From the IMG/VR virus record IMGVR_UViG_3300020186_000001, positions 1-64,000 of that record: 64,000 nt of DNA; one strand, written 5' to 3'. Position 1 is the first letter of the stretch, and each line of letters opens with the position of its first letter. Positions 1-64,000 of the stretch are shown here, in pieces. The notes beneath the pieces were generated by a model. It ran no database searches. It was not told where the DNA came from and was given only the letters and a program-made list of their open reading frames with translations. The DNA is from a virus. Position numbers and translations under genes: made by a program.

Positions 1-273
1 GGGTTTACTACAACCGCACACAACAAGAATGCTTTGGATCGGGGTGTTCCTTCGCTTCAGATTCTATTCGAGAACAGGAAGTTTGTTATTGGCAGGAAAA
101 CTGAGGCTGATCGCTTAATCACAGATAAGCTTATTAGCGAGCTGAAGTGTTTCACATGGCACGATGGCAAGCTTCAAGGCTTGGGTGCTCACGACGATAT
201 GGTGATGAGTCTTTGGATGGCAAACGAGTGTGCGAACAGTCACTCCTTCAGCTTCAGCTTTGTGGGGGAGTAG
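1..273 (+). CDS. terL: Terminase large subunit, C-terminal end (5' truncated by window edge)
   Basis: Only the last 90 codons are present; the reading frame is open from base 1. The end carries the HDDMVMSLWMA signature of the RNase H-like nuclease domain of phage large terminases, in which the Asp coordinates a catalytic metal. The protein would cut concatemeric DNA at the portal during packaging. Its place before a methyltransferase and upstream of the portal and head genes agrees with this. The stop codon TAG at 271-273 overlaps the GTG start of the next gene. The ATPase domain lies outside the window. Confidence 0.85.
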   Translation, partial: GFTTTAHNKNALDRGVPSLQILFENRKFVIGRKTEADRLITDKLISELKCFTWHDGKLQGLGAHDDMVMSLWMANECANSHSFSFSFVGE

Positions 274-1313
274 TGATTTTAATTGGCAATGCTTTTGATC
301 ATCTTAAAACGCTTTCATCTAATTCAGTGGATTGCGTTGTCACGTCTCCTCCGTACTACGGGCTTAGAGATTATGGCATGGGTGAGCAAATTGGGTTGGA
401 GCAGACTCCAGAAGAGTTCGTAATTAAAATGAAAGCACTCTTTAGGCACGTCCGAAGAGTCTTAAGACCTAATGGCACTCTTTGGTTGAATCTGGGTGAT
501 AGTTATTGGGGTGGCAAGATGGATGCGACCTCCAAGCAGCTTTCCAACTTGAACACGAATCAGCGGAACACTCAACGCTCTCATTCGACGCTCAAGCAAA
601 AAGACCTCATTGGGATACCCTGGCGTGTCGCTCTAGCTTTGCAACAGGACGGTTGGTATCTGAGATCAGACATCATATGGCACAAGCCAAATCCAATGCC
701 AGAAAGTGTGCGAGACCGACCGACCAAATCTCACGAATACATTTTCCTTCTGACTAAGACGGACGACTACTACTACGACTCTGACGCCATCCTTGAGCCG
801 TTTAGTGAAGAGCGTGGTGGCATCACAAAAGCGAGGGGTGCAACGGCCTACTGTGTGGCTCGTGGCAATGATCAATCAAACTCCGGTGGGTTTACCCGTT
901 CAAGGGACGGAAGAAACAAAAGATCGGTGTGGACGGTGACTACTGGCTCTTTCAAGGGAGCACACTTCGCAACATTCCCCAAGAAGCTTATCGAACCCTG
1001 CATTCTTGCGGGTTGCCCAAAAGGTGGAACGGTTTTAGATCCGTTTTTCGGTTCCGGTACTACGGGGCTTGTTGCCGAAGAGTTAGGACGAAAATACATC
1101 GGCATTGAACTCAATCCAAAGTTTGCAGCAATTGCTCAAGAGCGTCTTGGTGTGAAGAGGAGGACGTTCACACGTACATATCACTCAAAGAGGACTCGCG
1201 ATGGAGGATCTGAAAAGAAAGATATTCCAACACCTCGACGAGAAGTTGGAGATTTCAGTGAAGAGATCTCTGAACTCCGGTCAGGTAGAGGCGTTGGTGC
1301 GTTGCTTTACTGA
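273..1313 (+). CDS. DNA methyltransferase, beta-class N4-cytosine/N6-adenine type
   Basis: 346 residues from a GTG start that overlaps the terminase stop (TAGTG), with a GGGGGAG ribosome site just upstream. The catalytic motif TSPPYYGLRDYG sits near residue 24 and the SAM-binding DPFFGSGTTG near residue 255. This order (catalytic motif first, SAM loop last) defines beta-class amino-methyltransferases (PF01555). The SPPY form is common in N4-cytosine enzymes, but the methylated base cannot be fixed from sequence. No restriction endonuclease is adjacent, so protection of phage DNA from host restriction, or a packaging or transcription signal, is the likelier role. The C-terminal 40 residues are basic and overlap the next gene. 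Confidence 0.9.
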   Translation: MILIGNAFDHLKTLSSNSVDCVVTSPPYYGLRDYGMGEQIGLEQTPEEFVIKMKALFRHVRRVLRPNGTLWLNLGDSYWGGKMDATSKQLSNLNTNQRNTQRSHSTLKQKDLIGIPWRVALALQQDGWYLRSDIIWHKPNPMPESVRDRPTKSHEYIFLLTKTDDYYYDSDAILEPFSEERGGITKARGATAYCVARGNDQSNSGGFTRSRDGRNKRSVWTVTTGSFKGAHFATFPKKLIEPCILAGCPKGGTVLDPFFGSGTTGLVAEELGRKYIGIELNPKFAAIAQERLGVKRRTFTRTYHSKRTRDGGSEKKDIPTPRREVGDFSEEISELRSGRGVGALLY

Positions 1314-1443
1314 ATGGGCAAGTGCAGAGCGGCTTAGAGTGGCGTTTGAGTCTGCACAGTCTGTGCGAGAAGGGTTTGTGGGAAAGAGGGTTAAAGAGGT
1401 TGAGTGTGACTCTGAGTTCATGTCGGATTTGGAGAGTTTGTAG
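1201..1443 (+). CDS. Small protein overlapping methyltransferase 3' end
   Basis: 80 residues, starting with ATG at 1201 after GAGG about seven bases upstream, and overlapping the methyltransferase by 113 bases in another frame. The product is charged and probably helical, with no motif I recognise. It ends just before the cold-shock gene, so it fills what would otherwise be a gap in a tightly packed operon. An antisense reading frame covers part of the same DNA but lacks a ribosome site and operon continuity. Function unknown. Confidence 0.5.
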   Translation: MEDLKRKIFQHLDEKLEISVKRSLNSGQVEALVRCFTEWASAERLRVAFESAQSVREGFVGKRVKEVECDSEFMSDLESL

Positions 1444-1471
1444 TGGATCGTAAACAGGTGGAAGTCGTTGT

Positions 1472-1747
1472 ATGATTGGACGTGTGATTTGGTTTGACAT
1501 TAAAAAGGGCTTTGGGTTCATCCAAGCGGGTAAACTCGATGTGTTCGTTCATTATTCTAAGATAGTAGCTCAAGAGGGCGAATTCCGAGTCTTAGAAGAG
1601 AATGACGTTGTTGAATTTGAAGTCTTCTATTCTGACCGAAGCAATGGAACAGTTAAGCCGCAAGCAAAAGATGTAAAAATATTGGAGGATAAAAATGAGA
1701 TTTTACGAGAAAAGCCAGATAACTCTCAGCGAAGACTCGTCAACTGA
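1472..1747 (+). CDS. Cold-shock-domain protein
   Basis: 91 residues. The N-terminal 70 residues form a cold-shock (OB-fold) domain: GRVIWFD opens strand 1, KGFGFI is RNP1 and VFVHYS is RNP2, the aromatic motifs that stack on single-stranded nucleic acid. Family members act as RNA chaperones or ssDNA binders. A charged tail replaces the usual short C-terminus. AGGTGG lies upstream of the ATG. The 3' end overlaps the next gene by 53 bases. Beside the sigma factor gene, a role in transcription antitermination or mRNA handling is possible, but this is inference. Confidence 0.85.
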   Translation: MIGRVIWFDIKKGFGFIQAGKLDVFVHYSKIVAQEGEFRVLEENDVVEFEVFYSDRSNGTVKPQAKDVKILEDKNEILREKPDNSQRRLVN

Positions 1748-2045
1748 TCCAAAGCTAGTTCGCTTTGGCGAAGAGTTTGAGGACACAGATGTCACGGCTC
1801 TCACGAAATCAGTGTCGTTGCATCAATCACTGCCTGTTGGGGTGAATGTGATTGATCTTGGCAATATCACAGTTGGCAAACTTATAGTCGTCAAGCCGAA
1901 GGCAAAGGTTGTGTTGACGATTCAAGGTCAAACGATCTCGATTGCAGCGAACAAGGTGTTCAAGGCATGGGTGGATTTTACGTCTTTATCAGTCACAATC
2001 ACTGGCACTGCTGCCGAAGTTGTTCTGGTCGCGGCAGGAACGTGA
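1695..2045 (+). CDS. Hypothetical beta-rich protein
   Basis: 116 residues, with ATG preceded by TTGGAGGATAAAA, a strong ribosome site that fixes the start inside the end of the cold-shock gene. The sequence alternates short hydrophobic strands (VVLTIQGQTISI, SVTITGTAAEVVLVA), as in small jelly-roll or beta-sandwich phage structural proteins. It resembles in style the 127-residue protein at 21753-22136. No catalytic motif is visible. Possible capsid decoration or accessory virion protein; function unknown. Confidence 0.65.
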   Translation: MRFYEKSQITLSEDSSTDPKLVRFGEEFEDTDVTALTKSVSLHQSLPVGVNVIDLGNITVGKLIVVKPKAKVVLTIQGQTISIAANKVFKAWVDFTSLSVTITGTAAEVVLVAAGT

Positions 2046-2052
2046 AGGCAGA

Positions 2053-2733
2053 ATGAATCAGGAAATCCTCAAATGGATAAGAATTGTAGTCATGCGAACG
2101 CTGCGAGAGAAGAACCTCACAAGGCTCGATACTTCGCAGCTTATATCGGCTGGGATGCTTGGATACTGCCAGTGTATTAAAAGGTTTGATCCCAATCGTG
2201 GCGTGAAGTTCAAGACTTATGCGGAGTACAGGATTAAGGGTGCAGTGCTCGATGAGGTCAGGAAGATGATTGGCGATGAGCGTTGTAAGAATAAAAAGCC
2301 GATCCAGGTTGAATTTGATTATACTGAGATCAGCGACGGCTCACGTTGGCAAAAGTCCATGGATTCGCAGATTGACTTTGATCGGTTTATAGACCGAGTT
2401 CCGCTAGATGACCGAGAAAAGAGCATACTTCAATCTCGGCTTTTGGGGATGAATCTAAGAGAGATCTCTCAGAAATTTAGTTTCAGTGAATCGCGTGCAT
2501 CACAACTTCTCGCAAAAATCAAGAAGGTAGTTTATGGTTATCTCAGTGATGAGTTAAATCTTGATTTCAAATTAGTAGCTTATGAATGTCCGGCGTGTTC
2601 TGGAGTAAGCCATGTTGGTAGCTATGTGTCTCAATTTAAATGCGATACTTGTGACGCTGATCTAGTGATTGTGGACCGTGTTCCGATACTGGCAGTAACG
2701 GAGAACTTTGATGAGGACGACGATGTTTTCTGA
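2053..2733 (+). CDS. Phage sigma factor, FliA/sigma-28-like, with C-terminal zinc ribbon
   Basis: 226 residues from ATG 2053 after AAGG. Residues 27-70 match sigma region 2 (core-RNA-polymerase and -10 binding), including RFDPNRGVKFKTYAEYRIKGA, the arrangement seen in FliA/SigF sigma factors. Residues 115-163 match region 4 (PLDDREKSIL...LREISQKFSFSESRASQLL), the helix-turn-helix that reads the -35 element. Region 3 is absent or much reduced. After region 4 comes a treble-cysteine-pair module (C179, C182, C197, C200), a probable zinc ribbon, then an acidic tail. It would redirect host RNA polymerase to phage promoters. The - strand cluster carries four FliA-like promoter elements that are plausible targets. 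Confidence 0.85.
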   Translation: MNQEILKWIRIVVMRTLREKNLTRLDTSQLISAGMLGYCQCIKRFDPNRGVKFKTYAEYRIKGAVLDEVRKMIGDERCKNKKPIQVEFDYTEISDGSRWQKSMDSQIDFDRFIDRVPLDDREKSILQSRLLGMNLREISQKFSFSESRASQLLAKIKKVVYGYLSDELNLDFKLVAYECPACSGVSHVGSYVSQFKCDTCDADLVIVDRVPILAVTENFDEDDDVF

Positions 2734-3748
2734 TTTAGAAGAAGTGGCTTCCTTGCTTGACGATTGCATTGAAAAAGCATTCGCCAAAAAGGGCAAAGTT
2801 CAAAAGTACGAGGATTCGATCATCAAGGGGTTGAGCCATGATCCGTTCAATCCTGTTATGATGACCGAAGAGCAGCCATACTATAACCCGTATAGGCAGA
2901 TGCAAGATGGCTCATTTTTGCCGCATAGCGTGGAATACTGGGAGAGCCAGGGCAAGTCGTCTGACGATTACAATACTACCAGACAGTTTTATCAAAACTA
3001 CATTCCCGTTTCTCAGGCTAGAGATCGTCTTGAGACGTTTTCCAGGTCTCTCAGTAACGATCTCTTTAAGGCGGGTGCGGTGCCTGTTGGAACAGTCCAT
3101 ACATACCGAGACGGTCATAAATATAAGAAGATGGGAGAAGGGCAATGGGCACCTGTGGGCGATCCTTCGGAGCGTATGTCCACTTGGCTTAACCATTCGA
3201 AGCCAGAGTATCGCCAGCAGGCCAATCAAGAGATTGAAAGACATGGAACGCAGGTCACAGCTCTTGAAGAAATGATCAAGCGTAAACAATCCGAGCAGCA
3301 GACTCAGGAGAGGGTTAAGCAAGAGATGACGAAAGAGATCATGGGCAAGGTCAAAGATGCTATGTCAAAGCTTTACGATGGTAAAATGCCAGATGAGGTC
3401 TCACAGCATTTCGATAAGAACGAGGCTAAAGAAGATGGCAAGATCAAGCCAGAAGATGCTTTGAAGGATTTGGAGAGTAAGCTTTCGCAGAACTACACTC
3501 CAAAGCACGATGTCACAGTATCGTTTATTCACAATGGAAAGCGGTATGAGCACGTCTTTCCGAACATCCAGGCCAAGGGCCATCATGATGCGATTGACAA
3601 AGTTCAGGGTGCAATATCTCAAAAGTTAAAGGGTGCTCAGGTTACAGGCATTCAGGCGTCCAGATCTAAAGAAGACAAGGGGTCCAAGGAAGGCCGGCCT
3701 CAGCCAAAAGCTGCCAAAGAAAACAATCAAGGAGCGAGTAATGGCTAA
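2723..3748 (+). CDS. Probable virion-associated protein with HKY tag
   Basis: 341 residues. The start is taken at ATG 2723, with GAGGA just upstream, overlapping the sigma gene end. Upstream alternatives at 2708 (TTG) and 2711 (ATG) are less well placed. Residues near 125-150 read VGTVHTYRDGHKYKKMGEGQW, a variant of the HKY...W tag found in neighbouring head proteins. The middle is a charged coiled-coil-like stretch and the C-terminus is Lys/Gln-rich. No enzyme motif seen. By position between terminase and portal and by the shared tag, I infer a capsid-associated or injected protein. Confidence 0.6.
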   Translation: MFSDLEEVASLLDDCIEKAFAKKGKVQKYEDSIIKGLSHDPFNPVMMTEEQPYYNPYRQMQDGSFLPHSVEYWESQGKSSDDYNTTRQFYQNYIPVSQARDRLETFSRSLSNDLFKAGAVPVGTVHTYRDGHKYKKMGEGQWAPVGDPSERMSTWLNHSKPEYRQQANQEIERHGTQVTALEEMIKRKQSEQQTQERVKQEMTKEIMGKVKDAMSKLYDGKMPDEVSQHFDKNEAKEDGKIKPEDALKDLESKLSQNYTPKHDVTVSFIHNGKRYEHVFPNIQAKGHHDAIDKVQGAISQKLKGAQVTGIQASRSKEDKGSKEGRPQPKAAKENNQGASNG

Positions 3749-5873
3749 GGATCTGAATGGCATATTCGACGATTTGATCAAGGGCGAAGGCGAAGGCACA
3801 AGAGGTGGCCAAGTCATCGGTCACACAAGTAGTGGCAAGCCTATCTATAAAAACGCCAATAATGCAGCTCATAAGACGTTCTCCAAAGAAGATCACTTGG
3901 ACGCAATCCATGCTCATGGTGCAAAGGGAGAGAAGCTTCGGGATGAGTATCATGCTCAAAGAAATTCTGATGGGACTTCATCTAAGAAGCATTTCTCAAA
4001 TATGGAAAAGATAACAAAAGAAGCTAGGTTTCATGAAGATCAAAAGGCACGTCATAGGCAGAAGTACGAGCCAAGTGCTAAGTCTCCAGACCAAAGAGAC
4101 TTCGATAGAATGGACAGAAAGAATGATCCACAAAAGCGTTCAAGTGCATCAAGACTATCAATGAAATCACAAGGAGACGACAACATGAATTTAATCAAAG
4201 CCGGAGAGGGATCTAGGCATGGGCATATCATAGGTCACACTCGCAGTGGGAAGCCGATATACCGTGGTGCCAATCATGAGTCTCACAGTAGCTTTACACC
4301 AAATGACCATGTGGATGCGGCTGCGGTTAATTTCGCAGGATTGAATCATGATAATTCAGCGAGTCATCCTGAATTTCAACAGCAAGATAAGAGTGCGGCT
4401 CGTAATGGCGTGAGGCATCACGGTTCTGCAAAGCGTGTAAAGGGTGGAGAATTAAATGGCAAGAAGCTTCACGAGGTCTCAAGCAGCGATCTTAAGTCTC
4501 ATGGAATGAATCTCATGAGTGGTAAGGATCTTCGCCGATCACAAGGAGACGATATGAGTATTTTCAAAGCAATGGGAATCACAGTTGGCGAACCTGGATC
4601 TCTTCTCAGTGAGAAGGGCGGATTTACTTTTAAATCTTTTGAGACCAACGGTGGACAGGTTGTTCGCAAGGGTGGAGCTGGCAATCCAAGAGATATGCTT
4701 GAATCACAATTGTCTAAAGGCATGATCTCCGAGTTTGTTCCTCATTTGCCTAGACAATCAAAGAAGGACGATGAGGGCGACAGTTTCGGCGGCAAATACC
4801 TAAAGAACACTCACGGCGAAGAGCATCATACTGATAACGACAAGCAGGCTGAATTCCTTCAATCTGATGTAGACATAGTTGATTCTGCATTCACGATTGA
4901 AGATGAAGAGAATCCTTTGACCGGCATAAGTTCTAGGATAGGCAAAGACCGTTCAGGTCCAAAGCCAACTGAGAAGTCACTATCTAAAGAAGACCTTCTA
5001 CTCAAGGCTTTGGATGACATTTCGTGTGATAAGGGGTTTCGTGTAGGTGTTTCTAAGAAGGCTCCAAAACCACCAAAAGATCCTGAACAGATCAGAGAAG
5101 AGCGTGCAAGCAAGAAAGAGCTTATGGGCAAGTGGGCCAAGAAGTCCAACTCTCTAATTGATTGGCATGACGACGACAACGATCCAGAACTCATTGCCAA
5201 TGTCCATGAGAACTCTGAAGGCGTGAACGAGAAGCGTCACGTTGAGAAATCAGACATTGATGAGATGTGTGATTTGATCAAGGCTGGCTCTAGGAGTGGG
5301 CATATCATAGGTGAGAGTCCTCATGCTGTGGCGGCAGTCTCGAAGCCAGCACGCAGCGGCTTTCTCAAATCTGCCGGACCAGGTGGGTTGATCTTTGACT
5401 TTGGGCATATCACTGGAAACAAGATTGCAGATGAGGCGACAGCCTTGCTGAATGCTCATGGTGATCCAGTCCAGATGTCCAACGCTCAGTATCAAAGCAC
5501 TGCCTATCAGAAGTCCCTTACTGAATTTGTGACGAAAGGTAGCGACACACACAATAAAGAAACGACTCCCTTTGGCAATATCGACAAGGAGTGGGGAAAC
5601 CAGCTCAATAAGCCAATGGACCAGCAGGTTGCAGAAGCATTCGCCAGGGGTGAGATGACTGAAGATCGCAATGCTCCAGCTATTATAAATGACTTCAATA
5701 AGGTTGAGATCAATATCGGTGGTCAAATCATCAAGGCGACTTCTGAGACAGATGCGGCTCTAATCAAGATGATGCAAGAACAAGGCATGGATCTTTCTGG
5801 AATGAACATGGGAAATGTTGTTGATGTCACAGCAGGCGGAGCCGAAAGAGTCTGTGTTGACGCGACTAATTGA
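3741..5873 (+). CDS. Multi-module virion-associated protein with repeated GH..SGKPIY tags
   Basis: 710 residues; ATG 3741 follows AAGGAGCGAGTA. It is built from at least three similar modules. Each begins DLIK/NLIK/DLIKAG, is followed by GQVIGHTSSGKPIY, GHIIGHTRSGKPIY or SGHIIGESPH, and then by His-rich charged sequence. Two internal in-frame ATG codons (4185, 4554) each have a strong ribosome site that is itself translated as SQGDD(N)M. The gene therefore looks like three former genes fused in frame, and shorter nested products may be made. The C-terminal third has a distinct helical domain. No catalytic motif is recognised. Likely a capsid-interior or scaffolding-type protein. Confidence 0.65.
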   Translation: MAKDLNGIFDDLIKGEGEGTRGGQVIGHTSSGKPIYKNANNAAHKTFSKEDHLDAIHAHGAKGEKLRDEYHAQRNSDGTSSKKHFSNMEKITKEARFHEDQKARHRQKYEPSAKSPDQRDFDRMDRKNDPQKRSSASRLSMKSQGDDNMNLIKAGEGSRHGHIIGHTRSGKPIYRGANHESHSSFTPNDHVDAAAVNFAGLNHDNSASHPEFQQQDKSAARNGVRHHGSAKRVKGGELNGKKLHEVSSSDLKSHGMNLMSGKDLRRSQGDDMSIFKAMGITVGEPGSLLSEKGGFTFKSFETNGGQVVRKGGAGNPRDMLESQLSKGMISEFVPHLPRQSKKDDEGDSFGGKYLKNTHGEEHHTDNDKQAEFLQSDVDIVDSAFTIEDEENPLTGISSRIGKDRSGPKPTEKSLSKEDLLLKALDDISCDKGFRVGVSKKAPKPPKDPEQIREERASKKELMGKWAKKSNSLIDWHDDDNDPELIANVHENSEGVNEKRHVEKSDIDEMCDLIKAGSRSGHIIGESPHAVAAVSKPARSGFLKSAGPGGLIFDFGHITGNKIADEATALLNAHGDPVQMSNAQYQSTAYQKSLTEFVTKGSDTHNKETTPFGNIDKEWGNQLNKPMDQQVAEAFARGEMTEDRNAPAIINDFNKVEINIGGQIIKATSETDAALIKMMQEQGMDLSGMNMGNVVDVTAGGAERVCVDATN
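4171..4187 (+). promoter_or_regulatory. Internal ribosome site and in-frame ATG (first)
   Basis: AAGGAGACGACAAC followed by ATG at 4185, in frame with the 3741 gene and directly before a second copy of the NLIKAGEG...GHIIGHT module. Spacing is normal for initiation, so a 563-residue nested product could start here. Confidence 0.5.
4543..4556 (+). promoter_or_regulatory. Internal ribosome site and in-frame ATG (second)
   Basis: AAGGAGACGAT followed by ATG at 4554, in frame within the 3741 gene. The eight bases before the ATG repeat those of the first internal site (both read CACAAGGAGACGA), as expected if separate genes were fused with their ribosome sites intact. Confidence 0.5.
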
Positions 5874-5895
5874 AACTTGAAATGGTGGACTTGAA

Positions 5896-8800
5896 ATGAG
5901 CATTGTTCGCGATATGTTATCTAGTTCGATTGGGTTCATAAGGGAAGAAATCATGCCCTTAAGGACCGAACTTATTAAGGCAGGCATTCTCACGCCACAA
6001 CAGACGGCCTTCGAACAGAAGGCCAGCTTAGTCGATCCGTGGGCATATGGTAGTGTCAGTCAAGGCTACAAAGAGAAGTATAGCCTTTTGGATTACTCAA
6101 AGTGTCGGCAGATTACCTATGCAGATCCTATTGTGGCAGCAGTGCTTCAGACTAGACTAAATCAGGTTGCAGCGTTCGCCCAACTGCAAGCGGATAAGTA
6201 TAAGATGGGCTTTAAGATCGTCCTTAGAGATCATGAGAAAGTTCCAACAGGTCAAGAAAAGAAGCGTATCAAGGAAATCGAACAGTTCATCCAACACTGC
6301 GGCGTCCCAGAGAACTTCGAAGACACTCCTGAACTAAAGCGTAGAGATAGCTTTGAACTGTTTTTGCGGAAGGTCGCAAGAGACTCTCTCACGTTTGATC
6401 AGGTCAACTTTGAGATCACACCTAGAAGAGATGGCAAGCCTTATGCCTTCACGGCAATTGATGCGGCCACTATCAGGGTTATTCCAGACAAGAAAGAGGA
6501 GACTGAGAGGTATCAGGCACCAAACGTAATGCCTCTTATTGATGCAACAACGACCTCAGATAGTGAAAAATTTTTCCGCGTCTTCAAACCCAAACATCCA
6601 AGATATGCTCAAGTTATCAACGGTGTCATTCAGCATGTGTTTGATGAATGGGAGATGGCTTTTGGTGTTAGGAATCCTCGTACTGACATTCTTTCATACG
6701 GCTACGGTTTTTGTTTGCATCCGGATTCTCGCGTCGCTACGACCAGGGGAATGGTCAGAATATCTGAACTTGCTGAATCTGAAGGATTCGAGGTTGTAAT
6801 TGATGGCAAGACATCAAAGGCCAAAGCATTCAAGACTGGGAACAATCGCATATTCGAATTAAGAATGAAAGACGGCAGGATCTTAAAAGCCAGTCCAGAT
6901 CATCAAATTTACTCGCTTTCCGATAGCGGTGAGTTTGGCTGGAAGCGTCTCTCGGAAATTAAGTCAGGAGATGTCGTCGCGTGTGACTTGGCCGGTCAAG
7001 CTGGTGGGATCAAGAGCTTCGAGTTCCAGTTCCATCCTGGCGATAAACAGCGGTCTAAAGAGTGGGAAATAGAATCATTTGAAGAGGACATTTGGGAAGT
7101 CCTTGGCTGGCTGGTTGGAGACGGCAATTTCAGAGAGAAACATGGGAGTCAGAAAGGGATATCCACGTCTCTTTTCTACGAAAGAAAAGTAGAAGAATCT
7201 ATCATGCGTCGGCATCTCGATATTCTTGGCAAATACAATTTACCAGTCAATGTCTACGAAGGTCGCGATGACATCTACGAAGTCAAATTCAACCATCAAG
7301 GATTCGGAGAGTGGCTTAGGTCGTTGGGGTTCATTCCGTCGAATGGATGGACAAAACCAAATTGCTTGCCAGAGGTCGTGTTCTTTCTTCAAGAGAGAGA
7401 TAGGGCAAGCTTTTTAAGAGGGCTGTTCTCCGCTGATGGACACCTCGGTGCATCGGACACACCTCATCTTGGCTGCACCGATAAGGGACTTCTCCAGGAC
7501 ACGCAAAGACTATTGTGGTCTATGGGGATGAGATCCCATTATTACCACGGCAAAGTGGCTAAGGATTTAGGATGCGGTGAAAAAGAGTACGACGACGGAA
7601 AACTGTGGGTCTACGATAAAGTTAAATTCTTTGAGAAGATTGGATTTATCCAAGATCACAAGCAGCCAGTCCTAGACACTTATCGGGGAACGCGAGCCGA
7701 TGTTGTTGGAGAGAGCTTCGGAAGACGAGCAGCTTTAGAAATAAAAGTATCTGGCAAAGAAGATCGACGTATTCGGGGTCTAATCGAATCTCCCGCAAGA
7801 TGGGGTGTCACAAGATCGTGGCTCAAAGAGAGACTGCCAGAATCTTCTCAATCACTAAAAGACCTTCATTGGCATCACGGTGTCGTCGGGTCGGTTGTTG
7901 ACACTGGCGATGAAATAGAGATGTACGATGTCTCAGTTGAGAATGACTTTCACGCTTTCGTTGTTGATGGAATTGTTGTTCATAACTCAGAAATCGAGAT
8001 GCTTGTTACGACTATCACGAGTCACATGAACGCTGAGACCTATAATCGCAAGTTCTTCAGTCAAGGATCGAGCATTAAGGGTATTCTGACGTTCGAGGGT
8101 GCGGTTCCTCCAGACCAGCTAGAGGCGTTTAGAAGACAGTGGTATCAGCAGGTGACGGGTGTCAACAACGCTTGGCGTACTCCTATCATGGGCTTGGGCA
8201 AGGATTCTAAGCTCAATTGGACTTCGCTTCACTCTACCAACCGTGAGATGGAGTTCGGCAAATGGCTTGAATACTGTATCAAGGTTATTTGCGGTGTATT
8301 TCAGATTGATCCAATTGAGATTGGTTTTGATATTTCAAAGCAGGGTTCTGGTCAGCAGTCATCTTCTGGTGGGCTTGGACAGGGCAATCAGGCAGAACGT
8401 GTGTCGTTCTCTCAAGATCGCGGCCTACGTCCACTTTTGATATTTATTCAGCAGCTTCTTAATGATTATATTGTTTACCGTATTGATCCAAACTACGAGT
8501 TCCGCTTTGTCGGCCTCAACGTCAATTCTGAGAAAGATGATCTTGAACAGGCTGTTCAGCAGGTTAAAAGCTTTAAGACTATCAATGAGATTCGTGCAGA
8601 GCATGACCTTGAGCCGTTACCAGCCTTTGACAAGATTAAGAATCCTGGTGAAGTCGTACTTGATTCGTCACTTATCCAATTCATCACTGGTCAGATGCAA
8701 GCCGCTCAACAGCAGGCCGGTGTTGGACCAGACGGTCAGCCACTTCCTCCTGGTCAGGGCGGAGCACCTGGAGATCCTAGTCAAGCGGGTGGTGATCAAG

Positions 8801-8994
8801 ATCCAAATCAACCTCAAGATGAGGGCGAAGGCGATCAAGAAGAAGAGCCTGATTATGAGAGCATGGACGTTGAACAGCTTCAGCAGGAATACAATAAGCT
8901 CAAAGAACCACAATCTCCTGGAGAGCCAGCGATGGCTCCTGCAAAGGGCAAGGCGATGACTAAGAAGTCGTTCTTCAGAGAGATCGAATTATGA
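5896..8994 (+). CDS. Portal protein precursor interrupted by an intein
   Basis: 1032 residues, of which 425 are an intein (6712-7986), leaving a 607-residue portal after splicing. The exteins match large SPP1/HK97-type portals: an N-terminal wing, a central region with LTFEGAVPPDQLEAFRRQWYQQVTG, then GFDISKQGSGQQSSSGG before the crown. The C-terminus is Gln/Pro-rich and strongly acidic. Twelve copies would form the DNA entry vertex and dock the terminase. Splicing is needed for function because the intein breaks the conserved SYGYG-F/S-EIEML region. The stop TGA overlaps the ATG of the next gene (ATGA). Confidence 0.88.
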   Translation: MSIVRDMLSSSIGFIREEIMPLRTELIKAGILTPQQTAFEQKASLVDPWAYGSVSQGYKEKYSLLDYSKCRQITYADPIVAAVLQTRLNQVAAFAQLQADKYKMGFKIVLRDHEKVPTGQEKKRIKEIEQFIQHCGVPENFEDTPELKRRDSFELFLRKVARDSLTFDQVNFEITPRRDGKPYAFTAIDAATIRVIPDKKEETERYQAPNVMPLIDATTTSDSEKFFRVFKPKHPRYAQVINGVIQHVFDEWEMAFGVRNPRTDILSYGYGFCLHPDSRVATTRGMVRISELAESEGFEVVIDGKTSKAKAFKTGNNRIFELRMKDGRILKASPDHQIYSLSDSGEFGWKRLSEIKSGDVVACDLAGQAGGIKSFEFQFHPGDKQRSKEWEIESFEEDIWEVLGWLVGDGNFREKHGSQKGISTSLFYERKVEESIMRRHLDILGKYNLPVNVYEGRDDIYEVKFNHQGFGEWLRSLGFIPSNGWTKPNCLPEVVFFLQERDRASFLRGLFSADGHLGASDTPHLGCTDKGLLQDTQRLLWSMGMRSHYYHGKVAKDLGCGEKEYDDGKLWVYDKVKFFEKIGFIQDHKQPVLDTYRGTRADVVGESFGRRAALEIKVSGKEDRRIRGLIESPARWGVTRSWLKERLPESSQSLKDLHWHHGVVGSVVDTGDEIEMYDVSVENDFHAFVVDGIVVHNSEIEMLVTTITSHMNAETYNRKFFSQGSSIKGILTFEGAVPPDQLEAFRRQWYQQVTGVNNAWRTPIMGLGKDSKLNWTSLHSTNREMEFGKWLEYCIKVICGVFQIDPIEIGFDISKQGSGQQSSSGGLGQGNQAERVSFSQDRGLRPLLIFIQQLLNDYIVYRIDPNYEFRFVGLNVNSEKDDLEQAVQQVKSFKTINEIRAEHDLEPLPAFDKIKNPGEVVLDSSLIQFITGQMQAAQQQAGVGPDGQPLPPGQGGAPGDPSQAGGDQDPNQPQDEGEGDQEEEPDYESMDVEQLQQEYNKLKEPQSPGEPAMAPAKGKAMTKKSFFREIEL
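6712..7986 (+). mobile_element. Portal intein with LAGLIDADG homing endonuclease
   Basis: 425 residues in frame. Cys1 (CLHPDSRV, block A) follows GYGF. Block B is the SPDH at intein residues 61-64. Two LAGLIDADG motifs are present, LGWLVGDGN (131-139) and LRGLFSADGHL (235-245). Block F/G reads VENDFHAFVVDGIVVHN, and the next extein residue is Ser. These are the residues of a standard class 1 intein that self-splices by N-S shift, Asn cyclisation and Ser nucleophile. The endonuclease would spread the intein to empty portal alleles. It is intact, with no stops or missing catalytic residue visible. Confidence 0.93.
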
Positions 8995-9236
8995 AGTTGA
9001 ATATCGAGGCTGAGTCTCAGGCTGAGTTCGATGCGAAACGGTATGACATCATCAAGGCGGTGGCGGGTTCGGTTTACGATGTGAGCGTCAAAAAAAAGGG
9101 TGAGAAATCTGCAAATGAGCCAAGAGAGCCGTTCTACAAATCTCAGGGCGAAATGCTTGAACATTGGGACGGTAAATTTAGGGACGTTTTGGAAACGATA
9201 AAGTTTGAAATAGGTAATATCATTGATGAAAAGTAG
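8991..9236 (+). CDS. Small charged protein
   Basis: 81 residues; its ATG overlaps the portal stop as ATGA, so translation is probably coupled. The sequence is rich in Lys and Glu, with no membrane segment or known motif. It ends at TAG 9234-9236, directly abutting a perfect 14-base palindrome. Position between portal and polyvalent protein suggests a head-associated role; function unknown. Confidence 0.65.
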   Translation: MKLNIEAESQAEFDAKRYDIIKAVAGSVYDVSVKKKGEKSANEPREPFYKSQGEMLEHWDGKFRDVLETIKFEIGNIIDEK

Positions 9237-12200
9237 TTTCTACGTAGAAATTCTTGGGTATTTTATTAAGTCAGATGTGGCCTCAGTTGCGGTCATGGAT
9301 GGCTCTAAAATACTTATGGGAAAGCGTCGAGACAGCGGTCGTTGGACTTTGCCTGGAGGTCACGCCGATCCGGGTGAAAAGAAGCACGATGCCGCAAAGC
9401 GTGAGTTGAAAGAAGAGGCTGGAATTGATGTTGATAAGGATGATCTAAATCATCTTGGTTCAAACAAAGTTACTACCTTCACAGGCAAGAAAAAGACCAT
9501 TCATGCGTTCCATGTAAAGCATAATGGCAGTAAACCGACTTCAGAGAATGATCCTGACAAGGAAGTTGAGAAGTGGGTTTGGGTTGAAACTAAGGCTGGG
9601 CTTCCAAAAAGAGTCAAAGAGAACCTGCATTCGCCGAAGAACCTGGTTCTTCAGAAGCTTGGTCTTCTCAAATCCAATCAGAGGGCAGAAGTCGTGGACT
9701 TTTATTTAAATGGTGAATTGTTTAAAGGTGGCTCTCATAAATACATCCGCAAATATATGCAAGACGGAGAGTGGGTTTACGTTTACAAGGAGCCGACAGG
9801 CAGGGCTAAGAAGATGACTCCCGAAGCGGTGTCTAGCCTTCATAAGTTGGCAGAACTTGGGAACGAGCACGCGAAAGGTCTTGTAGACAATATCGAAGAA
9901 GTCCATCCAGATCGTTTAGCGGTCTTGTACCGAGAAGCGTCGAATGGTGACAGAGAGTCCATTGATCATCTTAAAGAGCACTACGATATAGATCATCCTG
10001 GAAGGCCAGCTCCAAAGCTAGTCATCTCAACACCTCAAGTGAGTTCTCCAAGGACAGAGGCGGCAGAAGTAACTCAAGAGATGGCATCGTCTGAATACGC
10101 TAATGATAGATCTTCATCCATCGAGCAAAGAGGCGAGGACGTTCTGGGTTCTGCAAGGCACAGTGCTTTGGCTTGGACTACAATGAGAGACGCTCTAGCT
10201 TCGGGAGACGCAGAGCAGTTGTTCGCGAGAGACTTCTTGTTGTCCCAAGATCCTGTCGATTTCAAAAGCGAGATGAATTCGGACAACATGGATTTGAATC
10301 TTCTTTTAAACTTCGCTTTAAGGAAGTTCCCAGATCCAAAAATCCCCGCTTCATCCGAAGAAAACACTAATCGTCAAAGACAGTCATACTATGAGGCATT
10401 CCAGGCAGTAAAAGAGATCATCAAGTCTAACGCAAACAAAACAGTGCCTAGCACCGAACACAACGATCTGATGTTTCCTCACGAGAAGGGTTTGGCTTTA
10501 TATAAGAAGTCGGTTGAACAAGTTCATGCCTTATATGGTCGAACCAGGACTGGGCGAGGCTATGACGCGGGGACTGAGGCCATAAGAGAGTTCTACAATC
10601 TAATGGTTGGCCGTGGATCGAAGAGTCCAAAGGGTGCGTTGGGAGAGTTCCACACTAAGGGTGCTAGTGCGACAAAAGAAGAGCTAGTCGGAGCGGCTAA
10701 AAAAGTCATTGATGGAAAATCAATAAACGCTGCCTTCAATAAAGTGGAACGCAGAGACGCTGGATTCGATGTATCTGCTCAATACGATACTGCGGTGATG
10801 AAAAGAGAAGGCCCATCAAGTCGGTATACTGGTTCAAGGCAGGGTTTAGACATTCTCGATAAAAGTGCTGGCGGGGATATGAAAATGCGAGGCGTGCAGT
10901 GGGGGAAATCCGTCACTGATGCAGAGAGGTCGCATCACTTGAAGAGTGTGGTCGATTCGTTTGACGATCTCACTGATATCTTAGGTCTTCCAAAGGCGAT
11001 GGCTTCGTTCAACGGCAGACTTGCACTTGCTATTGGAGCAAGAGGCAAGGGCGGAGCACTTGCTCATTACGAGCCAGGAAAGCAGATTATTAACCTTACA
11101 AGGGCGAGCGGTGCCGGATCACTTGCTCATGAGTGGGGGCATTTCTTCGATCATACCATTTCAAATCTTTCGGAGGGCAGAACTGACAACTTTGATGCAA
11201 ACTTCGCCACTACCAGAGCTACCCGTGTTGTTGGGAACAATCCGGTAATGGCTGCGATGAAGAAGATGTATGAGAGTCCAGAGTTCAGAGCTATGAACGA
11301 CAGGATTAGGACAAGTGTGAGAAGGCTTAGGCTTGATACTAGCTACTGGAATAGCAATCTTGAGTTATTCGCTAGAACTTTTGAACGCCACATCCAGCAT
11401 AAGTTGGAGAAGGCTGGTCGAGAGAACACTTATTTGACTGCGGTGAGAAAACGCGGAGAGGATAAGGATAATCTTTGGCCAATGGATTCTGAGATAGAAA
11501 AACTTTCTCCCATGATGGATGAGATTTTTAAGCAGTTCAGAGAGAGCGATATGCTCACAAAGGCTTTGTATTATCTTTCAATGGATCTTTTCAAGGGTCT
11601 GAAGGGTCAATCAGTCGCAGGTCACAAGTATTTGCGAAAGTATATGTACGGCGGTCAGTGGGTTTATGTTTATCATGAGGGCGATCAGCATGGTCGTCAG
11701 ATACCAGAAGAAGCTTTTAATCACATCAAGAAGCTTGCTGAGTCTGGAAACGAACACGCGAAGGCGTTGCACGATTCGCTTCAGGCTCATGATGAAAAGA
11801 AGATGAAACTTCTCAGAGAGCTTGCGGATACCGGCAATAGTGATGCTCATGAGCATTTGAAGAAGCTTGGGATTAATCGCAAGCAGGAGAAACTAGAAGA
11901 GAAGCTTATTCCGAGAGTGGTGCGAACATCTGATGATCCAATTCATGAACTTGTCTCTGGTGACGCGAAGTCTCACATCATCAATCTGATTGGAAGTCAG
12001 CTTCATGAAAGCATATTTGAGCACTTACAGCGTCATTCTGGGAATGTGCTTCATGTAAGTCTTGTGAATGGTGGCATCACAAAAGACTCGATTAAGGCAG
12101 CTCTGTCCCATGAGAATAGCCTTTACGACATACTTGCAGAGCTTCATAAGCAGATGGATAAGATAGATACGGCTCACACTGGGATGAGATCGGTCAATGA

Positions 12201-13548
12201 GTCTGCAAACGATGCTGGCGGCTATGGAAACCTCGGATACAATCGCGTGGTAAAGCATCTTGAGGAGAAGGGTATACTTCCGCAAGGCTACTCTGAGATT
12301 CACACGAGAACAGCGTCAAGTGGTAGTAGTGTTTTTGAAGCTCCACCTGTGAGAGGGCTGGCTGAGAGACAGGAGAGGGCAAGGCGTGAGGAGGCTGAAG
12401 CATCGCGTCGAGAGGTTGGCGAGTATGCACCGAAGGTCGATGAGTTGGCAGAATATTATGGCAAAACTTTCACTTCAAAAGAGAAGAAGGATCTTGCAAA
12501 AGGCATAAAGAAGATATTTGGTCCAGCGTTCTCAATGAAGAAGTTTGACGGTTATTTGAATCCAGATCCAGCCAACAAGACGGTGATTCGCGTCAGTGAT
12601 GGATTTTTGACTGGGCTTATGAGTGGCGATAGTCGGTTTGGTTTTGGGTTTGCCATAAAGGACAGGGTGACTGGAGATCATATTACCGGATGTACTCGCG
12701 ATATTAGTGTTGACTCAGATCGCTCGATCACATGGCATAATGGTGTTTTCAGAAGGCCATCAAATGAACTTCTGACAAAATACAGTGGTATGTCTAAGGG
12801 ACTTTATGCTGGTGTTGAGACATTCTTAAAAGAAGTAACAGCGGATTTGCCAAAGTCTGCAAAAGACAAATGCAACATTTATATGAGTGCGGCAAATGGT
12901 GGATTTTCAGATGGGTACAAGGGTGCCGTCCTTTGGGCTAAACATTATTTTGATTTCAATGGATCTTCAAATCTTAATACATTCAAGAGCACCTATACTG
13001 CAAGACTGCCGGATGCTAAGGCCAAGTTGCCGGACCTAGCGGCAGAGATTGATGCAGCTATGGCCAAGATCGCAGATAAGAAGCATCCATTTGAATTTAT
13101 CAAATTAGGTATTCCTTTAACGCAGGCTCAGGCGGAGAAGGTCGTTGGTCATAAAATGGATTTCGATTATAAATCAATGTTTGCCAAGCCTGGAGCGACT
13201 ATTGATCTTGGTGAGATATTACTTGTCAAATCAGGGATGTGGTTTGACGGTATTAGTTATTTCAACAAGACCGCTGGAACACATCAGATGTTGAACGAGA
13301 AGAGAGCTGCTTATTATCAGAAGCGACCAGGTGTAGCGTCTCCTGCGGGGTTTAAAAGCTCTCGTGTTGACGCGACTGTTCGAGATAAGTGGAAGCCGAA
13401 GGGTAGAAGCATTGTGATGACTGATGCTCGCCTGCGTGAGATAGGGTCATGGTCAAAAGACGAGGTGGCAGAGTTTCATGCCAAAGCTCCTTTAACGACA
13501 GATGCGAAGAGACGTGTGAAGGAAATTTTAGACAGGATTGGTGGATAA
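9226..13548 (+). CDS. Polyvalent protein: Nudix hydrolase, HKY tags, LPD1-like metallopeptidase domain
   Basis: 1440 residues from ATG 9226. Residues 18-125 form a Nudix domain with a perfect box (G45-x5-E51-x7-R59-E60-L-x-E63-E64-x-G66), expected to hydrolyse a nucleoside diphosphate linked to X. Near 170 is GGSHKYIRKYMQDGEWVYVY, followed by a helical domain. This whole unit recurs from about residue 795 (GHKYLRKYMYGGQWVYVY, then a near-identical SGNEHAKAL helix region). Between the copies, residues 635-639 are HEWGH inside GAGSLAHEWGHFFDH, the zinc-peptidase-like signature of the LPD1 domain of phage polyvalent proteins. The last 300 residues hold another domain (CNIYMSAANGG). Such proteins are thought to be packaged and injected with the DNA. 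Confidence 0.8.
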   Translation: MKSSFYVEILGYFIKSDVASVAVMDGSKILMGKRRDSGRWTLPGGHADPGEKKHDAAKRELKEEAGIDVDKDDLNHLGSNKVTTFTGKKKTIHAFHVKHNGSKPTSENDPDKEVEKWVWVETKAGLPKRVKENLHSPKNLVLQKLGLLKSNQRAEVVDFYLNGELFKGGSHKYIRKYMQDGEWVYVYKEPTGRAKKMTPEAVSSLHKLAELGNEHAKGLVDNIEEVHPDRLAVLYREASNGDRESIDHLKEHYDIDHPGRPAPKLVISTPQVSSPRTEAAEVTQEMASSEYANDRSSSIEQRGEDVLGSARHSALAWTTMRDALASGDAEQLFARDFLLSQDPVDFKSEMNSDNMDLNLLLNFALRKFPDPKIPASSEENTNRQRQSYYEAFQAVKEIIKSNANKTVPSTEHNDLMFPHEKGLALYKKSVEQVHALYGRTRTGRGYDAGTEAIREFYNLMVGRGSKSPKGALGEFHTKGASATKEELVGAAKKVIDGKSINAAFNKVERRDAGFDVSAQYDTAVMKREGPSSRYTGSRQGLDILDKSAGGDMKMRGVQWGKSVTDAERSHHLKSVVDSFDDLTDILGLPKAMASFNGRLALAIGARGKGGALAHYEPGKQIINLTRASGAGSLAHEWGHFFDHTISNLSEGRTDNFDANFATTRATRVVGNNPVMAAMKKMYESPEFRAMNDRIRTSVRRLRLDTSYWNSNLELFARTFERHIQHKLEKAGRENTYLTAVRKRGEDKDNLWPMDSEIEKLSPMMDEIFKQFRESDMLTKALYYLSMDLFKGLKGQSVAGHKYLRKYMYGGQWVYVYHEGDQHGRQIPEEAFNHIKKLAESGNEHAKALHDSLQAHDEKKMKLLRELADTGNSDAHEHLKKLGINRKQEKLEEKLIPRVVRTSDDPIHELVSGDAKSHIINLIGSQLHESIFEHLQRHSGNVLHVSLVNGGITKDSIKAALSHENSLYDILAELHKQMDKIDTAHTGMRSVNESANDAGGYGNLGYNRVVKHLEEKGILPQGYSEIHTRTASSGSSVFEAPPVRGLAERQERARREEAEASRREVGEYAPKVDELAEYYGKTFTSKEKKDLAKGIKKIFGPAFSMKKFDGYLNPDPANKTVIRVSDGFLTGLMSGDSRFGFGFAIKDRVTGDHITGCTRDISVDSDRSITWHNGVFRRPSNELLTKYSGMSKGLYAGVETFLKEVTADLPKSAKDKCNIYMSAANGGFSDGYKGAVLWAKHYFDFNGSSNLNTFKSTYTARLPDAKAKLPDLAAEIDAAMAKIADKKHPFEFIKLGIPLTQAQAEKVVGHKMDFDYKSMFAKPGATIDLGEILLVKSGMWFDGISYFNKTAGTHQMLNEKRAAYYQKRPGVASPAGFKSSRVDATVRDKWKPKGRSIVMTDARLREIGSWSKDEVAEFHAKAPLTTDAKRRVKEILDRIGG
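9237..9250. repeat. 14-base perfect palindrome, copy 1
   Basis: TTTCTACGTAGAAA begins immediately after the stop codon of the 81-residue gene and lies within codons 4-9 of the polyvalent-protein gene. An identical palindrome lies at 28904-28917, also directly after a stop codon. Candidate protein-binding or RNA-processing site. Confidence 0.6.
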
Positions 13549-13755
13549 ATGCTTGATGATGTCGGGAACCCGCTTGAAGACAACTTTTTAGATCTCGTAG
13601 AGTACGCTCCAATTCCTAGTGCCTTTCATCGAGGAGCGAAGCTGATGCTTGGGGATAATTACAAAGAGCTTGGTGCTCAAATTGTCAAAGAGCATCAGCC
13701 GAAGTTAATGAAGAAGTTTGAAAGTTATTTTGATGCTAACGAAGAAACAACTTAA
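13549..13755 (+). CDS. Small protein between polyvalent protein and MuF gene
   Basis: 68 residues. The ATG follows directly on the upstream stop (TAAATG), and the gene overlaps the MuF-like gene by 23 bases, as expected for coupled translation. The sequence is acidic at the N-terminus with a helical Lys-rich C-terminus. No known motif. Probably a minor head protein; function unknown. Confidence 0.6.
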   Translation: MLDDVGNPLEDNFLDLVEYAPIPSAFHRGAKLMLGDNYKELGAQIVKEHQPKLMKKFESYFDANEETT

Positions 13756-14755
13756 AAAGATTGAAGAGCTGATCCGACGCAAGTTTCTTGTCTTCACTTA
13801 TGAGTCTCTCGGTGAGAGGGCTTTGACCAGAGATGAGTTGAATATGCTGAAGGATGCCGGACTTCTAAGATCCACTGTGAGAAGCTTCACAGGGGACGCA
13901 TTTGCATTGGGCAAGGTCGTTGCTGCGATAGACCGCACAAAGGCTATCAAGCTTGGGTTTGATGATCTGGCAAAGCTTGCAGCAAAATCTCCCATAACAA
14001 CTGTTGAAAAATACACCATCGATTGGGCTTCAGAGCACACCGGCCAATACATCAAAGGCATATCTGATGACATGGTTAAAGAGGTCAAGACTACGGTGAC
14101 AAGGGCTGCGTCCAGTGCGATACGGGCTGTTCAAGACGAGGTGGTTTCAGCAATCAGAAATCGCAAGACTGTGAGTGAGCTAAAGACTGCGTTATTTCAC
14201 AGAATTGACGATAAATATAGGGACTGGCAGAGGGTGGCTCAGACCGAGATGAACAATGCGATTCAAAACGGCATCTATTCGTCTATTCGAGACAAGCATG
14301 GACCTGATCAGTTGGTTTATAAACGTCCCAACGCGAGTGCCTGCAAGCATTGCAAGAGAGTCTATCTTGAGGATGACGGGTTTACTCCTATCATTTTTAA
14401 GATGACCGATCTCAAGGATTCAAACTACGGTTTAAAGGCTGCAAATTGGGAGCCGACTATTGGATCTGTTCATCCGTATTGTCAGTGCCAGCTAAGCGTA
14501 GTGCCTGATGGATATGGGTTCGGGAAGAGGCGTGTCGTCACAGTTCCGTTTACCATGGGTGATAAGAAGTTCAAAATGGGGATGCAAGTCCCAGATGGGG
14601 AGTTTGATGAGCTTAGTGATGAACACAAGGGCAATGTGGGTTATGATGCGATACTGGAATATAATGGCAAGACCACTAGGCCGACTGTCAAGAAGAGTCT
14701 GAATAATCTAATAATTTCCGATATGGCAGATTACAACTGCATTTGCTGTTACTAA
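13733..14755 (+). CDS. MuF-type minor head protein
   Basis: 340 residues from ATG 13733; an upstream TTG in the same frame is less likely. The central part reads RVAQTEMNNAIQNGIYSSI, then YKRPNASACKHCKRVYLEDDG and HPYCQCQLSVVP, the pattern of the Mu gpF/SPP1 gp7 family with its paired cysteines (probable metal site). Family members ride inside the capsid and bind the portal, and some affect DNA ejection. A C-terminal extension ends NCICCY, a cysteine cluster that is unusual for the family. Placed just after the polyvalent protein, as is typical. Confidence 0.82.
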   Translation: MLTKKQLKKIEELIRRKFLVFTYESLGERALTRDELNMLKDAGLLRSTVRSFTGDAFALGKVVAAIDRTKAIKLGFDDLAKLAAKSPITTVEKYTIDWASEHTGQYIKGISDDMVKEVKTTVTRAASSAIRAVQDEVVSAIRNRKTVSELKTALFHRIDDKYRDWQRVAQTEMNNAIQNGIYSSIRDKHGPDQLVYKRPNASACKHCKRVYLEDDGFTPIIFKMTDLKDSNYGLKAANWEPTIGSVHPYCQCQLSVVPDGYGFGKRRVVTVPFTMGDKKFKMGMQVPDGEFDELSDEHKGNVGYDAILEYNGKTTRPTVKKSLNNLIISDMADYNCICCY

Positions 14756-14767
14756 GGGGAATGACGT

Positions 14768-16936
14768 ATGCGTTTTACTATTGATCTTGAGAAATCTTTT
14801 CGTTCACACAAGTACGTAAAACGCACAGGGTCTCCTGGAAATTACAAATACTGGTACAAAATGCCAGATGGTTCAATCCAAGCTCCAGATGACGCACAGT
14901 CTCATGGCAAGATTGATCACGCCAAGCGTCTCCTTCTTGGAGCACATGCTGGCACGCATTCTATGAGCACTCAAGATATTGCACGCCATACCGGCTTAGA
15001 TCATGAGAAGGTGACTTCTGCTAAAAGAAATTTAGCTCGTGCTGGAACGACATGGCAGGGAAGAACTTTCGCTCATCACGAATACGAGAATGAACATCTG
15101 CATGAGGCTCTTCGCTTCGGTGAGGCTGAGCCGAGTGGGAGCATTTGGAGTGGCACGAATCCTGTAGAAGCATCGCCAGCAGACACAGAGGCTAGAGACA
15201 GGGCATCTCGACCTCGTGGCAGAAGGTCGTCTCCAACGACAACTTCTGGAGTTCCAGGCGACACTCCAAGAAGAAGAGCGACTCCTCCAGTCGCTGAAGC
15301 TGACGCTCGTGCAAGAACTGCTGTTGCAACTGCGGAGCGTACCGAGGCAAGGGCGGCAAGGCGAGACGCTGAAGCCAGGACGGCAGAGGCAGCCAGGACT
15401 AGAGAGATGGGTTTATTGACCGCAGAAGTGCAGAGTGCATCTTATGGAAGAAGCATTCCGATGACGAAGCTTTCTCAGATGAAAGATTTCGCTCGTGAAC
15501 TTGTTGAGAATGGGAGAACGGCAGTGGAAGCTGCTCGTCAAGCTGTTGATAGATTCGCAATAGCGGTTGCTATTCCAGACTTGACTCCTGCAACACCGTC
15601 CGAGCAGGCTCAAGAACAGCGAGCAATCGCTGCTACTACTGCTACGGAAGCTTCTAATCGTGAGGCTGAACTGATTGCAGCTTTGAGAGAACACGGCATT
15701 AGTATTCCACACAGCTCTGAAGCAGCAGCAGGTAGGACTGAATCAAAGAGAAGGGCGGCAGAGGCGGCTCGTTTGGCTGAGCGTGCAAGAGAGTCTTCGC
15801 CATCAGCACCGCACGCAGCGGCAGTCCATGAGGCATCACCGGATTTGGCAGCAGCGGATCAGCCTATCCAACGAATGGAGGCAGCACAGGCTGCTGGTGA
15901 CAACCCGTACATTTCTCGTGCAAAAGAGATCTATCACAATATCGTTGGTGATCTAAAGCCTGAGCGTAAAGAGGCTATTAAGCACGTTCTTCAGGCGATT
16001 GCAGACTTACAAGCTGGCGGTGCTCCGCTGAATGAAGCCAATATTGTTGATCGTTATAAAAGTCTTTCTGGCAAGCGTATCAGGGGTATTTCTGGCATTG
16101 CAGAAGAGTTTGAAAAAGGCACGTTCATGTCTCTTCAAGAGATTATGGAGAACAAGCCTGTTGATCCAGAAGTCGAACGTATGAAGCGTGGTTATGCGGC
16201 AAAGCAATTTGCTCGTGTGAAGCCATTTCTAAAATCAGCATGGTCAGATGCCAACCCCTCGGCCCCACCTCCGATGCCGACATTCGGTGACATGAAGTCG
16301 TGGACAGAACATGGATCAAGGCCGGATTGGGCTGGAACGACACGTCTTGCTGTGCCAAAAGAAGTTCATGATGCCGTTCACAAGGGTGCTGATGGTAAGC
16401 CAAAGTATCCGCCAGCGTGGATGCCGATTCACATGATGCCAACATGGAACTATGTGATGAAGAAGGCTGGCGATGATACCCCATACGAGGCTCGCAACGT
16501 CAACATCCAACAAGGTCGATTGAATCTTGGAAATCAAGCATCTTATCAAGAGGGCATGGTTATCGCATCGTTAAGAAAATACATTCAGATGCGTGGCGGA
16601 GCGGATCAATTGACTGACATCCCATCTCACAAGCTTTCTGAAGTTGGGTTGACTCATTCAGATATATTTAAGGCGGTAAAATTTGCCGATCACGATCTCT
16701 CTGATGCAGCAATCAAGAAAATCATGAAACACAAGATCCTTGATCCGATTGCCTTAGCACCGTTTATCGACAAAGAAGTCGGCGGCAAAAAAGACACCAA
16801 GAAGTCATTCTCGTTGGTTGTCGATACCAAGCTATCAGAGGTATCCTTTCGAAAGTCCTTTGTAGTCCGAGGCGAAGACGCTGTTAAGAAGGCTGAGTTG
16901 ATTTCGAAGATTAGGGCAATTAGAGCTAGGGGATGA
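14768..16936 (+). CDS. Large head-associated protein with HKY tag and alanine-rich coiled coil
   Basis: 722 residues. The N-terminus reads EKSFRSHKYVKRTGSPGNYKYWY, the same HKY tag as in the polyvalent protein. Residues about 58-92 look like a winged or simple helix-turn-helix (MSTQDIARHTGLDHEKVTSAKRNL). Residues 130-350 are Ala/Arg/Glu-rich and probably form a long coiled coil. The C-terminal 300 residues form a separate folded domain with many Trp and Pro (PPAWMPIHMMPTWNYVM) that I do not recognise. Ribosome site AAGGGG upstream. I infer an internal capsid or injected DNA-interacting protein. Confidence 0.6.
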   Translation: MRFTIDLEKSFRSHKYVKRTGSPGNYKYWYKMPDGSIQAPDDAQSHGKIDHAKRLLLGAHAGTHSMSTQDIARHTGLDHEKVTSAKRNLARAGTTWQGRTFAHHEYENEHLHEALRFGEAEPSGSIWSGTNPVEASPADTEARDRASRPRGRRSSPTTTSGVPGDTPRRRATPPVAEADARARTAVATAERTEARAARRDAEARTAEAARTREMGLLTAEVQSASYGRSIPMTKLSQMKDFARELVENGRTAVEAARQAVDRFAIAVAIPDLTPATPSEQAQEQRAIAATTATEASNREAELIAALREHGISIPHSSEAAAGRTESKRRAAEAARLAERARESSPSAPHAAAVHEASPDLAAADQPIQRMEAAQAAGDNPYISRAKEIYHNIVGDLKPERKEAIKHVLQAIADLQAGGAPLNEANIVDRYKSLSGKRIRGISGIAEEFEKGTFMSLQEIMENKPVDPEVERMKRGYAAKQFARVKPFLKSAWSDANPSAPPPMPTFGDMKSWTEHGSRPDWAGTTRLAVPKEVHDAVHKGADGKPKYPPAWMPIHMMPTWNYVMKKAGDDTPYEARNVNIQQGRLNLGNQASYQEGMVIASLRKYIQMRGGADQLTDIPSHKLSEVGLTHSDIFKAVKFADHDLSDAAIKKIMKHKILDPIALAPFIDKEVGGKKDTKKSFSLVVDTKLSEVSFRKSFVVRGEDAVKKAELISKIRAIRARG

Positions 16937-16937
16937 A

Positions 16938-17159
16938 ATGGAAATAGACTTGGACTGTCCACATTGCAGGGGCAACATCGTCAAGTCCTATGGTGACACG
17001 GTGAAGATGCGTTCAAAGCTTCTCAAGTGGGAGCGAGGTGGTATGTTCGCGATCTGTAAAGCTTGCGGCACAGACGTTCCAATTGATTTAGAGCTTATGA
17101 AATCTATCCAGGCTAAATTTATTTATGAAGTCAACTCTAAAAAAACTTGCTTTGAATAA
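16938..17159 (+). CDS. Small zinc-ribbon protein
   Basis: 73 residues starting two bases after the previous stop. The N-terminus has CPHC and residues near 42 have CKAC, a two-pair cysteine zinc ribbon. Such small ribbons in phages bind nucleic acid or partner proteins. It is the last gene before a 96-base untranslated gap and the protease gene. Confidence 0.65.
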   Translation: MEIDLDCPHCRGNIVKSYGDTVKMRSKLLKWERGGMFAICKACGTDVPIDLELMKSIQAKFIYEVNSKKTCFE

Positions 17160-17197
17160 AATACAGTGTAAGAATTAAATATACCCACATACTACAG

Positions 17198-17254
17198 GCT
17201 CAAGTTTGGCGGAGCGTCGGGGTGTTGAATAAACATCTTTCTTATGACTTGAGC
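17198..17254 (+). promoter_or_regulatory. Leader with long-range inverted repeat before prohead protease
   Basis: GCTCAAGT (17198-17205) pairs with ACTTGAGC (17247-17254) across a 41-base loop, ending one base before the ATG of the protease. No clear ribosome site is present in the usual window. The structure could therefore occlude or position initiation. TCAAGTTT inside the left arm resembles the -35 of the FliA-like elements, but no matching -10 follows. Confidence 0.35.
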
Positions 17255-17255
17255 T

Positions 17256-18896
17256 ATGAGCAATTTTTACGTTGGCGAAAAAGATTTTAGAGTATGGCTT
17301 CCAGAAGTTGACTTCTGTGAGAAGGCCGATGACTCTGAATCATTTGATTCGCGAAAGCTGACTGGCATCATGTCCACTCAGCGTAAAGATCGTCAAGGCG
17401 AAGTCGTTGACGCGAAGGGTCTTGAGTTTGACGAATTCCTTCAAGCCGGTCACTTCAACGATAATCACTCCCAAGAAACATCTGCAATTGTGGGCTATCC
17501 GCAATCTGTTCGTTATCATACAAGTCTGGCTCAATTCACTGATAACAAGATTCAGGCTCCTGGCTGGACTTGTGAGGGATATGTTCTAAAAGGGACTAAG
17601 CGTGCAGATGGTATCTGGGAATTAGCGAAGGCTCTCAGAGAAGTTCCAAATCGCAAACTTGGATTCTCAATCGAGGGCAAAGTCCTTCGAAGAGCAGACA
17701 AGACTATCGAAAAAGCCAAGATCAGGAACGTAGCTATAACAAATTGCTTCCCTGGGGACACGGCTGTTTCAGGTGCCGCTGAAAAGGCAATGAGACGCTG
17801 GTATTCAGGAGATATGATTGAGATTAATTTGGCGACTGGAGAGAAACTCACCGGAACACCTAATCACCCTATATTCACGCAGCGTGGCTGGATAGCTTTG
17901 GGTGAGATTGATGAAGTCAATGATTGCGTTGGACGCTTCGATGTTGATCTCGCGAAAGCGGCTTCTTTTTCTAAGATCGCCCATGACATAGATGACGTTC
18001 CAACCACTATTGAGCAGATATTCAATGCGTCTCTTATTCCTGGAGACTCTCTCTGGATCAATAAGGCTAGAGAAAGAAATTTCCACGGCGACGGAGCCGG
18101 AAGCGATGTCGATGTTGTATTGTCCAACGGACTTCTGAGGGACCGCCTCAAAGCCTCTTTCTCGAATAAATTCGGCAACAATGTTCTCACCGTTGCCGAT
18201 AAAAAGTTGTCGAGATTCTTTAGTCTTCGACTTCTTAACAAGCTCGTCCATGCTGGACTTTGTTCCGCGTCTGGCTTCATTCGCAGCTTTAGCAAACAGC
18301 AATCTCTCGCTGGGGCTTCTTCTGGCATTTCTGGTTCTGTTGGTCTCTTGAATAGATCTAGCGATGCCGTGTCTTTTGGCGACATTGTGAACAGTTTCAC
18401 GAGTGACTCCGTATCGGGAGGCGATAAGGGAAGATGCCTCTCCGCGTCTATAGGCTTCAGCAATGTCACTCTCAAGCGAAGGTTCAATTTTTCTGGCCAT
18501 GTTTTTAATCTCGATACAAAAAATGGATGGTATCAGGCCAATGGCATAGTCGTCCACAACTGCCCAGTAAACACTGATTGCACTTGGGATCTAATCGCCA
18601 AATCATTTAATGAAGCAGACTCGGCTGTAAAGGCTATGACTGCTGGATTCGCAACATCTCCAGCCGCTCAGACGGGCGGTGGTGCAGTGAGATCTGAGTC
18701 TCTTGATTCAGATATCAAAGATGTGCATGGCGACAAGAAAAAGAAGAAAAGACAAGAGTCTCTGATGAGAGCTATCGCATTCGACGATATGGAAAAAGCA
18801 ATGGAATTGGTTTTAGAGCGTCGTCCTGATTTCGATGAGGATGCAGCGGCTATTTTTATTAAACATCTTTTCATGAAAGGAGGACAGCTATGCTAG
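17256..18896 (+). CDS. Prohead protease precursor interrupted by an intein
   Basis: 546 residues, with a 272-residue intein at 17745-18560, leaving a 274-residue protease. The extein has the phage serine protease pattern of the HK97/U35 type. His71 lies in GHFNDNHSQ and Ser138 in KLGFSIEGK, followed by the conserved VAITNCPVN strand into which the intein is inserted. The enzyme would cleave scaffold and capsid precursors during head maturation. A Lys-rich linker precedes a helical C-terminal segment. Its position before the scaffold-like and capsid genes is canonical. The 3' end overlaps the next start (ATGCTAG). Confidence 0.87.
   Translation: MSNFYVGEKDFRVWLPEVDFCEKADDSESFDSRKLTGIMSTQRKDRQGEVVDAKGLEFDEFLQAGHFNDNHSQETSAIVGYPQSVRYHTSLAQFTDNKIQAPGWTCEGYVLKGTKRADGIWELAKALREVPNRKLGFSIEGKVLRRADKTIEKAKIRNVAITNCFPGDTAVSGAAEKAMRRWYSGDMIEINLATGEKLTGTPNHPIFTQRGWIALGEIDEVNDCVGRFDVDLAKAASFSKIAHDIDDVPTTIEQIFNASLIPGDSLWINKARERNFHGDGAGSDVDVVLSNGLLRDRLKASFSNKFGNNVLTVADKKLSRFFSLRLLNKLVHAGLCSASGFIRSFSKQQSLAGASSGISGSVGLLNRSSDAVSFGDIVNSFTSDSVSGGDKGRCLSASIGFSNVTLKRRFNFSGHVFNLDTKNGWYQANGIVVHNCPVNTDCTWDLIAKSFNEADSAVKAMTAGFATSPAAQTGGGAVRSESLDSDIKDVHGDKKKKKRQESLMRAIAFDDMEKAMELVLERRPDFDEDAAAIFIKHLFMKGGQLC
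17745..18560 (+). mobile_element. Prohead-protease intein without in-frame endonuclease
   Basis: 272 residues. Cys1 begins block A (CFPGDTAVSG), block B is GTPNHPIFTQRGW, block F is VFNLDTKNGWYQ and block G is ANGIVVHN followed by Cys as the +1 extein residue. All splicing residues are present. The middle (about residues 66-248) has no LAGLIDADG or HNH motif and is unusually Ser/Gly/Leu-rich. The complementary strand of this segment encodes a 231-residue homing-endonuclease-like protein in exact codon register. The + frame filler therefore seems to exist mainly as the shadow of the antisense gene while staying free of stops. Confidence 0.88.
17805..18500 (-). CDS. Antisense homing endonuclease nested in the intein
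   Basis: 231 residues on the - strand, wholly within the intein. ATG at 18500 has a weak GAG about nine bases upstream; a GTG at 18557 would add 19 residues. Residues 11-46 are a clear helix-turn-helix (SLIASRYGVTRETVHNVAKRHGI). Residues 94-150 have GENIVAEFIRERGF, QKSVGQYNIDIASGSVAVEI and KRRIEYLLNSGWNVIYVMGD, the core of Vsr/EDxHD or related PD-(D/E)XK nucleases (E95, D121, E130 candidate catalytic). The usual downstream His is not obvious, so the exact family is tentative. The C-terminal 45 residues are dual-coded with intein blocks A-B. No promoter was identified. Confidence 0.8.
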   Translation of the reverse strand: MARKIEPSLESDIAEAYRRGEASSLIASRYGVTRETVHNVAKRHGIARSIQETNRTRNARRSPSERLLFAKAANEARRGTKSSMDELVKKSKTKESRQLFIGNGENIVAEFIRERGFEAVPQKSVGQYNIDIASGSVAVEISFSSLIDPERVSRNKRRIEYLLNSGWNVIYVMGDLRKRSRFREINIEASNAIIDFINLTQSYPATLREYRVIRCSGEFLSSRQINLNHIS

Positions 18897-19102
18897 GTCG
18901 ATTAGACGTTAGCGAAGTTGGACAATCTGTGTTGCATGACTTGCCCGAAAAGCAAGCCGCAGCCATTATGTCCAAGCTCGATGAGTTGATTGTATCAGTG
19001 CAGGCTTTATGTGCGAAGTTGGATGCAGATGGAGGCGTAACAGATACAGATTACGCCGCTACTGTTTCAGCTTCGTTAAAAGCCATTCAATTATCTTTAT
19101 AA
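18890..19102 (+). CDS. Small helical protein
   Basis: 70 residues; ATG 18890 follows AAAGGAGGACAGCT and overlaps the protease stop by seven bases. The sequence is largely helical with a central Leu/Ala-rich segment and no known motif. Lying between protease and scaffold-like genes, it is probably a head-assembly factor; function unknown. Confidence 0.65.
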   Translation: MLGRLDVSEVGQSVLHDLPEKQAAAIMSKLDELIVSVQALCAKLDADGGVTDTDYAATVSASLKAIQLSL

Positions 19103-19120
19103 CAAGGGAAGGAGTTTCAA

Positions 19121-19930
19121 ATGAGCGTCAAAGTAACAAAAGACAAAGTTGAGAAAGCTCTTGCCTCCCTCGAACTAGCGTTGGCTGGCGATGGGGATGA
19201 GACGGTTAGCAAGGCGTCAGATGACGACCTTGATCAACCAGAGGGTGCGGATATGGGCAATCCTGCAAAGGATAAGATGTCTGATTCTGCCAAATCAAAA
19301 AAGGCGATGAAAAAAGCCGAAGATGAAGATGAGGGCGATGAAGATTCTGGTGAGCAAATGGAGAAGAAAAAGAAGTCTTTCGATAAGAAAGCTCCTCCAT
19401 TCATGAAGAAGTCTTTCGACGATCTCCCAGAAGAAATCGAAACAAAGATTGACGTTTCTGATTTCCTCAAATCACTTGTCAACCATACTGGCGATTGTCT
19501 CGACAATCTGTCCGAGTTCGTTGCTAAAAGCGACCGCTTGAACAACCAGCGTTATGGAAGTCTTGAAGAGGCTGTTGAAGAAGTTCAAAAGTCTCAAGCC
19601 AAGATCGGCATCGTACTGAAGGCAATTTGCCAACGCATTGGCGTTATCGGTGCGGCTCCTGCCAACGCTCCCAGGTCTGAGACTGTTGTTAAATCAGCAG
19701 CAACAGCTACGGATCGTAGCTTCTCTTCTGGCTTAGAAGGCGAAGGAACAGAGGCTCCAATGTTTAAGAGTCTTTCGCAGAATCCAATCATCGCTAAATC
19801 ACAAATGGCTAATGCTCTTTGCGATCTAGTCCGAAAGGGTGAAGCACAAGATTTGGATGTTATCGGTTTTGAGAGCGGTGGATATATCCGTCCAGAACTA
19901 GTTTCTAAACTAAAAACAGTTCTTAACTAG
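19121..19930 (+). CDS. Scaffold-like protein
   Basis: 269 residues after a GGAAGGAGTTTCAA ribosome site. It is highly charged: acidic runs (DEDEGDED) alternate with Lys-rich runs (KKKKSFDKK, MKKSFDD), followed by a probable coiled coil (residues 125-170). There is no enzyme motif. Its position between prohead protease and major capsid protein, its composition and its length match capsid scaffolds or delta-domain proteins that are later cleaved out. KSF motifs could be protease sites, which is inference. Confidence 0.65.
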   Translation: MSVKVTKDKVEKALASLELALAGDGDETVSKASDDDLDQPEGADMGNPAKDKMSDSAKSKKAMKKAEDEDEGDEDSGEQMEKKKKSFDKKAPPFMKKSFDDLPEEIETKIDVSDFLKSLVNHTGDCLDNLSEFVAKSDRLNNQRYGSLEEAVEEVQKSQAKIGIVLKAICQRIGVIGAAPANAPRSETVVKSAATATDRSFSSGLEGEGTEAPMFKSLSQNPIIAKSQMANALCDLVRKGEAQDLDVIGFESGGYIRPELVSKLKTVLN

Positions 19931-19945
19931 AAAGGGGAATGAATC

Positions 19946-21403
19946 ATGTATCCAGCAGTAGATCCAAAGCAATTTGAATCGCATGGAGAGGGGTTCGGGA
20001 TCTCCGACGCTCAAACCGTTGCAGACCTGAATAAAGCACTAACAGCGGGCTACGCAGTCGATCCTGGCACGCAATCACAAGGCGGAGCATTGCGGGTTGA
20101 GTCTCTTGACTCTACTCTCAAAGTCGTCTCGTTCATGGAAAAGAACATTGTCATGTACAATGCTATTCCTAAGACGAAAGCCTACAACACTGTCGAAGAG
20201 TATAACCTGCTCTCGAAGTACGGTGGACGTGGTGGTTTCTTCATCGAAGAAGGTGGACTTCCTAGAACTGAAGATTCCAACTACCAACGCAAGGCAGCGT
20301 TCGTGAAATTCATGGGAACAACCCGTGAAATTTCTCACCCAATGTTGTTGGTTCGTCCAGCACACGGTAACGTCGTTGCTCTTGAAACTAAGAACGGTGC
20401 AAAGTGGATGCTTCAAAGGATGGAAGAGTCTCTCTTCAATTCTAACTCAAGCATCATCTCGCAAGGATTCGATGGTCTTCGCAAGCAATTGCTAGACGGC
20501 TATTCTGATCCAACTACGGCTGGCGACGGCATCTCAAGCGTGTCTACTGAGCATATCTTTGATATGCGTGGTAAGACCTTGGGTGAAGCAGTATTTGAAG
20601 AAGCTGCTCGCGTTCTTTTGGATAACTACATGTATCCAACGCATTGCTTCTTGAACAACACGAACCACTCTGATTTCAACAAAGTATTCTTCTCCAAAGG
20701 ACGCTACCAGCTTCCTGTCGGTGCAGACGCTACTGTTGGTTTCGTGGTTGATAAGGTCAAGACTTCTGGCGGAGTTGTTCAGCTTCATCCAGACGTGTTC
20801 CTTCGTGTCAATCAAACCGCTGCTGCTTCGGCAGACAACGCAGCGTCTCCTACGGCTCCTGCGACTGTCGCTATCACTGTCGGTGTTAAAACCACTTCTC
20901 GTGGATTCAAGGCTGGCGAGTATGGCACATACGCTTATAGCGTAGCTGCTATCTCAAAATCTGGTGAATCTGCTGCAACGGCTGGAAACGTGTCGGCTGT
21001 GATCACTTCGACTAACGTCGAGGCTACCATCACAATCTCTCGCGGTGCAGTATCGGGCAACGATTTGACTCAAGGCTACCGAATCTATCGCACACGTCTT
21101 GAAGACGGAGCGGCTGGCGTTAAGTATCTTGTTCGTGAAATCGCTTCTGCTGGTGCTTCGACTATCGTCCTTGACGGTAACGAAGATCTTCCAGGACATG
21201 GTACAGCATACATCGGTCAGATGGATGAAAGCGTGTTGACTCTAAGAGAGCTAAGCCCAATGCTTAAGTTCCCATTGGCAACCGTTGCGTCGTCGATCCG
21301 TTGGATGCAGTTGTACTACAATGTTCCAATCGTGTTCCGCCCTCGTGGTTGGATCGTGGTGAAAAACATTGGATTCTTGAAGCAACCAGATCTTTCGCTT
21401 TAA
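19946..21403 (+). CDS. Major capsid protein with inserted Ig/FnIII-like domain
   Basis: 485 residues following AAAGGGGAATGAATC. The N-terminal 285 and C-terminal 60 residues form a capsid-like core (KVVSFMEKNIVMYNAIPKTK, MLLVRPAHGN, VPIVFRPRGWIVVKNI) consistent with an HK97-type shell protein. Between them, residues about 290-425 form an inserted beta domain (ATVAITVGVKTTSRG, YAYSVAAISKSGES, YRIYRTRLEDG) typical of Ig or fibronectin-III-like modules on capsid surfaces. It is followed by a strong hairpin, which fits a very highly expressed gene. Confidence 0.85.
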   Translation: MYPAVDPKQFESHGEGFGISDAQTVADLNKALTAGYAVDPGTQSQGGALRVESLDSTLKVVSFMEKNIVMYNAIPKTKAYNTVEEYNLLSKYGGRGGFFIEEGGLPRTEDSNYQRKAAFVKFMGTTREISHPMLLVRPAHGNVVALETKNGAKWMLQRMEESLFNSNSSIISQGFDGLRKQLLDGYSDPTTAGDGISSVSTEHIFDMRGKTLGEAVFEEAARVLLDNYMYPTHCFLNNTNHSDFNKVFFSKGRYQLPVGADATVGFVVDKVKTSGGVVQLHPDVFLRVNQTAAASADNAASPTAPATVAITVGVKTTSRGFKAGEYGTYAYSVAAISKSGESAATAGNVSAVITSTNVEATITISRGAVSGNDLTQGYRIYRTRLEDGAAGVKYLVREIASAGASTIVLDGNEDLPGHGTAYIGQMDESVLTLRELSPMLKFPLATVASSIRWMQLYYNVPIVFRPRGWIVVKNIGFLKQPDLSL

Positions 21404-21420
21404 TCGCGTGATCTAAGAGT

Positions 21421-21449
21421 GGTGGGAGGGGTGAGATCCCCCTCCTACC
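21421..21449 (+). terminator. Hairpin after major capsid gene
   Basis: GGTGGGAGGGG and CCCCTCCTACC form an 11-base-pair stem (one G-U pair) with a seven-base loop, 17 bases past the capsid stop. The following sequence is only weakly T-rich, so this may be a partial terminator or an mRNA-stabilising hairpin separating capsid from neck gene expression. Confidence 0.65.
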
Positions 21450-21477
21450 CCTTTGTCGTTAGTTTGAAAGGACAAAA

Positions 21478-21756
21478 ATGCTACTAGTAAATGAGAAACT
21501 TCCCAATTGTAAATTCGCTCATGGCAAAGAGATCATTGAAACTGATGCCTCTGGCCACATTGAGTTAAAAGATAAAGAGGCGGTCGTTGCATTCCTTGCA
21601 AGCGGCTTCACAGAAGTCCAACGCAAAGCATCTGCAACTAAGGTTGACGCTGTAAAGGTCGAACCCGTAGTTAAAGAAGAGATCTTTGAAGAGGCGGTCA
21701 TTGAAGCTCCTCGTAGTGAAGACAAGCGTGCTCGCTGGTCTAGGAGTGAGAAATGA
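21478..21756 (+). CDS. Small protein downstream of capsid gene
   Basis: 92 residues after a GAAAGGACAAAA ribosome site. The N-terminal half (KFAHGKEIIETDASGHIELKD) forms a small beta-rich module and is followed by an Ala/Val/Glu-rich tail. This resembles short head-completion or decoration proteins found after capsid genes, but I do not recognise a family. Its end overlaps the next start as ATGA. Confidence 0.6.
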   Translation: MLLVNEKLPNCKFAHGKEIIETDASGHIELKDKEAVVAFLASGFTEVQRKASATKVDAVKVEPVVKEEIFEEAVIEAPRSEDKRARWSRSEK

Positions 21757-22136
21757 AAGAATTTGATCAGTACGGCATGGCTGGCGAGATTGATGCGGCA
21801 GAGCATTCTGCTCCTTCTTATTCTAAGAAAGTCATTCCAGGGCCGACGACATTCGCTCCTGATGATGATGCGACTCCAACAAGGACCAAAAATCCAATTG
21901 TTGGGGCAGTCGGCGGAGCATCTGCTGAGTTGACGCTTCTTCAGAATAAAGCTTATCGGGTGATTGCTGATGTTGCGATTTACTTCAGACTTTCTGTAAC
22001 TGGATCAACGGCTGTGGCCACTGACATCTATTTGCCAGCGAATACTCCGATAATCATTAAGACAGAATTGTGGCAGAGGCTTGCATACATTCAAGTGGCT
22101 ACTGGCGGAAATATCCAAGCAGTGGAAGTGAGATGA
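21753..22136 (+). CDS. Hypothetical beta-rich structural protein
   Basis: 127 residues, coupled to the previous gene through ATGA. A flexible N-terminus (PGPTTFAPDDDATPTRT) precedes a beta-rich domain (AYRVIADVAIYFRLSVTGSTA, ATDIYLPANTPIII). In order and size it fits a head-decoration or neck accessory protein. The beta domain is similar in style to the 116-residue protein at 1695-2045. No catalytic residues seen. Confidence 0.6.
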   Translation: MKEFDQYGMAGEIDAAEHSAPSYSKKVIPGPTTFAPDDDATPTRTKNPIVGAVGGASAELTLLQNKAYRVIADVAIYFRLSVTGSTAVATDIYLPANTPIIIKTELWQRLAYIQVATGGNIQAVEVR

Positions 22137-22363
22137 GCAATTCAGATTTCCATACAGTGAACTACTTGTTTGCTACCTATCTTCAAACAAAAGAGGGTGG
22201 CAGTCATCGTATCGCTAAAGTGGAGAAGATGAGACCTGGCAAGGCCAAGTTTCATTTTGAATTGACTCCATCACAGGCTGAAGATTTGCAATTGAAGTTC
22301 CATAATTCAATTTGTGCCGAGTTCGAGCAGTTGAGAAAGACCACTATTGATCTTGCCTATTGA
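22133..22363 (+). CDS. DUF5659-like small protein
   Basis: 76 residues; ATG 22133 overlaps the previous stop (ATGA). The pattern YLFATYLQTKEGG, then a FHFELTP strand and a C-terminal helix resembling QLRKTTIDLAY, recalls small DUF5659-type phage proteins. I assign it from memory of the pattern only. Function unknown; the context is head-neck assembly. Confidence 0.55.
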   Translation: MSNSDFHTVNYLFATYLQTKEGGSHRIAKVEKMRPGKAKFHFELTPSQAEDLQLKFHNSICAEFEQLRKTTIDLAY

Positions 22364-22373
22364 TTGGAGTGTC

Positions 22374-22487
22374 ATGATCGAAGCTGTGGTGGTCTTAAGT
22401 TTAACAGTAGAGGCTTTGGTCAGTGAACCTGGATCTGTCGAAGCCCTCTATGTGAAGCCTCTCATTATTGAGGCGTTGGAGCAGTGA
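22374..22487 (+). CDS. 37-residue VEAL-repeat micro-protein
   Basis: Very short gene with a good ribosome site (TTGGAGTGTC) before ATG 22374, filling the gap between two neck genes and ending two bases before the next ATG. The product repeats VEAL/IEAL four times (TVEALVSEP, SVEALYVKP, IIEALEQ), so it may form a small beta-helix or a trimeric bundle. Such micro-proteins are easily missed; function unknown. Confidence 0.55.
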   Translation: MIEAVVVLSLTVEALVSEPGSVEALYVKPLIIEALEQ

Positions 22488-22488
22488 G

Positions 22489-22845
22489 ATGGCTTGTTTC
22501 GCAAAAGCTTTTGAATTTTACTGTGGGGAAGATAAAACTCTTTCCATTCAAATAAACACGCATGACAAATCTCTTGATTGCAAGCAGCCATTGGATCTCA
22601 CGGGTGCGACTGCAATCGAAGTTGAAATCCCAGCTAGTCCAGACAATCTGATATTCAGTCTTCTGACATCTCCGGTTGTCGTAGTAGATCAGCCGATCCT
22701 TGGTAAAATTCACATTGATTTAACGGATACCCAGACCAATCAGATGGTGACTGGTTCAATTATCGTTCGTATTACCAACAGTGGTAGGACAGTTTTTGCT
22801 GTTGCAGCGGCAGCGAGTAGGAAGCTTCTTATCCCTGATTGTTGA
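22489..22845 (+). CDS. Hypothetical beta-rich neck/structural protein
   Basis: 118 residues from ATG 22489 (TTGGAGCAGTGAG upstream). It reads FEFYCGEDKTLSIQIN, LTGATAIEVEIPAS and GKIHIDLTDTQTNQM, the pattern of small beta-sandwich phage structural proteins resembling the N-terminal fold of BppU-type proteins. Located between head and neck genes. Function inferred only from context. Confidence 0.55.
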   Translation: MACFAKAFEFYCGEDKTLSIQINTHDKSLDCKQPLDLTGATAIEVEIPASPDNLIFSLLTSPVVVVDQPILGKIHIDLTDTQTNQMVTGSIIVRITNSGRTVFAVAAAASRKLLIPDC

Positions 22846-22853
22846 GGAGCGTC

Positions 22854-23633
22854 ATGACTATAGCTAACAATTTAAGACCATATAGCGAAGGATTGATCCT
22901 CACTCCGCAGGAGTTGAAGGATATCTTTCTATTCGGTATTGATACGACAAATGATGATGGTGATGAGTTTCCTGAATCAATGTATGAGTTCTACATTAGA
23001 TCAGCACAAGATTGGCTTTCAACCCAACTCGGTGGACTGGTTCTTTGTGAACAGGAGATCGTGAATGAGGCTCATGACTACTATATTAACGATTATGTCT
23101 CCTACGGCTTTATAAAGCTGTTTAGATATCCAGTCCAAGAGGTTTCGTCAGTTGGGATTCAATTTCCACTCGCAACAACTGTTTTGCAGTTTGATCCATC
23201 GTGGTATCGAATTGAATCTGCCGGAGCACAAGTGAACCTTGTCCCTACGCAGGGAACATTCTCAAGCATCCTCCTTTCTCAGGGCGGATCGTTTCTTCCA
23301 TTGTTTTACTCTGGAATGCAAAGCGTCCCAAGCATCTGGCGTATAACTTATAAAGCTGGATTCAAAAAGGATCAGATTCCATTCAATCTTAAAGAGATCG
23401 TTGGGATGAAGGCTGCGATGGGACCGCTCAATACCGCTGGCGATCTTATCGCTGGTGCCGGTATAGCAACCAAGTCTCTTAGCATGGATGGATTATCTCA
23501 ATCTATTTCGACCACATCTTCTGCAACAAACGCAGGTTACGGTGCTCGCATTTTGCAATACAACAAAGAGATCGAAGAGAAGATGAAGGGTCTTAGAGAA
23601 TATTATCTTGGTATTCAAATGGTCGTTGCGTAA
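22854..23633 (+). CDS. Head-tail connector/adaptor-like protein
   Basis: 259 residues; ATG 22854 follows GAGGAGCGTC. An N-terminal helical part (LTPQELKDIFLFGID, EFYIRSAQDWLSTQLGG) precedes a beta-rich centre and a C-terminal coil. This organisation is common to gp6/gp15-type adaptors that sit on the portal. Placed directly after the head genes and before a cysteine-containing neck protein. Family assignment is by position and architecture, not by a diagnostic motif. Confidence 0.6.
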   Translation: MTIANNLRPYSEGLILTPQELKDIFLFGIDTTNDDGDEFPESMYEFYIRSAQDWLSTQLGGLVLCEQEIVNEAHDYYINDYVSYGFIKLFRYPVQEVSSVGIQFPLATTVLQFDPSWYRIESAGAQVNLVPTQGTFSSILLSQGGSFLPLFYSGMQSVPSIWRITYKAGFKKDQIPFNLKEIVGMKAAMGPLNTAGDLIAGAGIATKSLSMDGLSQSISTTSSATNAGYGARILQYNKEIEEKMKGLREYYLGIQMVVA

Positions 23634-24427
23634 TGGCTGAAGACACTAAAAAAGCTAGAGGCGATCTTAGAGATGCGGTTATCGCGTCTGACAATCGTTA
23701 TGTTAAACGCAAACGTGCAAAGCCTGGTGCCGTTGGCTTTGTTCCTAGAGAATTTGATAACCTCCTCGAAGATCAGGGTGCAAGGATAAGAATCACTCCT
23801 TCAGTGCTTTGTCCAAACCGCACAAGTTTGACTGACACCAACCATGTTTTAGATTGTCCAGTTTGCTTTGGAGATGAGGTTGTGGACTTGGCTGGTGAAT
23901 GCCGTGAATCTTGGGCGTCGATCACTGGCATCAAGCTGGATAAACGCTTTGAAGAGAATGGCATCTTTGATGTTAGAGATGCGAAGATGACATTTCAGGC
24001 AGGCGTTAGAGTTTACTACTGGTATAAGGTTGAGATCTTAGATTTCGCTTCAACTTTCAATCAGATCTTAAACAAGAGTGATACTGATTATGATGCGACA
24101 AGGTATGAGACGACTCCAAATTGTGGTCTTCAATATCATTGCATTGATAATGCTGCCAGGAAGTATTACCAGAACGAGCATTTCAAGGCTGATGGTCACG
24201 GCATAAGATGGATCTCACCTGTTAGACCGGCAGTTGGAACTCTATTTAGTTTGATTTACCCCATCTTGCCAACATTCAGAATCCTGGAGTTGCTCAATGA
24301 CTCTCGTTATTACTACATCGGCTTCAAGCAAAAAGAGAAGACTCCAGTGGATCTTCCTCAGCAGGCCGTTGTTCGGTGGGACTACTTGTCCAAGAGGTCT
24401 GGAACGGGAGTTCCATTGGCACCATGA
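23633..24427 (+). CDS. Neck protein with zinc-binding cysteines
   Basis: 264 residues. The ATG overlaps the previous stop by one base (TAATG). Residues about 62-85 hold CPN...DCPVCFGDE, a likely structural zinc knuckle, followed by a beta-barrel-like region. Placement between adaptor and tail-completion genes suggests a head-closure or stopper role. The overlap with the next gene is ATGA, so the three neck genes are translationally coupled. Confidence 0.6.
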   Translation: MAEDTKKARGDLRDAVIASDNRYVKRKRAKPGAVGFVPREFDNLLEDQGARIRITPSVLCPNRTSLTDTNHVLDCPVCFGDEVVDLAGECRESWASITGIKLDKRFEENGIFDVRDAKMTFQAGVRVYYWYKVEILDFASTFNQILNKSDTDYDATRYETTPNCGLQYHCIDNAARKYYQNEHFKADGHGIRWISPVRPAVGTLFSLIYPILPTFRILELLNDSRYYYIGFKQKEKTPVDLPQQAVVRWDYLSKRSGTGVPLAP

Positions 24428-25218
24428 ACTTCTCAATCAAAGCAGCACTAACTGAGAGGGGTTACAACGTCGATTCATTCAAGGACGGTGTGACAGAGGC
24501 GTTGAGGCTTGCGGTCGGCAACATTGCTGCGTCAGCTCAGGGCGAGTGGATTAGGCTGGCTCAAGCTAGACTTAATACAACTAAAGACATTTACGTTAAT
24601 GGACTTCAGCAGGGTCAATCTTTCAAAGTAAAACTCGGCACAGAGATTGATACATATGAGATACAGCTCATAGGTGAGATGCCGAATAATCTTGAATTTG
24701 GAATGGCATCTTTTGATATGAAGTCTGTGAGACCAGGTTGGCTTGGCGGTGGCAAGGCTAAGACGGCAAAAGATGGTCACAAGTACATTATAATTCCGTT
24801 CAGTCATTCGACAACCGGAGGGCGCGGAGCGTACACTGGTAAAGCGGCGGCGGTCTCTGCTCCTGATCTTAAGACTCAGCTTAAGACTACGATGAAGACT
24901 TATGGTTTGGATCGAATGGTCAGAACTGCCACAGGCAAAGTCGTTGAAGGGCCTGTTTCAAGGGTTCCAAAAAACGCTCCTGTCCATCCCTATTTGAAGG
25001 GTTTGACAAGGATTCAGAAGGGCACCAGTGGCACCACAGCGGGTGGAATGCAGAGAGGTTCTTCTACTTTGAAGACTTGGCGTGTGATGAGTGAGAACAG
25101 TCCTGCGTCCTCATGGATTCATCCAGGGCTGCAATCTCTGAACTTGCTCGCAGAAGTTGAGACTTATGTCGATAAGGAACTAGATGCAATAATCAGAGAC
25201 ATATTGGCGGCAGCATGA
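24424..25218 (+). CDS. Tail-completion-like protein
   Basis: 264 residues from ATG 24424 (ATGA with the previous stop). The mixture of an N-terminal helix (EALRLAVGNIAASAQGEWIRLAQ), a Gly-rich centre with HKYIIIPFSHS, and a C-terminal helical segment resembles HK97 gp10-like/tail-completion minor tail proteins. Its order just before the sheath group fits. No diagnostic motif was seen, so confidence is moderate. Confidence 0.55.
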   Translation: MNFSIKAALTERGYNVDSFKDGVTEALRLAVGNIAASAQGEWIRLAQARLNTTKDIYVNGLQQGQSFKVKLGTEIDTYEIQLIGEMPNNLEFGMASFDMKSVRPGWLGGGKAKTAKDGHKYIIIPFSHSTTGGRGAYTGKAAAVSAPDLKTQLKTTMKTYGLDRMVRTATGKVVEGPVSRVPKNAPVHPYLKGLTRIQKGTSGTTAGGMQRGSSTLKTWRVMSENSPASSWIHPGLQSLNLLAEVETYVDKELDAIIRDILAAA

Positions 25219-25991
25219 TGGGCAATTATCAAACTGAATATCCACCACAATCTTCTTCGAATGAGGTTGTTTATGGCGTTTTGCCTGTAGACTTTCTTCT
25301 TGAAGTCGTTCTCACGCAGGGCGTTGAGTGGTTTAAGAATGATCCAAAAGCTCCAAGCTTAGTCTATGGACATCTCTACAAGCCTTGGCTTGCGAAGTAT
25401 GGACCCGCGAAGGCTGTTGAGATCAGAGATTACGTCAGAAAGTACGGTGTCAAGGTCGCTCAAAGCTTTGCTCTGATTGATGCACAGATGCCTTCCTTCT
25501 CAATTCAGCTACTTGATGGCGGTGAATCAACAGACCGCTCTGGTCTTGTCGATCACCAGAGTATGGTTGATGCCGTAGACTTTGAGCAGAATGTCATCGG
25601 TCGTAGTGAGGTTGGATTCATTTCTATGACAGATAATGTTCACATCGGCATTCACAATATCAATACACCTGATCTGACAAAGTATTTGTATTACCTTGTT
25701 GTCTATATTTTAAGCTCAAGCAAAGACTTGATGGAGAAGTATGGCTTGATGCTTGGGACATTTCGTGCAACCGATATTTCAAGACTTAATGAATTTCTCC
25801 CAGAAAATATGTATTCTCGTTTTATAAATTTCTCAGTTTACACGATTGCATCGTTTGACAAGGGCAGTGTCCCGATTGTTGACTCCATTCAGGGCATCAA
25901 CGTGGCTACCGATCCAACAGATTTGTCCGATACAGATCTGGAATTGGAATTTGGTATGACGTTGAGTGATATTTCTCAAGGAGCTAAGTGA
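25215..25991 (+). CDS. Tail-associated protein, possible tail terminator
   Basis: 258 residues, overlapping the upstream gene by ATGATG. Globular, alpha/beta, with LYKPWLAKYGPAKAVEIRDYV and NVHIGIHNINTPDLTKYLYYLVVYIL. It lies two genes before the sheath, where myophages often carry the tail terminator (gp15-like) protein. Motif-based support is lacking, and it could also be a sheath-initiator or neck protein. Confidence 0.5.
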   Translation: MMGNYQTEYPPQSSSNEVVYGVLPVDFLLEVVLTQGVEWFKNDPKAPSLVYGHLYKPWLAKYGPAKAVEIRDYVRKYGVKVAQSFALIDAQMPSFSIQLLDGGESTDRSGLVDHQSMVDAVDFEQNVIGRSEVGFISMTDNVHIGIHNINTPDLTKYLYYLVVYILSSSKDLMEKYGLMLGTFRATDISRLNEFLPENMYSRFINFSVYTIASFDKGSVPIVDSIQGINVATDPTDLSDTDLELEFGMTLSDISQGAK

Positions 25992-26308
25992 TGACTAGAT
26001 CAAGAAGATTGGAAAAATCAGAGATTGTCGTTGGGAGTATCTCTGAAGATGTTGCCGAAACAGTGCTGGAAGCCAAAGTTAAGGCTATAATGGAATCAGC
26101 AATGCCTGAATCTCAGAAGCAAGAATATTTGCGTCAAATTGGTGCAATTACTCCTGCGTCCGATGAGGGGAAGATTCCTTATAATGTTTATGCAAAAGTT
26201 AGAAGAGTTCCAAGGGAAAGCCATAATGCGATGATGGTCTACCCTAAAGCTAAGAATGTTCGGTTGGCATCTCTCGGTGAATGGGATGAAATCTTTAAAG
26301 ACTTTTAA
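25991..26308 (+). CDS. Small protein preceding tail sheath
   Basis: 105 residues; ATG 25991 overlaps the previous stop. A charged helical N-terminus (EAKVKAIMESAMPESQKQEYLRQIG) is followed by a short beta region. No family recognised. Genes in this position are usually tail-assembly factors. Confidence 0.55.
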   Translation: MTRSRRLEKSEIVVGSISEDVAETVLEAKVKAIMESAMPESQKQEYLRQIGAITPASDEGKIPYNVYAKVRRVPRESHNAMMVYPKAKNVRLASLGEWDEIFKDF

Positions 26309-26327
26309 AAAGTAGAGGAGATACAAA

Positions 26328-28466
26328 ATGTCTATCAAAAGAACCTTTAATGGAGCAACGATCATTAAGCCAGGTGCTTATTCAAAGATCGTTGTCGAAA
26401 ATCTAACAGGATTCCCTCTACAGCCAACTGGAACAGTCGGCATTATTGGGGAGGCTGTTGGTGGTGAGCCTGGAGTGTTGGATATCCTCAGCAAAGAGGG
26501 TATTCAGGATGCAAAAGCACGTTATAAGAGTGGACCTATCGCAGACGCTCTTGAACTGCTCGCGAATCCTTCGAATGACACTCGTATTCCGAATGGTGCA
26601 AGCAAGATCGTAGTCTACAAGACTAACGCTGGCTCGCGTTCCTCGAAATACCTGCAAAACGCTACACCTGTGAATATGCTTCAGCTTCTTTCAAAGAACT
26701 GGGGATCAGATGAGAACAACCTGAGCGTCTCGGCTGTTGCAGGTCAAATCACGGATAGTCAAGCGAAAGTTGATGGTTCAATCGCTGGGCCGTTTACGCT
26801 TGCTGGTGGCGAAACTCTGATCTTAGTTGCAAATAACGCGACCTACACGTTCACTGGAACGCTGACCGGATCGACAACGGCGGCAGCACTGATTACCGAA
26901 TTAAACACGGCGGCACGTTGGGCTGGAAGTTTAAAGCCAGTCGTCGCAAGCCTTGTCACTGGTACACAGCGTGTCAGCGTTATGCTAGACACAGCGGTGG
27001 TTGTGACGGGTGCTCTTGATTACGGTTACATCAAAGTCAACGCTGCATCGACTTTGGACACCATCGTCGGCATCACTGGCGAAGCTCGTGGTCTTAAAGG
27101 ATCTCGCGTCTTCACGTTTAAGAAAGAACTCGCTCAAGAAACTTCGCTTGAACTTGGTGGCGTGGATATGCTCAGCATCAAGTACGTTGGAGCTGGCACT
27201 GCCGCTACGATGGAACTTAAGCATGTCTCTGGAGAATTGAAGCTTCAAACGACTTGTACCGGTGCTGCTGGAGATAATCTGGACATTCTTCTTGTCGATG
27301 CTGAAGGCAAAAACAAGTATACAATCCAGTCTCTAGTGGATTTCATTAACTCGAACGCAGCTTATGACGCTGCGGTTCTTGCTCCAAGTCCTTCGACGAA
27401 TGCTTCTGAACTCGATTATTACTCTGCTCTTGATATCCGCAATGTTGCAGCGGTCCTTCGCAAGGACTCATCTGACATCGTGGGATACATCAACACATTC
27501 AGCCAGCTTGCTGATGCAGTCAGAATCGACAATATCTATGGTGCTCTCGCAGTTGTTTCTACTCCAGTGTTCTTCACTGGCGGATCAGATGGTGTTTCAG
27601 CCAACTCTGATTTCGTAACAGGTTTTGAAGCGTTCAAGGACGAGCGGATCAACGTCGTAGTGCCTTTGATATCGAAAGATATCGGAGCACTCACGATTGA
27701 TTCAATCAACGCCTTGGCTTTAGCACACGCTCAATGGGGTTGGTCTACAACTGGCAAATCTGAGCGTAGTGGTTTCGTTTCTAAATTGGGATCTAAGACG
27801 CAATATAAAGATGCTTGTAAAGCTCTCAACAGCGGTTACGTCTCATGTTTCGGACAACAAGTTAAGGTGCTAGACCGCACTGGAAGCTTTGTCTGGATGG
27901 ATCCATGGGCGGCGGCTTGTCTCGCGGCTGGTATGCGTGCAGGTGCAGAAGCTGGCGAACCTTTGACCTTCAAACTTGTGAACGTCAATGATGTTCGAGT
28001 TTTTGATGGATCTTGGAGTCCTAAGAAGGACTACGCGGAAATGATCGAAGCTGGTTGTACTTTCCTAGAAGGATTGGATAGCGGAGGATTCCGCTGGGTT
28101 GTTGGCAACACGACTTATGGTGTTGACGGTAGCTTTGTTTGGAATCGTGAGTCGGTTGTTCAAGCTGCGGGTGTGGTCTCCTACGATCTTCGCCTCAATC
28201 TTGAGCTAACATTCACAGGCCGCAAGGCTCGTACTGGAACTGCTGAAGCGATTGCAAACTTCATCAAAAACCGTATGTCGTCTTATCTCACGGCTGAGAT
28301 AATTGTTGGCGATGATTTGAACGAAGGTCTTGGGTACTACGCAAAGACTTTAAGAGTCTCTGTGCAGGGGAATACTGCGATCATCAATGTCTCGGTCACT
28401 CCAGTTCAAGGTATCGACTTCATGCTTCCAACGATCTATCTAGCCGACATTCGCCAAACAGCCTAA
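26328..28466 (+). CDS. Contractile tail sheath protein
   Basis: 712 residues after an AGAGGAGATACAAA ribosome site. The N-terminal KPGAYSKIVVENLTG, the central repeated beta-sandwich insertions, and the C-terminal FIKNRMSSYLTAEIIVGDD...ITVSVTPVQG-type segment (here INVSVTPVQGIDF) are characteristic of myophage sheath proteins. The length is above the usual 450-500 because of inserted domains at about residues 120-300. This gene defines the virion as contractile-tailed. Confidence 0.9.
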   Translation: MSIKRTFNGATIIKPGAYSKIVVENLTGFPLQPTGTVGIIGEAVGGEPGVLDILSKEGIQDAKARYKSGPIADALELLANPSNDTRIPNGASKIVVYKTNAGSRSSKYLQNATPVNMLQLLSKNWGSDENNLSVSAVAGQITDSQAKVDGSIAGPFTLAGGETLILVANNATYTFTGTLTGSTTAAALITELNTAARWAGSLKPVVASLVTGTQRVSVMLDTAVVVTGALDYGYIKVNAASTLDTIVGITGEARGLKGSRVFTFKKELAQETSLELGGVDMLSIKYVGAGTAATMELKHVSGELKLQTTCTGAAGDNLDILLVDAEGKNKYTIQSLVDFINSNAAYDAAVLAPSPSTNASELDYYSALDIRNVAAVLRKDSSDIVGYINTFSQLADAVRIDNIYGALAVVSTPVFFTGGSDGVSANSDFVTGFEAFKDERINVVVPLISKDIGALTIDSINALALAHAQWGWSTTGKSERSGFVSKLGSKTQYKDACKALNSGYVSCFGQQVKVLDRTGSFVWMDPWAAACLAAGMRAGAEAGEPLTFKLVNVNDVRVFDGSWSPKKDYAEMIEAGCTFLEGLDSGGFRWVVGNTTYGVDGSFVWNRESVVQAAGVVSYDLRLNLELTFTGRKARTGTAEAIANFIKNRMSSYLTAEIIVGDDLNEGLGYYAKTLRVSVQGNTAIINVSVTPVQGIDFMLPTIYLADIRQTA

Positions 28467-28489
28467 CACTTGGAAAGAGGTAAATAGCT

Positions 28490-28903
28490 ATGACAACAGT
28501 AATGACAGGAGCGAAAGCGATATTTAGACTCAATGGAGTCCAGGTCGCCTACGCTTCAAGCTGCACTTATAACGAAAACATTCAATTAGAAGAAGTCAAC
28601 ACGTTGGATCACCTTGAAGTGATAGAGCACGCTGAGGTTGGATACCGTGTTGACATGTCTTGCCAAACATTCCGCGTTGCTGACAAGTCTGTCAAACAAC
28701 TTGGTTTGATGAGCAAGCTTGGTCAAATCCTCACCCAAGGTGAGTTGACGGCTGAGGTCATTGATCGTGTATCTGGTGCAACACTTCTTCTTATGGAAGG
28801 CGTCAAACTAGAGAGTCGTCAAACGACAGTCGATGCTCGCGGTCTTATGACTGAAACTTGGTCGTTCAAAGGACGCAAATCTTCGGACGAAGCAGGGGCA
28901 TAA
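28490..28903 (+). CDS. Tail tube protein
   Basis: 137 residues directly after the sheath gene with GGAAAGAGGTAAATAGCT upstream. A compact beta-barrel-like protein (KAIFRLNGVQVAYASSC, TAEVIDRVSGATLLLMEGVKL). Its size and position match the tube subunit that stacks in hexameric rings inside the sheath. Its stop codon directly abuts the second copy of the 14-base palindrome. Confidence 0.85.
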   Translation: MTTVMTGAKAIFRLNGVQVAYASSCTYNENIQLEEVNTLDHLEVIEHAEVGYRVDMSCQTFRVADKSVKQLGLMSKLGQILTQGELTAEVIDRVSGATLLLMEGVKLESRQTTVDARGLMTETWSFKGRKSSDEAGA

Positions 28904-28917
28904 TTTCTACGTAGAAA
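28904..28917. repeat. 14-base perfect palindrome, copy 2
   Basis: TTTCTACGTAGAAA, identical to the copy at 9237-9250 and likewise starting on the base after a stop codon (tail tube). Here it lies in a 63-base noncoding gap, followed by an AT-rich stretch. Candidate regulatory or processing site. Confidence 0.6.
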
Positions 28918-28966
28918 CCGCTTTTAGTTAATAATATAAACAAGTTAGATTGACCGAGGTTCCAAA

Positions 28967-29380
28967 ATGATGAAGAAACAGTATGGCTTGCCAAGCATGG
29001 ATCACAAGTTCTCGATTCAGGTTATTGGTGATGAATCTGGAATAAATTGGGTGGGCGACTTTCTATATCGTCGTCCCACCCTTTATGAACGCACAACGAT
29101 TGATGTTCTGCGTGCTCGGCTTAATGGCGATCTAGTGACTATTGACGCAGATGTTAGAGCTTTTAACGAAGCCTATGCCCATCTGCGTTGGACTTTGAAA
29201 GAATATCCAGACTGGTGGAAAGAGTCTGACTTTGGTGGAGCACTCTATGATGCGAACGTCCTTCTTGAAGTCTACAACAAGGCTGTAGAGTTTGAGGCGA
29301 ACTGGCGTAGGAAGGTTCATGGAGGAGATTCTAAAAAAGTAGAGGCTGGCAATGAAGAACCTGTCGGAGCTACTCCGTAA
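28967..29380 (+). CDS. Tail assembly chaperone-like protein 1
   Basis: 137 residues between the tail tube and tape-measure genes, the standard place for tail assembly chaperones. The sequence is globular with aromatic-rich ends (YPDWWKESDFGGALYDANVLLEVYNKAVEFE). It overlaps the following gene by 29 bases in another frame. Together they would coat the tape measure during tail assembly. Confidence 0.65.
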   Translation: MMKKQYGLPSMDHKFSIQVIGDESGINWVGDFLYRRPTLYERTTIDVLRARLNGDLVTIDADVRAFNEAYAHLRWTLKEYPDWWKESDFGGALYDANVLLEVYNKAVEFEANWRRKVHGGDSKKVEAGNEEPVGATP

Positions 29381-29846
29381 TCAGACTTTCAATAACGACA
29401 ACCTTCATCGCGTTGCCATCTCGAATCTCAGTGATCATGAAAGACGAATTCAAAGATGGTGGTGCAAGAAGTATAAAACACCGCTCAAGGACTTTGAGGA
29501 TCACACGATTGAGGAGCTGGTCGTTGAGATGTTGGAGGACTATTATGATAACAATCCATCCGAGATCGAGAGATTCCTTAGCACAGAGGGCGTTGATCCT
29601 GAGTGGGATGGGAAAATGTCTGCTGACTATGAAGCGGAGATTCAAAAGAGACTCAAAAAGATTAATGAACGTAATCATGTTGATCTTAAGAAATATCAGA
29701 CTCCTGACGAAAACCTTACTGATGATCAAATCCAGAGTATCCTTGATACTGTCGGCAAGAATCTTCCCAAGTCCAGGATGGTAACTAAGAACGAAGACGG
29801 ATCTATGACTCTTGGCAGTTCTGATGAGTTTGAAGATAAATTCTGA
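29352..29846 (+). CDS. Tail assembly chaperone-like protein 2
   Basis: 164 residues. ATG 29352 has GAGG about eight bases upstream. The frame is +1 to the upstream gene, with a TAG at 29340, so independent initiation is more likely than a frameshift. The product is acidic and helical (HTIEELVVEMLEDYYDN). Its place just before the tape measure supports a chaperone role. Confidence 0.6.
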   Translation: MKNLSELLRNQTFNNDNLHRVAISNLSDHERRIQRWWCKKYKTPLKDFEDHTIEELVVEMLEDYYDNNPSEIERFLSTEGVDPEWDGKMSADYEAEIQKRLKKINERNHVDLKKYQTPDENLTDDQIQSILDTVGKNLPKSRMVTKNEDGSMTLGSSDEFEDKF

Positions 29847-29854
29847 GGTGATAG

Positions 29855-32260
29855 ATGTCAAAAATAGCCAAGGTCTCGTTAAGTGCGGATGTCGGTGGAT
29901 TTAAAAGGCAGATGGATCAGGCCAAGAAAGTCCTTGGCGATCTTGGTAATGCAAAGATATCTCCTCAAGCCTCGCAGCAAATCGCAGCGATATTCTCAGC
30001 TCAAACTCAAAAGAAGGCCGATGAACTTAAGAGCACGATCTCCGGCTTAACGGATGAGCTAAGAGACCTCGCATCAGTCGGTCAAGCTGCTTGGAATGAA
30101 AAAAAGATAATCGCAGTCAGCACTCAGCTCACTGTCCTCAAAAAGAATCTAAAAGAAGTCAACGAACTTCAAGGTCAACTCGGTTTGCCAAAGGGAGTAA
30201 CTGGAGGCGGTGGAGCCGGTGGAGCACCTGCTGGCGGCGGATCCATGTTCGGCGGAATGATGCGTGGAGGCATGGGTGCCTTTGGCAAAGCTCTTGGCTT
30301 AGTTGGCGTTGGCCTTGGAATGAAGGCACTTGTTAGCAAACGCGAACAGATGGCAGATGAAAGATTAAAAATCACGCCACTGACGACTGACAACAAGATG
30401 GGTTCTGAAAGATCTAGCCTCGGCTACTCTCCATCAGAACGTCGCCAAAGTCAGGCACAGATTGCACAGCAGACTCAGGTCACAGGGAAACAGCTTGACT
30501 CCATGGTCAACATGGCTGAACAGCTTGAGCGTGGATACGGCATTGATCGTGGGACAACGGCTGAAGCGATTGGCTCGGCACGCAGGGCGGGTGTAGGTGA
30601 TCAGGAGAAGTATGTCGCAACCGCTATTGGAACAGCGGTGGCAGCGAGACTTGATGGTTCAAAGGTTGGTGAATATCTAAGTGCAATGAGCGGCTATCTT
30701 TCATCCATGTCTCAGGGTGTGGACATTGATTCTGCTTCATTGAACGGCTTTGCAGGTGCTCTCGGTTCTCTGCCATTCTTTAAAAACGATCCTAGCCGCA
30801 TTTTTGCGGCCATAGGCGGAATGGATGCTTCGTTTAAAGGTGGAGATAGGTTCCAACAATCGCAGGCTGCTGGTGCCATTCTGGACACTCCAGGTGCATC
30901 TGGAGCGTCTGCTGCTGCAATCGAAATGCGTCGTAAAATGGGACTCTTTGCAAATGTAGACAAAGAGACTATGGGCAATCTTAAAACCGCTGGGTTCAGC
31001 GATGAGGATCTCGCAGCATTGGGTGCCAGGGGTGGAGATCTCGTAAAATCTAAAATGATCAAAGAACTTAAGGCGACCGAGGGCGGTCCAGAGTCGTCTC
31101 GTGCTAAGCGGTTCGGCGAATCAATGGGCATGACGGAGGGCCAATCTTTGCCAATATACGGCAAAATAAGAGCCGCTCAAGAGAAGGGGCAAGACACCAC
31201 CAAGTTTATGGACGATATGCTTAAAGAAATAGAAGATATAACAAAAGATCCTCAGAAGCTTCTCGCAGATCGAATGAAGACCGTTGACAAGACCTTCAAC
31301 AATGTCGATGGCTCAATGAAAGATCTAACAGCTAAGATGGAGAGTCTTGGTGAAACTATTACAGACTCTCTAGTCGATCCGATGATCAAGCTCTCTGAAG
31401 GTATTGATAAGTTGGCAGAAGCCATGCTTGGCAAAAATGCTATGGGCGGAATGGGTGGAGACGCCTTGAGTCTTGCGACCTTCGGTGTCGGCTTAGCTGC
31501 TGCGATTGGAAGCCTTGGAAGTCTGGGAGCGATGTTGAGTGGTGTTGGAAGCATCGCAGGCAAGGTTAGTGGGGTGCTCGGCGGATTGTTCGGCGGTGCT
31601 GCTGCTGGTGCCGCAGGTGCTGGCGGTGTTGCTGCTGGGGGTGTTGCTGCTGGGGGTGTTGCTGCTGGGGGTGTTGCTGCCGCTAGTGGTTGGGCTACTG
31701 CTGGTGCTGCCGCTGGAACTGCCACTAAATTTGCAGGCAGAGCTGCCGGTCCAGTTGGACTCGCATACTCGGCTCTTAGTGCTGATGGTACTGGACCTGA
31801 AGAGTTCACGGATCAGAAGATCTTTGAGAGTCCAGAGAAGACTAAACAGTTTGATTCTCTAAAGACCGACAAGGAAAGAAACGCATATCAATCTGGGACT
31901 CCATACGATCAGATCATGGCTTCAAGAAATGCTGGCGATCTTATGAAAAAAGATCCAGATACTCTAAAAAAACTTATGAATACTTCAACAATGGGCAATG
32001 TTATTCCAATAAACTCTGCTGCGATGACTGCGGCAGGGATGCCAACAGATAGAATGCCAGGGTCGTCTGCGTCGGCTTCTTCCGCCACATCAGTTGCGAG
32101 TCCTTCAGTTGAATTTCCATCTGCCGTGGTGGGTGACAATACCTCTGCGATCCGCGAGCTAACCAATGCAATTAAAACTAAGAATGGAACTCCGTCTGGT
32201 TCGAAGATGCCATCCAACTCCTCCGTCTATAGCGGGAACAGATCTGCGGTGGGCAAATGA
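29855..32260 (+). CDS. Tail tape measure protein
   Basis: 801 residues. An N-terminal coiled coil (KVSLSADVGGFKRQMDQAKKVLG) is followed by Gly/Met-rich hydrophobic segments (GGGSMFGGMMRGGMGAFGKALGLVGVGLGM), a long helical centre, and a second hydrophobic region with GVAAG repeats. This is the usual make-up of tape measures, which set tail length and pass through the membrane during ejection. It is short for a myophage (about 1000 is more usual), implying a tail of roughly 120 nm at 1.5 angstroms per residue. Confidence 0.82.
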   Translation: MSKIAKVSLSADVGGFKRQMDQAKKVLGDLGNAKISPQASQQIAAIFSAQTQKKADELKSTISGLTDELRDLASVGQAAWNEKKIIAVSTQLTVLKKNLKEVNELQGQLGLPKGVTGGGGAGGAPAGGGSMFGGMMRGGMGAFGKALGLVGVGLGMKALVSKREQMADERLKITPLTTDNKMGSERSSLGYSPSERRQSQAQIAQQTQVTGKQLDSMVNMAEQLERGYGIDRGTTAEAIGSARRAGVGDQEKYVATAIGTAVAARLDGSKVGEYLSAMSGYLSSMSQGVDIDSASLNGFAGALGSLPFFKNDPSRIFAAIGGMDASFKGGDRFQQSQAAGAILDTPGASGASAAAIEMRRKMGLFANVDKETMGNLKTAGFSDEDLAALGARGGDLVKSKMIKELKATEGGPESSRAKRFGESMGMTEGQSLPIYGKIRAAQEKGQDTTKFMDDMLKEIEDITKDPQKLLADRMKTVDKTFNNVDGSMKDLTAKMESLGETITDSLVDPMIKLSEGIDKLAEAMLGKNAMGGMGGDALSLATFGVGLAAAIGSLGSLGAMLSGVGSIAGKVSGVLGGLFGGAAAGAAGAGGVAAGGVAAGGVAAGGVAAASGWATAGAAAGTATKFAGRAAGPVGLAYSALSADGTGPEEFTDQKIFESPEKTKQFDSLKTDKERNAYQSGTPYDQIMASRNAGDLMKKDPDTLKKLMNTSTMGNVIPINSAAMTAAGMPTDRMPGSSASASSATSVASPSVEFPSAVVGDNTSAIRELTNAIKTKNGTPSGSKMPSNSSVYSGNRSAVGK
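31624..31680 (+). repeat. 15-base tandem repeat in tape measure gene
   Basis: The unit GGTGTTGCTGCTGGG is repeated about 3.7 times, encoding GVAAG repeats in a hydrophobic segment. Near-identical units suggest recent slippage and possible length polymorphism. Confidence 0.75.
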
Positions 32261-33984
32261 CTTCAAAATCTTCAGCAAGAACTCGTGAGTCAGGATTTGG
32301 CAGGTTCAAATTAGACAACCGTCGCAGCATCGCTTCAAGAAGTTGTTTCGCGAGTGTCGTTTATTTTCATTACAAGAATCAAAACCTTCTCAACGCATTC
32401 ACCACCAATCGGGATCGGAATGATCCCAACGCTGATGAAATGGCGGTTGAAACCGGTATCATTGAGACGGAAATATCATCACTGCGTGTCGCAAAGTCTC
32501 TAACATCTTCTTCAACATTCCAATTGACACTGTTGCCAAGTAAGAACTGGAAGCAAGTCCTTTCCCCTGGCGATTGGCTGATGATTTACATTCATGACAA
32601 TAGTAGTTTGAATAAGGGTGATGAGAGCATTCAAGACACAAAGAATCTCATTATGCTTGGGAATGTAGACCGTGTTTCACGCTCTTTGCAAAAAGACAAA
32701 GAGACTGACAAGACGACACTTCGTTACGTGGTCTCAGGGCGTGGCATCCAGAAGGTTTTTGAGAATACTGATATTTGGTGGAATCCTTATTTGGCCACAG
32801 ATAAAGAGATGGATGTAATTTTGCGGGATGCCGGATTAGAAATACTCGGCAATCCATCAATACTGACTAATAATTTGCTTGAAGTATTTCTTGGCAGCGG
32901 TGGCGAATTCGATGGTGGCAAAACGTCTGACATGGGTATGTGGCTTATACCTCCTTCGCTGGAAAGAGCTATGCGGGCACCCGTCACGTTTTCAGCCAGA
33001 TTTGATTCCAATCCCAATCCAGGTGTGTCTACTGACAGTGTGCCCGATTCGGCTCGGTTTGACGGTGTGGCCACAGCGGAGTTCCCTAGATTTTATGACA
33101 TCCTTGATATTCAAATTGAGAACCATCTTCCTGGATTTAAACAGAGGATGATGTTGACGGCCAATTCAAATGGATCGTTATTAGAACTTCTTCAGAGGTC
33201 ATCGAACTCTCTTGTCAACGAGCTTTATTTTGAAGAAGTCAGAGATAGTTCTGGATATGTTAGGCCAACAATTGTGCTTACGCCAAGACCTGTGCAGACT
33301 CCATTTTTTGAGTCGAAATCAGATGGTCTTAAGGGTCATTACAAGTCCCTTCAAGAACTCGGAGAGACAAACTTTGTTGAGATACTTCAGTCTGAGATTC
33401 TCTATGAGGATCTTGGTAGAGATGACCATTCGAGATTCAACCTTTGGTGGATGAATACTGACTCAAATATGGAGGGTGTCACCAACGCTCAGGCTGATAG
33501 GAATAAGACGACTGGTGCAATAAACCCAATTTTGTCATCAAAATCCATTCATCGCCATGGTCTAAGGAGATGGACACATCTCATGGAATTTTGTCACGCA
33601 AGCGGTGTCGGGTCTTCAACGCAGTCTGATCTTGTATTGTTCCAAGGATTTATGGAGCAGCTTTACGATATGAACGCGTTCAATCATCTATACGATTCTG
33701 GGACGATTGAATGCACCGGCATATTAGAGGCGGAGCTTGGCAAAGCTTTAATTGTCAAAGCTGATACAGCAATGGAGTCTCCTGATAAGATTTATTATAT
33801 CGAAGGCTATGAGCATTCGTGGAGTTTTCCCAGCACATGGCGAACAACATTCACACTAACTCATGGTCAATGGTTCACGACAGGAATAAATATATTTATT
33901 GATGCTGGCCGTTCCGATTATGGCAAGCTTGATGACGCACTAAGTTCGACATACGTTGCCCAAACCTTTACGAGCAAATCATGA
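32257..33984 (+). CDS. Baseplate hub protein (gp27/gpD-like)
   Basis: 575 residues, overlapping the tape measure end by four bases. Segments such as SPGDWLMIYIHDNS, MLGNVDRVSRSL and RYVVSGRGIQKVFENTDIWW match the first beta-barrel of hub proteins. The C-terminus with YIEGYEHSWSFPSTWRTTFTLTHGQ is the second. The trimeric hub links the tail tube to the spike encoded next (ATGA overlap). Confidence 0.72.
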   Translation: MTSKSSARTRESGFGRFKLDNRRSIASRSCFASVVYFHYKNQNLLNAFTTNRDRNDPNADEMAVETGIIETEISSLRVAKSLTSSSTFQLTLLPSKNWKQVLSPGDWLMIYIHDNSSLNKGDESIQDTKNLIMLGNVDRVSRSLQKDKETDKTTLRYVVSGRGIQKVFENTDIWWNPYLATDKEMDVILRDAGLEILGNPSILTNNLLEVFLGSGGEFDGGKTSDMGMWLIPPSLERAMRAPVTFSARFDSNPNPGVSTDSVPDSARFDGVATAEFPRFYDILDIQIENHLPGFKQRMMLTANSNGSLLELLQRSSNSLVNELYFEEVRDSSGYVRPTIVLTPRPVQTPFFESKSDGLKGHYKSLQELGETNFVEILQSEILYEDLGRDDHSRFNLWWMNTDSNMEGVTNAQADRNKTTGAINPILSSKSIHRHGLRRWTHLMEFCHASGVGSSTQSDLVLFQGFMEQLYDMNAFNHLYDSGTIECTGILEAELGKALIVKADTAMESPDKIYYIEGYEHSWSFPSTWRTTFTLTHGQWFTTGINIFIDAGRSDYGKLDDALSSTYVAQTFTSKS

Positions 33985-35036
33985 GCAGATACACAGAAGA
34001 TGGTGGAGTTTTAAGCTCAAAGATACCTATTGGAAACAATAGAAGTGAGCATAGGACTTTGTTTGGACTCTACCGTGGTGTCATCAAAAAAGTTGTCTAT
34101 CCTGATGATCCAAAAAGTTCCAACAGAGAACGCATTGAGTACGTTGTTAGAGTCAATGGACAAGACTATCCGAACGCAGTCAATATGCGTGAAGCTGGTG
34201 GAATAAACAACTATCGTGAGCGTGTTCGCAAGCCAGCAGAGAAGGCTTCAACAGGTGAATTTGATAAAGGGACATTCGATGAGAATCTCGATGGAGAGAT
34301 TGTCTACGTCATGTTTCTTGAGGGGTATGGCAATGTTCCAATTATCGTCGGTGGAGATCAGCATCCTAGACAAGCGAAATACAAAAAGTTCAAGAAAGCA
34401 GATGGGCTTTTTGATGAGACTGAGTTTAATGGTGTTAAGTTTCAAGTGGACAAGGACTCAAACTACACCATCAGTCAAGTCGGTCGCAAAAGCAAAGAAG
34501 GAACCACCGAAAACCAGTCTGCCGTCGGGGCATTGATTCGACTCGGTGGCAAGGATGGGGATATACTTCTCAAATCTGCTAAGGTGGGATTATTTCATCT
34601 CGACAAAGACGGCTCTGTGAAAATCATCTCAGCCGATGGCTCCATCATAACATTAAATGCCAAGGATGGAAGTTTGCTAATCGTATCTAAGGATGGGAAC
34701 ACCATCGCAATGGATAGTTCGGCAATCACAATCTCTGAGAAAAAAGGTAAAAGTGTCATTTCAATCAATGACTCTCAAGTCCAGATCACAGCAGACAAGG
34801 CTATCATTCAGTCTAAAGAGGCTACGCTTAACGCTGGTGCGGTGAATCTTGGGACAGGTGCAACTTTCACGGCAGTGATCTATGAGACAATGAAGGCAAT
34901 CTTTGATGCACACATCCATGCAACGGCTGTCGGTCCTTCTGGGCCTCCACTTCCTCCAAACACTATGTCTCTCATGGAGCTTTCGCCCGTCACTTCGGCA
35001 CAGGCTAAGTACATTAAGCTGAGGGGAAATATCTAA
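33981..35036 (+). CDS. Baseplate central spike (gpV/gp5-like)
   Basis: 351 residues. An N-terminal OB-fold-like region (EIVYVMFLEGYGNVPIIVGG) is followed by a repetitive beta-helix (GSIITLNAKDGSLLIVSKDG, NTIAMDSSAITISEKKG, then further rungs). The C-terminal part contains HIHATAVGPSGPP. This is the architecture of trimeric cell-puncturing spikes. No lysozyme domain is inserted, unlike T4 gp5. Coupled to hub and following gene by overlaps. Confidence 0.78.
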   Translation: MSRYTEDGGVLSSKIPIGNNRSEHRTLFGLYRGVIKKVVYPDDPKSSNRERIEYVVRVNGQDYPNAVNMREAGGINNYRERVRKPAEKASTGEFDKGTFDENLDGEIVYVMFLEGYGNVPIIVGGDQHPRQAKYKKFKKADGLFDETEFNGVKFQVDKDSNYTISQVGRKSKEGTTENQSAVGALIRLGGKDGDILLKSAKVGLFHLDKDGSVKIISADGSIITLNAKDGSLLIVSKDGNTIAMDSSAITISEKKGKSVISINDSQVQITADKAIIQSKEATLNAGAVNLGTGATFTAVIYETMKAIFDAHIHATAVGPSGPPLPPNTMSLMELSPVTSAQAKYIKLRGNI

Positions 35037-35593
35037 TGGCGATGGACTCTGTATCAATTTGGAAAGCACAGTGGGATTTACTTCCGCTCGATCCAACTGG
35101 TTCGGCGTATCCAATCAATGTCGCCAATTTCTGTGGAGACCGCGTTGATGGCAAGATGACGGTGGCCACTCCAGTTGTGGGATCAACCAGTTTTACATTC
35201 AATAGGGCGGTCATGGCTGCCCAGATCGCTGGCTTGGTGCCATCGGTCACACCACTCGCAGGTGCAATAAAGATTGCAGACGCATGGCAATTGGCAGTCC
35301 TTGCATCGGTCTTCGTGGTCAATCCTGGAACTTTCATTGGATCAGCGGCACTCCCGACGACATGGAGTGTTATCTTTACAGCCTTGCCAATCACTGCGGC
35401 TGGGTACGTCTCTCTCATTGCAGGACTGATTGCTGCTCCCCTTGCTGGCGATCCTGGACAGAGTTCTTTCCCAGAAGAACTTCAAAAAGCGTTTAGTCTT
35501 TTGACCTACACTGTCACTGGGCTTGATAGTCAGCTACCTCCTCCGGCTGGTCCTGGTCCTCAAAGTCTTATCTACGTCACATCGGTGGTTTGA
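35036..35593 (+). CDS. Baseplate-region hypothetical protein
   Basis: 185 residues; ATG overlaps the spike stop (TAATG). The centre is strongly hydrophobic and Ala-rich (MAAQIAGLVPS, WSVIFTALPITAAGYVSLIAGLIAAPLAGDPG), suggesting one or two membrane-compatible helices, and it ends in a Pro-rich tail. A protein delivered at the spike that inserts in a membrane during ejection is possible. No family recognised. Confidence 0.55.
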   Translation: MAMDSVSIWKAQWDLLPLDPTGSAYPINVANFCGDRVDGKMTVATPVVGSTSFTFNRAVMAAQIAGLVPSVTPLAGAIKIADAWQLAVLASVFVVNPGTFIGSAALPTTWSVIFTALPITAAGYVSLIAGLIAAPLAGDPGQSSFPEELQKAFSLLTYTVTGLDSQLPPPAGPGPQSLIYVTSVV

Positions 35594-36052
35594 ATGGCAA
35601 CACTGGTCACTACATTCAAAGGTGTTGAAGATAGCAGTGGAAGCTTGTTCTTTCAGTTTCCTGTTCGTGTCCCAATTCCAGGATTACCTTCAATTCCATT
35701 TCCTCCTCCGCTTGGTTTTACATTTCCATCGCTCCCGACACTCCCTTCATTACCGGCACTGGGTTTTGATTTTGCAGTCAATCTGCCAACGCTACCAACG
35801 CTTGCACTCCCTTCGATACCATTTCCTCCTCCATTGGGTTTCACGATTCCATCGTTGCCAACGATTCCGGCATTGCCAACATTTGACTTTGATTTCGCAG
35901 TAAAGCTCCCAACACTTCCGACACTCTCATTGCCTTCGATCCCGTTTCCTCCTCCTCTCTCACTAAGTCTGCCGACACTGCCAGCATTGCCTGGCCTTCC
36001 CAGCTTCTCCATGCCTGGCGTCACTGTGACGATAAGTACGTCAATCGAGTAA
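35594..36052 (+). CDS. Proline-rich 41-residue-repeat protein
   Basis: 152 residues starting right after the previous stop. After about 30 residues it consists of three copies of a 41-residue unit beginning LPSIPFPPPL and containing LPTLP, LPALP and GFDFAV. The composition is almost entirely Leu, Pro, Phe, Ser and Thr, with very few charges. Such a sequence probably adopts extended polyproline or regular beta structure rather than a globular fold. Between spike and hub genes, it may be a spike-tip or membrane-contact component. I know no close counterpart. Confidence 0.6.
   Translation: MATLVTTFKGVEDSSGSLFFQFPVRVPIPGLPSIPFPPPLGFTFPSLPTLPSLPALGFDFAVNLPTLPTLALPSIPFPPPLGFTIPSLPTIPALPTFDFDFAVKLPTLPTLSLPSIPFPPPLSLSLPTLPALPGLPSFSMPGVTVTISTSIE
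35684..36010 (+). repeat. 123-base tandem repeat, three copies (last partial)
   Basis: Units begin at 35684, 35807 and 35930, exactly 123 bases apart. Amino-acid identity between units one and two is very high while synonymous positions differ, so the repeat is old and kept by protein-level selection. Confidence 0.8.
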
Positions 36053-36067
36053 TCCGATAGGGGCTTT

Positions 36068-37918
36068 ATGGCTTTTGGAAATATATTAAATGATGTCAAG
36101 GGCGTACTCGCCACTGTAAACAGTCTTTTTGGAGGCAGTAGCTCCCCATATCCTGATCAAATAAACGGGGTGGGAATAGACCAAATATCCAATCAGCCTG
36201 CCTACAACGACAAGAACTGGAAAGCCTCCCGTGGTTATGCCTTCAGCGTCGTTGAGGTCGATCCAAAGTCCAACGCGATCATTGGCATCAACGATGGCAA
36301 CACTGATGCTTTGAACTGGGATGAGTTCCGTCTCCAGATCAACCCACAAGAATTGTCTCAAGATGAAGTCTTCGCAATCGAAGTTACACCAACCCTTCGC
36401 GGCGTGTTGGTTGAGCATCAAGGTGTTCTGATTAAGGATATCAGTATCTCTGGAACGACTGGTGTCTCTCCAATGAGAAGAGACGGTGGAGCGTTCTCTG
36501 ATACTGGAAACCCAATCTTTCAAGTCGGCCACTCTGGTTACAAGGAATTCCATGAATTAAGAACTTATTTCAGAGCGTATGCAGAAGCTAAAAGAACTGA
36601 AGACCGCTCTGAGAGCGAGCTTCGCATGGTGTTTAAGAATTTCAAGGATAACGAATATCTTTTTGTTGAGCCTCAGAAGTTCACCATGAAGCGTTCGGCT
36701 GACAAGCCGTTTCACTATGATTATTCGATTTCTCTCAAGGGCATTGGCGTTGCGTCTGGGATTAAGCCTCCTCAGTTGGACTTCTTTGAAAAGATCAATG
36801 CAGTCCTAGAAGACATCCAAGACTACTTGGACGCGGCTGTGAAGATCATCAGAGCGTCTTCCGGCATCCTCCTTCGCTTCCAAAGAGACATCAACAGCAC
36901 ACTGCTTGGGCCTCTCTTGGCTTTGAGGCAGGCTATTGCAGCAATCAAGGGCGGCAGGGCCTTGTATTTGACTCAGCTTGGTATCACAAGAAAGATTATT
37001 GATGATTTATTAAGCAAAACAAATGACATCCGAAATAACTTCAGTGATGGCATTGGACGCAGCATGTCTCTTTACAACGAATACTCTGGAAGGACTCCCA
37101 CTATTGTGGGATCTCCTGGTAGAATCTCGACGTATCAAGAGATCCAGATCATAAACGCTTTGAACAAGGTTGAGAAAGCTCTTCTTTTAACGGCATCTCA
37201 GCAATCAAAGCTCTTTGAGCAGAACATTTTTGATCGCAACCGCACAGTGGTCGATCAGTTCAACGGCAAGTTCGCTCTTAAGAATCCAAGCTCCGTGAGA
37301 CAGGTGACTATCAAGGGTTCTGACGATATCCATACGATTGCTTCTCGCGAACTAAGAAATCCAGATCGTTTCAGAGATCTCGTGATTCTCAACAACTTAA
37401 AACCACCATATATCTCGACGACTCCTGGTGAGGGTGTTTTGTCTCCTGGCGATCCTATTTTGATACCTCAAAACACTCCAAGTCAGGGCAGCACTGGGAC
37501 TCAGAAAAACAAACAATACAATATAACGACAGGGATGACTGAGGCTCAAAAGAACCTTGGCGTTGATCTGAGACTCAATGAGGACGGTGATTTAGTTATT
37601 TCAAACACTAAAGATTTGGATTTAGTGGCTGGAATGGATAACATGTCTCAAACGCTCTCACTCAGATTGTCATTGGAGAAGGGTTCTCTCAAACGTCATA
37701 CGTTTGTAGGAACAAGTCTAGTCACAGGTCGGAAGGTTTCAGCTCAAGGTCTCAGTGATTTGAGACAGCAGATTGTAACCTCTCTTACTACTGATTCGCG
37801 TGTTCTGTCGATTCCATTCATTGAGTTAATTCAAGATGGTGGGACGACAAAAATTAATATGGTTATAGCATTAAGAAATGTTGAGCAACCAGTTCCACTT
37901 TCGCTTGCAATAGGTTAG
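36068..37918 (+). CDS. Baseplate protein with LysM and gp25/gpW-like domains
   Basis: 616 residues. The N-terminal half has no recognised domain. Residues around 410-465 form a LysM-like module (VTIKGSDDIHTIASRELRNPDRFRDLVILNNL, then DPILIP), as in T4 gp53-type proteins that clamp the baseplate. The last 130 residues read GVDLRLNEDGDLVISNTKDLDLVAGMDNMSQTLSLRL, matching gp25/gpW-like wedge proteins that initiate sheath polymerisation. A fusion of these two functions is common in simpler contractile systems. Confidence 0.75.
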   Translation: MAFGNILNDVKGVLATVNSLFGGSSSPYPDQINGVGIDQISNQPAYNDKNWKASRGYAFSVVEVDPKSNAIIGINDGNTDALNWDEFRLQINPQELSQDEVFAIEVTPTLRGVLVEHQGVLIKDISISGTTGVSPMRRDGGAFSDTGNPIFQVGHSGYKEFHELRTYFRAYAEAKRTEDRSESELRMVFKNFKDNEYLFVEPQKFTMKRSADKPFHYDYSISLKGIGVASGIKPPQLDFFEKINAVLEDIQDYLDAAVKIIRASSGILLRFQRDINSTLLGPLLALRQAIAAIKGGRALYLTQLGITRKIIDDLLSKTNDIRNNFSDGIGRSMSLYNEYSGRTPTIVGSPGRISTYQEIQIINALNKVEKALLLTASQQSKLFEQNIFDRNRTVVDQFNGKFALKNPSSVRQVTIKGSDDIHTIASRELRNPDRFRDLVILNNLKPPYISTTPGEGVLSPGDPILIPQNTPSQGSTGTQKNKQYNITTGMTEAQKNLGVDLRLNEDGDLVISNTKDLDLVAGMDNMSQTLSLRLSLEKGSLKRHTFVGTSLVTGRKVSAQGLSDLRQQIVTSLTTDSRVLSIPFIELIQDGGTTKINMVIALRNVEQPVPLSLAIG

Positions 37919-37928
37919 GAGTCCGAGG

Positions 37929-40900
37929 ATGGCATTTGAGCCTAGAGTTTATCCAGAGATCATCGGAGAGATGATCAGCCGTCTTATTTCTACAACTCCG
38001 TTGACAGACATTAACTTCGGATCTGTTTTCACAACGATGCTTGAAGCTGCCGCTCAAGAAGATGATGAGCAGTATTTTCAGATGTTGGAGATCATTCGCG
38101 GCTACTCACTTGACACAACCACTGGATCGGATCTTGATGACAGGGCTTTCGAATATGGTTTAACCAGGAATGCCGCACAATTTGCGAGCACGACTGTCAC
38201 TCTTGGCGATAGTTCGATAACAAAGATTTCAACAGGGGTTTACTCAGGTCTCTCAGGTGCGGTCGCAGGAAGCGTTAAAATCAACGGTGATTCGGCTGCG
38301 AGCTTCCCTGTGTCTGGAAGCATCATTGTTGGCAGGAACACTCCCAATGTAGAGACAGTCCTTTACTCTTCGATCACTGATAATGGTAACTACGTCACAT
38401 TCAATCTTTCATCATCTCTTGCCAACGATCACGGGACAGATGAAACGATCATTTATTCTCAGGGTGGCAATAGAACCATTGGTATTGGGGTGACTGTAAT
38501 CGTTCCAGCGTCAGATCTAAGTCCTCTGATAAGCTTTAGCCTCAGCACTGCTGCAATCATCTTGGATGGTGAATCAGAGATCACTGGTATTGTAGCTGTG
38601 GCGACTGTTGCTGGAAGCTCTGCGAATGTCCCAGTTGGATCTATTTCACAGTTCTCTTCGCTCCCATTCTCTACTGCGACTGTTACAAACCCTCAAAGGG
38701 TTACAAATGGCAAGGACATTGAAACGGATCAAGAGCTTCGAGATCGGATCAAGTCTCACATCCAAAGTCTTTCTCGTGGAACTGGCAAATCCATTATCAC
38801 TGGTATTACTGGCATCACTTCTGATTCAGAGAATAAGCGGGTTGTGTCGGCATCCCTCATCGAGCCAACAGTCCCAGCAGATGTTGTAAAACTGTTCATT
38901 GATGATGGCACTGGCTTTATTCCAAGCCTTGCCCATGTCGGATACGAGGAAATCGTATCTTCTGCAACAGGTGGAGAGAAGTACCTCAAGACTACGAACT
39001 TCCCACTAGTCAAAGCCTTCGTTGAAACTCAAAGCGAAGAGCCTTTCAATATTGTTCTTAATGACACAATATTCGTTGAAGTCGGTGGCAAAGTCGAAAC
39101 AATCACCTTCGCTCTTGGTGATTTTGTCACATCCGGTCAAGTGAAGGCTCAAGAGGTCTTAAAGAAGATCAACGTCTCGGCTGCTGCCTTTGAGGCTCGC
39201 GTCTCTTCTGGTGGATCTAAAGTCAGAATCTTCTCAAGATCAAATACTGATGAGCAGATCAGAGTGACAGGTGGAACGGCCAACGCTGCTCTAGCTTTTC
39301 CTACAGACACAAAGCACACCGCACGTCTCTACCTTGAGAGAAGCAATGCCCTAAGCCTTCTTAGCAAGGACGGAACAACGGCAAGCATCGAGTCTGGAAC
39401 CGCTGAGGGGTATGATTTCTCTGCGATAGATCATGATCTTTGCCTTGTTCTTGATGGCAGAGTTATGAATCCTCTTTATGCGTTCTTTATAGCTTCTGAT
39501 TTTGCGAACCCAGCTTCAGCGACAGCCACAGAGGTTTCTGATATTATCAATACTCAGGTGGGTGGATTATTCGCTGCAACGAGTTCTAACGATACTCGTG
39601 TAACGCTGGTCTCAAATATCAAGAGATCTTCAAGTTCTAAGATCAGGATTATTGAGAACTTCGATAGTGCTTTTAGATTCAATGGTGCCTACTCAGACAT
39701 CACGGCAAATGTGAAATCCTCGTCAACGGACTCCCAGGTATTCGTCTCAAATGGAGATACTCTCTACTTAGGACATCTTGATGTTCCATTCCAAACGATT
39801 TATTTCAATCCTGCGATTCCAGCGTCGGCTCAAATGGTCTACACGGCGGAGTTCTATGATGGAGTCGTCTGGCAGACGTTTGATCCTTATGATGGCACCT
39901 TGGGGTTCACTCAGGCGGGTCATTTACAATTTAGAATTCCCCACACTTGGCAAAAGACGCTGGTAAACGGTGTGACTGCTTATTGGGTTAGGTTGACTAG
40001 AAATGATGCTGGACTAGTGACTCCTCCAACAGAGAGTCGCATCAGGATTTGTTCTGCAAACGAGATTCTTGAATTCTCTGAGACAGAGATTCTTGGATCA
40101 AACAAAGACTACACACTGAATAGATTTGTTGGGCAAATTGAACTTGAGACTCCACTTCAAGCCACTGATCGTCTGACAATGGGATCGTATGATACGAGAG
40201 CTTCAGTGGTCTCCACTGGTGGGACTTTCAACCTATCCGGTGGCGAGGCACTCTCGGTTATTGTCGATGGTGTTTCAATCAACGTGATATTCCAGGTTGG
40301 TGATTTCGCAGTTGGTGGTGCTGCCACTGTCACAGAAGTTATCACAAGAATCAATACATCGCTTCCTGGTGCAACGGCTGTCGCAGTTGACTCTGGCACC
40401 AAGGTTAAGCTGTATGTGAATAAAATGGATGGGACTCTCCAAGTCGCTGGTGGAACTGCGAATGTCGCATTGATCTTTAATACTGATCTGCATACATCCT
40501 TGACTTCGCACGTTCCCTCTTTAGAATCCGCGACTGCTGAACCGTATGTCTTCAATCCAGGCAACACGGTCATCGTCGTTATAGACGGCAACGCTGCGAA
40601 TAACTTCACGCTACCATGTGGCAAGACTGGAACTCTGACCGGAGTCACATCTCCATCTTTAGTCGCAGACATTGGATTGATCAGCATATTCCCGAATTCA
40701 ACTGATCTACCTACATTTGATTTTCTTTTGACATCAAGATATGAACGAACGATCCAGGACATTCAATACATCAGCGATAACGTGAACAGGGCTTTTGTTT
40801 CTATCGAATATCTGACTGGCGGAACGGCTGGCCTTGAGATCGTAACGGTCACTGGAGCGGTGATCCAAATCGTTATTCAAAGTGGTGTATCGACTGCAAC

Positions 40901-41714
40901 ACAGATCAAAACAGCGTTCGATCTTGTCTCTGCGGCAACAGCACTCGCTTCTGCGACGATCACTGGAGTCGGTGGCAACGCTCAAACTGCGGTTGCGGCT
41001 ACGCTGTTGGCATCACCGCGTCGTGCTATCACGGCATACGCTCCACTGTCTGGAGGCTTGACTCTCGCGTCCTCTCTTCCATTCACACCTCTTTTGACAG
41101 ACACATACGAAATTAGTCCAACAAACGCAGATCAGGTCGTTCAAATTTGGAACAACAAGCAGATCACTTTAATATCCACTAAGGCAGATGTTCAGACATC
41201 AAGCGGCGGATTAAAAGTTCAGATAGCTTCCAAGGTCGCCGGAGAGGGTGCATCTGTGCAGGTGACAGGTGGAACTGGCAACGCGGCCCTTGCCTTCTCC
41301 GTGATCGCTGTGATTGGCGTAGACGGATACCGACACTTCACAGGTCTGGCTCAATTGACTCAGTGGAGTGTTGACGGACGTGATGACGATCAGGAGAACT
41401 ACCCTGGAATCAGGGCGGCTGGTGTCCAAGTTGAAGTAGCAGAGCCGGTCAAAGTCCCTGTGACAATCTCATTGACAATAACGACTCGCGAAGGTGTGTC
41501 GCTTTCTTCAATAACAAACGACTTGAAATCGGCAGTCTCCTCCTACGTCAATAACTTGAATGTAGGTGCTGACGTGATTCTTTCCGATATCATTGTTGCG
41601 GTTAAGGGTGTTTCAGGTGTGTTCGATGCAAAGATAACTTTGCCAATTGCGAATATCGCGATAGCCGACTCAGAATTGGCTCGCATCAACGAGAGTGACA
41701 TCATCATTGGGTGA
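37929..41714 (+). CDS. Baseplate J-like wedge protein, enlarged
   Basis: 1261 residues, much longer than typical P2 gpJ (about 300). The N-terminus (TPLTDINFGSVFTTMLEAAAQED, DLDDRAFEYGL) and the region with DIETDQELRDRIKSHIQSLSRGT are diagnostic for the Baseplate_J family. The C-terminal EVAEPVKVPVTISLTITTREGV...NLNVGADVILSDIIVAV completes the core. The extra length comes from at least three related inserted beta domains ending GGTANAALAF, GGTANVALIF and GGTGNAALAF. J proteins link wedges to form the baseplate ring. Confidence 0.85.
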   Translation: MAFEPRVYPEIIGEMISRLISTTPLTDINFGSVFTTMLEAAAQEDDEQYFQMLEIIRGYSLDTTTGSDLDDRAFEYGLTRNAAQFASTTVTLGDSSITKISTGVYSGLSGAVAGSVKINGDSAASFPVSGSIIVGRNTPNVETVLYSSITDNGNYVTFNLSSSLANDHGTDETIIYSQGGNRTIGIGVTVIVPASDLSPLISFSLSTAAIILDGESEITGIVAVATVAGSSANVPVGSISQFSSLPFSTATVTNPQRVTNGKDIETDQELRDRIKSHIQSLSRGTGKSIITGITGITSDSENKRVVSASLIEPTVPADVVKLFIDDGTGFIPSLAHVGYEEIVSSATGGEKYLKTTNFPLVKAFVETQSEEPFNIVLNDTIFVEVGGKVETITFALGDFVTSGQVKAQEVLKKINVSAAAFEARVSSGGSKVRIFSRSNTDEQIRVTGGTANAALAFPTDTKHTARLYLERSNALSLLSKDGTTASIESGTAEGYDFSAIDHDLCLVLDGRVMNPLYAFFIASDFANPASATATEVSDIINTQVGGLFAATSSNDTRVTLVSNIKRSSSSKIRIIENFDSAFRFNGAYSDITANVKSSSTDSQVFVSNGDTLYLGHLDVPFQTIYFNPAIPASAQMVYTAEFYDGVVWQTFDPYDGTLGFTQAGHLQFRIPHTWQKTLVNGVTAYWVRLTRNDAGLVTPPTESRIRICSANEILEFSETEILGSNKDYTLNRFVGQIELETPLQATDRLTMGSYDTRASVVSTGGTFNLSGGEALSVIVDGVSINVIFQVGDFAVGGAATVTEVITRINTSLPGATAVAVDSGTKVKLYVNKMDGTLQVAGGTANVALIFNTDLHTSLTSHVPSLESATAEPYVFNPGNTVIVVIDGNAANNFTLPCGKTGTLTGVTSPSLVADIGLISIFPNSTDLPTFDFLLTSRYERTIQDIQYISDNVNRAFVSIEYLTGGTAGLEIVTVTGAVIQIVIQSGVSTATQIKTAFDLVSAATALASATITGVGGNAQTAVAATLLASPRRAITAYAPLSGGLTLASSLPFTPLLTDTYEISPTNADQVVQIWNNKQITLISTKADVQTSSGGLKVQIASKVAGEGASVQVTGGTGNAALAFSVIAVIGVDGYRHFTGLAQLTQWSVDGRDDDQENYPGIRAAGVQVEVAEPVKVPVTISLTITTREGVSLSSITNDLKSAVSSYVNNLNVGADVILSDIIVAVKGVSGVFDAKITLPIANIAIADSELARINESDIIIG

Positions 41715-41717
41715 TAA

Positions 41718-42836
41718 ATGAGCAAGTTAGAGAAAATGTCGCGATTTCTTCCTGGGCTTTATCGTCCAACGATAAACCCGTATGTGAAGGGGTTGCTGTA
41801 TTCTTGGGCTGAAGAAGATGACCTTGTTGCAGAACAGGTCCAAGAGGCGAAGCATCAGATCTATGTGAAGTACGCTGAGAAGGGCTATTTGGACTCTCTT
41901 GGATCAAATGTAGGTGTGTTTCGACCACCGGCAGTGAACCTGAGCGATGATCAATTTCGAGCCTTAATTCCGGCACTGAGCTTTGATCCAAAGCAGGTCA
42001 GACCTACGATCATCAAAGTCCTTGAGGCTTTCTTTGGTGCGAACAATCCTCGCGTCAAAATCATTGAGGTCAATCCCAACCAGATCATTATCCAAATCCC
42101 AAGTTCTGTTCCAGCCTTAAGGCGTTCTCTTAGGGGTTCTGGCCATCTTAGCAACAACGCTGGAACGATTACAGCGGTAGACAATATCCTGAAACGTGTG
42201 ACCATCACGGCCTACGGTGCAAAATCGTTCATTACAGATGAACTTAGAAACGCAGATTTCGCTCAGGGGCTGTATTCTATCCCGATACTATCCAGCTCGG
42301 CTGGCAATAGCGGGGTGATCGTCCAACTGCCAGCGTCCTATAACCTGTCGTCTCTCGTAGTCGGTCAAGCCTTTACTACGACCAATCTCCCTGGCCTTCA
42401 GGGAAGTTTTATTCCAGACAAGACGAAAGCATTCAGTGTGACGCGGTTTCGCGGTACAATAGGACAAAACATAAGTGCTGGGAGTATTTACCCAAATCTT
42501 CTCATGACAGACGCTTCTGGAATACCGGATGCACCTGGAAGGCTGACTTTCAACTTTGGAAGAAATAATGAGGAAGCGGATATCAAATACTTCGGCAGAC
42601 CAAATAACACCTCTCTTTTGATTGATCCGGCCTATGTGTTTCAGAAGGATCATTCGATAGGGGAACTGGTCAATGTAATAGTTAAGCCATACAATCAGCC
42701 TAGAATTAATGGCCAAGATTTATCTGTTTATTTAGTTGGAGTAACAGCCGCAAGGGTTTTAGCACAAGACATCGTAAAATCCGTAGTTGCGTCTGGAGTT
42801 GTAATTAGTTGGAGAGTGGTCGATCCGGTGTGTTGA
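41718..42836 (+). CDS. Baseplate wedge protein (gpI-like)
   Basis: 372 residues, starting just after baseplate J. The N-terminus (RFLPGLYRPTINPYVKGLLYSWAEEDD, KHQIYVKYAEKGYLDSLGSNVGV, FRALIPALSFDPKQVRPTI) fits the tail-protein I/gp7-like wedges that follow J in P2- and Mu-type clusters. The C-terminal half is beta-rich and may bind the fibre encoded next. Confidence 0.68.
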   Translation: MSKLEKMSRFLPGLYRPTINPYVKGLLYSWAEEDDLVAEQVQEAKHQIYVKYAEKGYLDSLGSNVGVFRPPAVNLSDDQFRALIPALSFDPKQVRPTIIKVLEAFFGANNPRVKIIEVNPNQIIIQIPSSVPALRRSLRGSGHLSNNAGTITAVDNILKRVTITAYGAKSFITDELRNADFAQGLYSIPILSSSAGNSGVIVQLPASYNLSSLVVGQAFTTTNLPGLQGSFIPDKTKAFSVTRFRGTIGQNISAGSIYPNLLMTDASGIPDAPGRLTFNFGRNNEEADIKYFGRPNNTSLLIDPAYVFQKDHSIGELVNVIVKPYNQPRINGQDLSVYLVGVTAARVLAQDIVKSVVASGVVISWRVVDPVC

Positions 42837-42859
42837 TCACTGTTAGATGAGGTGTAGCT

Positions 42860-45082
42860 TTGCAAAGAAAACAAAGATTTGTCGCGGATCAGCGGTTAGA
42901 TCTACCCCACTTTGAATCAATGCAGGGGTATGTCGATGCTGAATTCAATTCGTATAACAAGGCGTTCCTCGCACCATCCAATTATATTGTTAAAAATTGG
43001 CAGGTGGTTGGCACAGGTGGCTTGAACATCAAAGTCGATCAATCGGTCGATTCAACTTTATTCAGCTCACTTAGGACGGGTAAAGAGAGCTTCATTTACC
43101 GCAAAGGTGCTGAAGCTGCCATCACTCTGGGCCTCACAGATAATGCGACAAACTATGTCGAATTAAAAATGACCACTGTGACGTGTGCTCAAGACACTGT
43201 TGCTGTTTGGGATTCCACTGCGAATGGTGGATTGGGAGAAGAGTTCTCACAGCTCTCTGATACTGCCACAGAAGAAGAGCCGTCTCTTGTTGCGAATACT
43301 ACGGCCTTCACAGGCAATACTGACAGGATTCCACTTGCTGTTGTCGTCACTCTCGGTGGCATTATCGTTAGCATCACAGATTCAAGAAGTCTCCTTTTTC
43401 ACAAGGCGACTGATTGGAACTTCGGAGTCACAAGAACTGATAAGACTATCTCTAATTTTAAAGAATCTTATGACGCTCTAACAACAGCTATAAAAGAAAT
43501 AAAAGGCACTTCAAACTGGTATGATATCCCTTATTCTGGAAATAAGGTTCTTAAAGAGTATCAGAATATGTTTATCACCGGTGGCGGTGCCATCGAGTGG
43601 GAAGGAAGTCAGCCAGCTTCAACTCTTGGTTGGAGTTCTGTCTTTCAAATTGAGATCGCAGATCGAGTCGATACATACACGATCAATGCTGGTTCTGTTC
43701 TACTTGCAGACGGCCAGGCAATGTATGTGGTCATCCCAGAAGGCACGCCTCCTGGAGCTTTGACGCCAATTGTTGCAAGCCTTGCGAGTGTCCCGATTGA
43801 TCCGTTCTCGGCAGGATACTCTGCCGGAATTCAGGTTCTCTTCTTTAGAAGAGGCAGCACTGTCATGGGATGGGTGGATATCCCAGACCTAAATCCTGGA
43901 GAGAGTGCGAGCATCGGTCAAGACCTCCCAAGCAAGCATCGTCAGCGTTTAGGGATTATCGACGAAAACAACTTTGTTGCTTATACTTCAACCACGAACA
44001 TCCTTCCCGTAGACTCGCACCCAGTTTCGATATCGAAACTGGACGCAGCTCTAGCGGTTGTTCAAGATCTTGCAAACACCAGTGAATCATCCATTGTGGC
44101 TCTCTTCGCAGCAGTCAATTCGATATTGACTAGCGATCCGATAGAAGAGCACTTCCTTGTCACTAACCCAGTCGGTCAAACCATCTTCAATGCTGCGGTC
44201 TTGAAATGGAACGTCGATGTGAATTCTGTGGACATCGAAGTATTCATGAACGGTCAGAAGGTTCTTCAAGACCAGGCTGGCGGATCCACATTCGCATTCA
44301 AGAAGAACTCTGAAACACAGATTGTATTCTCAGATACGGTTCCAGAGAACGCTCGCATCACGATTCGCAATACGCTGAGCTATCTCTATAAAACATACTT
44401 TGTGAACTATCTTTCAAACAGTTCAGGTCAAACTCAGTCGGTAGGCCAGACATTTGCTGCTGGGACAGAGCGTCTCGGTGTTTATAGAAACGGCATATAC
44501 TTGATGAAGACTTTGAGTCTTGGATCTCCTATTGACCGCTTTGTCGAGCAATCAAGTATCGCTGTAGAACTTGGTGTGACGGCTGATGCACTGACAGGTT
44601 TCGCGTTCGTCCATCAAGCCAAGGCTCCTGTATTCAAGCAATCTCAAACAGGTGTGACTGGTGCTGTGTTGACGGTCCCATCTCACACGGTCACAAGCGA
44701 CGCATTAAGAATCTATCGCAATGGTCTTATGATGAATAAGTCTGGATTTGGTGGCATTTCTGAGCAGTACGCAGACACATCTGCTACGTCAATTACTTTG
44801 GTTGATCCAGCAATAATCAGTGATTATTTTATATTTGAATACATGGATGCTGCTCCAACTTGGAGACAAGATATCACCGGAGTTGTTGGTGTCACGGTGA
44901 CATTTTCTTCCGTGTATGTTCTTGGGAATAAAAAGTTGCTAGTATGGAGGAACGGAATTCTCCTCTTCAACTCAGCAACTATTGGTTTGCCAGGCGACAG
45001 ATACCAGGAAGCTACGACTTTGACGATAACGCTCGGAGTCGCTGCTGCCTCTGGGGATACATTCACAGCGATCTATCAATAG
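42860..45082 (+). CDS. Baseplate/tail-fibre protein with tandem fibre modules
   Basis: 740 residues from a TTG start preceded by GATGAGGTG; no closer ATG fits. The N-terminal 350 residues are likely the baseplate-binding part (MQGYVDAEFNSYNKAF...). The C-terminal half contains at least three related modules of about 85 residues, with FMNGQKVLQDQAGG, VYRNGIYLMKTLSLG, IYRNGLMMNKSGFGG and VWRNGILLFNSATIG, each followed by a beta hairpin. The style is that of fibre-shaft or adaptor proteins joining the baseplate to receptor-binding fibres. Confidence 0.68.
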   Translation: MQRKQRFVADQRLDLPHFESMQGYVDAEFNSYNKAFLAPSNYIVKNWQVVGTGGLNIKVDQSVDSTLFSSLRTGKESFIYRKGAEAAITLGLTDNATNYVELKMTTVTCAQDTVAVWDSTANGGLGEEFSQLSDTATEEEPSLVANTTAFTGNTDRIPLAVVVTLGGIIVSITDSRSLLFHKATDWNFGVTRTDKTISNFKESYDALTTAIKEIKGTSNWYDIPYSGNKVLKEYQNMFITGGGAIEWEGSQPASTLGWSSVFQIEIADRVDTYTINAGSVLLADGQAMYVVIPEGTPPGALTPIVASLASVPIDPFSAGYSAGIQVLFFRRGSTVMGWVDIPDLNPGESASIGQDLPSKHRQRLGIIDENNFVAYTSTTNILPVDSHPVSISKLDAALAVVQDLANTSESSIVALFAAVNSILTSDPIEEHFLVTNPVGQTIFNAAVLKWNVDVNSVDIEVFMNGQKVLQDQAGGSTFAFKKNSETQIVFSDTVPENARITIRNTLSYLYKTYFVNYLSNSSGQTQSVGQTFAAGTERLGVYRNGIYLMKTLSLGSPIDRFVEQSSIAVELGVTADALTGFAFVHQAKAPVFKQSQTGVTGAVLTVPSHTVTSDALRIYRNGLMMNKSGFGGISEQYADTSATSITLVDPAIISDYFIFEYMDAAPTWRQDITGVVGVTVTFSSVYVLGNKKLLVWRNGILLFNSATIGLPGDRYQEATTLTITLGVAAASGDTFTAIYQ

Positions 45083-45093
45083 GGAGTTTTGGG

Positions 45094-46203
45094 ATGCCAA
45101 TTCAATCAAATCAAATTTCAGATAAACCGATTGTCCAAGGTGCGGTAGCTGTTGCACCAATTACTGGAGCTGGCAAAGGTGCCTTCTACCCAAAAGACAT
45201 TGGTGCAGGCCAAATCGAAGGCTTCTGGGTCGATGAAGCTGGGATTGAGACTCAAATCACCGAGAACGGCTCAGTCAAGGGTGCTGGAGGCGGAGGAGGC
45301 GGATCGGTTAGCGATATTGCTTTCCCTTCTGGCTGGGATGGAGATGCAACGGGTGCTCCTTCTCGCAACGCAGTCTTTGATAAGATTAGTGCGATGGATA
45401 CAGCGATCTCTGGCAAACAAGCTACGCTATCAATACCAACTCAAGCTGAGGCTGAGGCGGGTGTTGCGACCACTGCAAGAGCTTTCACGGCTCAAAGAGT
45501 CGCTCAGGCGATTGCTGCTCTTGCACCTGGTGGTGGTGGTGGATCAGTTAGTGATGTCCCTTTTGCTGGAAGCTGGGATAGCGTAACAACGATTCCTCCT
45601 TCTAAAAATGCTGTTTATGACAAAATCACTGCGATGGACGTAGCGATCTCGTCCAACGCCTCGTCTCTCGCTGGGAAACAAGCCGCACTCTCCACTGTGG
45701 TGCAAGTCGAGGCTGAAGCCGGAGTCGCCACTACTGATAGAATATGGACTGCTCTGAGAGTTAAGCAGGCTATCTTGGCTTTGTCTCCTGGAGGCGGATC
45801 AACAGTTGTCCTCCACAGGCGTGTAACTACTACGAATGCTAACGATGTTCAGATTATTGCCTACGGTGCTTCTGCCGACATTGCGGCGATCACTGTCGTG
45901 AAGAGTTCAAATGGTGTCACACTGTCAACCATCCCTGCGGGGGTCCGACTGATCAGTGTTCAATCTTTTTTTAGTGGTGCCGATGTTGGGGCAAACACAA
46001 GCGTTTCAATAAGTTATCCCGATCCAAACGGAGCAACGACTTTGGCCGAGTCAATTTTGCCAACGATGACCCGATACACCACTGCGTTTAATCCATTTGG
46101 GACACAGGCTGGAACTATCGTGAATAACGCAGGGGTTATCACAGCGACACACTCAGGTGGGGTTGTAGCAAATAACTCTGCGGCATTGAAACTAGTATTC
46201 TAA
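45094..46203 (+). CDS. Tail fibre protein with internal duplication
   Basis: 369 residues from ATG 45094 (AGGGAGTTTTGGG upstream). An 80-residue unit is duplicated: GGSVSDIAFPSGWDGDATG and GGSVSDVPFAGSWDSVTT, each followed by NAVFDKISAMD or NAVYDKITAMD and an EAEAGVATT segment, with Gly-rich linkers. The final 140 residues are a beta-rich head (VISVQSFF-type strands). Organisation is that of a trimeric fibre with collagen-like or linker repeats and a receptor-binding tip. Confidence 0.68.
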   Translation: MPIQSNQISDKPIVQGAVAVAPITGAGKGAFYPKDIGAGQIEGFWVDEAGIETQITENGSVKGAGGGGGGSVSDIAFPSGWDGDATGAPSRNAVFDKISAMDTAISGKQATLSIPTQAEAEAGVATTARAFTAQRVAQAIAALAPGGGGGSVSDVPFAGSWDSVTTIPPSKNAVYDKITAMDVAISSNASSLAGKQAALSTVVQVEAEAGVATTDRIWTALRVKQAILALSPGGGSTVVLHRRVTTTNANDVQIIAYGASADIAAITVVKSSNGVTLSTIPAGVRLISVQSFFSGADVGANTSVSISYPDPNGATTLAESILPTMTRYTTAFNPFGTQAGTIVNNAGVITATHSGGVVANNSAALKLVF

Positions 46204-46213
46204 GGATGAACTA

Positions 46214-47062
46214 ATGGCGAATGCAATTTTTAATGCCAAAATAACTCTAACGAGTTCTTCAGCAACAGTGAATGCTGATGAGTTCAATATCGTCGGAGCT
46301 GTCGTTGACAACGAGGGACTCTACAGCGGCATTGATCCTGTAGTTGGAGACATTCTGATACTAGATACGGCAGGCACTGAGCCTGGGACTGTTTCAAAAT
46401 ACAAAATACTTTCTTTCACATCTCAAACATTCGGTGCGATTTCTGCGAAGATTAAATACGATGATATTGGAACTGCCATTGATCCAACCGGAGCGGTCGG
46501 CATTGGTGGAATGATCTGTAGTGCATCTGCGAGTAGCAAGTTTCCTTGGCTTCCAGCGATTGACACACAGGGCTTATCAGTAAAGCTTTTCATATTCGCA
46601 AAAAACATCCTTGAAAGACAAAAGATTGATGGGAATTTAAGCGGAGGCGGAGGTTCATCTAATCAGAAGATTATGATTGGTGGATCAGCCTTAGCTGCTG
46701 GAGTTCCGGTTTCAAAGAATCCAGCAACTGGCAAAGTCATTCTTGCCGACTCAGACGGAGTTGGCACTCAGCAATTTTACGGCGTCACTATGACAACTTG
46801 TGCTGGCGATGGAAGTCCTGTCACAGTCCAACTTCCTGGTGCAAATTTAGCTGGAGTATTGACTGGTCTAGGATTTGCGGTTGGTGATGAGATATTCATG
46901 GGAGAAACTGCTGGCTCGTATGTGAACGGAGCTGGCGTTGATGCTTTTGTCGGAGCAAACGATTCAATCTTTAAACTGGGGATAGCAGACTGTGCAGCGA
47001 GTGCTGCCAGTGCGACTGCTGTTGACTTAATACTTCTTCCAGAAGTAGTAGCGAGACCATGA
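46214..47062 (+). CDS. Tail-fibre-associated structural protein
   Basis: 282 residues, with AAGGATGAACTA upstream. A beta-rich N-terminal domain is followed by a GGGGSS linker and a C-terminal domain (KIMIGGSALAAGVPVSKNPATGKVILADSDG) of a type that recurs in phage fibre tips and decoration proteins. Overlaps the next gene by ATGA. Likely a fibre or baseplate accessory protein. Confidence 0.6.
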   Translation: MANAIFNAKITLTSSSATVNADEFNIVGAVVDNEGLYSGIDPVVGDILILDTAGTEPGTVSKYKILSFTSQTFGAISAKIKYDDIGTAIDPTGAVGIGGMICSASASSKFPWLPAIDTQGLSVKLFIFAKNILERQKIDGNLSGGGGSSNQKIMIGGSALAAGVPVSKNPATGKVILADSDGVGTQQFYGVTMTTCAGDGSPVTVQLPGANLAGVLTGLGFAVGDEIFMGETAGSYVNGAGVDAFVGANDSIFKLGIADCAASAASATAVDLILLPEVVARP

Positions 47063-47289
47063 TGGGCTTTCCAATGAACAACGTCCTAGAGATTCTAAGC
47101 CGAGATGAGGACAATATGACTGTCTTGGTTGAGAACATAAAAGACCCAGAAGTTGCGAGCAAGGTTGAAGCGTTAGTGAATTTGATTCAGGCAAAGCACG
47201 AAAGTTTTTCAAAAGAAGTTAGTTTGGCAGCCGATACGGCTGGTTCGAAAGTCACCGTGAAATCATTCATTGTGATGCAAACAACTTAG
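47059..47289 (+). CDS. Small protein within fibre cluster
   Basis: 76 residues, coupled to the previous gene through ATGATG. Helical and charged with no membrane segment (VASKVEALVNLIQAKHESFSKEV). It may be a fibre-assembly chaperone, a role often filled by small helical proteins in fibre clusters; this is inference. Confidence 0.55.
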   Translation: MMGFPMNNVLEILSRDEDNMTVLVENIKDPEVASKVEALVNLIQAKHESFSKEVSLAADTAGSKVTVKSFIVMQTT

Positions 47290-47305
47290 CGAAAGGGAAT
47301 TAGAC

Positions 47306-48664
47306 ATGGCGAATTTTGACTTATTAGTTATTGGCACAGGCGGTAGAAACGAGCGTAAGCCGTCTTCTGCTCAAACAATTGACTTTACAGGGGTGCGAAT
47401 TGGCGCATCCAATCTAACGATCACAGAATCGTCTGGCAAGTTTGACATGGGCGGAATCATCGTTGGCAACATCGCCGACGGTGCGGCTGCTGGTCAAGCA
47501 CTAAGCTTCAGTCAACGCGGAGCTAACAACGGTGTCGCAAGTTTAGATGGTGGCGGTAAAGTTCCAGTATCTCAGCTTCCATCGGCAGTCATGACCTACG
47601 AAGGTGTGTGGAATGCTACCACCAACTCTCCATCTTTGGCTGACGGTGCTGGCGACGCTGGTATGGTCTACCGTGTCGGTACTGCTGGCTCGCAAAACCT
47701 TGGTTCTGGATCAATCTCTTTTGATGTTGGCGACTATGCAATTTATAACGGCACAGTTTGGGAAAAATCTGACACTACTGACGCAGTAGCTTCTGTAAAC
47801 GGCCAAACAGGTGTCGTTGTTCTAAGCACAACTAACATCGCTGAAGGCACAAACCTCTACTTCACAGACGCCAGAGCTAGAACCGCTGTCATCACTCAGG
47901 TGATCACCAACGGTGTTGCTGATAGATCTCCTTCTGAAGACGCAGTGTTTGACGCTCTTGCTCTTAAAGCGGCCAGCGTCCACACTCACGTTGCTGCCGA
48001 TGTCACTGACTTCACCGCTGCTGCCAAGGCTGCTACTGTAGCTGACGCGATTGCTGATGGCGTTACCGATGTCGCTCCTTCTCAGAATGCAGTGTTTGAT
48101 GCACTGGCACTTAAAGCCGCTTCGTCACACACACACGTTGCTGCTGATGTTACTGACTTTACTGCCGCTGCTAGAGTGGCTGCTGTAGCTGATGCCATTG
48201 TTGATGGCGTTACCAACGTAGCCGCTTCCCAAAACGCAGTGTTTGATGCACTGGCTCTGAAGGCAGACGCTTCTAGCATCTCAGTTCCAACTCTTTCTAA
48301 GACCAATGACAACGGTGGCTCAATCACTGTTCGCCAAGCTGTCTACGTCAAAGCAAACGGCAATGTTGATCTAGCTCTTGCTGACGGATCTGTCGCACTA
48401 GAAGATTTTGCTATCGGTCTAGTGGCTGTCGCTTCGATTGCTACAACTGCTGCTGGCAACATCTTGTTTGCAAAAGGTGATCTAGTTAGCGGATTCTCTG
48501 GTTTGACTCCTGGTAGAAAGTATTATGTTTCCCGTACTTCTGGTGGAGCGATTGCTCTTTACTCTGCCATTTCTTGGGTTGCTGGCGACAAAGTGCAAAT
48601 GGTTGGTCGCGCCTTAAGTGCGACCGTTCTTGAATTTGACCCATCTTTTGAATTCCAATACTAA
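47306..48664 (+). CDS. Tail fibre protein with 49-residue repeats
   Basis: 452 residues after a GAAAGGGAATTAGAC ribosome site. The N-terminus is baseplate-binding-like. The centre has ASVNGQTGVVVLSTTNIAEGTNLYF, widespread in fibre shafts, then three 49-residue units containing NAVFDALALKA and HTHVAADVTDFTAAA. The C-terminal domain reads ISVPTLSKTNDNGGSI and is followed by a compact beta fold similar in style to the protein at 46214. A trimeric fibre is likely. Confidence 0.72.
   Translation: MANFDLLVIGTGGRNERKPSSAQTIDFTGVRIGASNLTITESSGKFDMGGIIVGNIADGAAAGQALSFSQRGANNGVASLDGGGKVPVSQLPSAVMTYEGVWNATTNSPSLADGAGDAGMVYRVGTAGSQNLGSGSISFDVGDYAIYNGTVWEKSDTTDAVASVNGQTGVVVLSTTNIAEGTNLYFTDARARTAVITQVITNGVADRSPSEDAVFDALALKAASVHTHVAADVTDFTAAAKAATVADAIADGVTDVAPSQNAVFDALALKAASSHTHVAADVTDFTAAARVAAVADAIVDGVTNVAASQNAVFDALALKADASSISVPTLSKTNDNGGSITVRQAVYVKANGNVDLALADGSVALEDFAIGLVAVASIATTAAGNILFAKGDLVSGFSGLTPGRKYYVSRTSGGAIALYSAISWVAGDKVQMVGRALSATVLEFDPSFEFQY
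47908..48270 (+). repeat. 147-base repeats in fibre gene
   Basis: The GCAGTGTTTGA segment recurs at 47942, 48089 and 48236, exactly 147 bases apart, matching the 49-residue protein repeats. Nucleotide identity is high, so unit number may vary among relatives. Confidence 0.8.
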
Positions 48665-48683
48665 GTTTGAAGCTTGATCCAAA

Positions 48684-48703
48684 GGGGAGGCATTACGCTC
48701 CCC
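48684..48703 (+). terminator. Hairpin after fibre gene
   Basis: GGGGAG and CTCCCC form a six-base-pair GC stem with an eight-base loop, 19 bases past the stop. No T-run follows, so it is a weak terminator or an mRNA 3'-end stabiliser like the hairpin after the capsid gene. Confidence 0.45.
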
Positions 48704-48728
48704 CTCCATTGAGTTAAAGGAAAAACCT

Positions 48729-49022
48729 GTGGCGTTACGATATTTACAAATTGAAGATACTACGGGGAGGGTGCAACGCGGCCCTGCAAGTGTCTCAGCC
48801 TCATGGACTGATGAGCAGTTCAGTGTTGGCGGTGGCGGTGTAGCCACAGTCTCCCTTGCTTCAACTATCACAGGCATCACCAAGATTGACGTGTATGTGA
48901 ATGGAGTTTTGAGACGCGAGGGTGCCGGAAATACTTGGGTTAGAAATGTAACCCCTGCTAGAATTGATTTCGCTGAAACTATCCCACAAAACGCATGGAT
49001 TCTTGTCAGAGTATGGAGTTAA
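48729..49022 (+). CDS. Small fibre-associated protein
   Basis: 97 residues from a GTG start with AAAGGAAAAACCT upstream. The sequence is beta-rich with KIDVYVNGVLRREGAGNTWVRN and ends WILVRVWS. The RNG/VNG hairpin resembles the modules of the fibre at 42860. Probably a fibre tip or adaptor subunit. Confidence 0.6.
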   Translation: MALRYLQIEDTTGRVQRGPASVSASWTDEQFSVGGGGVATVSLASTITGITKIDVYVNGVLRREGAGNTWVRNVTPARIDFAETIPQNAWILVRVWS

Positions 49023-49025
49023 TAA

Positions 49026-52000
49026 ATGCCTATAGATAAACAGCAGTCTACTCAGATGGTGAACGAGGCACAATTGCCCGTTCTTCGCACAACCGCTCGC
49101 CAAGAGCTTGCGGCTATCTTCGGCCTTCTCAACAGCGAGCTACAGTCTCCTTTGAGGTTGTTCGCAAGTGATCCGTCGGACGCACTTCTCAACATTGCGT
49201 CTAACGCGGTGATTGGAGCCGACGGAGCTAGAAAGACGATCCTGAGTGCAGATGATGCGATAGGGCTGTTTGCAGCCACTACGATTAACTTGCAGACTGC
49301 TGCAATTGTCGGTGGGACTGTCCAAGTTCAAGGAGCGGCCTTCGCTCTACCAACGACAACGATAGGTCAATTTAGAAGATTGGCCTTGGTTTACTCAAAC
49401 TCAACGAACATCGTAAACACGATCTTCTCTGCTGCGGCTGCATCAGTTGCGGCCTTAAGCGATCCAGTCAACCTGTTCACAGCACTTGACGGAACGCCTA
49501 TCGGGTACATTGATCTCGAAGCTACTGCTGCGAACGCTTTTAAAACTGCTGGCTCTGCTACATCTGTTGTAGAGAACTCTGTTGGTGGCACAGCACGCAT
49601 CGTGAAGCCTGCCGCATCGGGTTCTGGCTCTGGAGGAGGCGGAGGCACTGATCTCAAGCTACAAGCGATTGCAGCGAACGTGGGGACTCTGAAGAAGGGG
49701 TTTCTACGCTATGACTCGACTCTAATCGGCCTTGAGGCTGATATCTCATTTAACCTTAAAACTGCGGTTAGCAGTCTTGGGGTTGTTGCTCCATCAGCAT
49801 CGACTTCTTATTACCTGTATCTTGACATGGGAGCGTTGCCAGTATCCTTGACGACTCACGCGAGTGTTGGTTTTCAATATTACGCAGTCTCTTCTGGAAC
49901 GACTGGAATGCTTGTGGTCTTAACTGCCGACGCTTCGACAGTAGACCTTAGTCGCTACATCCCAATCGCCCTTCTTAGAACAGATGGATCCAGTAACTAC
50001 GCACTAAAGGCTGATGCAGCAAGAAAGATTCACAGCGGCCCAAGCGTCAATGTCTCTCCATTAGTCTACGAGGACTCTGATCACTCTATCGGAACTGTTG
50101 GATCTGCTGGTCAACTCGCAACTTATGGTAGTCTGGCGACAACAGATTTCCCAAACACTACGACACTCCACGTTTATGGTGGGAATGAGGCTTCCGGCAC
50201 ATCTCTGAACGACTCTGCATCCTCCCCTATAGCTCTGACTGGGACTGCAACTCCTCTCTTCAACAGAGTTGGGTTCTTTGGAAGAGAGACGATACCTTCT
50301 ACTCTAAACGGATCATCTCAATTCTGGTCTTCTACAAACGCTGAGTTCTCTTATGCAACTGCCTCTGGAGCTACAAGCTTTGGGGGATGGTTCTACAAAG
50401 AGAATTGGGCTGATGCTACAGCTAGGACGCTGATGTCCATTGGAACTGCGGCTGCTACCTGTATCCGCTTAAGTCTTACTACTGGCAATACGGTACGAGT
50501 AGAGTCATTCGCTACTAGCATCACTCCTTCTGCTTCGACTTCGGGAATGGTTGGATGGAATCATATTTCAGTGACTCTCAGCACTACGACTGCAAGATTG
50601 TACATCAATGGACAGTTGATTGGTTCTGCTACGATCACAAGTGGGACAACTGGGAATGGACTATTCGTTGGAGCACTTAACGGTGCATCCGAGTTCTCCA
50701 ATATCTCAATTCAAGATGTCTTCATTCACAAGGGTACAGTCTTAACTGATAGCCAAGTGAACGTCATTGCCTCTAAGAGATACAAAGGCAAACAGATTGC
50801 AGGCGGTCACGTCTTAGCTACAGATAGCTTTCCTCTAAACTCTTTAGCGAGCAAAGTTTCATACTGGAACTTAGCTACTTTGAATGACTCATCTGGAAAT
50901 GGCAAGACTCTTACCAACGTAGGCTCCACGCCATTCACTGGACTAGACATCTTCGGAGTGTCGGGTGTCGCGACTCTTGACGGATCATCTCAAAGGTTTA
51001 CTTCTGCCGACGCACTCTTTAACCCTGGCAATACTCCATTCTCATACGGAGGATGGTTTAGCACTGACAATTGGGCTAGAAGCATTCAGCAGCTCATGGG
51101 AAATAATGGAGCATCTCACACTTGGAGAATTCACACTGACACGACTGGAATTGTATTCACTTGTGGGACAAGTGCTCCTACAGTGGTTCCCAGCATTACT
51201 CCACAAGCTGGATCTTGGAATCACTTAGCTTCGGTGTATGATGGCACTGGCGCATGGTATCTCTACGTGAACGGTGTTCAAGTTGGGACATCCTCTAACA
51301 CCAACACTGCCGCTGCTGGAACCTTTACTCTTGGAGCCAACACTGCTGGTTCTCAGTCATTCTTTGGCAGAATGCAAGATGTCTTCTTTGCCAGCGTAGC
51401 TTTGTCTGGACTAGACATTCTAAAACTTGCATCAGCTCGCATTGATCTTCCTTCCAATGTTGCGGTCAGACTTCAAGATCAAGACTGGAACGGTAATTTC
51501 ATCTCTGAAGACGGTCAAACTGTAAACGAGCTAAGCGATGCGTTCTTAGTTGATAAAGACAACACTAAGATTTGGGCGTACTTCGGTGGAGGCTCTGCAT
51601 CGAGAGTTAACCTTAGACTCTATGATGGTGGCCTTGGTGCGACTACGGTTCCAGTTCGTAAGTTTGACCGAAGCTACACTGCGGCACTGCCTACAACCAT
51701 TGCTCACGGACTTCCATCGCGTCCTACGAGCATCGAGATTCAGCACAATGAGAATGCTGACGGCAGGTATGTAAACTTAAATGCTGAGACATATCTGAAG
51801 TGTGATGACACGAACATCTACACGACAACATCTTCGCTCACGATTGATGCGACAAGAGATGTCAGAATCGTAGCCTCTATCGGTGTACCTGCGATCGGAG
51901 CGGGCGGCGGGGCAACGTCTACCGTGGCGGGTACAGTCACTAGTTTTTCTCCCATTGTTTTGTCTGCAGTGAATACGGTTTCAGCCGCTGGCTACACAAT

Positions 52001-52622
52001 TTTAACTGCCGATGGATATCAAACGATTGCCGTTTCCCTGATGTCAGGGGCCGACCGGACGATCACACTTCCAGCGACGGCGAGCAACGTGGGCCGAAAA
52101 ATCAGCGTCGTGAGAACTGCAACCGACGGAGAGGGTTCGTACAGAGTAATCATTAACGCCGCAGGCGCAGATGTCATTTACGGCGGACACTCCATCACAG
52201 CAACCACGTTAAACTTAGATCGAAGATTTCAATGTACAACGCTAGAGTGCCTTGCGTCAGGCATATGGTCACAAGTGGAAGCGACGGGCACAATCATCTT
52301 GGCAGCAAACTTAGATGGTAATTTTACAGCAGGAGCAATTTACGCCTATCGAATCGGGAACTCGATCACGATACAAATTTCAAGCCCCGCATGGACCGCT
52401 GGATCAACCTCGCGGTCGACCTCAGCAATCGTTTTACCGGCAGGGTTTCGTCCAGGAGTCAGAACAGTTTTTGCCTGCGCAGCTAGAAACGGATCCCACG
52501 GGTATGATGTTACATTTGTCGCTGAGACGACGGGGATTATCACAGTTCAGACAAGCGACGGCGCGGCGTCTAGTATGGACGATTACGCGGGCATATCCGG
52601 GAGTATTCTAATAAGGTTTTAA
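49026..52622 (+). CDS. Large receptor-binding tail fibre with two LamG-like domains
   Basis: 1198 residues. The N-terminal 200 residues are a helical/beta attachment region ending in a Ser/Gly linker (SGSGSGGGGG). Two concanavalin/LamG-like domains follow at about residues 375-575 and 600-800. Each contains a GWF(Y/S)xxNW strand, a NHISVTL or NHLASVYDG strand and a LYINGQL or LYVNGVQ strand. These folds bind carbohydrate. A distinct C-terminal 240 residues (from about 51905) forms a new tip with LPAGFRPG. Remnant tip sequence follows the stop, so the tip was probably exchanged. Confidence 0.75.
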   Translation: MPIDKQQSTQMVNEAQLPVLRTTARQELAAIFGLLNSELQSPLRLFASDPSDALLNIASNAVIGADGARKTILSADDAIGLFAATTINLQTAAIVGGTVQVQGAAFALPTTTIGQFRRLALVYSNSTNIVNTIFSAAAASVAALSDPVNLFTALDGTPIGYIDLEATAANAFKTAGSATSVVENSVGGTARIVKPAASGSGSGGGGGTDLKLQAIAANVGTLKKGFLRYDSTLIGLEADISFNLKTAVSSLGVVAPSASTSYYLYLDMGALPVSLTTHASVGFQYYAVSSGTTGMLVVLTADASTVDLSRYIPIALLRTDGSSNYALKADAARKIHSGPSVNVSPLVYEDSDHSIGTVGSAGQLATYGSLATTDFPNTTTLHVYGGNEASGTSLNDSASSPIALTGTATPLFNRVGFFGRETIPSTLNGSSQFWSSTNAEFSYATASGATSFGGWFYKENWADATARTLMSIGTAAATCIRLSLTTGNTVRVESFATSITPSASTSGMVGWNHISVTLSTTTARLYINGQLIGSATITSGTTGNGLFVGALNGASEFSNISIQDVFIHKGTVLTDSQVNVIASKRYKGKQIAGGHVLATDSFPLNSLASKVSYWNLATLNDSSGNGKTLTNVGSTPFTGLDIFGVSGVATLDGSSQRFTSADALFNPGNTPFSYGGWFSTDNWARSIQQLMGNNGASHTWRIHTDTTGIVFTCGTSAPTVVPSITPQAGSWNHLASVYDGTGAWYLYVNGVQVGTSSNTNTAAAGTFTLGANTAGSQSFFGRMQDVFFASVALSGLDILKLASARIDLPSNVAVRLQDQDWNGNFISEDGQTVNELSDAFLVDKDNTKIWAYFGGGSASRVNLRLYDGGLGATTVPVRKFDRSYTAALPTTIAHGLPSRPTSIEIQHNENADGRYVNLNAETYLKCDDTNIYTTTSSLTIDATRDVRIVASIGVPAIGAGGGATSTVAGTVTSFSPIVLSAVNTVSAAGYTILTADGYQTIAVSLMSGADRTITLPATASNVGRKISVVRTATDGEGSYRVIINAAGADVIYGGHSITATTLNLDRRFQCTTLECLASGIWSQVEATGTIILAANLDGNFTAGAIYAYRIGNSITIQISSPAWTAGSTSRSTSAIVLPAGFRPGVRTVFACAARNGSHGYDVTFVAETTGIITVQTSDGAASSMDDYAGISGSILIRF

Positions 52623-52624
52623 AT

Positions 52625-52753
52625 TTAGCGCGGGGTGTTGGTTCTATCGAGTCCCCAGGCACTTGGAATACAGTGCAGCTATTTGGCCACTCAAGCGGCA
52701 ATACCCTGACGCCAACAGAGCGAACGCTAATTATCAGGGATGTGCGAGAATGA
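52625..52753 (+). pseudogene. Remnant of a former fibre C-terminus
   Basis: A frame with no start codon of its own encodes GTWNTVQLFGHSSGNTLTPTE followed by RTLIIRDVRE and a stop, reading like the natural end of a fibre. It lies three bases after the current fibre stop in a different frame. I infer that an earlier tip was displaced when the present C-terminal module was inserted. Confidence 0.5.
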
Positions 52754-52786
52754 ATTCAGAATACGTCTCCGAAGGAGGACCAATAA

Positions 52787-52870
52787 ATGAGTAATCACTG
52801 GGTAATAAATAGTTCAACAAAGGCAATGATTGATCCAGACAACGTAACTTGGACGGAGGTGCCAGCATGA
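52787..52870 (+). CDS. 27-residue micro-protein
   Basis: A strong ribosome site (GAAGGAGGACCAATAA) precedes ATG 52787, and the stop overlaps the next ATG as ATGA. The product is MSNHWVINSSTKAM followed by IDPDNVTWTEVPA. It looks like a leader or a trimmed fibre fragment that couples translation of the next gene. Function unknown. Confidence 0.5.
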   Translation: MSNHWVINSSTKAMIDPDNVTWTEVPA

Positions 52871-53319
52871 ATCCGATAGATACTAAACTAATAAGTCAGA
52901 GTACGGGTATAGTCAAAAGCATCGAATACCTGCACAATTTTAACCAAACTGATGGGTCCAATACTACTGACTTTGATTATGGGCCCCAAGGTGCAAAATT
53001 TGGCACGATGACTGGCCAACAATTCAAGAGAATTTCTTGGAGGTTTCCACTTGGACCAGGCGATGTTTTAGAATTTGAACTTTCTGAGAACACCGGACAA
53101 AATTGGGCTAAAAATGCCGATTTTAGTATGATATGTTCGTGGTCCCTACAAACAACAACTGTTTACGGCTATCAAGTAGCTAACTTTACAGCGACAACTG
53201 CTGATGTTTATTTTGGTTTGTATAGGAACGTAGCCACCGGAGCCTATGGTGCAGCAGGATATGCGTGGACAGGGCTTAGCAGCCATCGCTGGAGAGTAAA
53301 GAAGACCGCTTATTATTGA
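52867..53319 (+). CDS. Fibre-cluster hypothetical protein
   Basis: 150 residues from ATG 52867 (ATGA with the micro-gene). Aromatic- and Gly-rich beta sequence (RISWRFPLGPGDVLEFELSE, GYAWTGLSSHRWRV), suggesting a small carbohydrate-binding or fibre-tip protein. Position after the main fibre supports a receptor-binding accessory role. No family recognised. Confidence 0.6.
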   Translation: MNPIDTKLISQSTGIVKSIEYLHNFNQTDGSNTTDFDYGPQGAKFGTMTGQQFKRISWRFPLGPGDVLEFELSENTGQNWAKNADFSMICSWSLQTTTVYGYQVANFTATTADVYFGLYRNVATGAYGAAGYAWTGLSSHRWRVKKTAYY

Positions 53320-53367
53320 ATAGTGCCTCAATGTGACTTTTAGCAAATTATGATAAGGGGTATTAAA

Positions 53368-53603
53368 ATGAACTTAAAACGAAATTCACTAGGGATCTTT
53401 TTATCTCCACTGTTGCTTTTGCTGCGCCTGGGGATCGCTACATTGAGAACCAAACGAGCAACAAAGACATCATCTTTCAGGTCAACAAAGCTGGCGTGAA
53501 GACTGAAGTCATGAGAGCGAATGGCACTACTGGAGCTGTCTCTTTAAAGGGTGTCGCAAATACAAATAACTACGCAAAATTCTACGCTGTACGAGTGAGA
53601 TAA
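53368..53603 (+). pseudogene. Frameshifted small fibre-tip gene
   Basis: AAGGGGTATTAAA and ATG 53368 give a normal start, but that frame quickly becomes unnatural (LLLLLRLG) and stops. The next frame from about 53370 reads KTKFTRDLFISTVAFAAPGD, then NKDIIFQVNKAGVKTEVMRANG to TAA at 53601, a fibre-tip-like protein. One missing base just after the start codon would explain it. Either a true pseudogene or a sequencing error. Confidence 0.55.
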
Positions 53604-53605
53604 CC

Positions 53606-54583
53606 ATGAAAACCTTGTTTCTAGTTCTTTTGCCCTTAATCACTAGCTGCGGTTGGGGACCATTCAAGAGGAAGCATGAGCAAGCAGACTCCACAACTCA
53701 AGGTCTTGACTTACTCGCCTCCAAAAAGCGACTCTACTGTGAACTGTCCAAAGACGCTTATGATAAAAAAGGGTATGTCGTTGCAAAATGCGACGGCTTA
53801 TTATTCACAAGCCTGCGGGGGATTGGCTGCCAAGATGCTGATGTCAGAGCTTTCGAAAGCACAGATAGACCAGGAAGATGGTACAGAAGTCCAACGCATG
53901 ATTGTTTTATCCCTTCTCAGGTGAATGTGGACAATGGAGCAAACTCCACTATCTCAAAAGACATGATACTCGGTCTCATGAACAACCTCTGGTATACTAA
54001 GAATCTAGCTGCTGTTGATCGAACTATTGAGTACGGCAAATCTCATAGCTGGATTATGGGCGAAGCCAAGGATGAAGCAACTGTCGCAAGCAAATGTGCG
54101 TTGTCTCCTGGCCTTATTTCAAACCTCTACGATATGCAGAGTAAACTGAATGGATCAGGACTTAATATTACTGCTCCAAGCTCAGAGGACGATGCTGTTG
54201 GAGTCAACACTGGATTCAGAGCACACTTGGATGTTCTACACGTCATTTTTTCCGGCTCTTTGTATGGTGCTATTAACGATATTCAAATCTCGACGTTGAA
54301 GAACCAGGCTAAAAGAATGCCTCGCAATGCTATGTATCAAGCTGCGAAATCAGCTTATGACGGTGGAGATCAGTCTGCGGCAGTGTCTCTTTTGATGGAT
54401 GAGAAAAGATTTCCTGCGGATCGTCTCCCGACATCTGCTGAATTTTGTTCAGATTACTTGTGGACAGATGATGACACCCCTAAAGATTGGGAGCCATGTC
54501 CCGATGGTAAGACTATCTATGAAGGACTTGACTTCATCATAGCCGCTTCAATTGCGGATGGATCATTCTTTAAGAGGCCGTAA
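53606..54583 (+). CDS. Phage-encoded lipoprotein
   Basis: 325 residues. The N-terminus MKTLFLVLLPLITSC is a lipoprotein signal peptide (lipobox ITSC, lipidated Cys15). The mature part has several cysteines that could pair, and a helical centre. It could sit in the outer or inner membrane and act in lysis, superinfection exclusion or receptor blocking. No hydrolase motif was found, so I do not call it an endolysin. It begins just after the broken fibre-tip gene and leads into the lysis-like cassette. Confidence 0.65.
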   Translation: MKTLFLVLLPLITSCGWGPFKRKHEQADSTTQGLDLLASKKRLYCELSKDAYDKKGYVVAKCDGLLFTSLRGIGCQDADVRAFESTDRPGRWYRSPTHDCFIPSQVNVDNGANSTISKDMILGLMNNLWYTKNLAAVDRTIEYGKSHSWIMGEAKDEATVASKCALSPGLISNLYDMQSKLNGSGLNITAPSSEDDAVGVNTGFRAHLDVLHVIFSGSLYGAINDIQISTLKNQAKRMPRNAMYQAAKSAYDGGDQSAAVSLLMDEKRFPADRLPTSAEFCSDYLWTDDDTPKDWEPCPDGKTIYEGLDFIIAASIADGSFFKRP

Positions 54584-54784
54584 ATGAAACTCATCATCGA
54601 TAGAGAAAAAACTGTCGATGAAGCTGAGAAGCGGAAAGCTAAGAACGCAGATCTTATTGCAAGAATGAAGGCTGGCGAATCAACCTCTCTTTATAGCCCT
54701 CAAGCAACATGGTTTCCTCCTAGACCTATAATCGAAAAAGACAAAGATATAGTTAAAAAGCTTTTTGAGGTTGAAGATGAGTAA
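54584..54784 (+). CDS. Small charged protein
   Basis: 66 residues; ATG directly follows the lipoprotein stop (TAAATG). Highly charged N-terminal helix (REKTVDEAEKRKAKNADLIARMKAGE) and a Pro-rich centre (WFPPRPI). No membrane segment. Its 3' end overlaps the next gene by eight bases. Function unknown. Confidence 0.55.
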   Translation: MKLIIDREKTVDEAEKRKAKNADLIARMKAGESTSLYSPQATWFPPRPIIEKDKDIVKKLFEVEDE

Positions 54785-55208
54785 CGAGATACTACTCACC
54801 ATAGCTAAAGACTACGGCCCGATATTTCTGTCGGTAGTTGGGACCATCCTTCTCGCAGTGCTCAGTGGTATCGGCTGGATGGTTGGCTACATCTGGAAGA
54901 ACGAAAAGAAAAATATCAAAACAATCGCAGATGGTTTCAAAAGCTTAGCCGAGTCTTTCACCGTTCTTGAAAAACAGAACATCTCAGAACATGGTAAACT
55001 ATGGGATATCATACAACAGCAGAGAGCAGAGCTTGGCATCCATATCAGAAGTAATGATCATTTGAAATCAACGATCATGAACCTGGAGGGAATTGTTAAA
55101 TCGCAGCAAGAGACCTTGTTTAAACACGTTGAGAAGATTACGAGAGTTGATTCTAAGCTTGAGGCGATATTCAGACACCTCGATGCACCAAAAAGAGCTA
55201 CAGATTAA
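54777..55208 (+). CDS. Membrane-anchored coiled-coil protein (spanin/holin-like)
   Basis: 143 residues from ATG 54777. Residues 13-37 form one transmembrane helix (IFLSVVGTILLAVLSGIGWMVG), followed by a long charged coiled coil to the C-terminus. This is the topology of inner-membrane spanins and of some phage membrane adaptors. It opens a run of four small membrane or exported proteins, so a lysis role is likely but unproven. Confidence 0.6.
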   Translation: MSNEILLTIAKDYGPIFLSVVGTILLAVLSGIGWMVGYIWKNEKKNIKTIADGFKSLAESFTVLEKQNISEHGKLWDIIQQQRAELGIHIRSNDHLKSTIMNLEGIVKSQQETLFKHVEKITRVDSKLEAIFRHLDAPKRATD

Positions 55209-55253
55209 TTCAAAATGACCGATGAACAACTAACTTTAATTTGGAGGTTTTTT

Positions 55254-55646
55254 ATGAAAGCTGCATTTTTCGCATTGGTATTTCTAAGTCTAGCCGATAT
55301 CGCACTGGCTGCTGATGTCATTGCAACCGTTGCACCAGTTGAGGCTGCTCCAAGTATGTTCGCTGGCATTCTTGCTATGATTATGAATCCAGCAATGATG
55401 GCAAAGATCGTTGCAATGATGGTTGGCCTTCAATTGATCCTTCGCGGTATGGCTGAAGGCTTAACCAAGATCTCGGTTTATACCGACAACAACTGGGATA
55501 ACAAGATTTCTGGGATGCTTTCTGAAGCTGCATGGCTTCTTGGATCAATCCTTGGCAAGTTCGGATACAGCGAACCATCAGAAGTCTCCAAATACAAAGT
55601 AGAACTGGCACAAGAAAAATCAGTCGCACAAGCTCCTCAGAAATGA
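55254..55646 (+). CDS. Small exported/membrane protein
   Basis: 130 residues. The start is ATG 55254 with an excellent TTTGGAGGTTTTTT site rather than an upstream in-frame ATG at 55215. MKAAFFALVFLSLADIALA is a cleavable signal peptide. A hydrophobic Met/Ala/Ile-rich stretch follows (MFAGILAMIMNPAMMAKIVAMM), then a hydrophilic end. Holin-like or an exported pore-forming protein is possible. Overlaps the next gene as ATGA. Confidence 0.6.
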   Translation: MKAAFFALVFLSLADIALAADVIATVAPVEAAPSMFAGILAMIMNPAMMAKIVAMMVGLQLILRGMAEGLTKISVYTDNNWDNKISGMLSEAAWLLGSILGKFGYSEPSEVSKYKVELAQEKSVAQAPQK

Positions 55647-55930
55647 GCGAACAACCGGTTCAAGAGGCTGTGAAAAAACCACTCTCAACTGCACAGTTGG
55701 GATTGAGTCTTCTTTCTTTCATGGAGAAGTTCGGTCTTGCAGTCCTAATTGGCTTGTTAGAGCTTGCGAGGATTAAGCAGAAAAAAGCTGAGAACTCGTA
55801 TGCTCTTGAAAAAACAAAAGCCGAAGTGAGGGAGAAGCAAGATGCGGTTGATAAGAGAATGGCAGAGAAGAGTGATCGCGATGTTATTACTGATTTCCTA
55901 CAGTCCGATGACAAAGGCTCAGGAAGCTAG
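55643..55930 (+). CDS. Membrane protein with coiled-coil tail (inner spanin-like)
   Basis: 95 residues from ATG 55643 (ATGA). A hydrophobic helix (LGLSLLSFMEKFGLAVLIGLL) is followed by a strongly charged coiled coil. The next gene starts inside its 3' end in another frame, overlapping by 89 bases, the arrangement seen in nested Rz/Rz1 spanin pairs. Confidence 0.58.
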   Translation: MSEQPVQEAVKKPLSTAQLGLSLLSFMEKFGLAVLIGLLELARIKQKKAENSYALEKTKAEVREKQDAVDKRMAEKSDRDVITDFLQSDDKGSGS

Positions 55931-56183
55931 CTCGGTATCGTTTGACAAGCCTCTTCTTTGTCTTGATTCAAGAGATCAAACAAAGATCTCAAAAGCAATT
56001 AAAGATCTTTTGAAATGTCAAATTGATCTTGATGCTAAAAATAAACTCATTGATGAAAGATTGATCACCTATCAAAACACGCCAACGACTACATGGTGGC
56101 AAGAGCCTTCTGTGATCGTTGGCGGAGTAACTGTCTCATTTTGTTTGGGTGCGCTAGTTGCTTATTCGATGACTCGCAAGTAA
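55842..56183 (+). CDS. Exported protein with C-terminal membrane anchor, nested in spanin-like gene
   Basis: 113 residues; ATG 55842 follows GGGAGAAGCAAG. The N-terminus (RVIAMLLLISYSPMTKAQEA) is a signal peptide without a lipobox Cys. The C-terminus has a transmembrane helix (VIVGGVTVSFCLGALVAY). It overlaps the previous gene out of frame. A two-component lysis function is plausible, but a classical outer spanin would be a lipoprotein, so the fit is imperfect. This is the last + strand gene before the convergent cluster. Confidence 0.58.
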   Translation: MRLIREWQRRVIAMLLLISYSPMTKAQEASSVSFDKPLLCLDSRDQTKISKAIKDLLKCQIDLDAKNKLIDERLITYQNTPTTTWWQEPSVIVGGVTVSFCLGALVAYSMTRK

Positions 56184-56212
56184 AATTGCTACATCATTCT
56201 TCTTTCAGATTG

Positions 56213-56491
56213 CTATCCTCCTTGGAGTGCTTCGATGCTATCGGAGCATTCTTTTTGAGACTCCTTTACAATCTCTGACATCTCTTTTAAAAACGACAAG
56301 TGAATACCAAGTGTGTCTACAACGTCTTTTACAGCTTTCGCAGTTAGTGGAGAGATAAGCAGATACTCGTCGATGACTTTGATAAGACTAGAATTCGCAG
56401 CTTCAATAAAAATGATCGCATCATTTAAATGATCTTGATGCTCATCACCCTGCTCTTGCTTCTCAACCCAAATCTCTTTCATACGTCCCAT
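56213..56491 (-). CDS. Small helical protein
   Basis: 92 residues from ATG 56491 with GAGG upstream; a GTG two codons earlier is less likely. Long amphipathic helices throughout (IIFIEAANSSLIKVIDEYLL, VVDTLGIHLSFLKEMSEIV), no membrane segment. Last gene of the leftmost - strand unit, converging with the lysis-like cassette. Function unknown. Confidence 0.6.
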   Translation of the reverse strand: MGRMKEIWVEKQEQGDEHQDHLNDAIIFIEAANSSLIKVIDEYLLISPLTAKAVKDVVDTLGIHLSFLKEMSEIVKESQKECSDSIEALQGG

Positions 56492-56514
56492 AAGCACCTC
56501 AGTTGTTGCGAAAT

Positions 56515-56634
56515 TTAACGCTCCATATCGCTATCTTGGGCATCCGACACCTTGCCGGAATACCAGTCTTCAAATCCTTCTTCGCAGTCGCCAGACTCAA
56601 CCAACTCTTCCCATTCCAAATATAATTCGTCCAT
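56515..56634 (-). CDS. 39-residue W-LV-SG-C-FE-WY protein, copy 1
   Basis: 39 residues with a strong AAGGAGACTAAA ribosome site. Acidic; conserved positions are W8, L11, V12, S14, G15, C17, F21, E22, W24 and Y25. It aligns without gaps over its full length with the 39-residue protein at 63808-63927. The aromatic-and-Cys motif suggests a compact interaction module. Function unknown. Confidence 0.75.
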   Translation of the reverse strand: MDELYLEWEELVESGDCEEGFEDWYSGKVSDAQDSDMER

Positions 56635-56648
56635 TTTAGTCTCCTTGT

Positions 56649-56861
56649 TTAAGAGCCGACTTTGTCTTCAAGTTCAAGATTGCAAGCGAGCTGCGAGTCG
56701 AGAAATTTGAAATTTTGAAGATCAGCGTCTGCGCTTTCGCGATCCCGGTACAAGCCCAAAACTTCGAACTTGCCGTTTAGCTCACTCCATAACTCGTATC
56801 GCATCGACTTGTCTTCGCTTCCGACGGCGATCATCAAGCTGTATGTCCTGTAGGTCTTCAT
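56649..56861 (-). CDS. Small protein, first gene of a promoter-led unit
   Basis: 70 residues; ATG follows AAAGGAGAACGCG. Beta-alpha sequence (YSLMIAVGSEDKSMRYELWSE, EVLGLYRDRESADADLQNFKF), resembling small phage proteins of unknown function. It lies 53 bases downstream of a FliA-like promoter element and leads the unit with the 39- and 92-residue proteins. Confidence 0.65.
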   Translation of the reverse strand: MKTYRTYSLMIAVGSEDKSMRYELWSELNGKFEVLGLYRDRESADADLQNFKFLDSQLACNLELEDKVGS

Positions 56862-56914
56862 CGCGTTCTCCTTTGTGTGTGTTTGCTTGGTTGTTGTATC
56901 TTTTACATACTAAT

Positions 56915-56942
56915 ACATCGTACTTTTTCGTATTAAACTTTA
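56915..56942 (-). promoter_or_regulatory. FliA-like promoter element 1
   Basis: On the - strand TAAAGTTT (56942-56935), 12 bases, then TACGATGT (56922-56915), upstream of the 70-residue gene. TAAAGTTT equals the sigma-28 -35 consensus, and the second box resembles its GCCGATAA -10. Confidence 0.65.
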
Positions 56943-56992
56943 ATAAATCTTGATACATCAATCACATCATAAGGTTACGGTCTGTTGAAATC

Positions 56993-57034
56993 GTAAAAAG
57001 AAAAAACCCCGTAAGATGTTGATCCTACGAGGTT
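56993..57034 (-). terminator. Rho-independent terminator of the AAA/VWA unit
   Basis: On the - strand AACCTCGTAGGAT, loop CAAC, ATCTTACGGGGTT form a 13-base-pair stem (two G-U pairs), followed by a T-rich run (TTTTTTCTTTTT). It lies 44 bases past the stop of the 98-residue gene and separates it from the next promoter. Confidence 0.85.
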
Positions 57035-57036
57035 CA

Positions 57037-57075
57037 TTCCGGTGGTTCTTAGTGGCTAAACGGAGAGCACCGGAA
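57037..57075 (-). other. Additional hairpin before terminator
   Basis: TTCCGGTG and CACCGGAA form an eight-base-pair stem with a 23-base loop, between the 98-residue gene's stop and the terminator. May stabilise the transcript 3' end; no T-run of its own. Confidence 0.45.
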
Positions 57076-57077
57076 AT

Positions 57078-57374
57078 CTATGATTTAGTTAGCTTTTTCT
57101 TGGCCAACCTGAATCTTGGGTTCTTAAGGCTTTCTAGCTTCTTGAAATAGGCATCCTTATTCACGCCCATCCCAGCCTTAAAGCATCGTCCTTCAAAATC
57201 ACATGTTCCGCAAGTATTGTTCTCAAACTCCCAGAACCCGAAACACGATCCATCGACTGCCTTCAAATGTAGAGAGGACCGGACAATTGCAGCATTCAGG
57301 TATTCAACAGTGGCTTCTGGCAGAACTGGTATTCCACGAGCTTCACAATATTCAATCAGTTGTTTCTTGTTCAT
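57078..57374 (-). CDS. Small SAP/HeH-like protein with cysteine cluster
   Basis: 98 residues. The start is ATG 57374, which overlaps the upstream stop as ATGA; a TTG six codons earlier lacks support. The N-terminus (KKQLIEYCEARGIPVLPEATVEYLNAAI) resembles a HeH/SAP helix-extension-helix DNA-binding fold. The C-terminal half has CFGFWEFENNTCGTCDFEGRC, four cysteines that may bind zinc or an iron-sulphur cluster. Last gene of the AAA/VWA unit, followed by a terminator. Confidence 0.65.
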   Translation of the reverse strand: MNKKQLIEYCEARGIPVLPEATVEYLNAAIVRSSLHLKAVDGSCFGFWEFENNTCGTCDFEGRCFKAGMGVNKDAYFKKLESLKNPRFRLAKKKLTKS

Positions 57375-57523
57375 GGCTTCGTTATTTTGCAACGCCTACA
57401 GTAATTAACTTTAACTACACTGCTATCGACTCTCTTGAACTTGTGACCTAAGATCATGCAAAGGTACTCTGCCAACTCGTCGAACCAGTCTCTCCTTACT
57501 CGGCTTGATTTTAAAATACTCAT
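57371..57523 (-). CDS. 50-residue basic CxxC protein
   Basis: 50 residues. The ATG follows the VWA gene stop without a gap (TGAATG), with GGGGGA inside that gene's end as ribosome site, and the stop overlaps the next ATG. Basic N-terminus (SSRVRRDWFDELAEYLC) and a C-terminal YCRRCK knuckle. Possibly a nucleic-acid or partner-binding subunit of the AAA/VWA system. Confidence 0.6.
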   Translation of the reverse strand: MSILKSSRVRRDWFDELAEYLCMILGHKFKRVDSSVVKVNYCRRCKITKP

Positions 57524-59347
57524 TCATCCCCCTACAATTTTGGCCAGCTTTCGCATAGCATCTTTTGGCAAATCCTTTACGTTTTTAAGAACTATGTAAT
57601 CAGAATAGAAGTGCTTAACTGAGTCAGTTTCGATACCTATTCCGATACATTCAATGCCTGACTTTTCAATAAGCTTAACCTTGTTCTTAAGATCGGAGCA
57701 TAAGATGCCGCGATTGCCGTCACCTGTTGACGGTTCACCGTCACTTAGGACTAGGAGTATTTTACGCTTCTCTTTGCGATTGCCAACCCGCTTCGCTGCC
57801 CAAGACACACACTCGCCATCAGGGTTCTGGACTCCAACGAAGAGGCTTTCAATGCCGCTTAAGGATTGAGTATCAAATGACTTGAAGACGTGAAGCTCAA
57901 GCCGCTCTCTGGTGCGGTTGAATCGACTTATATCGGCCTTGCGAGCCATGTTTATAACATTGCGGTCATCTTCCGAGTAGAACCCTGTCACTTCAAAGGG
58001 TATCTGAAGGTCTTTCAAAGCCTCTGCCATCGCGACGCAGGCCATCTTGGCAGTTCTCATTCTGCCAACCATTGAGCCAGACATATCGACTAGAATCTCA
58101 ACTGCAACATTGTTGGTCTCAGTCTTAGTGAACGATTTAAAGACTCTTCTGTTGTTAGGATTGACAAGCATTTTGTTGAGACTACGTGCGTCAATCCTGC
58201 CTCGCTCTTTGTCCGAGGTCCACTTTGCATCTTCTTTGACTTTTAGAACACGCTCAAGTTGGGACTTGATCGGTGCAACAAGTGAAGCGACATCCTGCTT
58301 TAATCTTGCGTAGGCTTTTGCATCACCCTTGCCGCTATGATCTGTAACCTTGTCAAATCTAGTAGTGAGAGGGATGGATCGTGAGCCTTCAAATATCGGA
58401 CTCATCACACCGCGAGCAGTTTCTTTGACTTCTTGCTTAATTGCATCTTTGATCTCTTTATTGATGAGACTGTGAATGTCATGGACGTGCTCATCAAACT
58501 TAGAATCTTTTGCATCAGGCTTCTCATCAAGCATCCTTCTTATTGCGGAAGGGCGACCACTACTGTCAGATAGCTTCTTCCCTTTCTTTGGACTACTTTC
58601 GCCTTCACTGGGAGTCTCACTTGAGCCTTCTCCTTCTCCTTCTCCTTCTCCTTCTCCTTCTGGACTTTCACTTTCAGGATCACCTCCGGTAGAGTCACCT
58701 TTTTCGCCTTTTCCTGAATCCTCTGGTTTCGACTCTCCATCTTTGGAGCTTTCACTACTTTTTTCTTCACGTTCTTTTTCCTCTTCTTTCCCAATCAATC
58801 GAACAATTTCTTCAGTAGCAACTCGAAGCTCAACAGTTGAATTGCAAGCTCCAAGGACGCTGGCCTTCTCACGCACAGCTTCTATATACCTTTTAGTATC
58901 CTTGTCAATACGAGGTTCTAAGCCTTCCATCATATCTGAGACGGCAAGTATGATCCTCACCAGCGGAGCGATCTCACTCCACTCATCGCTAATTCTTTTG
59001 CGAAGCTTCACATTGAGAGGATTTATATTGAAGGCAGTGCCAGGAAACTCATTAATAATCGCCTTCTCAATACGATTGTCTTCAGCCGCATTCAGCATGA
59101 TCTTATGAAAGTTTGAAATCACATATTTAATTTCATCCATTTTAGTGAACTTGCAATGAGCGACCTCGTGATCAAGATAGCCGTTCAGGTCTGCCCTTAG
59201 TTCTGGAGTGATATTAGTGAAGCTTGGGAGCACAATCTTTTTGCCGTCAGTGTAAGCCCCACTGCCTTCAAAGATCACATCAATATGGTATTGGCGAGCA
59301 ATGATACGAGCAATTTTCTCAAGAGAGGATTCAAATAAGTGACTCAT
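57524..59347 (-). CDS. CobT-like metallopeptidase-fold/VWA protein
   Basis: 607 residues from ATG 59347 (GCGGGAGG upstream, just after the AAA gene stop). Residues 60-64 are HEVAH with a downstream NAAEDNRIE motif, the zinc-peptidase-like N-terminal fold seen in phage CobT-type proteins. A long Glu/Ser/Gly-rich linker (residues about 205-275, containing EGEGEGEGEG) follows. The C-terminus is a VWA domain with MIDAS DMSGS at 421-425. Partner of the adjacent AAA+ ATPase, as in MoxR/CobS-CobT pairs that remodel protein complexes or insert metals. Its phage target is unknown. Confidence 0.78.
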   Translation of the reverse strand: MSHLFESSLEKIARIIARQYHIDVIFEGSGAYTDGKKIVLPSFTNITPELRADLNGYLDHEVAHCKFTKMDEIKYVISNFHKIMLNAAEDNRIEKAIINEFPGTAFNINPLNVKLRKRISDEWSEIAPLVRIILAVSDMMEGLEPRIDKDTKRYIEAVREKASVLGACNSTVELRVATEEIVRLIGKEEEKEREEKSSESSKDGESKPEDSGKGEKGDSTGGDPESESPEGEGEGEGEGEGSSETPSEGESSPKKGKKLSDSSGRPSAIRRMLDEKPDAKDSKFDEHVHDIHSLINKEIKDAIKQEVKETARGVMSPIFEGSRSIPLTTRFDKVTDHSGKGDAKAYARLKQDVASLVAPIKSQLERVLKVKEDAKWTSDKERGRIDARSLNKMLVNPNNRRVFKSFTKTETNNVAVEILVDMSGSMVGRMRTAKMACVAMAEALKDLQIPFEVTGFYSEDDRNVINMARKADISRFNRTRERLELHVFKSFDTQSLSGIESLFVGVQNPDGECVSWAAKRVGNRKEKRKILLVLSDGEPSTGDGNRGILCSDLKNKVKLIEKSGIECIGIGIETDSVKHFYSDYIVLKNVKDLPKDAMRKLAKIVGG

Positions 59348-59348
59348 G

Positions 59349-60419
59349 TTATTTGCCTCCCGCATTGCCAATCATGACACGTTGAATAATACCTTTGATC
59401 ACTTCCGCATCCTCTGGACTAATCTTATTCAAAATTGAGGTTTGGGCTGCTTTCATAGGATCACGGTATCGCACCATGAGCTTTGCCCAATCAAGCATCC
59501 TGCGAAGTGAGAACGTGCATTGTATCTCTTCTTTGTTGAAAGACTCTCGAATCATGCCAGCGACTTTGACAATCACTGTTGCGATCTTGACAGTCAACTT
59601 TGGGACAGAAGCAACAAGGACTTTGGCCTCTTCATCGGCTGGCAGATAATTGACGTGATAGACGCTCCAACGATCAAGGAAAGCTTCATTCATTAGATTA
59701 GTGCCTTGATACAAAGACCTGAATTGAGACATACACCCAACCGTATTGGCTGTTGCAAAAACTCTAAACTCAGGATGAGCGTGAACAACTTCGTGATCTC
59801 TTTCTTTTAACATCAAGGCACCGCTTGGCTCTAAGACGCTATTAAGAACTGAGAGGATCTCTTGCCCTGCAAAGTCAATCTCATCGAGAATCATCCAATA
59901 ACCCTCACGCATGGCTTTCGGCAGCACCCCGTCAACCCATACCATCTCGCCACCACGAACGCTCCACATGCCTACGAAATCAGAGATTGTCATTTGACCG
60001 TTTAAATTGACTCGAATAAGATTGTTCTTAGTGCGAGCTGCGATCTGCTGAATGATGGAAGTTTTGCCACAGCCAGTGTGACCTGTTAGCATGATTCTTC
60101 TGTTCTCCAAGATGTCAGTGCAAATATCACTGGCAAAATCAGAGAAGAAGAAAGCCTCATTTATGGCTGGGACAAAAACGCTGCCATTCGCAAGCGGCAT
60201 CTCAACATCACCAATCTTAATTGAGTCTTCTGACACGGCATCACTCCCACTCCAAACAACCTGGGTTTCATCGACATCGAACTTAAGCATATACCATGCA
60301 AGGATTCCATCTGCGAACTTGGAACCCTCTGGATGGCCAGCGTGCTTCTTCTCGATGTGATCAACTAGATCATCCGATTTGAAATCACAAATTTTACAAC
60401 TCAAATGCTTCTTACTCAT
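59349..60419 (-). CDS. MoxR/CobS-like AAA+ ATPase with N-terminal zinc finger
   Basis: 356 residues from ATG 60419 (GGGGAGAACATTG upstream). Residues 8-26 form a C2H2-type finger (C8, C11, H21, H26). Walker A is GHTGCGKT (113-120), Walker B ILDE (177-180), and a sensor-type ATANTVG segment lies downstream. This is the CbbQ/NorQ/CobS branch of MoxR ATPases, usually paired with a VWA protein, as here (one base between stop and the next gene's ribosome site region). A FliA-like promoter element lies 48 bases upstream. The finger is an unusual addition that may set target specificity. Confidence 0.85.
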   Translation of the reverse strand: MSKKHLSCKICDFKSDDLVDHIEKKHAGHPEGSKFADGILAWYMLKFDVDETQVVWSGSDAVSEDSIKIGDVEMPLANGSVFVPAINEAFFFSDFASDICTDILENRRIMLTGHTGCGKTSIIQQIAARTKNNLIRVNLNGQMTISDFVGMWSVRGGEMVWVDGVLPKAMREGYWMILDEIDFAGQEILSVLNSVLEPSGALMLKERDHEVVHAHPEFRVFATANTVGCMSQFRSLYQGTNLMNEAFLDRWSVYHVNYLPADEEAKVLVASVPKLTVKIATVIVKVAGMIRESFNKEEIQCTFSLRRMLDWAKLMVRYRDPMKAAQTSILNKISPEDAEVIKGIIQRVMIGNAGGK

Positions 60420-60466
60420 ACAATGTTCTCCCCGTTTAGCCTTGGTTTTAGAACTTACATTGTAAT

Positions 60467-60494
60467 ACATCGTCATATTTTGTATGAAACTTTA
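60467..60494 (-). promoter_or_regulatory. FliA-like promoter element 2
   Basis: On the - strand TAAAGTTT (60494-60487), 12 bases, GACGATGT (60474-60467), followed by ATTACAATGTAAG. Upstream of the AAA+/VWA unit. Confidence 0.7.
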
Positions 60495-60503
60495 GGGAAT
60501 CTG

Positions 60504-60758
60504 TCAACTAGCTTTACTGACTAGCTTATTTTGCTTAACAAATTCATCCATTCCGAACGCTAGTAGGATTAGGACTGCCTCGGTTTTACTGACTTTCCGC
60601 GATCCTGGACCTCTTTGAGCCTCCAAGACCTTGATCGCTTGATCAATAAAGTGCTCTTGCTTCTCATTCAAACGAATGGTCAGCATTCTGATTTTCAATT
60701 CATCGTGCTCAATCACATTCTTGGCTTTCATACTCTTGCTCCTCTTTACATATTTCAT
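60504..60758 (-). CDS. Ribbon-helix-helix-like DNA-binding protein
   Basis: 84 residues after AGGGAGTGTTTC. A basic N-terminus is followed by LTIRLNEKQEHFIDQAIKVLE and SKTEAVLILLAFGMDEFVKQ, the strand-helix-helix pattern of Arc/CopG-type repressors. It lies 14 bases downstream of the HDAC-like gene, so the two are probably co-transcribed, and just before promoter element 2. It may regulate the repeated promoter elements; inference. Confidence 0.68.
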   Translation of the reverse strand: MKYVKRSKSMKAKNVIEHDELKIRMLTIRLNEKQEHFIDQAIKVLEAQRGPGSRKVSKTEAVLILLAFGMDEFVKQNKLVSKAS

Positions 60759-60772
60759 GAAACACTCCCTGT

Positions 60773-61618
60773 TTATATCAACCCTGATACGCTACACGCT
60801 TGCTGCATGGTGATATCGTGAAGATCCAATATCTTCCTAATGTCTTCTTGATAACCACCTGCCAGTGCAAACGCACAACCCTTTTTATGTTTTTTGCAAT
60901 ACTCAAAAACAATGCGATCTCTTCTGCGAATTTGGTCAACCGTGAAAACACCTCCTAATGGATCATTGATAAAACTATCCATACCTGCGTTGTATATGAT
61001 GAGACTGCAACCCTTAAATTGCCTCTTAAGGAACTTCGGTAGTGCTTTAAGCCAAGCCTCAGCGTCATCTGAGCGAACATCTGAATAGCCAAGGCTCCAA
61101 TGAGAGATATTCAAATCAAGTTTTTCTATGATGTCTTTTGTCCCATTCCCTGCGTGAGCATCAACATCAAAAATGCCAACCTTGCGAGCTAACCCTTTTT
61201 CTAGGACTTCAACTGCTCCAAGGACCAGGCTTCCGAAAGTGCAAAAGCCTCCGCCATGGCTATATGTGGCGTGATGGCTGCCACTGGTAGGAGACGCACA
61301 GATTTCCTTAGTTTCAGCGGCATGAACGGCTGCTGCCACCATGGAGCCACAAACCCAAGGGAGAGCGTCAGCGACACTCTTGAGCCTATTGTGGAACCCA
61401 TTATCTTGAGTACAGCTTAAAACGCCTTTAACGTAGCTGGGATCGTGTATCTTGCTTATCTGCTTGATAGAGGATGGTCTGAATGACCTGACCGCTACGG
61501 GCAGTCCTAGTGCCTTCCAGGACGCGACAACCTTTGCAGGCTTACCTGCCGATGGGCTAAAGCTATCGTTGTCTAAAACTGTTTGTTTTTCGTTGTAAAA
61601 CACCATAACCCTACTCAT
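60773..61618 (-). CDS. Histone deacetylase/acetylpolyamine amidohydrolase family protein
   Basis: 281 residues; ATG follows AAGGAGGCGATGT. All active-site motifs are present: tandem His H115-H116 (SGSHHA), GGGFCTFG (122-129), zinc ligands D153 and H155 in DVDAHAGNGT, D214 in NAGMD, and the transition-state Tyr256 in AGGY. It is somewhat shorter than bacterial AcuC/HdaH enzymes (about 310-370). It should remove acetyl or acyl groups from lysines or polyamines. Promoter element 3 lies directly upstream. A phage-borne deacylase could reverse host protein acetylation. Confidence 0.88.
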   Translation of the reverse strand: MSRVMVFYNEKQTVLDNDSFSPSAGKPAKVVASWKALGLPVAVRSFRPSSIKQISKIHDPSYVKGVLSCTQDNGFHNRLKSVADALPWVCGSMVAAAVHAAETKEICASPTSGSHHATYSHGGGFCTFGSLVLGAVEVLEKGLARKVGIFDVDAHAGNGTKDIIEKLDLNISHWSLGYSDVRSDDAEAWLKALPKFLKRQFKGCSLIIYNAGMDSFINDPLGGVFTVDQIRRRDRIVFEYCKKHKKGCAFALAGGYQEDIRKILDLHDITMQQACSVSGLI

Positions 61619-61648
61619 ACATCGCCTCCTTGTTGCTTACAATATCAT

Positions 61649-61676
61649 ACATCGTCATTTTCCGTCTTAAACTTGA
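61649..61676 (-). promoter_or_regulatory. FliA-like promoter element 3
   Basis: On the - strand TCAAGTTT (61676-61669; one change from consensus), 12 bases, GACGATGT (61656-61649). Upstream of the HDAC-like gene. Confidence 0.65.
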
Positions 61677-61708
61677 GTAAAACTCAATACACTAGTAATA
61701 TCATCGCT

Positions 61709-62380
61709 TTAGTGAGTCTTCGTTGTTTTTGATTTAGAAGCTTCGGCTTTTGGGATACTCAAGCCTTCATCACTAATCTGCGAACACTCGTATTTAGTCA
61801 AAGAAGACTCAAAGGTTGAAAGGATGACTGGCTCAGACTTGCGGTCAACAATCTCAACTTCAGCACTGGCAGCAAAGTTGAAGCAGAACCTTTTGACTTC
61901 AGAATCTTTAGTCAATTTAATCGAGATACGCTTCACGGCTTTCAATCGGTATTGGCCGTCAGAGGTGTCTGAGGGCAGGCGAAAGAAGAAGGTGTCATCT
62001 GAGCCTAGATAAGCCCTGCCAGCGGCACCATGGCCGTCTGAGGCAGCAAGGAACACCGTCATGCCTTGAGTGAGGTCTTTGAACCCAAGCTTAGCGTCAA
62101 ACTCTGCGTCATAGCCCTTGTACCCTGCGTCAGCGATCCTCTTAGCTAGACGGTCAACCTCGGCTGTGTAGTAGGCTTCAATGTCTCTGTAGTGCTCACC
62201 GTCAACACTCACATCAAAGGCACCTGAGACGGAGCCTGTGACTGATATCAGGCCAAGCTTTTCTTTAGGGCATTCTGCCTTGGATGAGTCTTTGGCACAG
62301 TCAATTTGGCTTTTGTCGTTAGTCATCTGACCGCAGGCTGTGTTTAAAATCACTGTTAGAATCGCTAGTTGTGTCTTCAT
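61709..62380 (-). CDS. Phage-encoded lipoprotein
   Basis: 223 residues with AAAAAGGAGTATCAA upstream. MKTQLAILTVILNTAC is a lipoprotein signal (Cys16 lipidated). The mature part is a predicted beta-rich domain (GLISVTGSVSGAFDVSVDGEHY) with scattered Cys and a Lys/Ser-rich tail. Expressed from its own FliA-like promoter, unlike the late + strand lipoprotein, which suggests early or middle expression and a role such as surface modification or superinfection exclusion. No family recognised. Confidence 0.65.
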   Translation of the reverse strand: MKTQLAILTVILNTACGQMTNDKSQIDCAKDSSKAECPKEKLGLISVTGSVSGAFDVSVDGEHYRDIEAYYTAEVDRLAKRIADAGYKGYDAEFDAKLGFKDLTQGMTVFLAASDGHGAAGRAYLGSDDTFFFRLPSDTSDGQYRLKAVKRISIKLTKDSEVKRFCFNFAASAEVEIVDRKSEPVILSTFESSLTKYECSQISDEGLSIPKAEASKSKTTKTH

Positions 62381-62431
62381 TTGATACTCCTTTTTAAAGT
62401 TACATTAGAATCATCACGCTTATATTATAAT

Positions 62432-62458
62432 ACATCGTCATACAGCGTAAAAACTTTA
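62432..62458 (-). promoter_or_regulatory. FliA-like promoter element 4
   Basis: On the - strand TAAAGTTT (62458-62451), 11 bases, GACGATGT (62439-62432), then ATTATAATATAAG. The best match to sigma-28 spacing, upstream of the lipoprotein gene. The trailing TATAAT could alternatively serve a sigma-70-type promoter. Confidence 0.7.
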
Positions 62459-62505
62459 ATGTTTCTTAGAATATCAATGAAATCATCAACTTGTAATCAG
62501 ACCTT

Positions 62506-63492
62506 TCATTCATCACCTCTTTTAAAACGTGAGCTTTTAGTTTTAGCGGCTTTTAAATCCTCTTGAAGTTTGAGCGAGGTACAATCCTTGGCGTTCAAGT
62601 CATCACGAAGCCTATGGAATGTCGGGTGTCTCAGCCTTCCAACAGGATTGTCCTTAGAGCGTTTTGAGGCTTGTATCTCTTGAGTGAAGACATCGACGAC
62701 CTTGCCCTTATAGGCATCGAAGTTTCGTCCCATATCAATTCGCAAGGTGTCGTCAAACCCAGATGCAAACCCAATCTCAATCAACTCTCCATTGTGATGC
62801 ACTGAGAGAGCGAGCGATCCAATGCTATCTGCGTACTTGCCGTTGCCAGCTTTCCAACCTGAAATAATACAACTCACATCGTAGGACTTTTTCATTTTGC
62901 ACCAGCCCATCCCGTAGCCTTGACGCAGGTCTTTCACGATAACGCCCTCGCCACCAGCGTTAACGATGCTTTGAAAATACTTGTGTATGTCGCCTGTGAA
63001 TTGTTCGATTGGTTTTATATATTTGTTATTCATTCTCTCAACAACAGCGACTAGGATTTTTCTACGCTTCTCAAGTGGAAGTCCTCGAAGATCCTTCCCG
63101 CGAAAGCGAACGATGTCGAAGACGTGATAGTTTAAAAATCCAAGCTCCTTTTGCTTTTGAACTGCAAGCATTGGCGAAGAATTCATGATTGAGTTTGTAG
63201 CGAGAAAATTCTCAGCCATGATCTCTCCGTCCAGTACCGTCCCTTGGAGATCTGCATACATCAGAGCGGTGATGTGAGGAACATTCGCAGTCCTATCAAC
63301 GTGCTTAGTGTCAACAACTGAGACTCTTCTTGAGAGAAGAGCATTGTTCGCTTGCCTCTCATACGGATCACAGCCGATATAAAGAACGTAGCGAGAACCA
63401 TCCATCTTAGGCTCTGCAACCAAATGAGGTTTTTCAAGGTCATTGGGCAAGATGCTAGTGCATCGTGATGGAATGATGAGTTCTACTTTCAT
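62506..63492 (-). CDS. ATP-dependent DNA ligase
   Basis: 328 residues. Motif I is EPKMDGSR with adenylated Lys29. Other motifs are LDGEIM (near residue 90), YHVFDIVRF (motif III), GGEGVIVKD (motif IV), WCKMKK (motif V) and a terminal GRLRHPTFHRLRDD segment (motif VI, in the OB domain). The size is that of minimal phage ligases. It seals nicks during phage DNA replication or repair. Its ATG overlaps the WGR gene stop (ATGA), so the two are made together. Confidence 0.9.
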   Translation of the reverse strand: MKVELIIPSRCTSILPNDLEKPHLVAEPKMDGSRYVLYIGCDPYERQANNALLSRRVSVVDTKHVDRTANVPHITALMYADLQGTVLDGEIMAENFLATNSIMNSSPMLAVQKQKELGFLNYHVFDIVRFRGKDLRGLPLEKRRKILVAVVERMNNKYIKPIEQFTGDIHKYFQSIVNAGGEGVIVKDLRQGYGMGWCKMKKSYDVSCIISGWKAGNGKYADSIGSLALSVHHNGELIEIGFASGFDDTLRIDMGRNFDAYKGKVVDVFTQEIQASKRSKDNPVGRLRHPTFHRLRDDLNAKDCTSLKLQEDLKAAKTKSSRFKRGDE

Positions 63493-63815
63493 ATCTGCCT
63501 CAACTGTTGCATGAAGTTTAAAACTGGTTCGTCCTTCTTAATAGGGTCTTTCATAGGATCTTTCGGCCTCTGATACGGATGCTCTGAAGCAGAGCCTACC
63601 TTCACATAGCCTTTTGCAATCTTCTCGCGAATCTTTTTGTATACTGTGTCAGTACCCAAATACTCGGTCTCCTGCGGAGCAGCACCGATCCTTCCCCAAG
63701 AGGCGACATAGAGCGGCTGAGAGTGATCAACCGCTCTTATCTCCCAATATTTATTAGAACGCTCATCGGTATATTCATACCTGCCCAGAAAATCTAATAT
63801 CTCCCACTCATTCAT
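63489..63815 (-). CDS. WGR-domain protein
   Basis: 108 residues. YVASWGRIGAAPQETEY and KKIREKIAKGYVKVG match the WGR domain of PARP and of some bacterial DNA-modification proteins, a nucleic-acid-binding module. A Lys/Pro-rich tail follows. Fused or adjacent WGR-ligase pairs occur in phages and suggest delivery of ligase to DNA breaks. The start overlaps the small gene upstream by eight bases. Confidence 0.82.
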   Translation of the reverse strand: MNEWEILDFLGRYEYTDERSNKYWEIRAVDHSQPLYVASWGRIGAAPQETEYLGTDTVYKKIREKIAKGYVKVGSASEHPYQRPKDPMKDPIKKDEPVLNFMQQLRQI

Positions 63816-63927
63816 CGCAATCCCCTTTGTAAAGTGATTGAGTCAAATCTGCATACCAGTGCTCGAAGGTGAGATTGCACTCACCTGAAGCGACAAGATC
63901 AATCCACAAATCGTGAATGGTTCCCAT
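63808..63927 (-). CDS. 39-residue W-LV-SG-C-FE-WY protein, copy 2
   Basis: 39 residues; GGGGGACTAA upstream, with ATG immediately after the preceding stop (TAAATG). Aligns without gaps to the protein at 56515-56634, sharing W8, L11, V12, S14, G15, C17, F21, E22, W24 and Y25, though the termini differ. It overlaps the WGR start, so it is the leader gene of the WGR-ligase unit. Confidence 0.72.
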   Translation of the reverse strand: MGTIHDLWIDLVASGECNLTFEHWYADLTQSLYKGDCDE

Positions 63928-64000
63928 TTAGTCCCCCAGGATATCTGCCAGATCGTCATCGGCTGACTTGGACTTAGATTTTGCCTTCTCAACTGCAAGT
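63928..64000 (-). CDS. C-terminus of an unidentified protein (truncated by window edge)
   Basis: Open frame on the - strand ending VEKAKSKSKSADDDLADILGD before TAA. A basic linker followed by an acidic tail is common in phage single-stranded-DNA-binding and recombination proteins, but too little is visible to name it. Abuts the 39-residue gene. Confidence 0.5.
   Translation of the reverse strand, partial: LAVEKAKSKSKSADDDLADILGD

Follow-up and report, generated by a model that had tools for sequence, protein, structure and literature searches.

A putative homing endonuclease gene antisense to, and in exact codon register with, the intein of a viral prohead protease gene

The prohead protease gene in the stretch of viral DNA analysed here (64,000 nucleotides; positions 1 to 64,000 of IMG/VR record IMGVR_UViG_3300020186_000001, hereafter the window) is interrupted by an intein, the opposite strand of which carries an open reading frame for a predicted nuclease in exact codon register. 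We consider it highly probable that this is an intein with its mobility gene, a homing endonuclease gene (HEG), on the antisense strand; transcription, splicing, cleavage and homing are each inferred. The evidence includes the conservation of both proteins, the choice of synonymous codons where the antisense gene begins, and the pattern of codon-position differences among relatives.

The intein and its opposite strand

The host gene is a prohead (head maturation) protease with the intein inside (+ strand, 17256–18896; PHROG_1028, E = 1.4e-46), and its reading frame encodes 546 aa. The intein (+ strand, 17745–18560), the boundaries of which were set from an alignment and from intein-free alleles, comprises 272 aa, from Cys1 at 17745 to a terminal His-Asn in which Asn272 ends at 18560; Cys+1 occupies 18561–18563. 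Once joined, the exteins align without a break across the junction to SPO1 gp3.2 and to the procapsid protease of phage LysYB1, and intein-free alleles of the protease therefore exist. The Pfam family Intein_splicing (PF14890) matches the window intein (2.2e-7), a Pfam intein match is present in 50 of 51 relatives, and a profile made from the inteins of these 51 relatives recovers inteins of known structure, with 2jmz the best (5.5e-10). No Pfam match to an endonuclease domain was found in the intein's own frame, in keeping with the original prediction of a protease intein that lacks one.

The core of block B, TPNH (+ strand, 17856–17867), contains T38 and H41, and blocks F and G (HVFNLDT ... 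VVHN) span 18498–18560 on the same strand. C1, T38, H41 and N272 are invariant in 51 aligned inteins, with C273 (C+1) conserved in at least 90% of them. In an AlphaFold2 model of the intein read forwards, the N- and C-terminal splicing parts have pLDDT values of about 91–98, which drop to 38–60 over ~90 residues of the middle. The consensus of the 51 inteins includes EDFHGDGxxGxVDVV; the HGDG...VDVV pattern that had been ascribed to many database inteins is thus real.

On the opposite strand, a frame of 231 uninterrupted codons (− strand, 18500 to 17808; stop codon 17805–17807) lies in exact codon register with the intein. It had been expected to overlap blocks A–B and to reach the edge of block F. 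Block B is indeed overlapped, the complement of its TPNH core encoding YRVIR in the tail of the antisense protein, but block A is spared, the antisense stop falling at intein codon 21; block F is not merely reached, as the start codon lies inside it, opposite His252.

The antisense protein is a predicted Vsr-like nuclease

The 231-residue protein was foreseen to combine a helix-turn-helix (HTH) with a Vsr-like core, and both parts were recovered. AlphaFold2 models it with a mean pLDDT of 91.7 and a pTM of 0.77, and the order of helices and strands in the model fits the nuclease fold. The N-terminal HTH (helices 7–18, 23–30 and 34–43 in the AlphaFold2 secondary structure; − strand, 18372–18482) is accompanied by matches to HTH_23, HTH_7 and HTH_58 among relatives. 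The Vsr/MTES_1575-like nuclease core comprises residues 103–173 (− strand, 17982–18194); Pfam MTES_1575 (PF18741; a Vsr/DUF559-type nuclease family) matches 43 of 52 HEG relatives, and the window protein at 1.4e-5, which is under the curated cut-off.

Against solved structures, a profile of 22 HEG relatives matched 3r3p (1.1e-6) and the endonuclease-like, DUF559-type 3hrl (3.4e-5); with a 52-member profile 3hrl improved to 2e-6, and 3r3p did not pass 0.01. The entry 3r3p ('mobile intron protein') is one which we take to be the catalytic domain of I-Bth0305I, an EDxHD homing endonuclease. Nothing relevant was returned by phmmer with the window protein alone against the PDB, and a Foldseek search of the antisense model against the PDB gave no match below 1e-3, with 3hrl appearing weakly (E 0.086, probability 0.94, TM 0.62 of target). 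Nuclease homologues in a sense context, the absence of which would have refuted the original prediction, are thus available in MTES_1575, 3r3p and 3hrl.

Asp131 (− strand, 18108–18110; opposite intein Val122) and Glu140 (− strand, 18081–18083; opposite intein Phe113) are invariant in all 52 relatives, and Glu105 of the first core helix (− strand, 18186–18188) is present in 51 of them; Tyr128, Asn129 and Gly166 are also invariant among the aligned relatives. A catalytic-candidate Asp had been placed opposite a Val codon, correctly, although its residue number is 131 and not 121. The His of a GGxWH motif, found in 37 of the 52 relatives, is missing both from the window copy (SFSSLI) and from its closest relative (L027), and the window copy may therefore be inactive or degenerate, or may use another residue.

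This missing His, together with the lack of cleavage data and the mere pairing of an HTH with a nuclease fold, leaves some room for a conserved antisense protein that is not a homing endonuclease at all: a DNA-binding regulator, or control of the capsid gene through an antisense transcript, with the nuclease fold inactive. We regard this as unlikely. Asp131 and Glu140 are invariant and Glu105 nearly so, the gene sits inside a mobile element and recurs in different host genes and at different sites, its nearest relative of known structure is I-Bth0305I, a homing endonuclease encoded in an intron, and a second class of antisense HEG, described below, appears to have a LAGLIDADG-like homing fold.

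The antisense gene starts within block F

The antisense ATG (− strand, 18498–18500) lies exactly opposite the CAT codon of block F His252, and an ATG, GTG or TTG is found exactly opposite the block F His (H-VYNLQ/ET) in 67 of 71 non-redundant inteins. Upstream of the ATG, a GAG opposite the CTC codon of Leu256 (− strand, 18510–18512) forms a weak Shine-Dalgarno core; it is all that the window copy has, most relatives carrying GGAGG opposite Asn-Leu-Gln. The synonymous codons used here are far from those expected from local usage: CAT encodes the block F His in 55 of 66 inteins (24.7 expected) and CTC the block F Leu in 53 of 64 (17.2 expected); with their neighbours, these codons yield GGAG or GAGG ~8 bases ahead of the antisense start in 49 of 67 (14.7 expected). 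Ordinary actinobacterial inteins, used as a control, combine start and Shine-Dalgarno sequence in 0/8 cases, although these are too few to stand alone. Block F is, as judged from this codon choice, also the putative start codon and ribosome-binding site of the antisense gene.

At the other end, the antisense stop lies inside the intein, at codons 2–28, in 70/71 inteins, and the HEG is therefore contained wholly within the mobile element. A search for an antisense promoter in the window gave a single site (9/12; 18602–18631), which is at chance level.

Both strands are under selection

In register 0, codon positions pair 1-3, 2-2 and 3-1, such that position 1 of the + strand is position 3 of the − strand. 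Over 18 disjoint pairs of relatives, the splicing blocks show 194/87/412 differences at + positions 1/2/3, against 1200/473/739 for the HEG (Fisher p 4e-38), and position 1 exceeds position 3 in the HEG for every one of the pairs; for the closest pairs, the ratio of position 1 to position 3 differences is 0.46 in blocks A–B, 0.08 in blocks F–G, and 1.4 to 3.4 in the HEG. The comparison of codon positions on both strands that had been proposed as a check thus reveals a polarity that flips between the splicing blocks and the HEG.

From the + protein sequence and flanking-extein codon usage, a mean of 5.3 antisense stops per intein would be expected, and 15.4 for the window; essentially none are seen, the few counted being mostly natural terminal stops. 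Synonymous codons were also resampled from the extein's own usage, with scoring by profiles that excluded the window. When the + protein was kept, the − frame acquired a mean of 13 stops (minimum 7 in 200 trials) and the − profile score fell from 218.7 to 85 at best; in the converse case, with the − protein kept, the + frame acquired at least 5 stops and the + profile score fell from 249 to 183 at best. The exact register of the two strands, as first described, is confirmed, and chance is excluded by this two-way resampling. At the level of sequence comparison, both strands are demonstrably co-selected, the + wobble position varying in the splicing blocks and the − wobble position in the endonuclease. 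Distances between splicing blocks correlate with those between HEG cores (r 0.62; 0/2000 permutations), which suggests that intein and HEG travel as a pair.

These data also bear on the idea that the antisense gene alone is still of consequence and that the + frame belongs to a decaying or non-splicing intein, kept open by chance. The + middle is indeed poorly folded and changes in the manner of a strand lying opposite a coding sequence; however, the splicing blocks vary at the + wobble position (ratios of 0.46 and 0.08, as above), C1, T38, H41 and N272 never vary and C+1 hardly does, every relative has an open + frame where free antisense evolution would be expected to produce ~10 stops, and the host genes are essential capsid genes, making this account very improbable. 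That the antisense frame is a by-product, open merely as the complement of a selected intein frame, can be dismissed: register-0 antisense frames are often open opposite GC-rich genes, and for some high-GC relatives the probability of an open frame is 0.2–0.5, but the window is AT-richer (hence the 15.4 stops expected), the flip in polarity, which puts the wobble of the HEG region on the − strand, refutes it, resampling destroys the − profile score, and the start and Shine-Dalgarno codon choice, the pLDDT of 91.7 and the homology to real nucleases contradict it.

Distribution among phages and bacteria

The suspicion that the window intein belongs to a widespread class is supported. A tblastn search with the − protein returned 125 phage records (E ≤ 0.01, best 6e-26), from phages infecting Salmonella, Gordonia, Pseudomonas, Klebsiella, Escherichia, Vibrio, Mycobacterium and others, and the genes over these matches are annotated as head morphogenesis, MuF-like minor capsid or hypothetical proteins. 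Related stretches in IMG/VR number 437, and 19 loci were found in bacterial genomes, including Anaerolineaceae, Micromonospora, Streptomyces and Scytonema. When phage, IMG/VR and bacterial records are combined, an intein lies opposite 169 of the 170 distinct HEG sequences, always in register 0; the sole exception is a fragment at a contig edge. The − frame is thus intact in homologous inteins, and its breakage would have counted against the original prediction. No free-standing or sense-strand copies of the window HEG family were found among 203 loci, apart from one short match at a contig edge (L028) that did not permit a verdict. The other two antisense registers of the relatives are full of stops.

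The host proteins are mostly Mu gpF-like minor capsid proteins (22 of 51 cases) or products of other head genes. The nearest relative, L027, interrupts the same protease gene as in the window, with its insertion five codons downstream (PVNTD|C as opposed to ITN|C).

Several individual loci merit description. Two separate inteins, each with an antisense HEG, occupy one 1921-aa head reading frame in IMG/VR (L090/L091), and in a Scytonema sp. contig (L121) residues 66–196 of the host reading frame form a second short intein-like match, without a middle, beside the antisense-HEG intein. A Thiotrichales MAG (L125, 4075–4504) retains both splicing ends and has lost the HTH half of the antisense HEG, apparently as a decaying copy. 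Frameshifts break both the intein and the antisense frame in Salmonella phage GE_vB_M5 (L128), an UNVERIFIED record, and are probably sequencing errors. In Salmonella phage PK1 (L026, 2408–3217), the annotation lists the antisense frame as an additional hypothetical protein next to the head morphogenesis gene and does not recognise it as an intein-borne HEG. The profile of PHROG_15127 (head protein), which 51/51 hosts match, includes the antisense-coded intein middle, and this 'head protein' family is therefore partly an intein artefact.

A further class, from Gordonia phages

In nine Gordonia phage records (Lennon, Sitar, Nordenberg, Thing3, SchottB, Barsten), a MuF-like protein is interrupted by a different intein, opposite which lies a 196-aa frame (MKLDPVAAAYVAAFIDGEG...), likewise in register 0. 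The intein with its antisense LAGLIDADG-like endonuclease lies at 2381–3208 in both Nordenberg (L126) and SchottB (L127), where the MuF-like minor capsid gene is interrupted at a site of the same type. The antisense protein contains the motif AYVAAFIDGEG and matches I-MsoI weakly (0.0013) and Pfam LAGLIDADG_3 at only 0.26; a sense-strand relative, the endonuclease of phage CcrRogue (8e-6), passes the LAGLIDADG_1 cut-off. Its start lies outside block F. A comparison of two members gives 42/3/8 differences at positions 1/2/3 for the HEG, as against 14/10/70 for the upstream extein and 4/4/15 for the N-terminus of the intein. An IMG/VR search for relatives of this LAGLIDADG class gave none. Since the antisense HEG of these inteins is unrelated to the Vsr-like one, the antisense arrangement arose at least twice.

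Proposed mechanism

Read forwards, blocks A–B and F–G would fold into the splicing domain, with the middle of the intein serving as a stop-free, poorly folded spacer that would leave with the intein, which most likely splices from the protease precursor. Read backwards, translation of an antisense transcript (the promoter of which was not identified) would begin inside block F and end within the first ~28 intein codons, giving an HTH protein with a Vsr-like (EDxHD-type) nuclease. Host-gene alleles that lack the intein are the most likely target of this nuclease, and repair of the cut would then copy the intein in.

The only codons that place a stop on the opposite strand in register 0 are, for either strand, TTA, CTA and TCA, encoding Leu or Ser; all have synonyms, and an antisense gene can therefore be accommodated by synonymous changes alone. 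We infer that register 0 is the only one found because an inverted HEG could be made compatible there by such changes.

Significance and comparison with known systems

On the larger proposal our confidence is evenly divided: that antisense-HEG inteins form a mobile-element class that is widespread and as yet undescribed, that evolved on two or more occasions with unrelated nucleases, and in which splicing and mobility share base pairs on opposite strands and block F supplies the ribosome-binding site and start of the mobility gene. If it is correct, many apparent mini-inteins or endonuclease-less inteins would be mobile, with their enzyme on the strand that annotation pipelines ignore. Hundreds of base pairs encode two unrelated folded proteins on opposite strands in exact codon register, and this double coding is kept in phages whose hosts span Proteobacteria, Actinobacteria, Chloroflexota and Cyanobacteria, making these inteins an unusually large natural data set on antisense double coding. 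The synonymous codon signal in block F offers an experimental handle, as replacing the CTC codon of Leu256 with another Leu codon should cause loss of the endonuclease only.

We found no description of an antisense HEG within an intein in the literature consulted, with the reservation that a 2025 preprint surveying actinophage inteins of 'non-canonical architecture' may overlap; the suggestion that the class has been overlooked is correspondingly uncertain. A paper from the same group (PMC11855218) credits that preprint for overlapping reading frames, and some of the Gordonia cases may be described in it. The ShiLan insertion in actinophage methylases, an out-of-frame HNH (PMC11855218), resembles the window in that a homing endonuclease occupies an alternative frame while the host frame stays open, but it lies on the same strand, lacks a splicing domain and encodes an HNH nuclease.

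EDxHD/Vsr-like homing endonucleases (Dassa 2009, Taylor 2011) have been reviewed (PMC3943268); I-Bth0305I is intron-encoded and the Dassa enzymes reside in genes fractured by split inteins, none there being antisense to an intein. I-Bth0305I (PDB 3r3p) shares with the window HEG its superfamily, by profile, as well as HTH-type DNA-binding parts and a phage-borne location; the window HEG differs from both I-Bth0305I and the Dassa enzymes in having its HTH at the N-terminus and its gene antisense to an intein. Antisense HEGs with demonstrated expression are found in the nuclear group I introns Dsq.L2066 and Dir.S956-2 of Didymium (PMC9548176), where, as in the window, the HEG is opposite the strand of a self-splicing element. 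However, the host there is a non-coding ribozyme with the HEG in a peripheral loop, and no second frame has to be kept open. Full-length (bifunctional) inteins, the own frame of which includes a LAGLIDADG or HNH homing endonuclease domain, share with the window intein the splicing blocks A–G, a would-be spreading endonuclease and an essential host gene, whereas the window endonuclease, which would not be spliced out with the intein, is predicted to be a separate protein from the opposite strand, with its own start and ribosome-binding site in block F.
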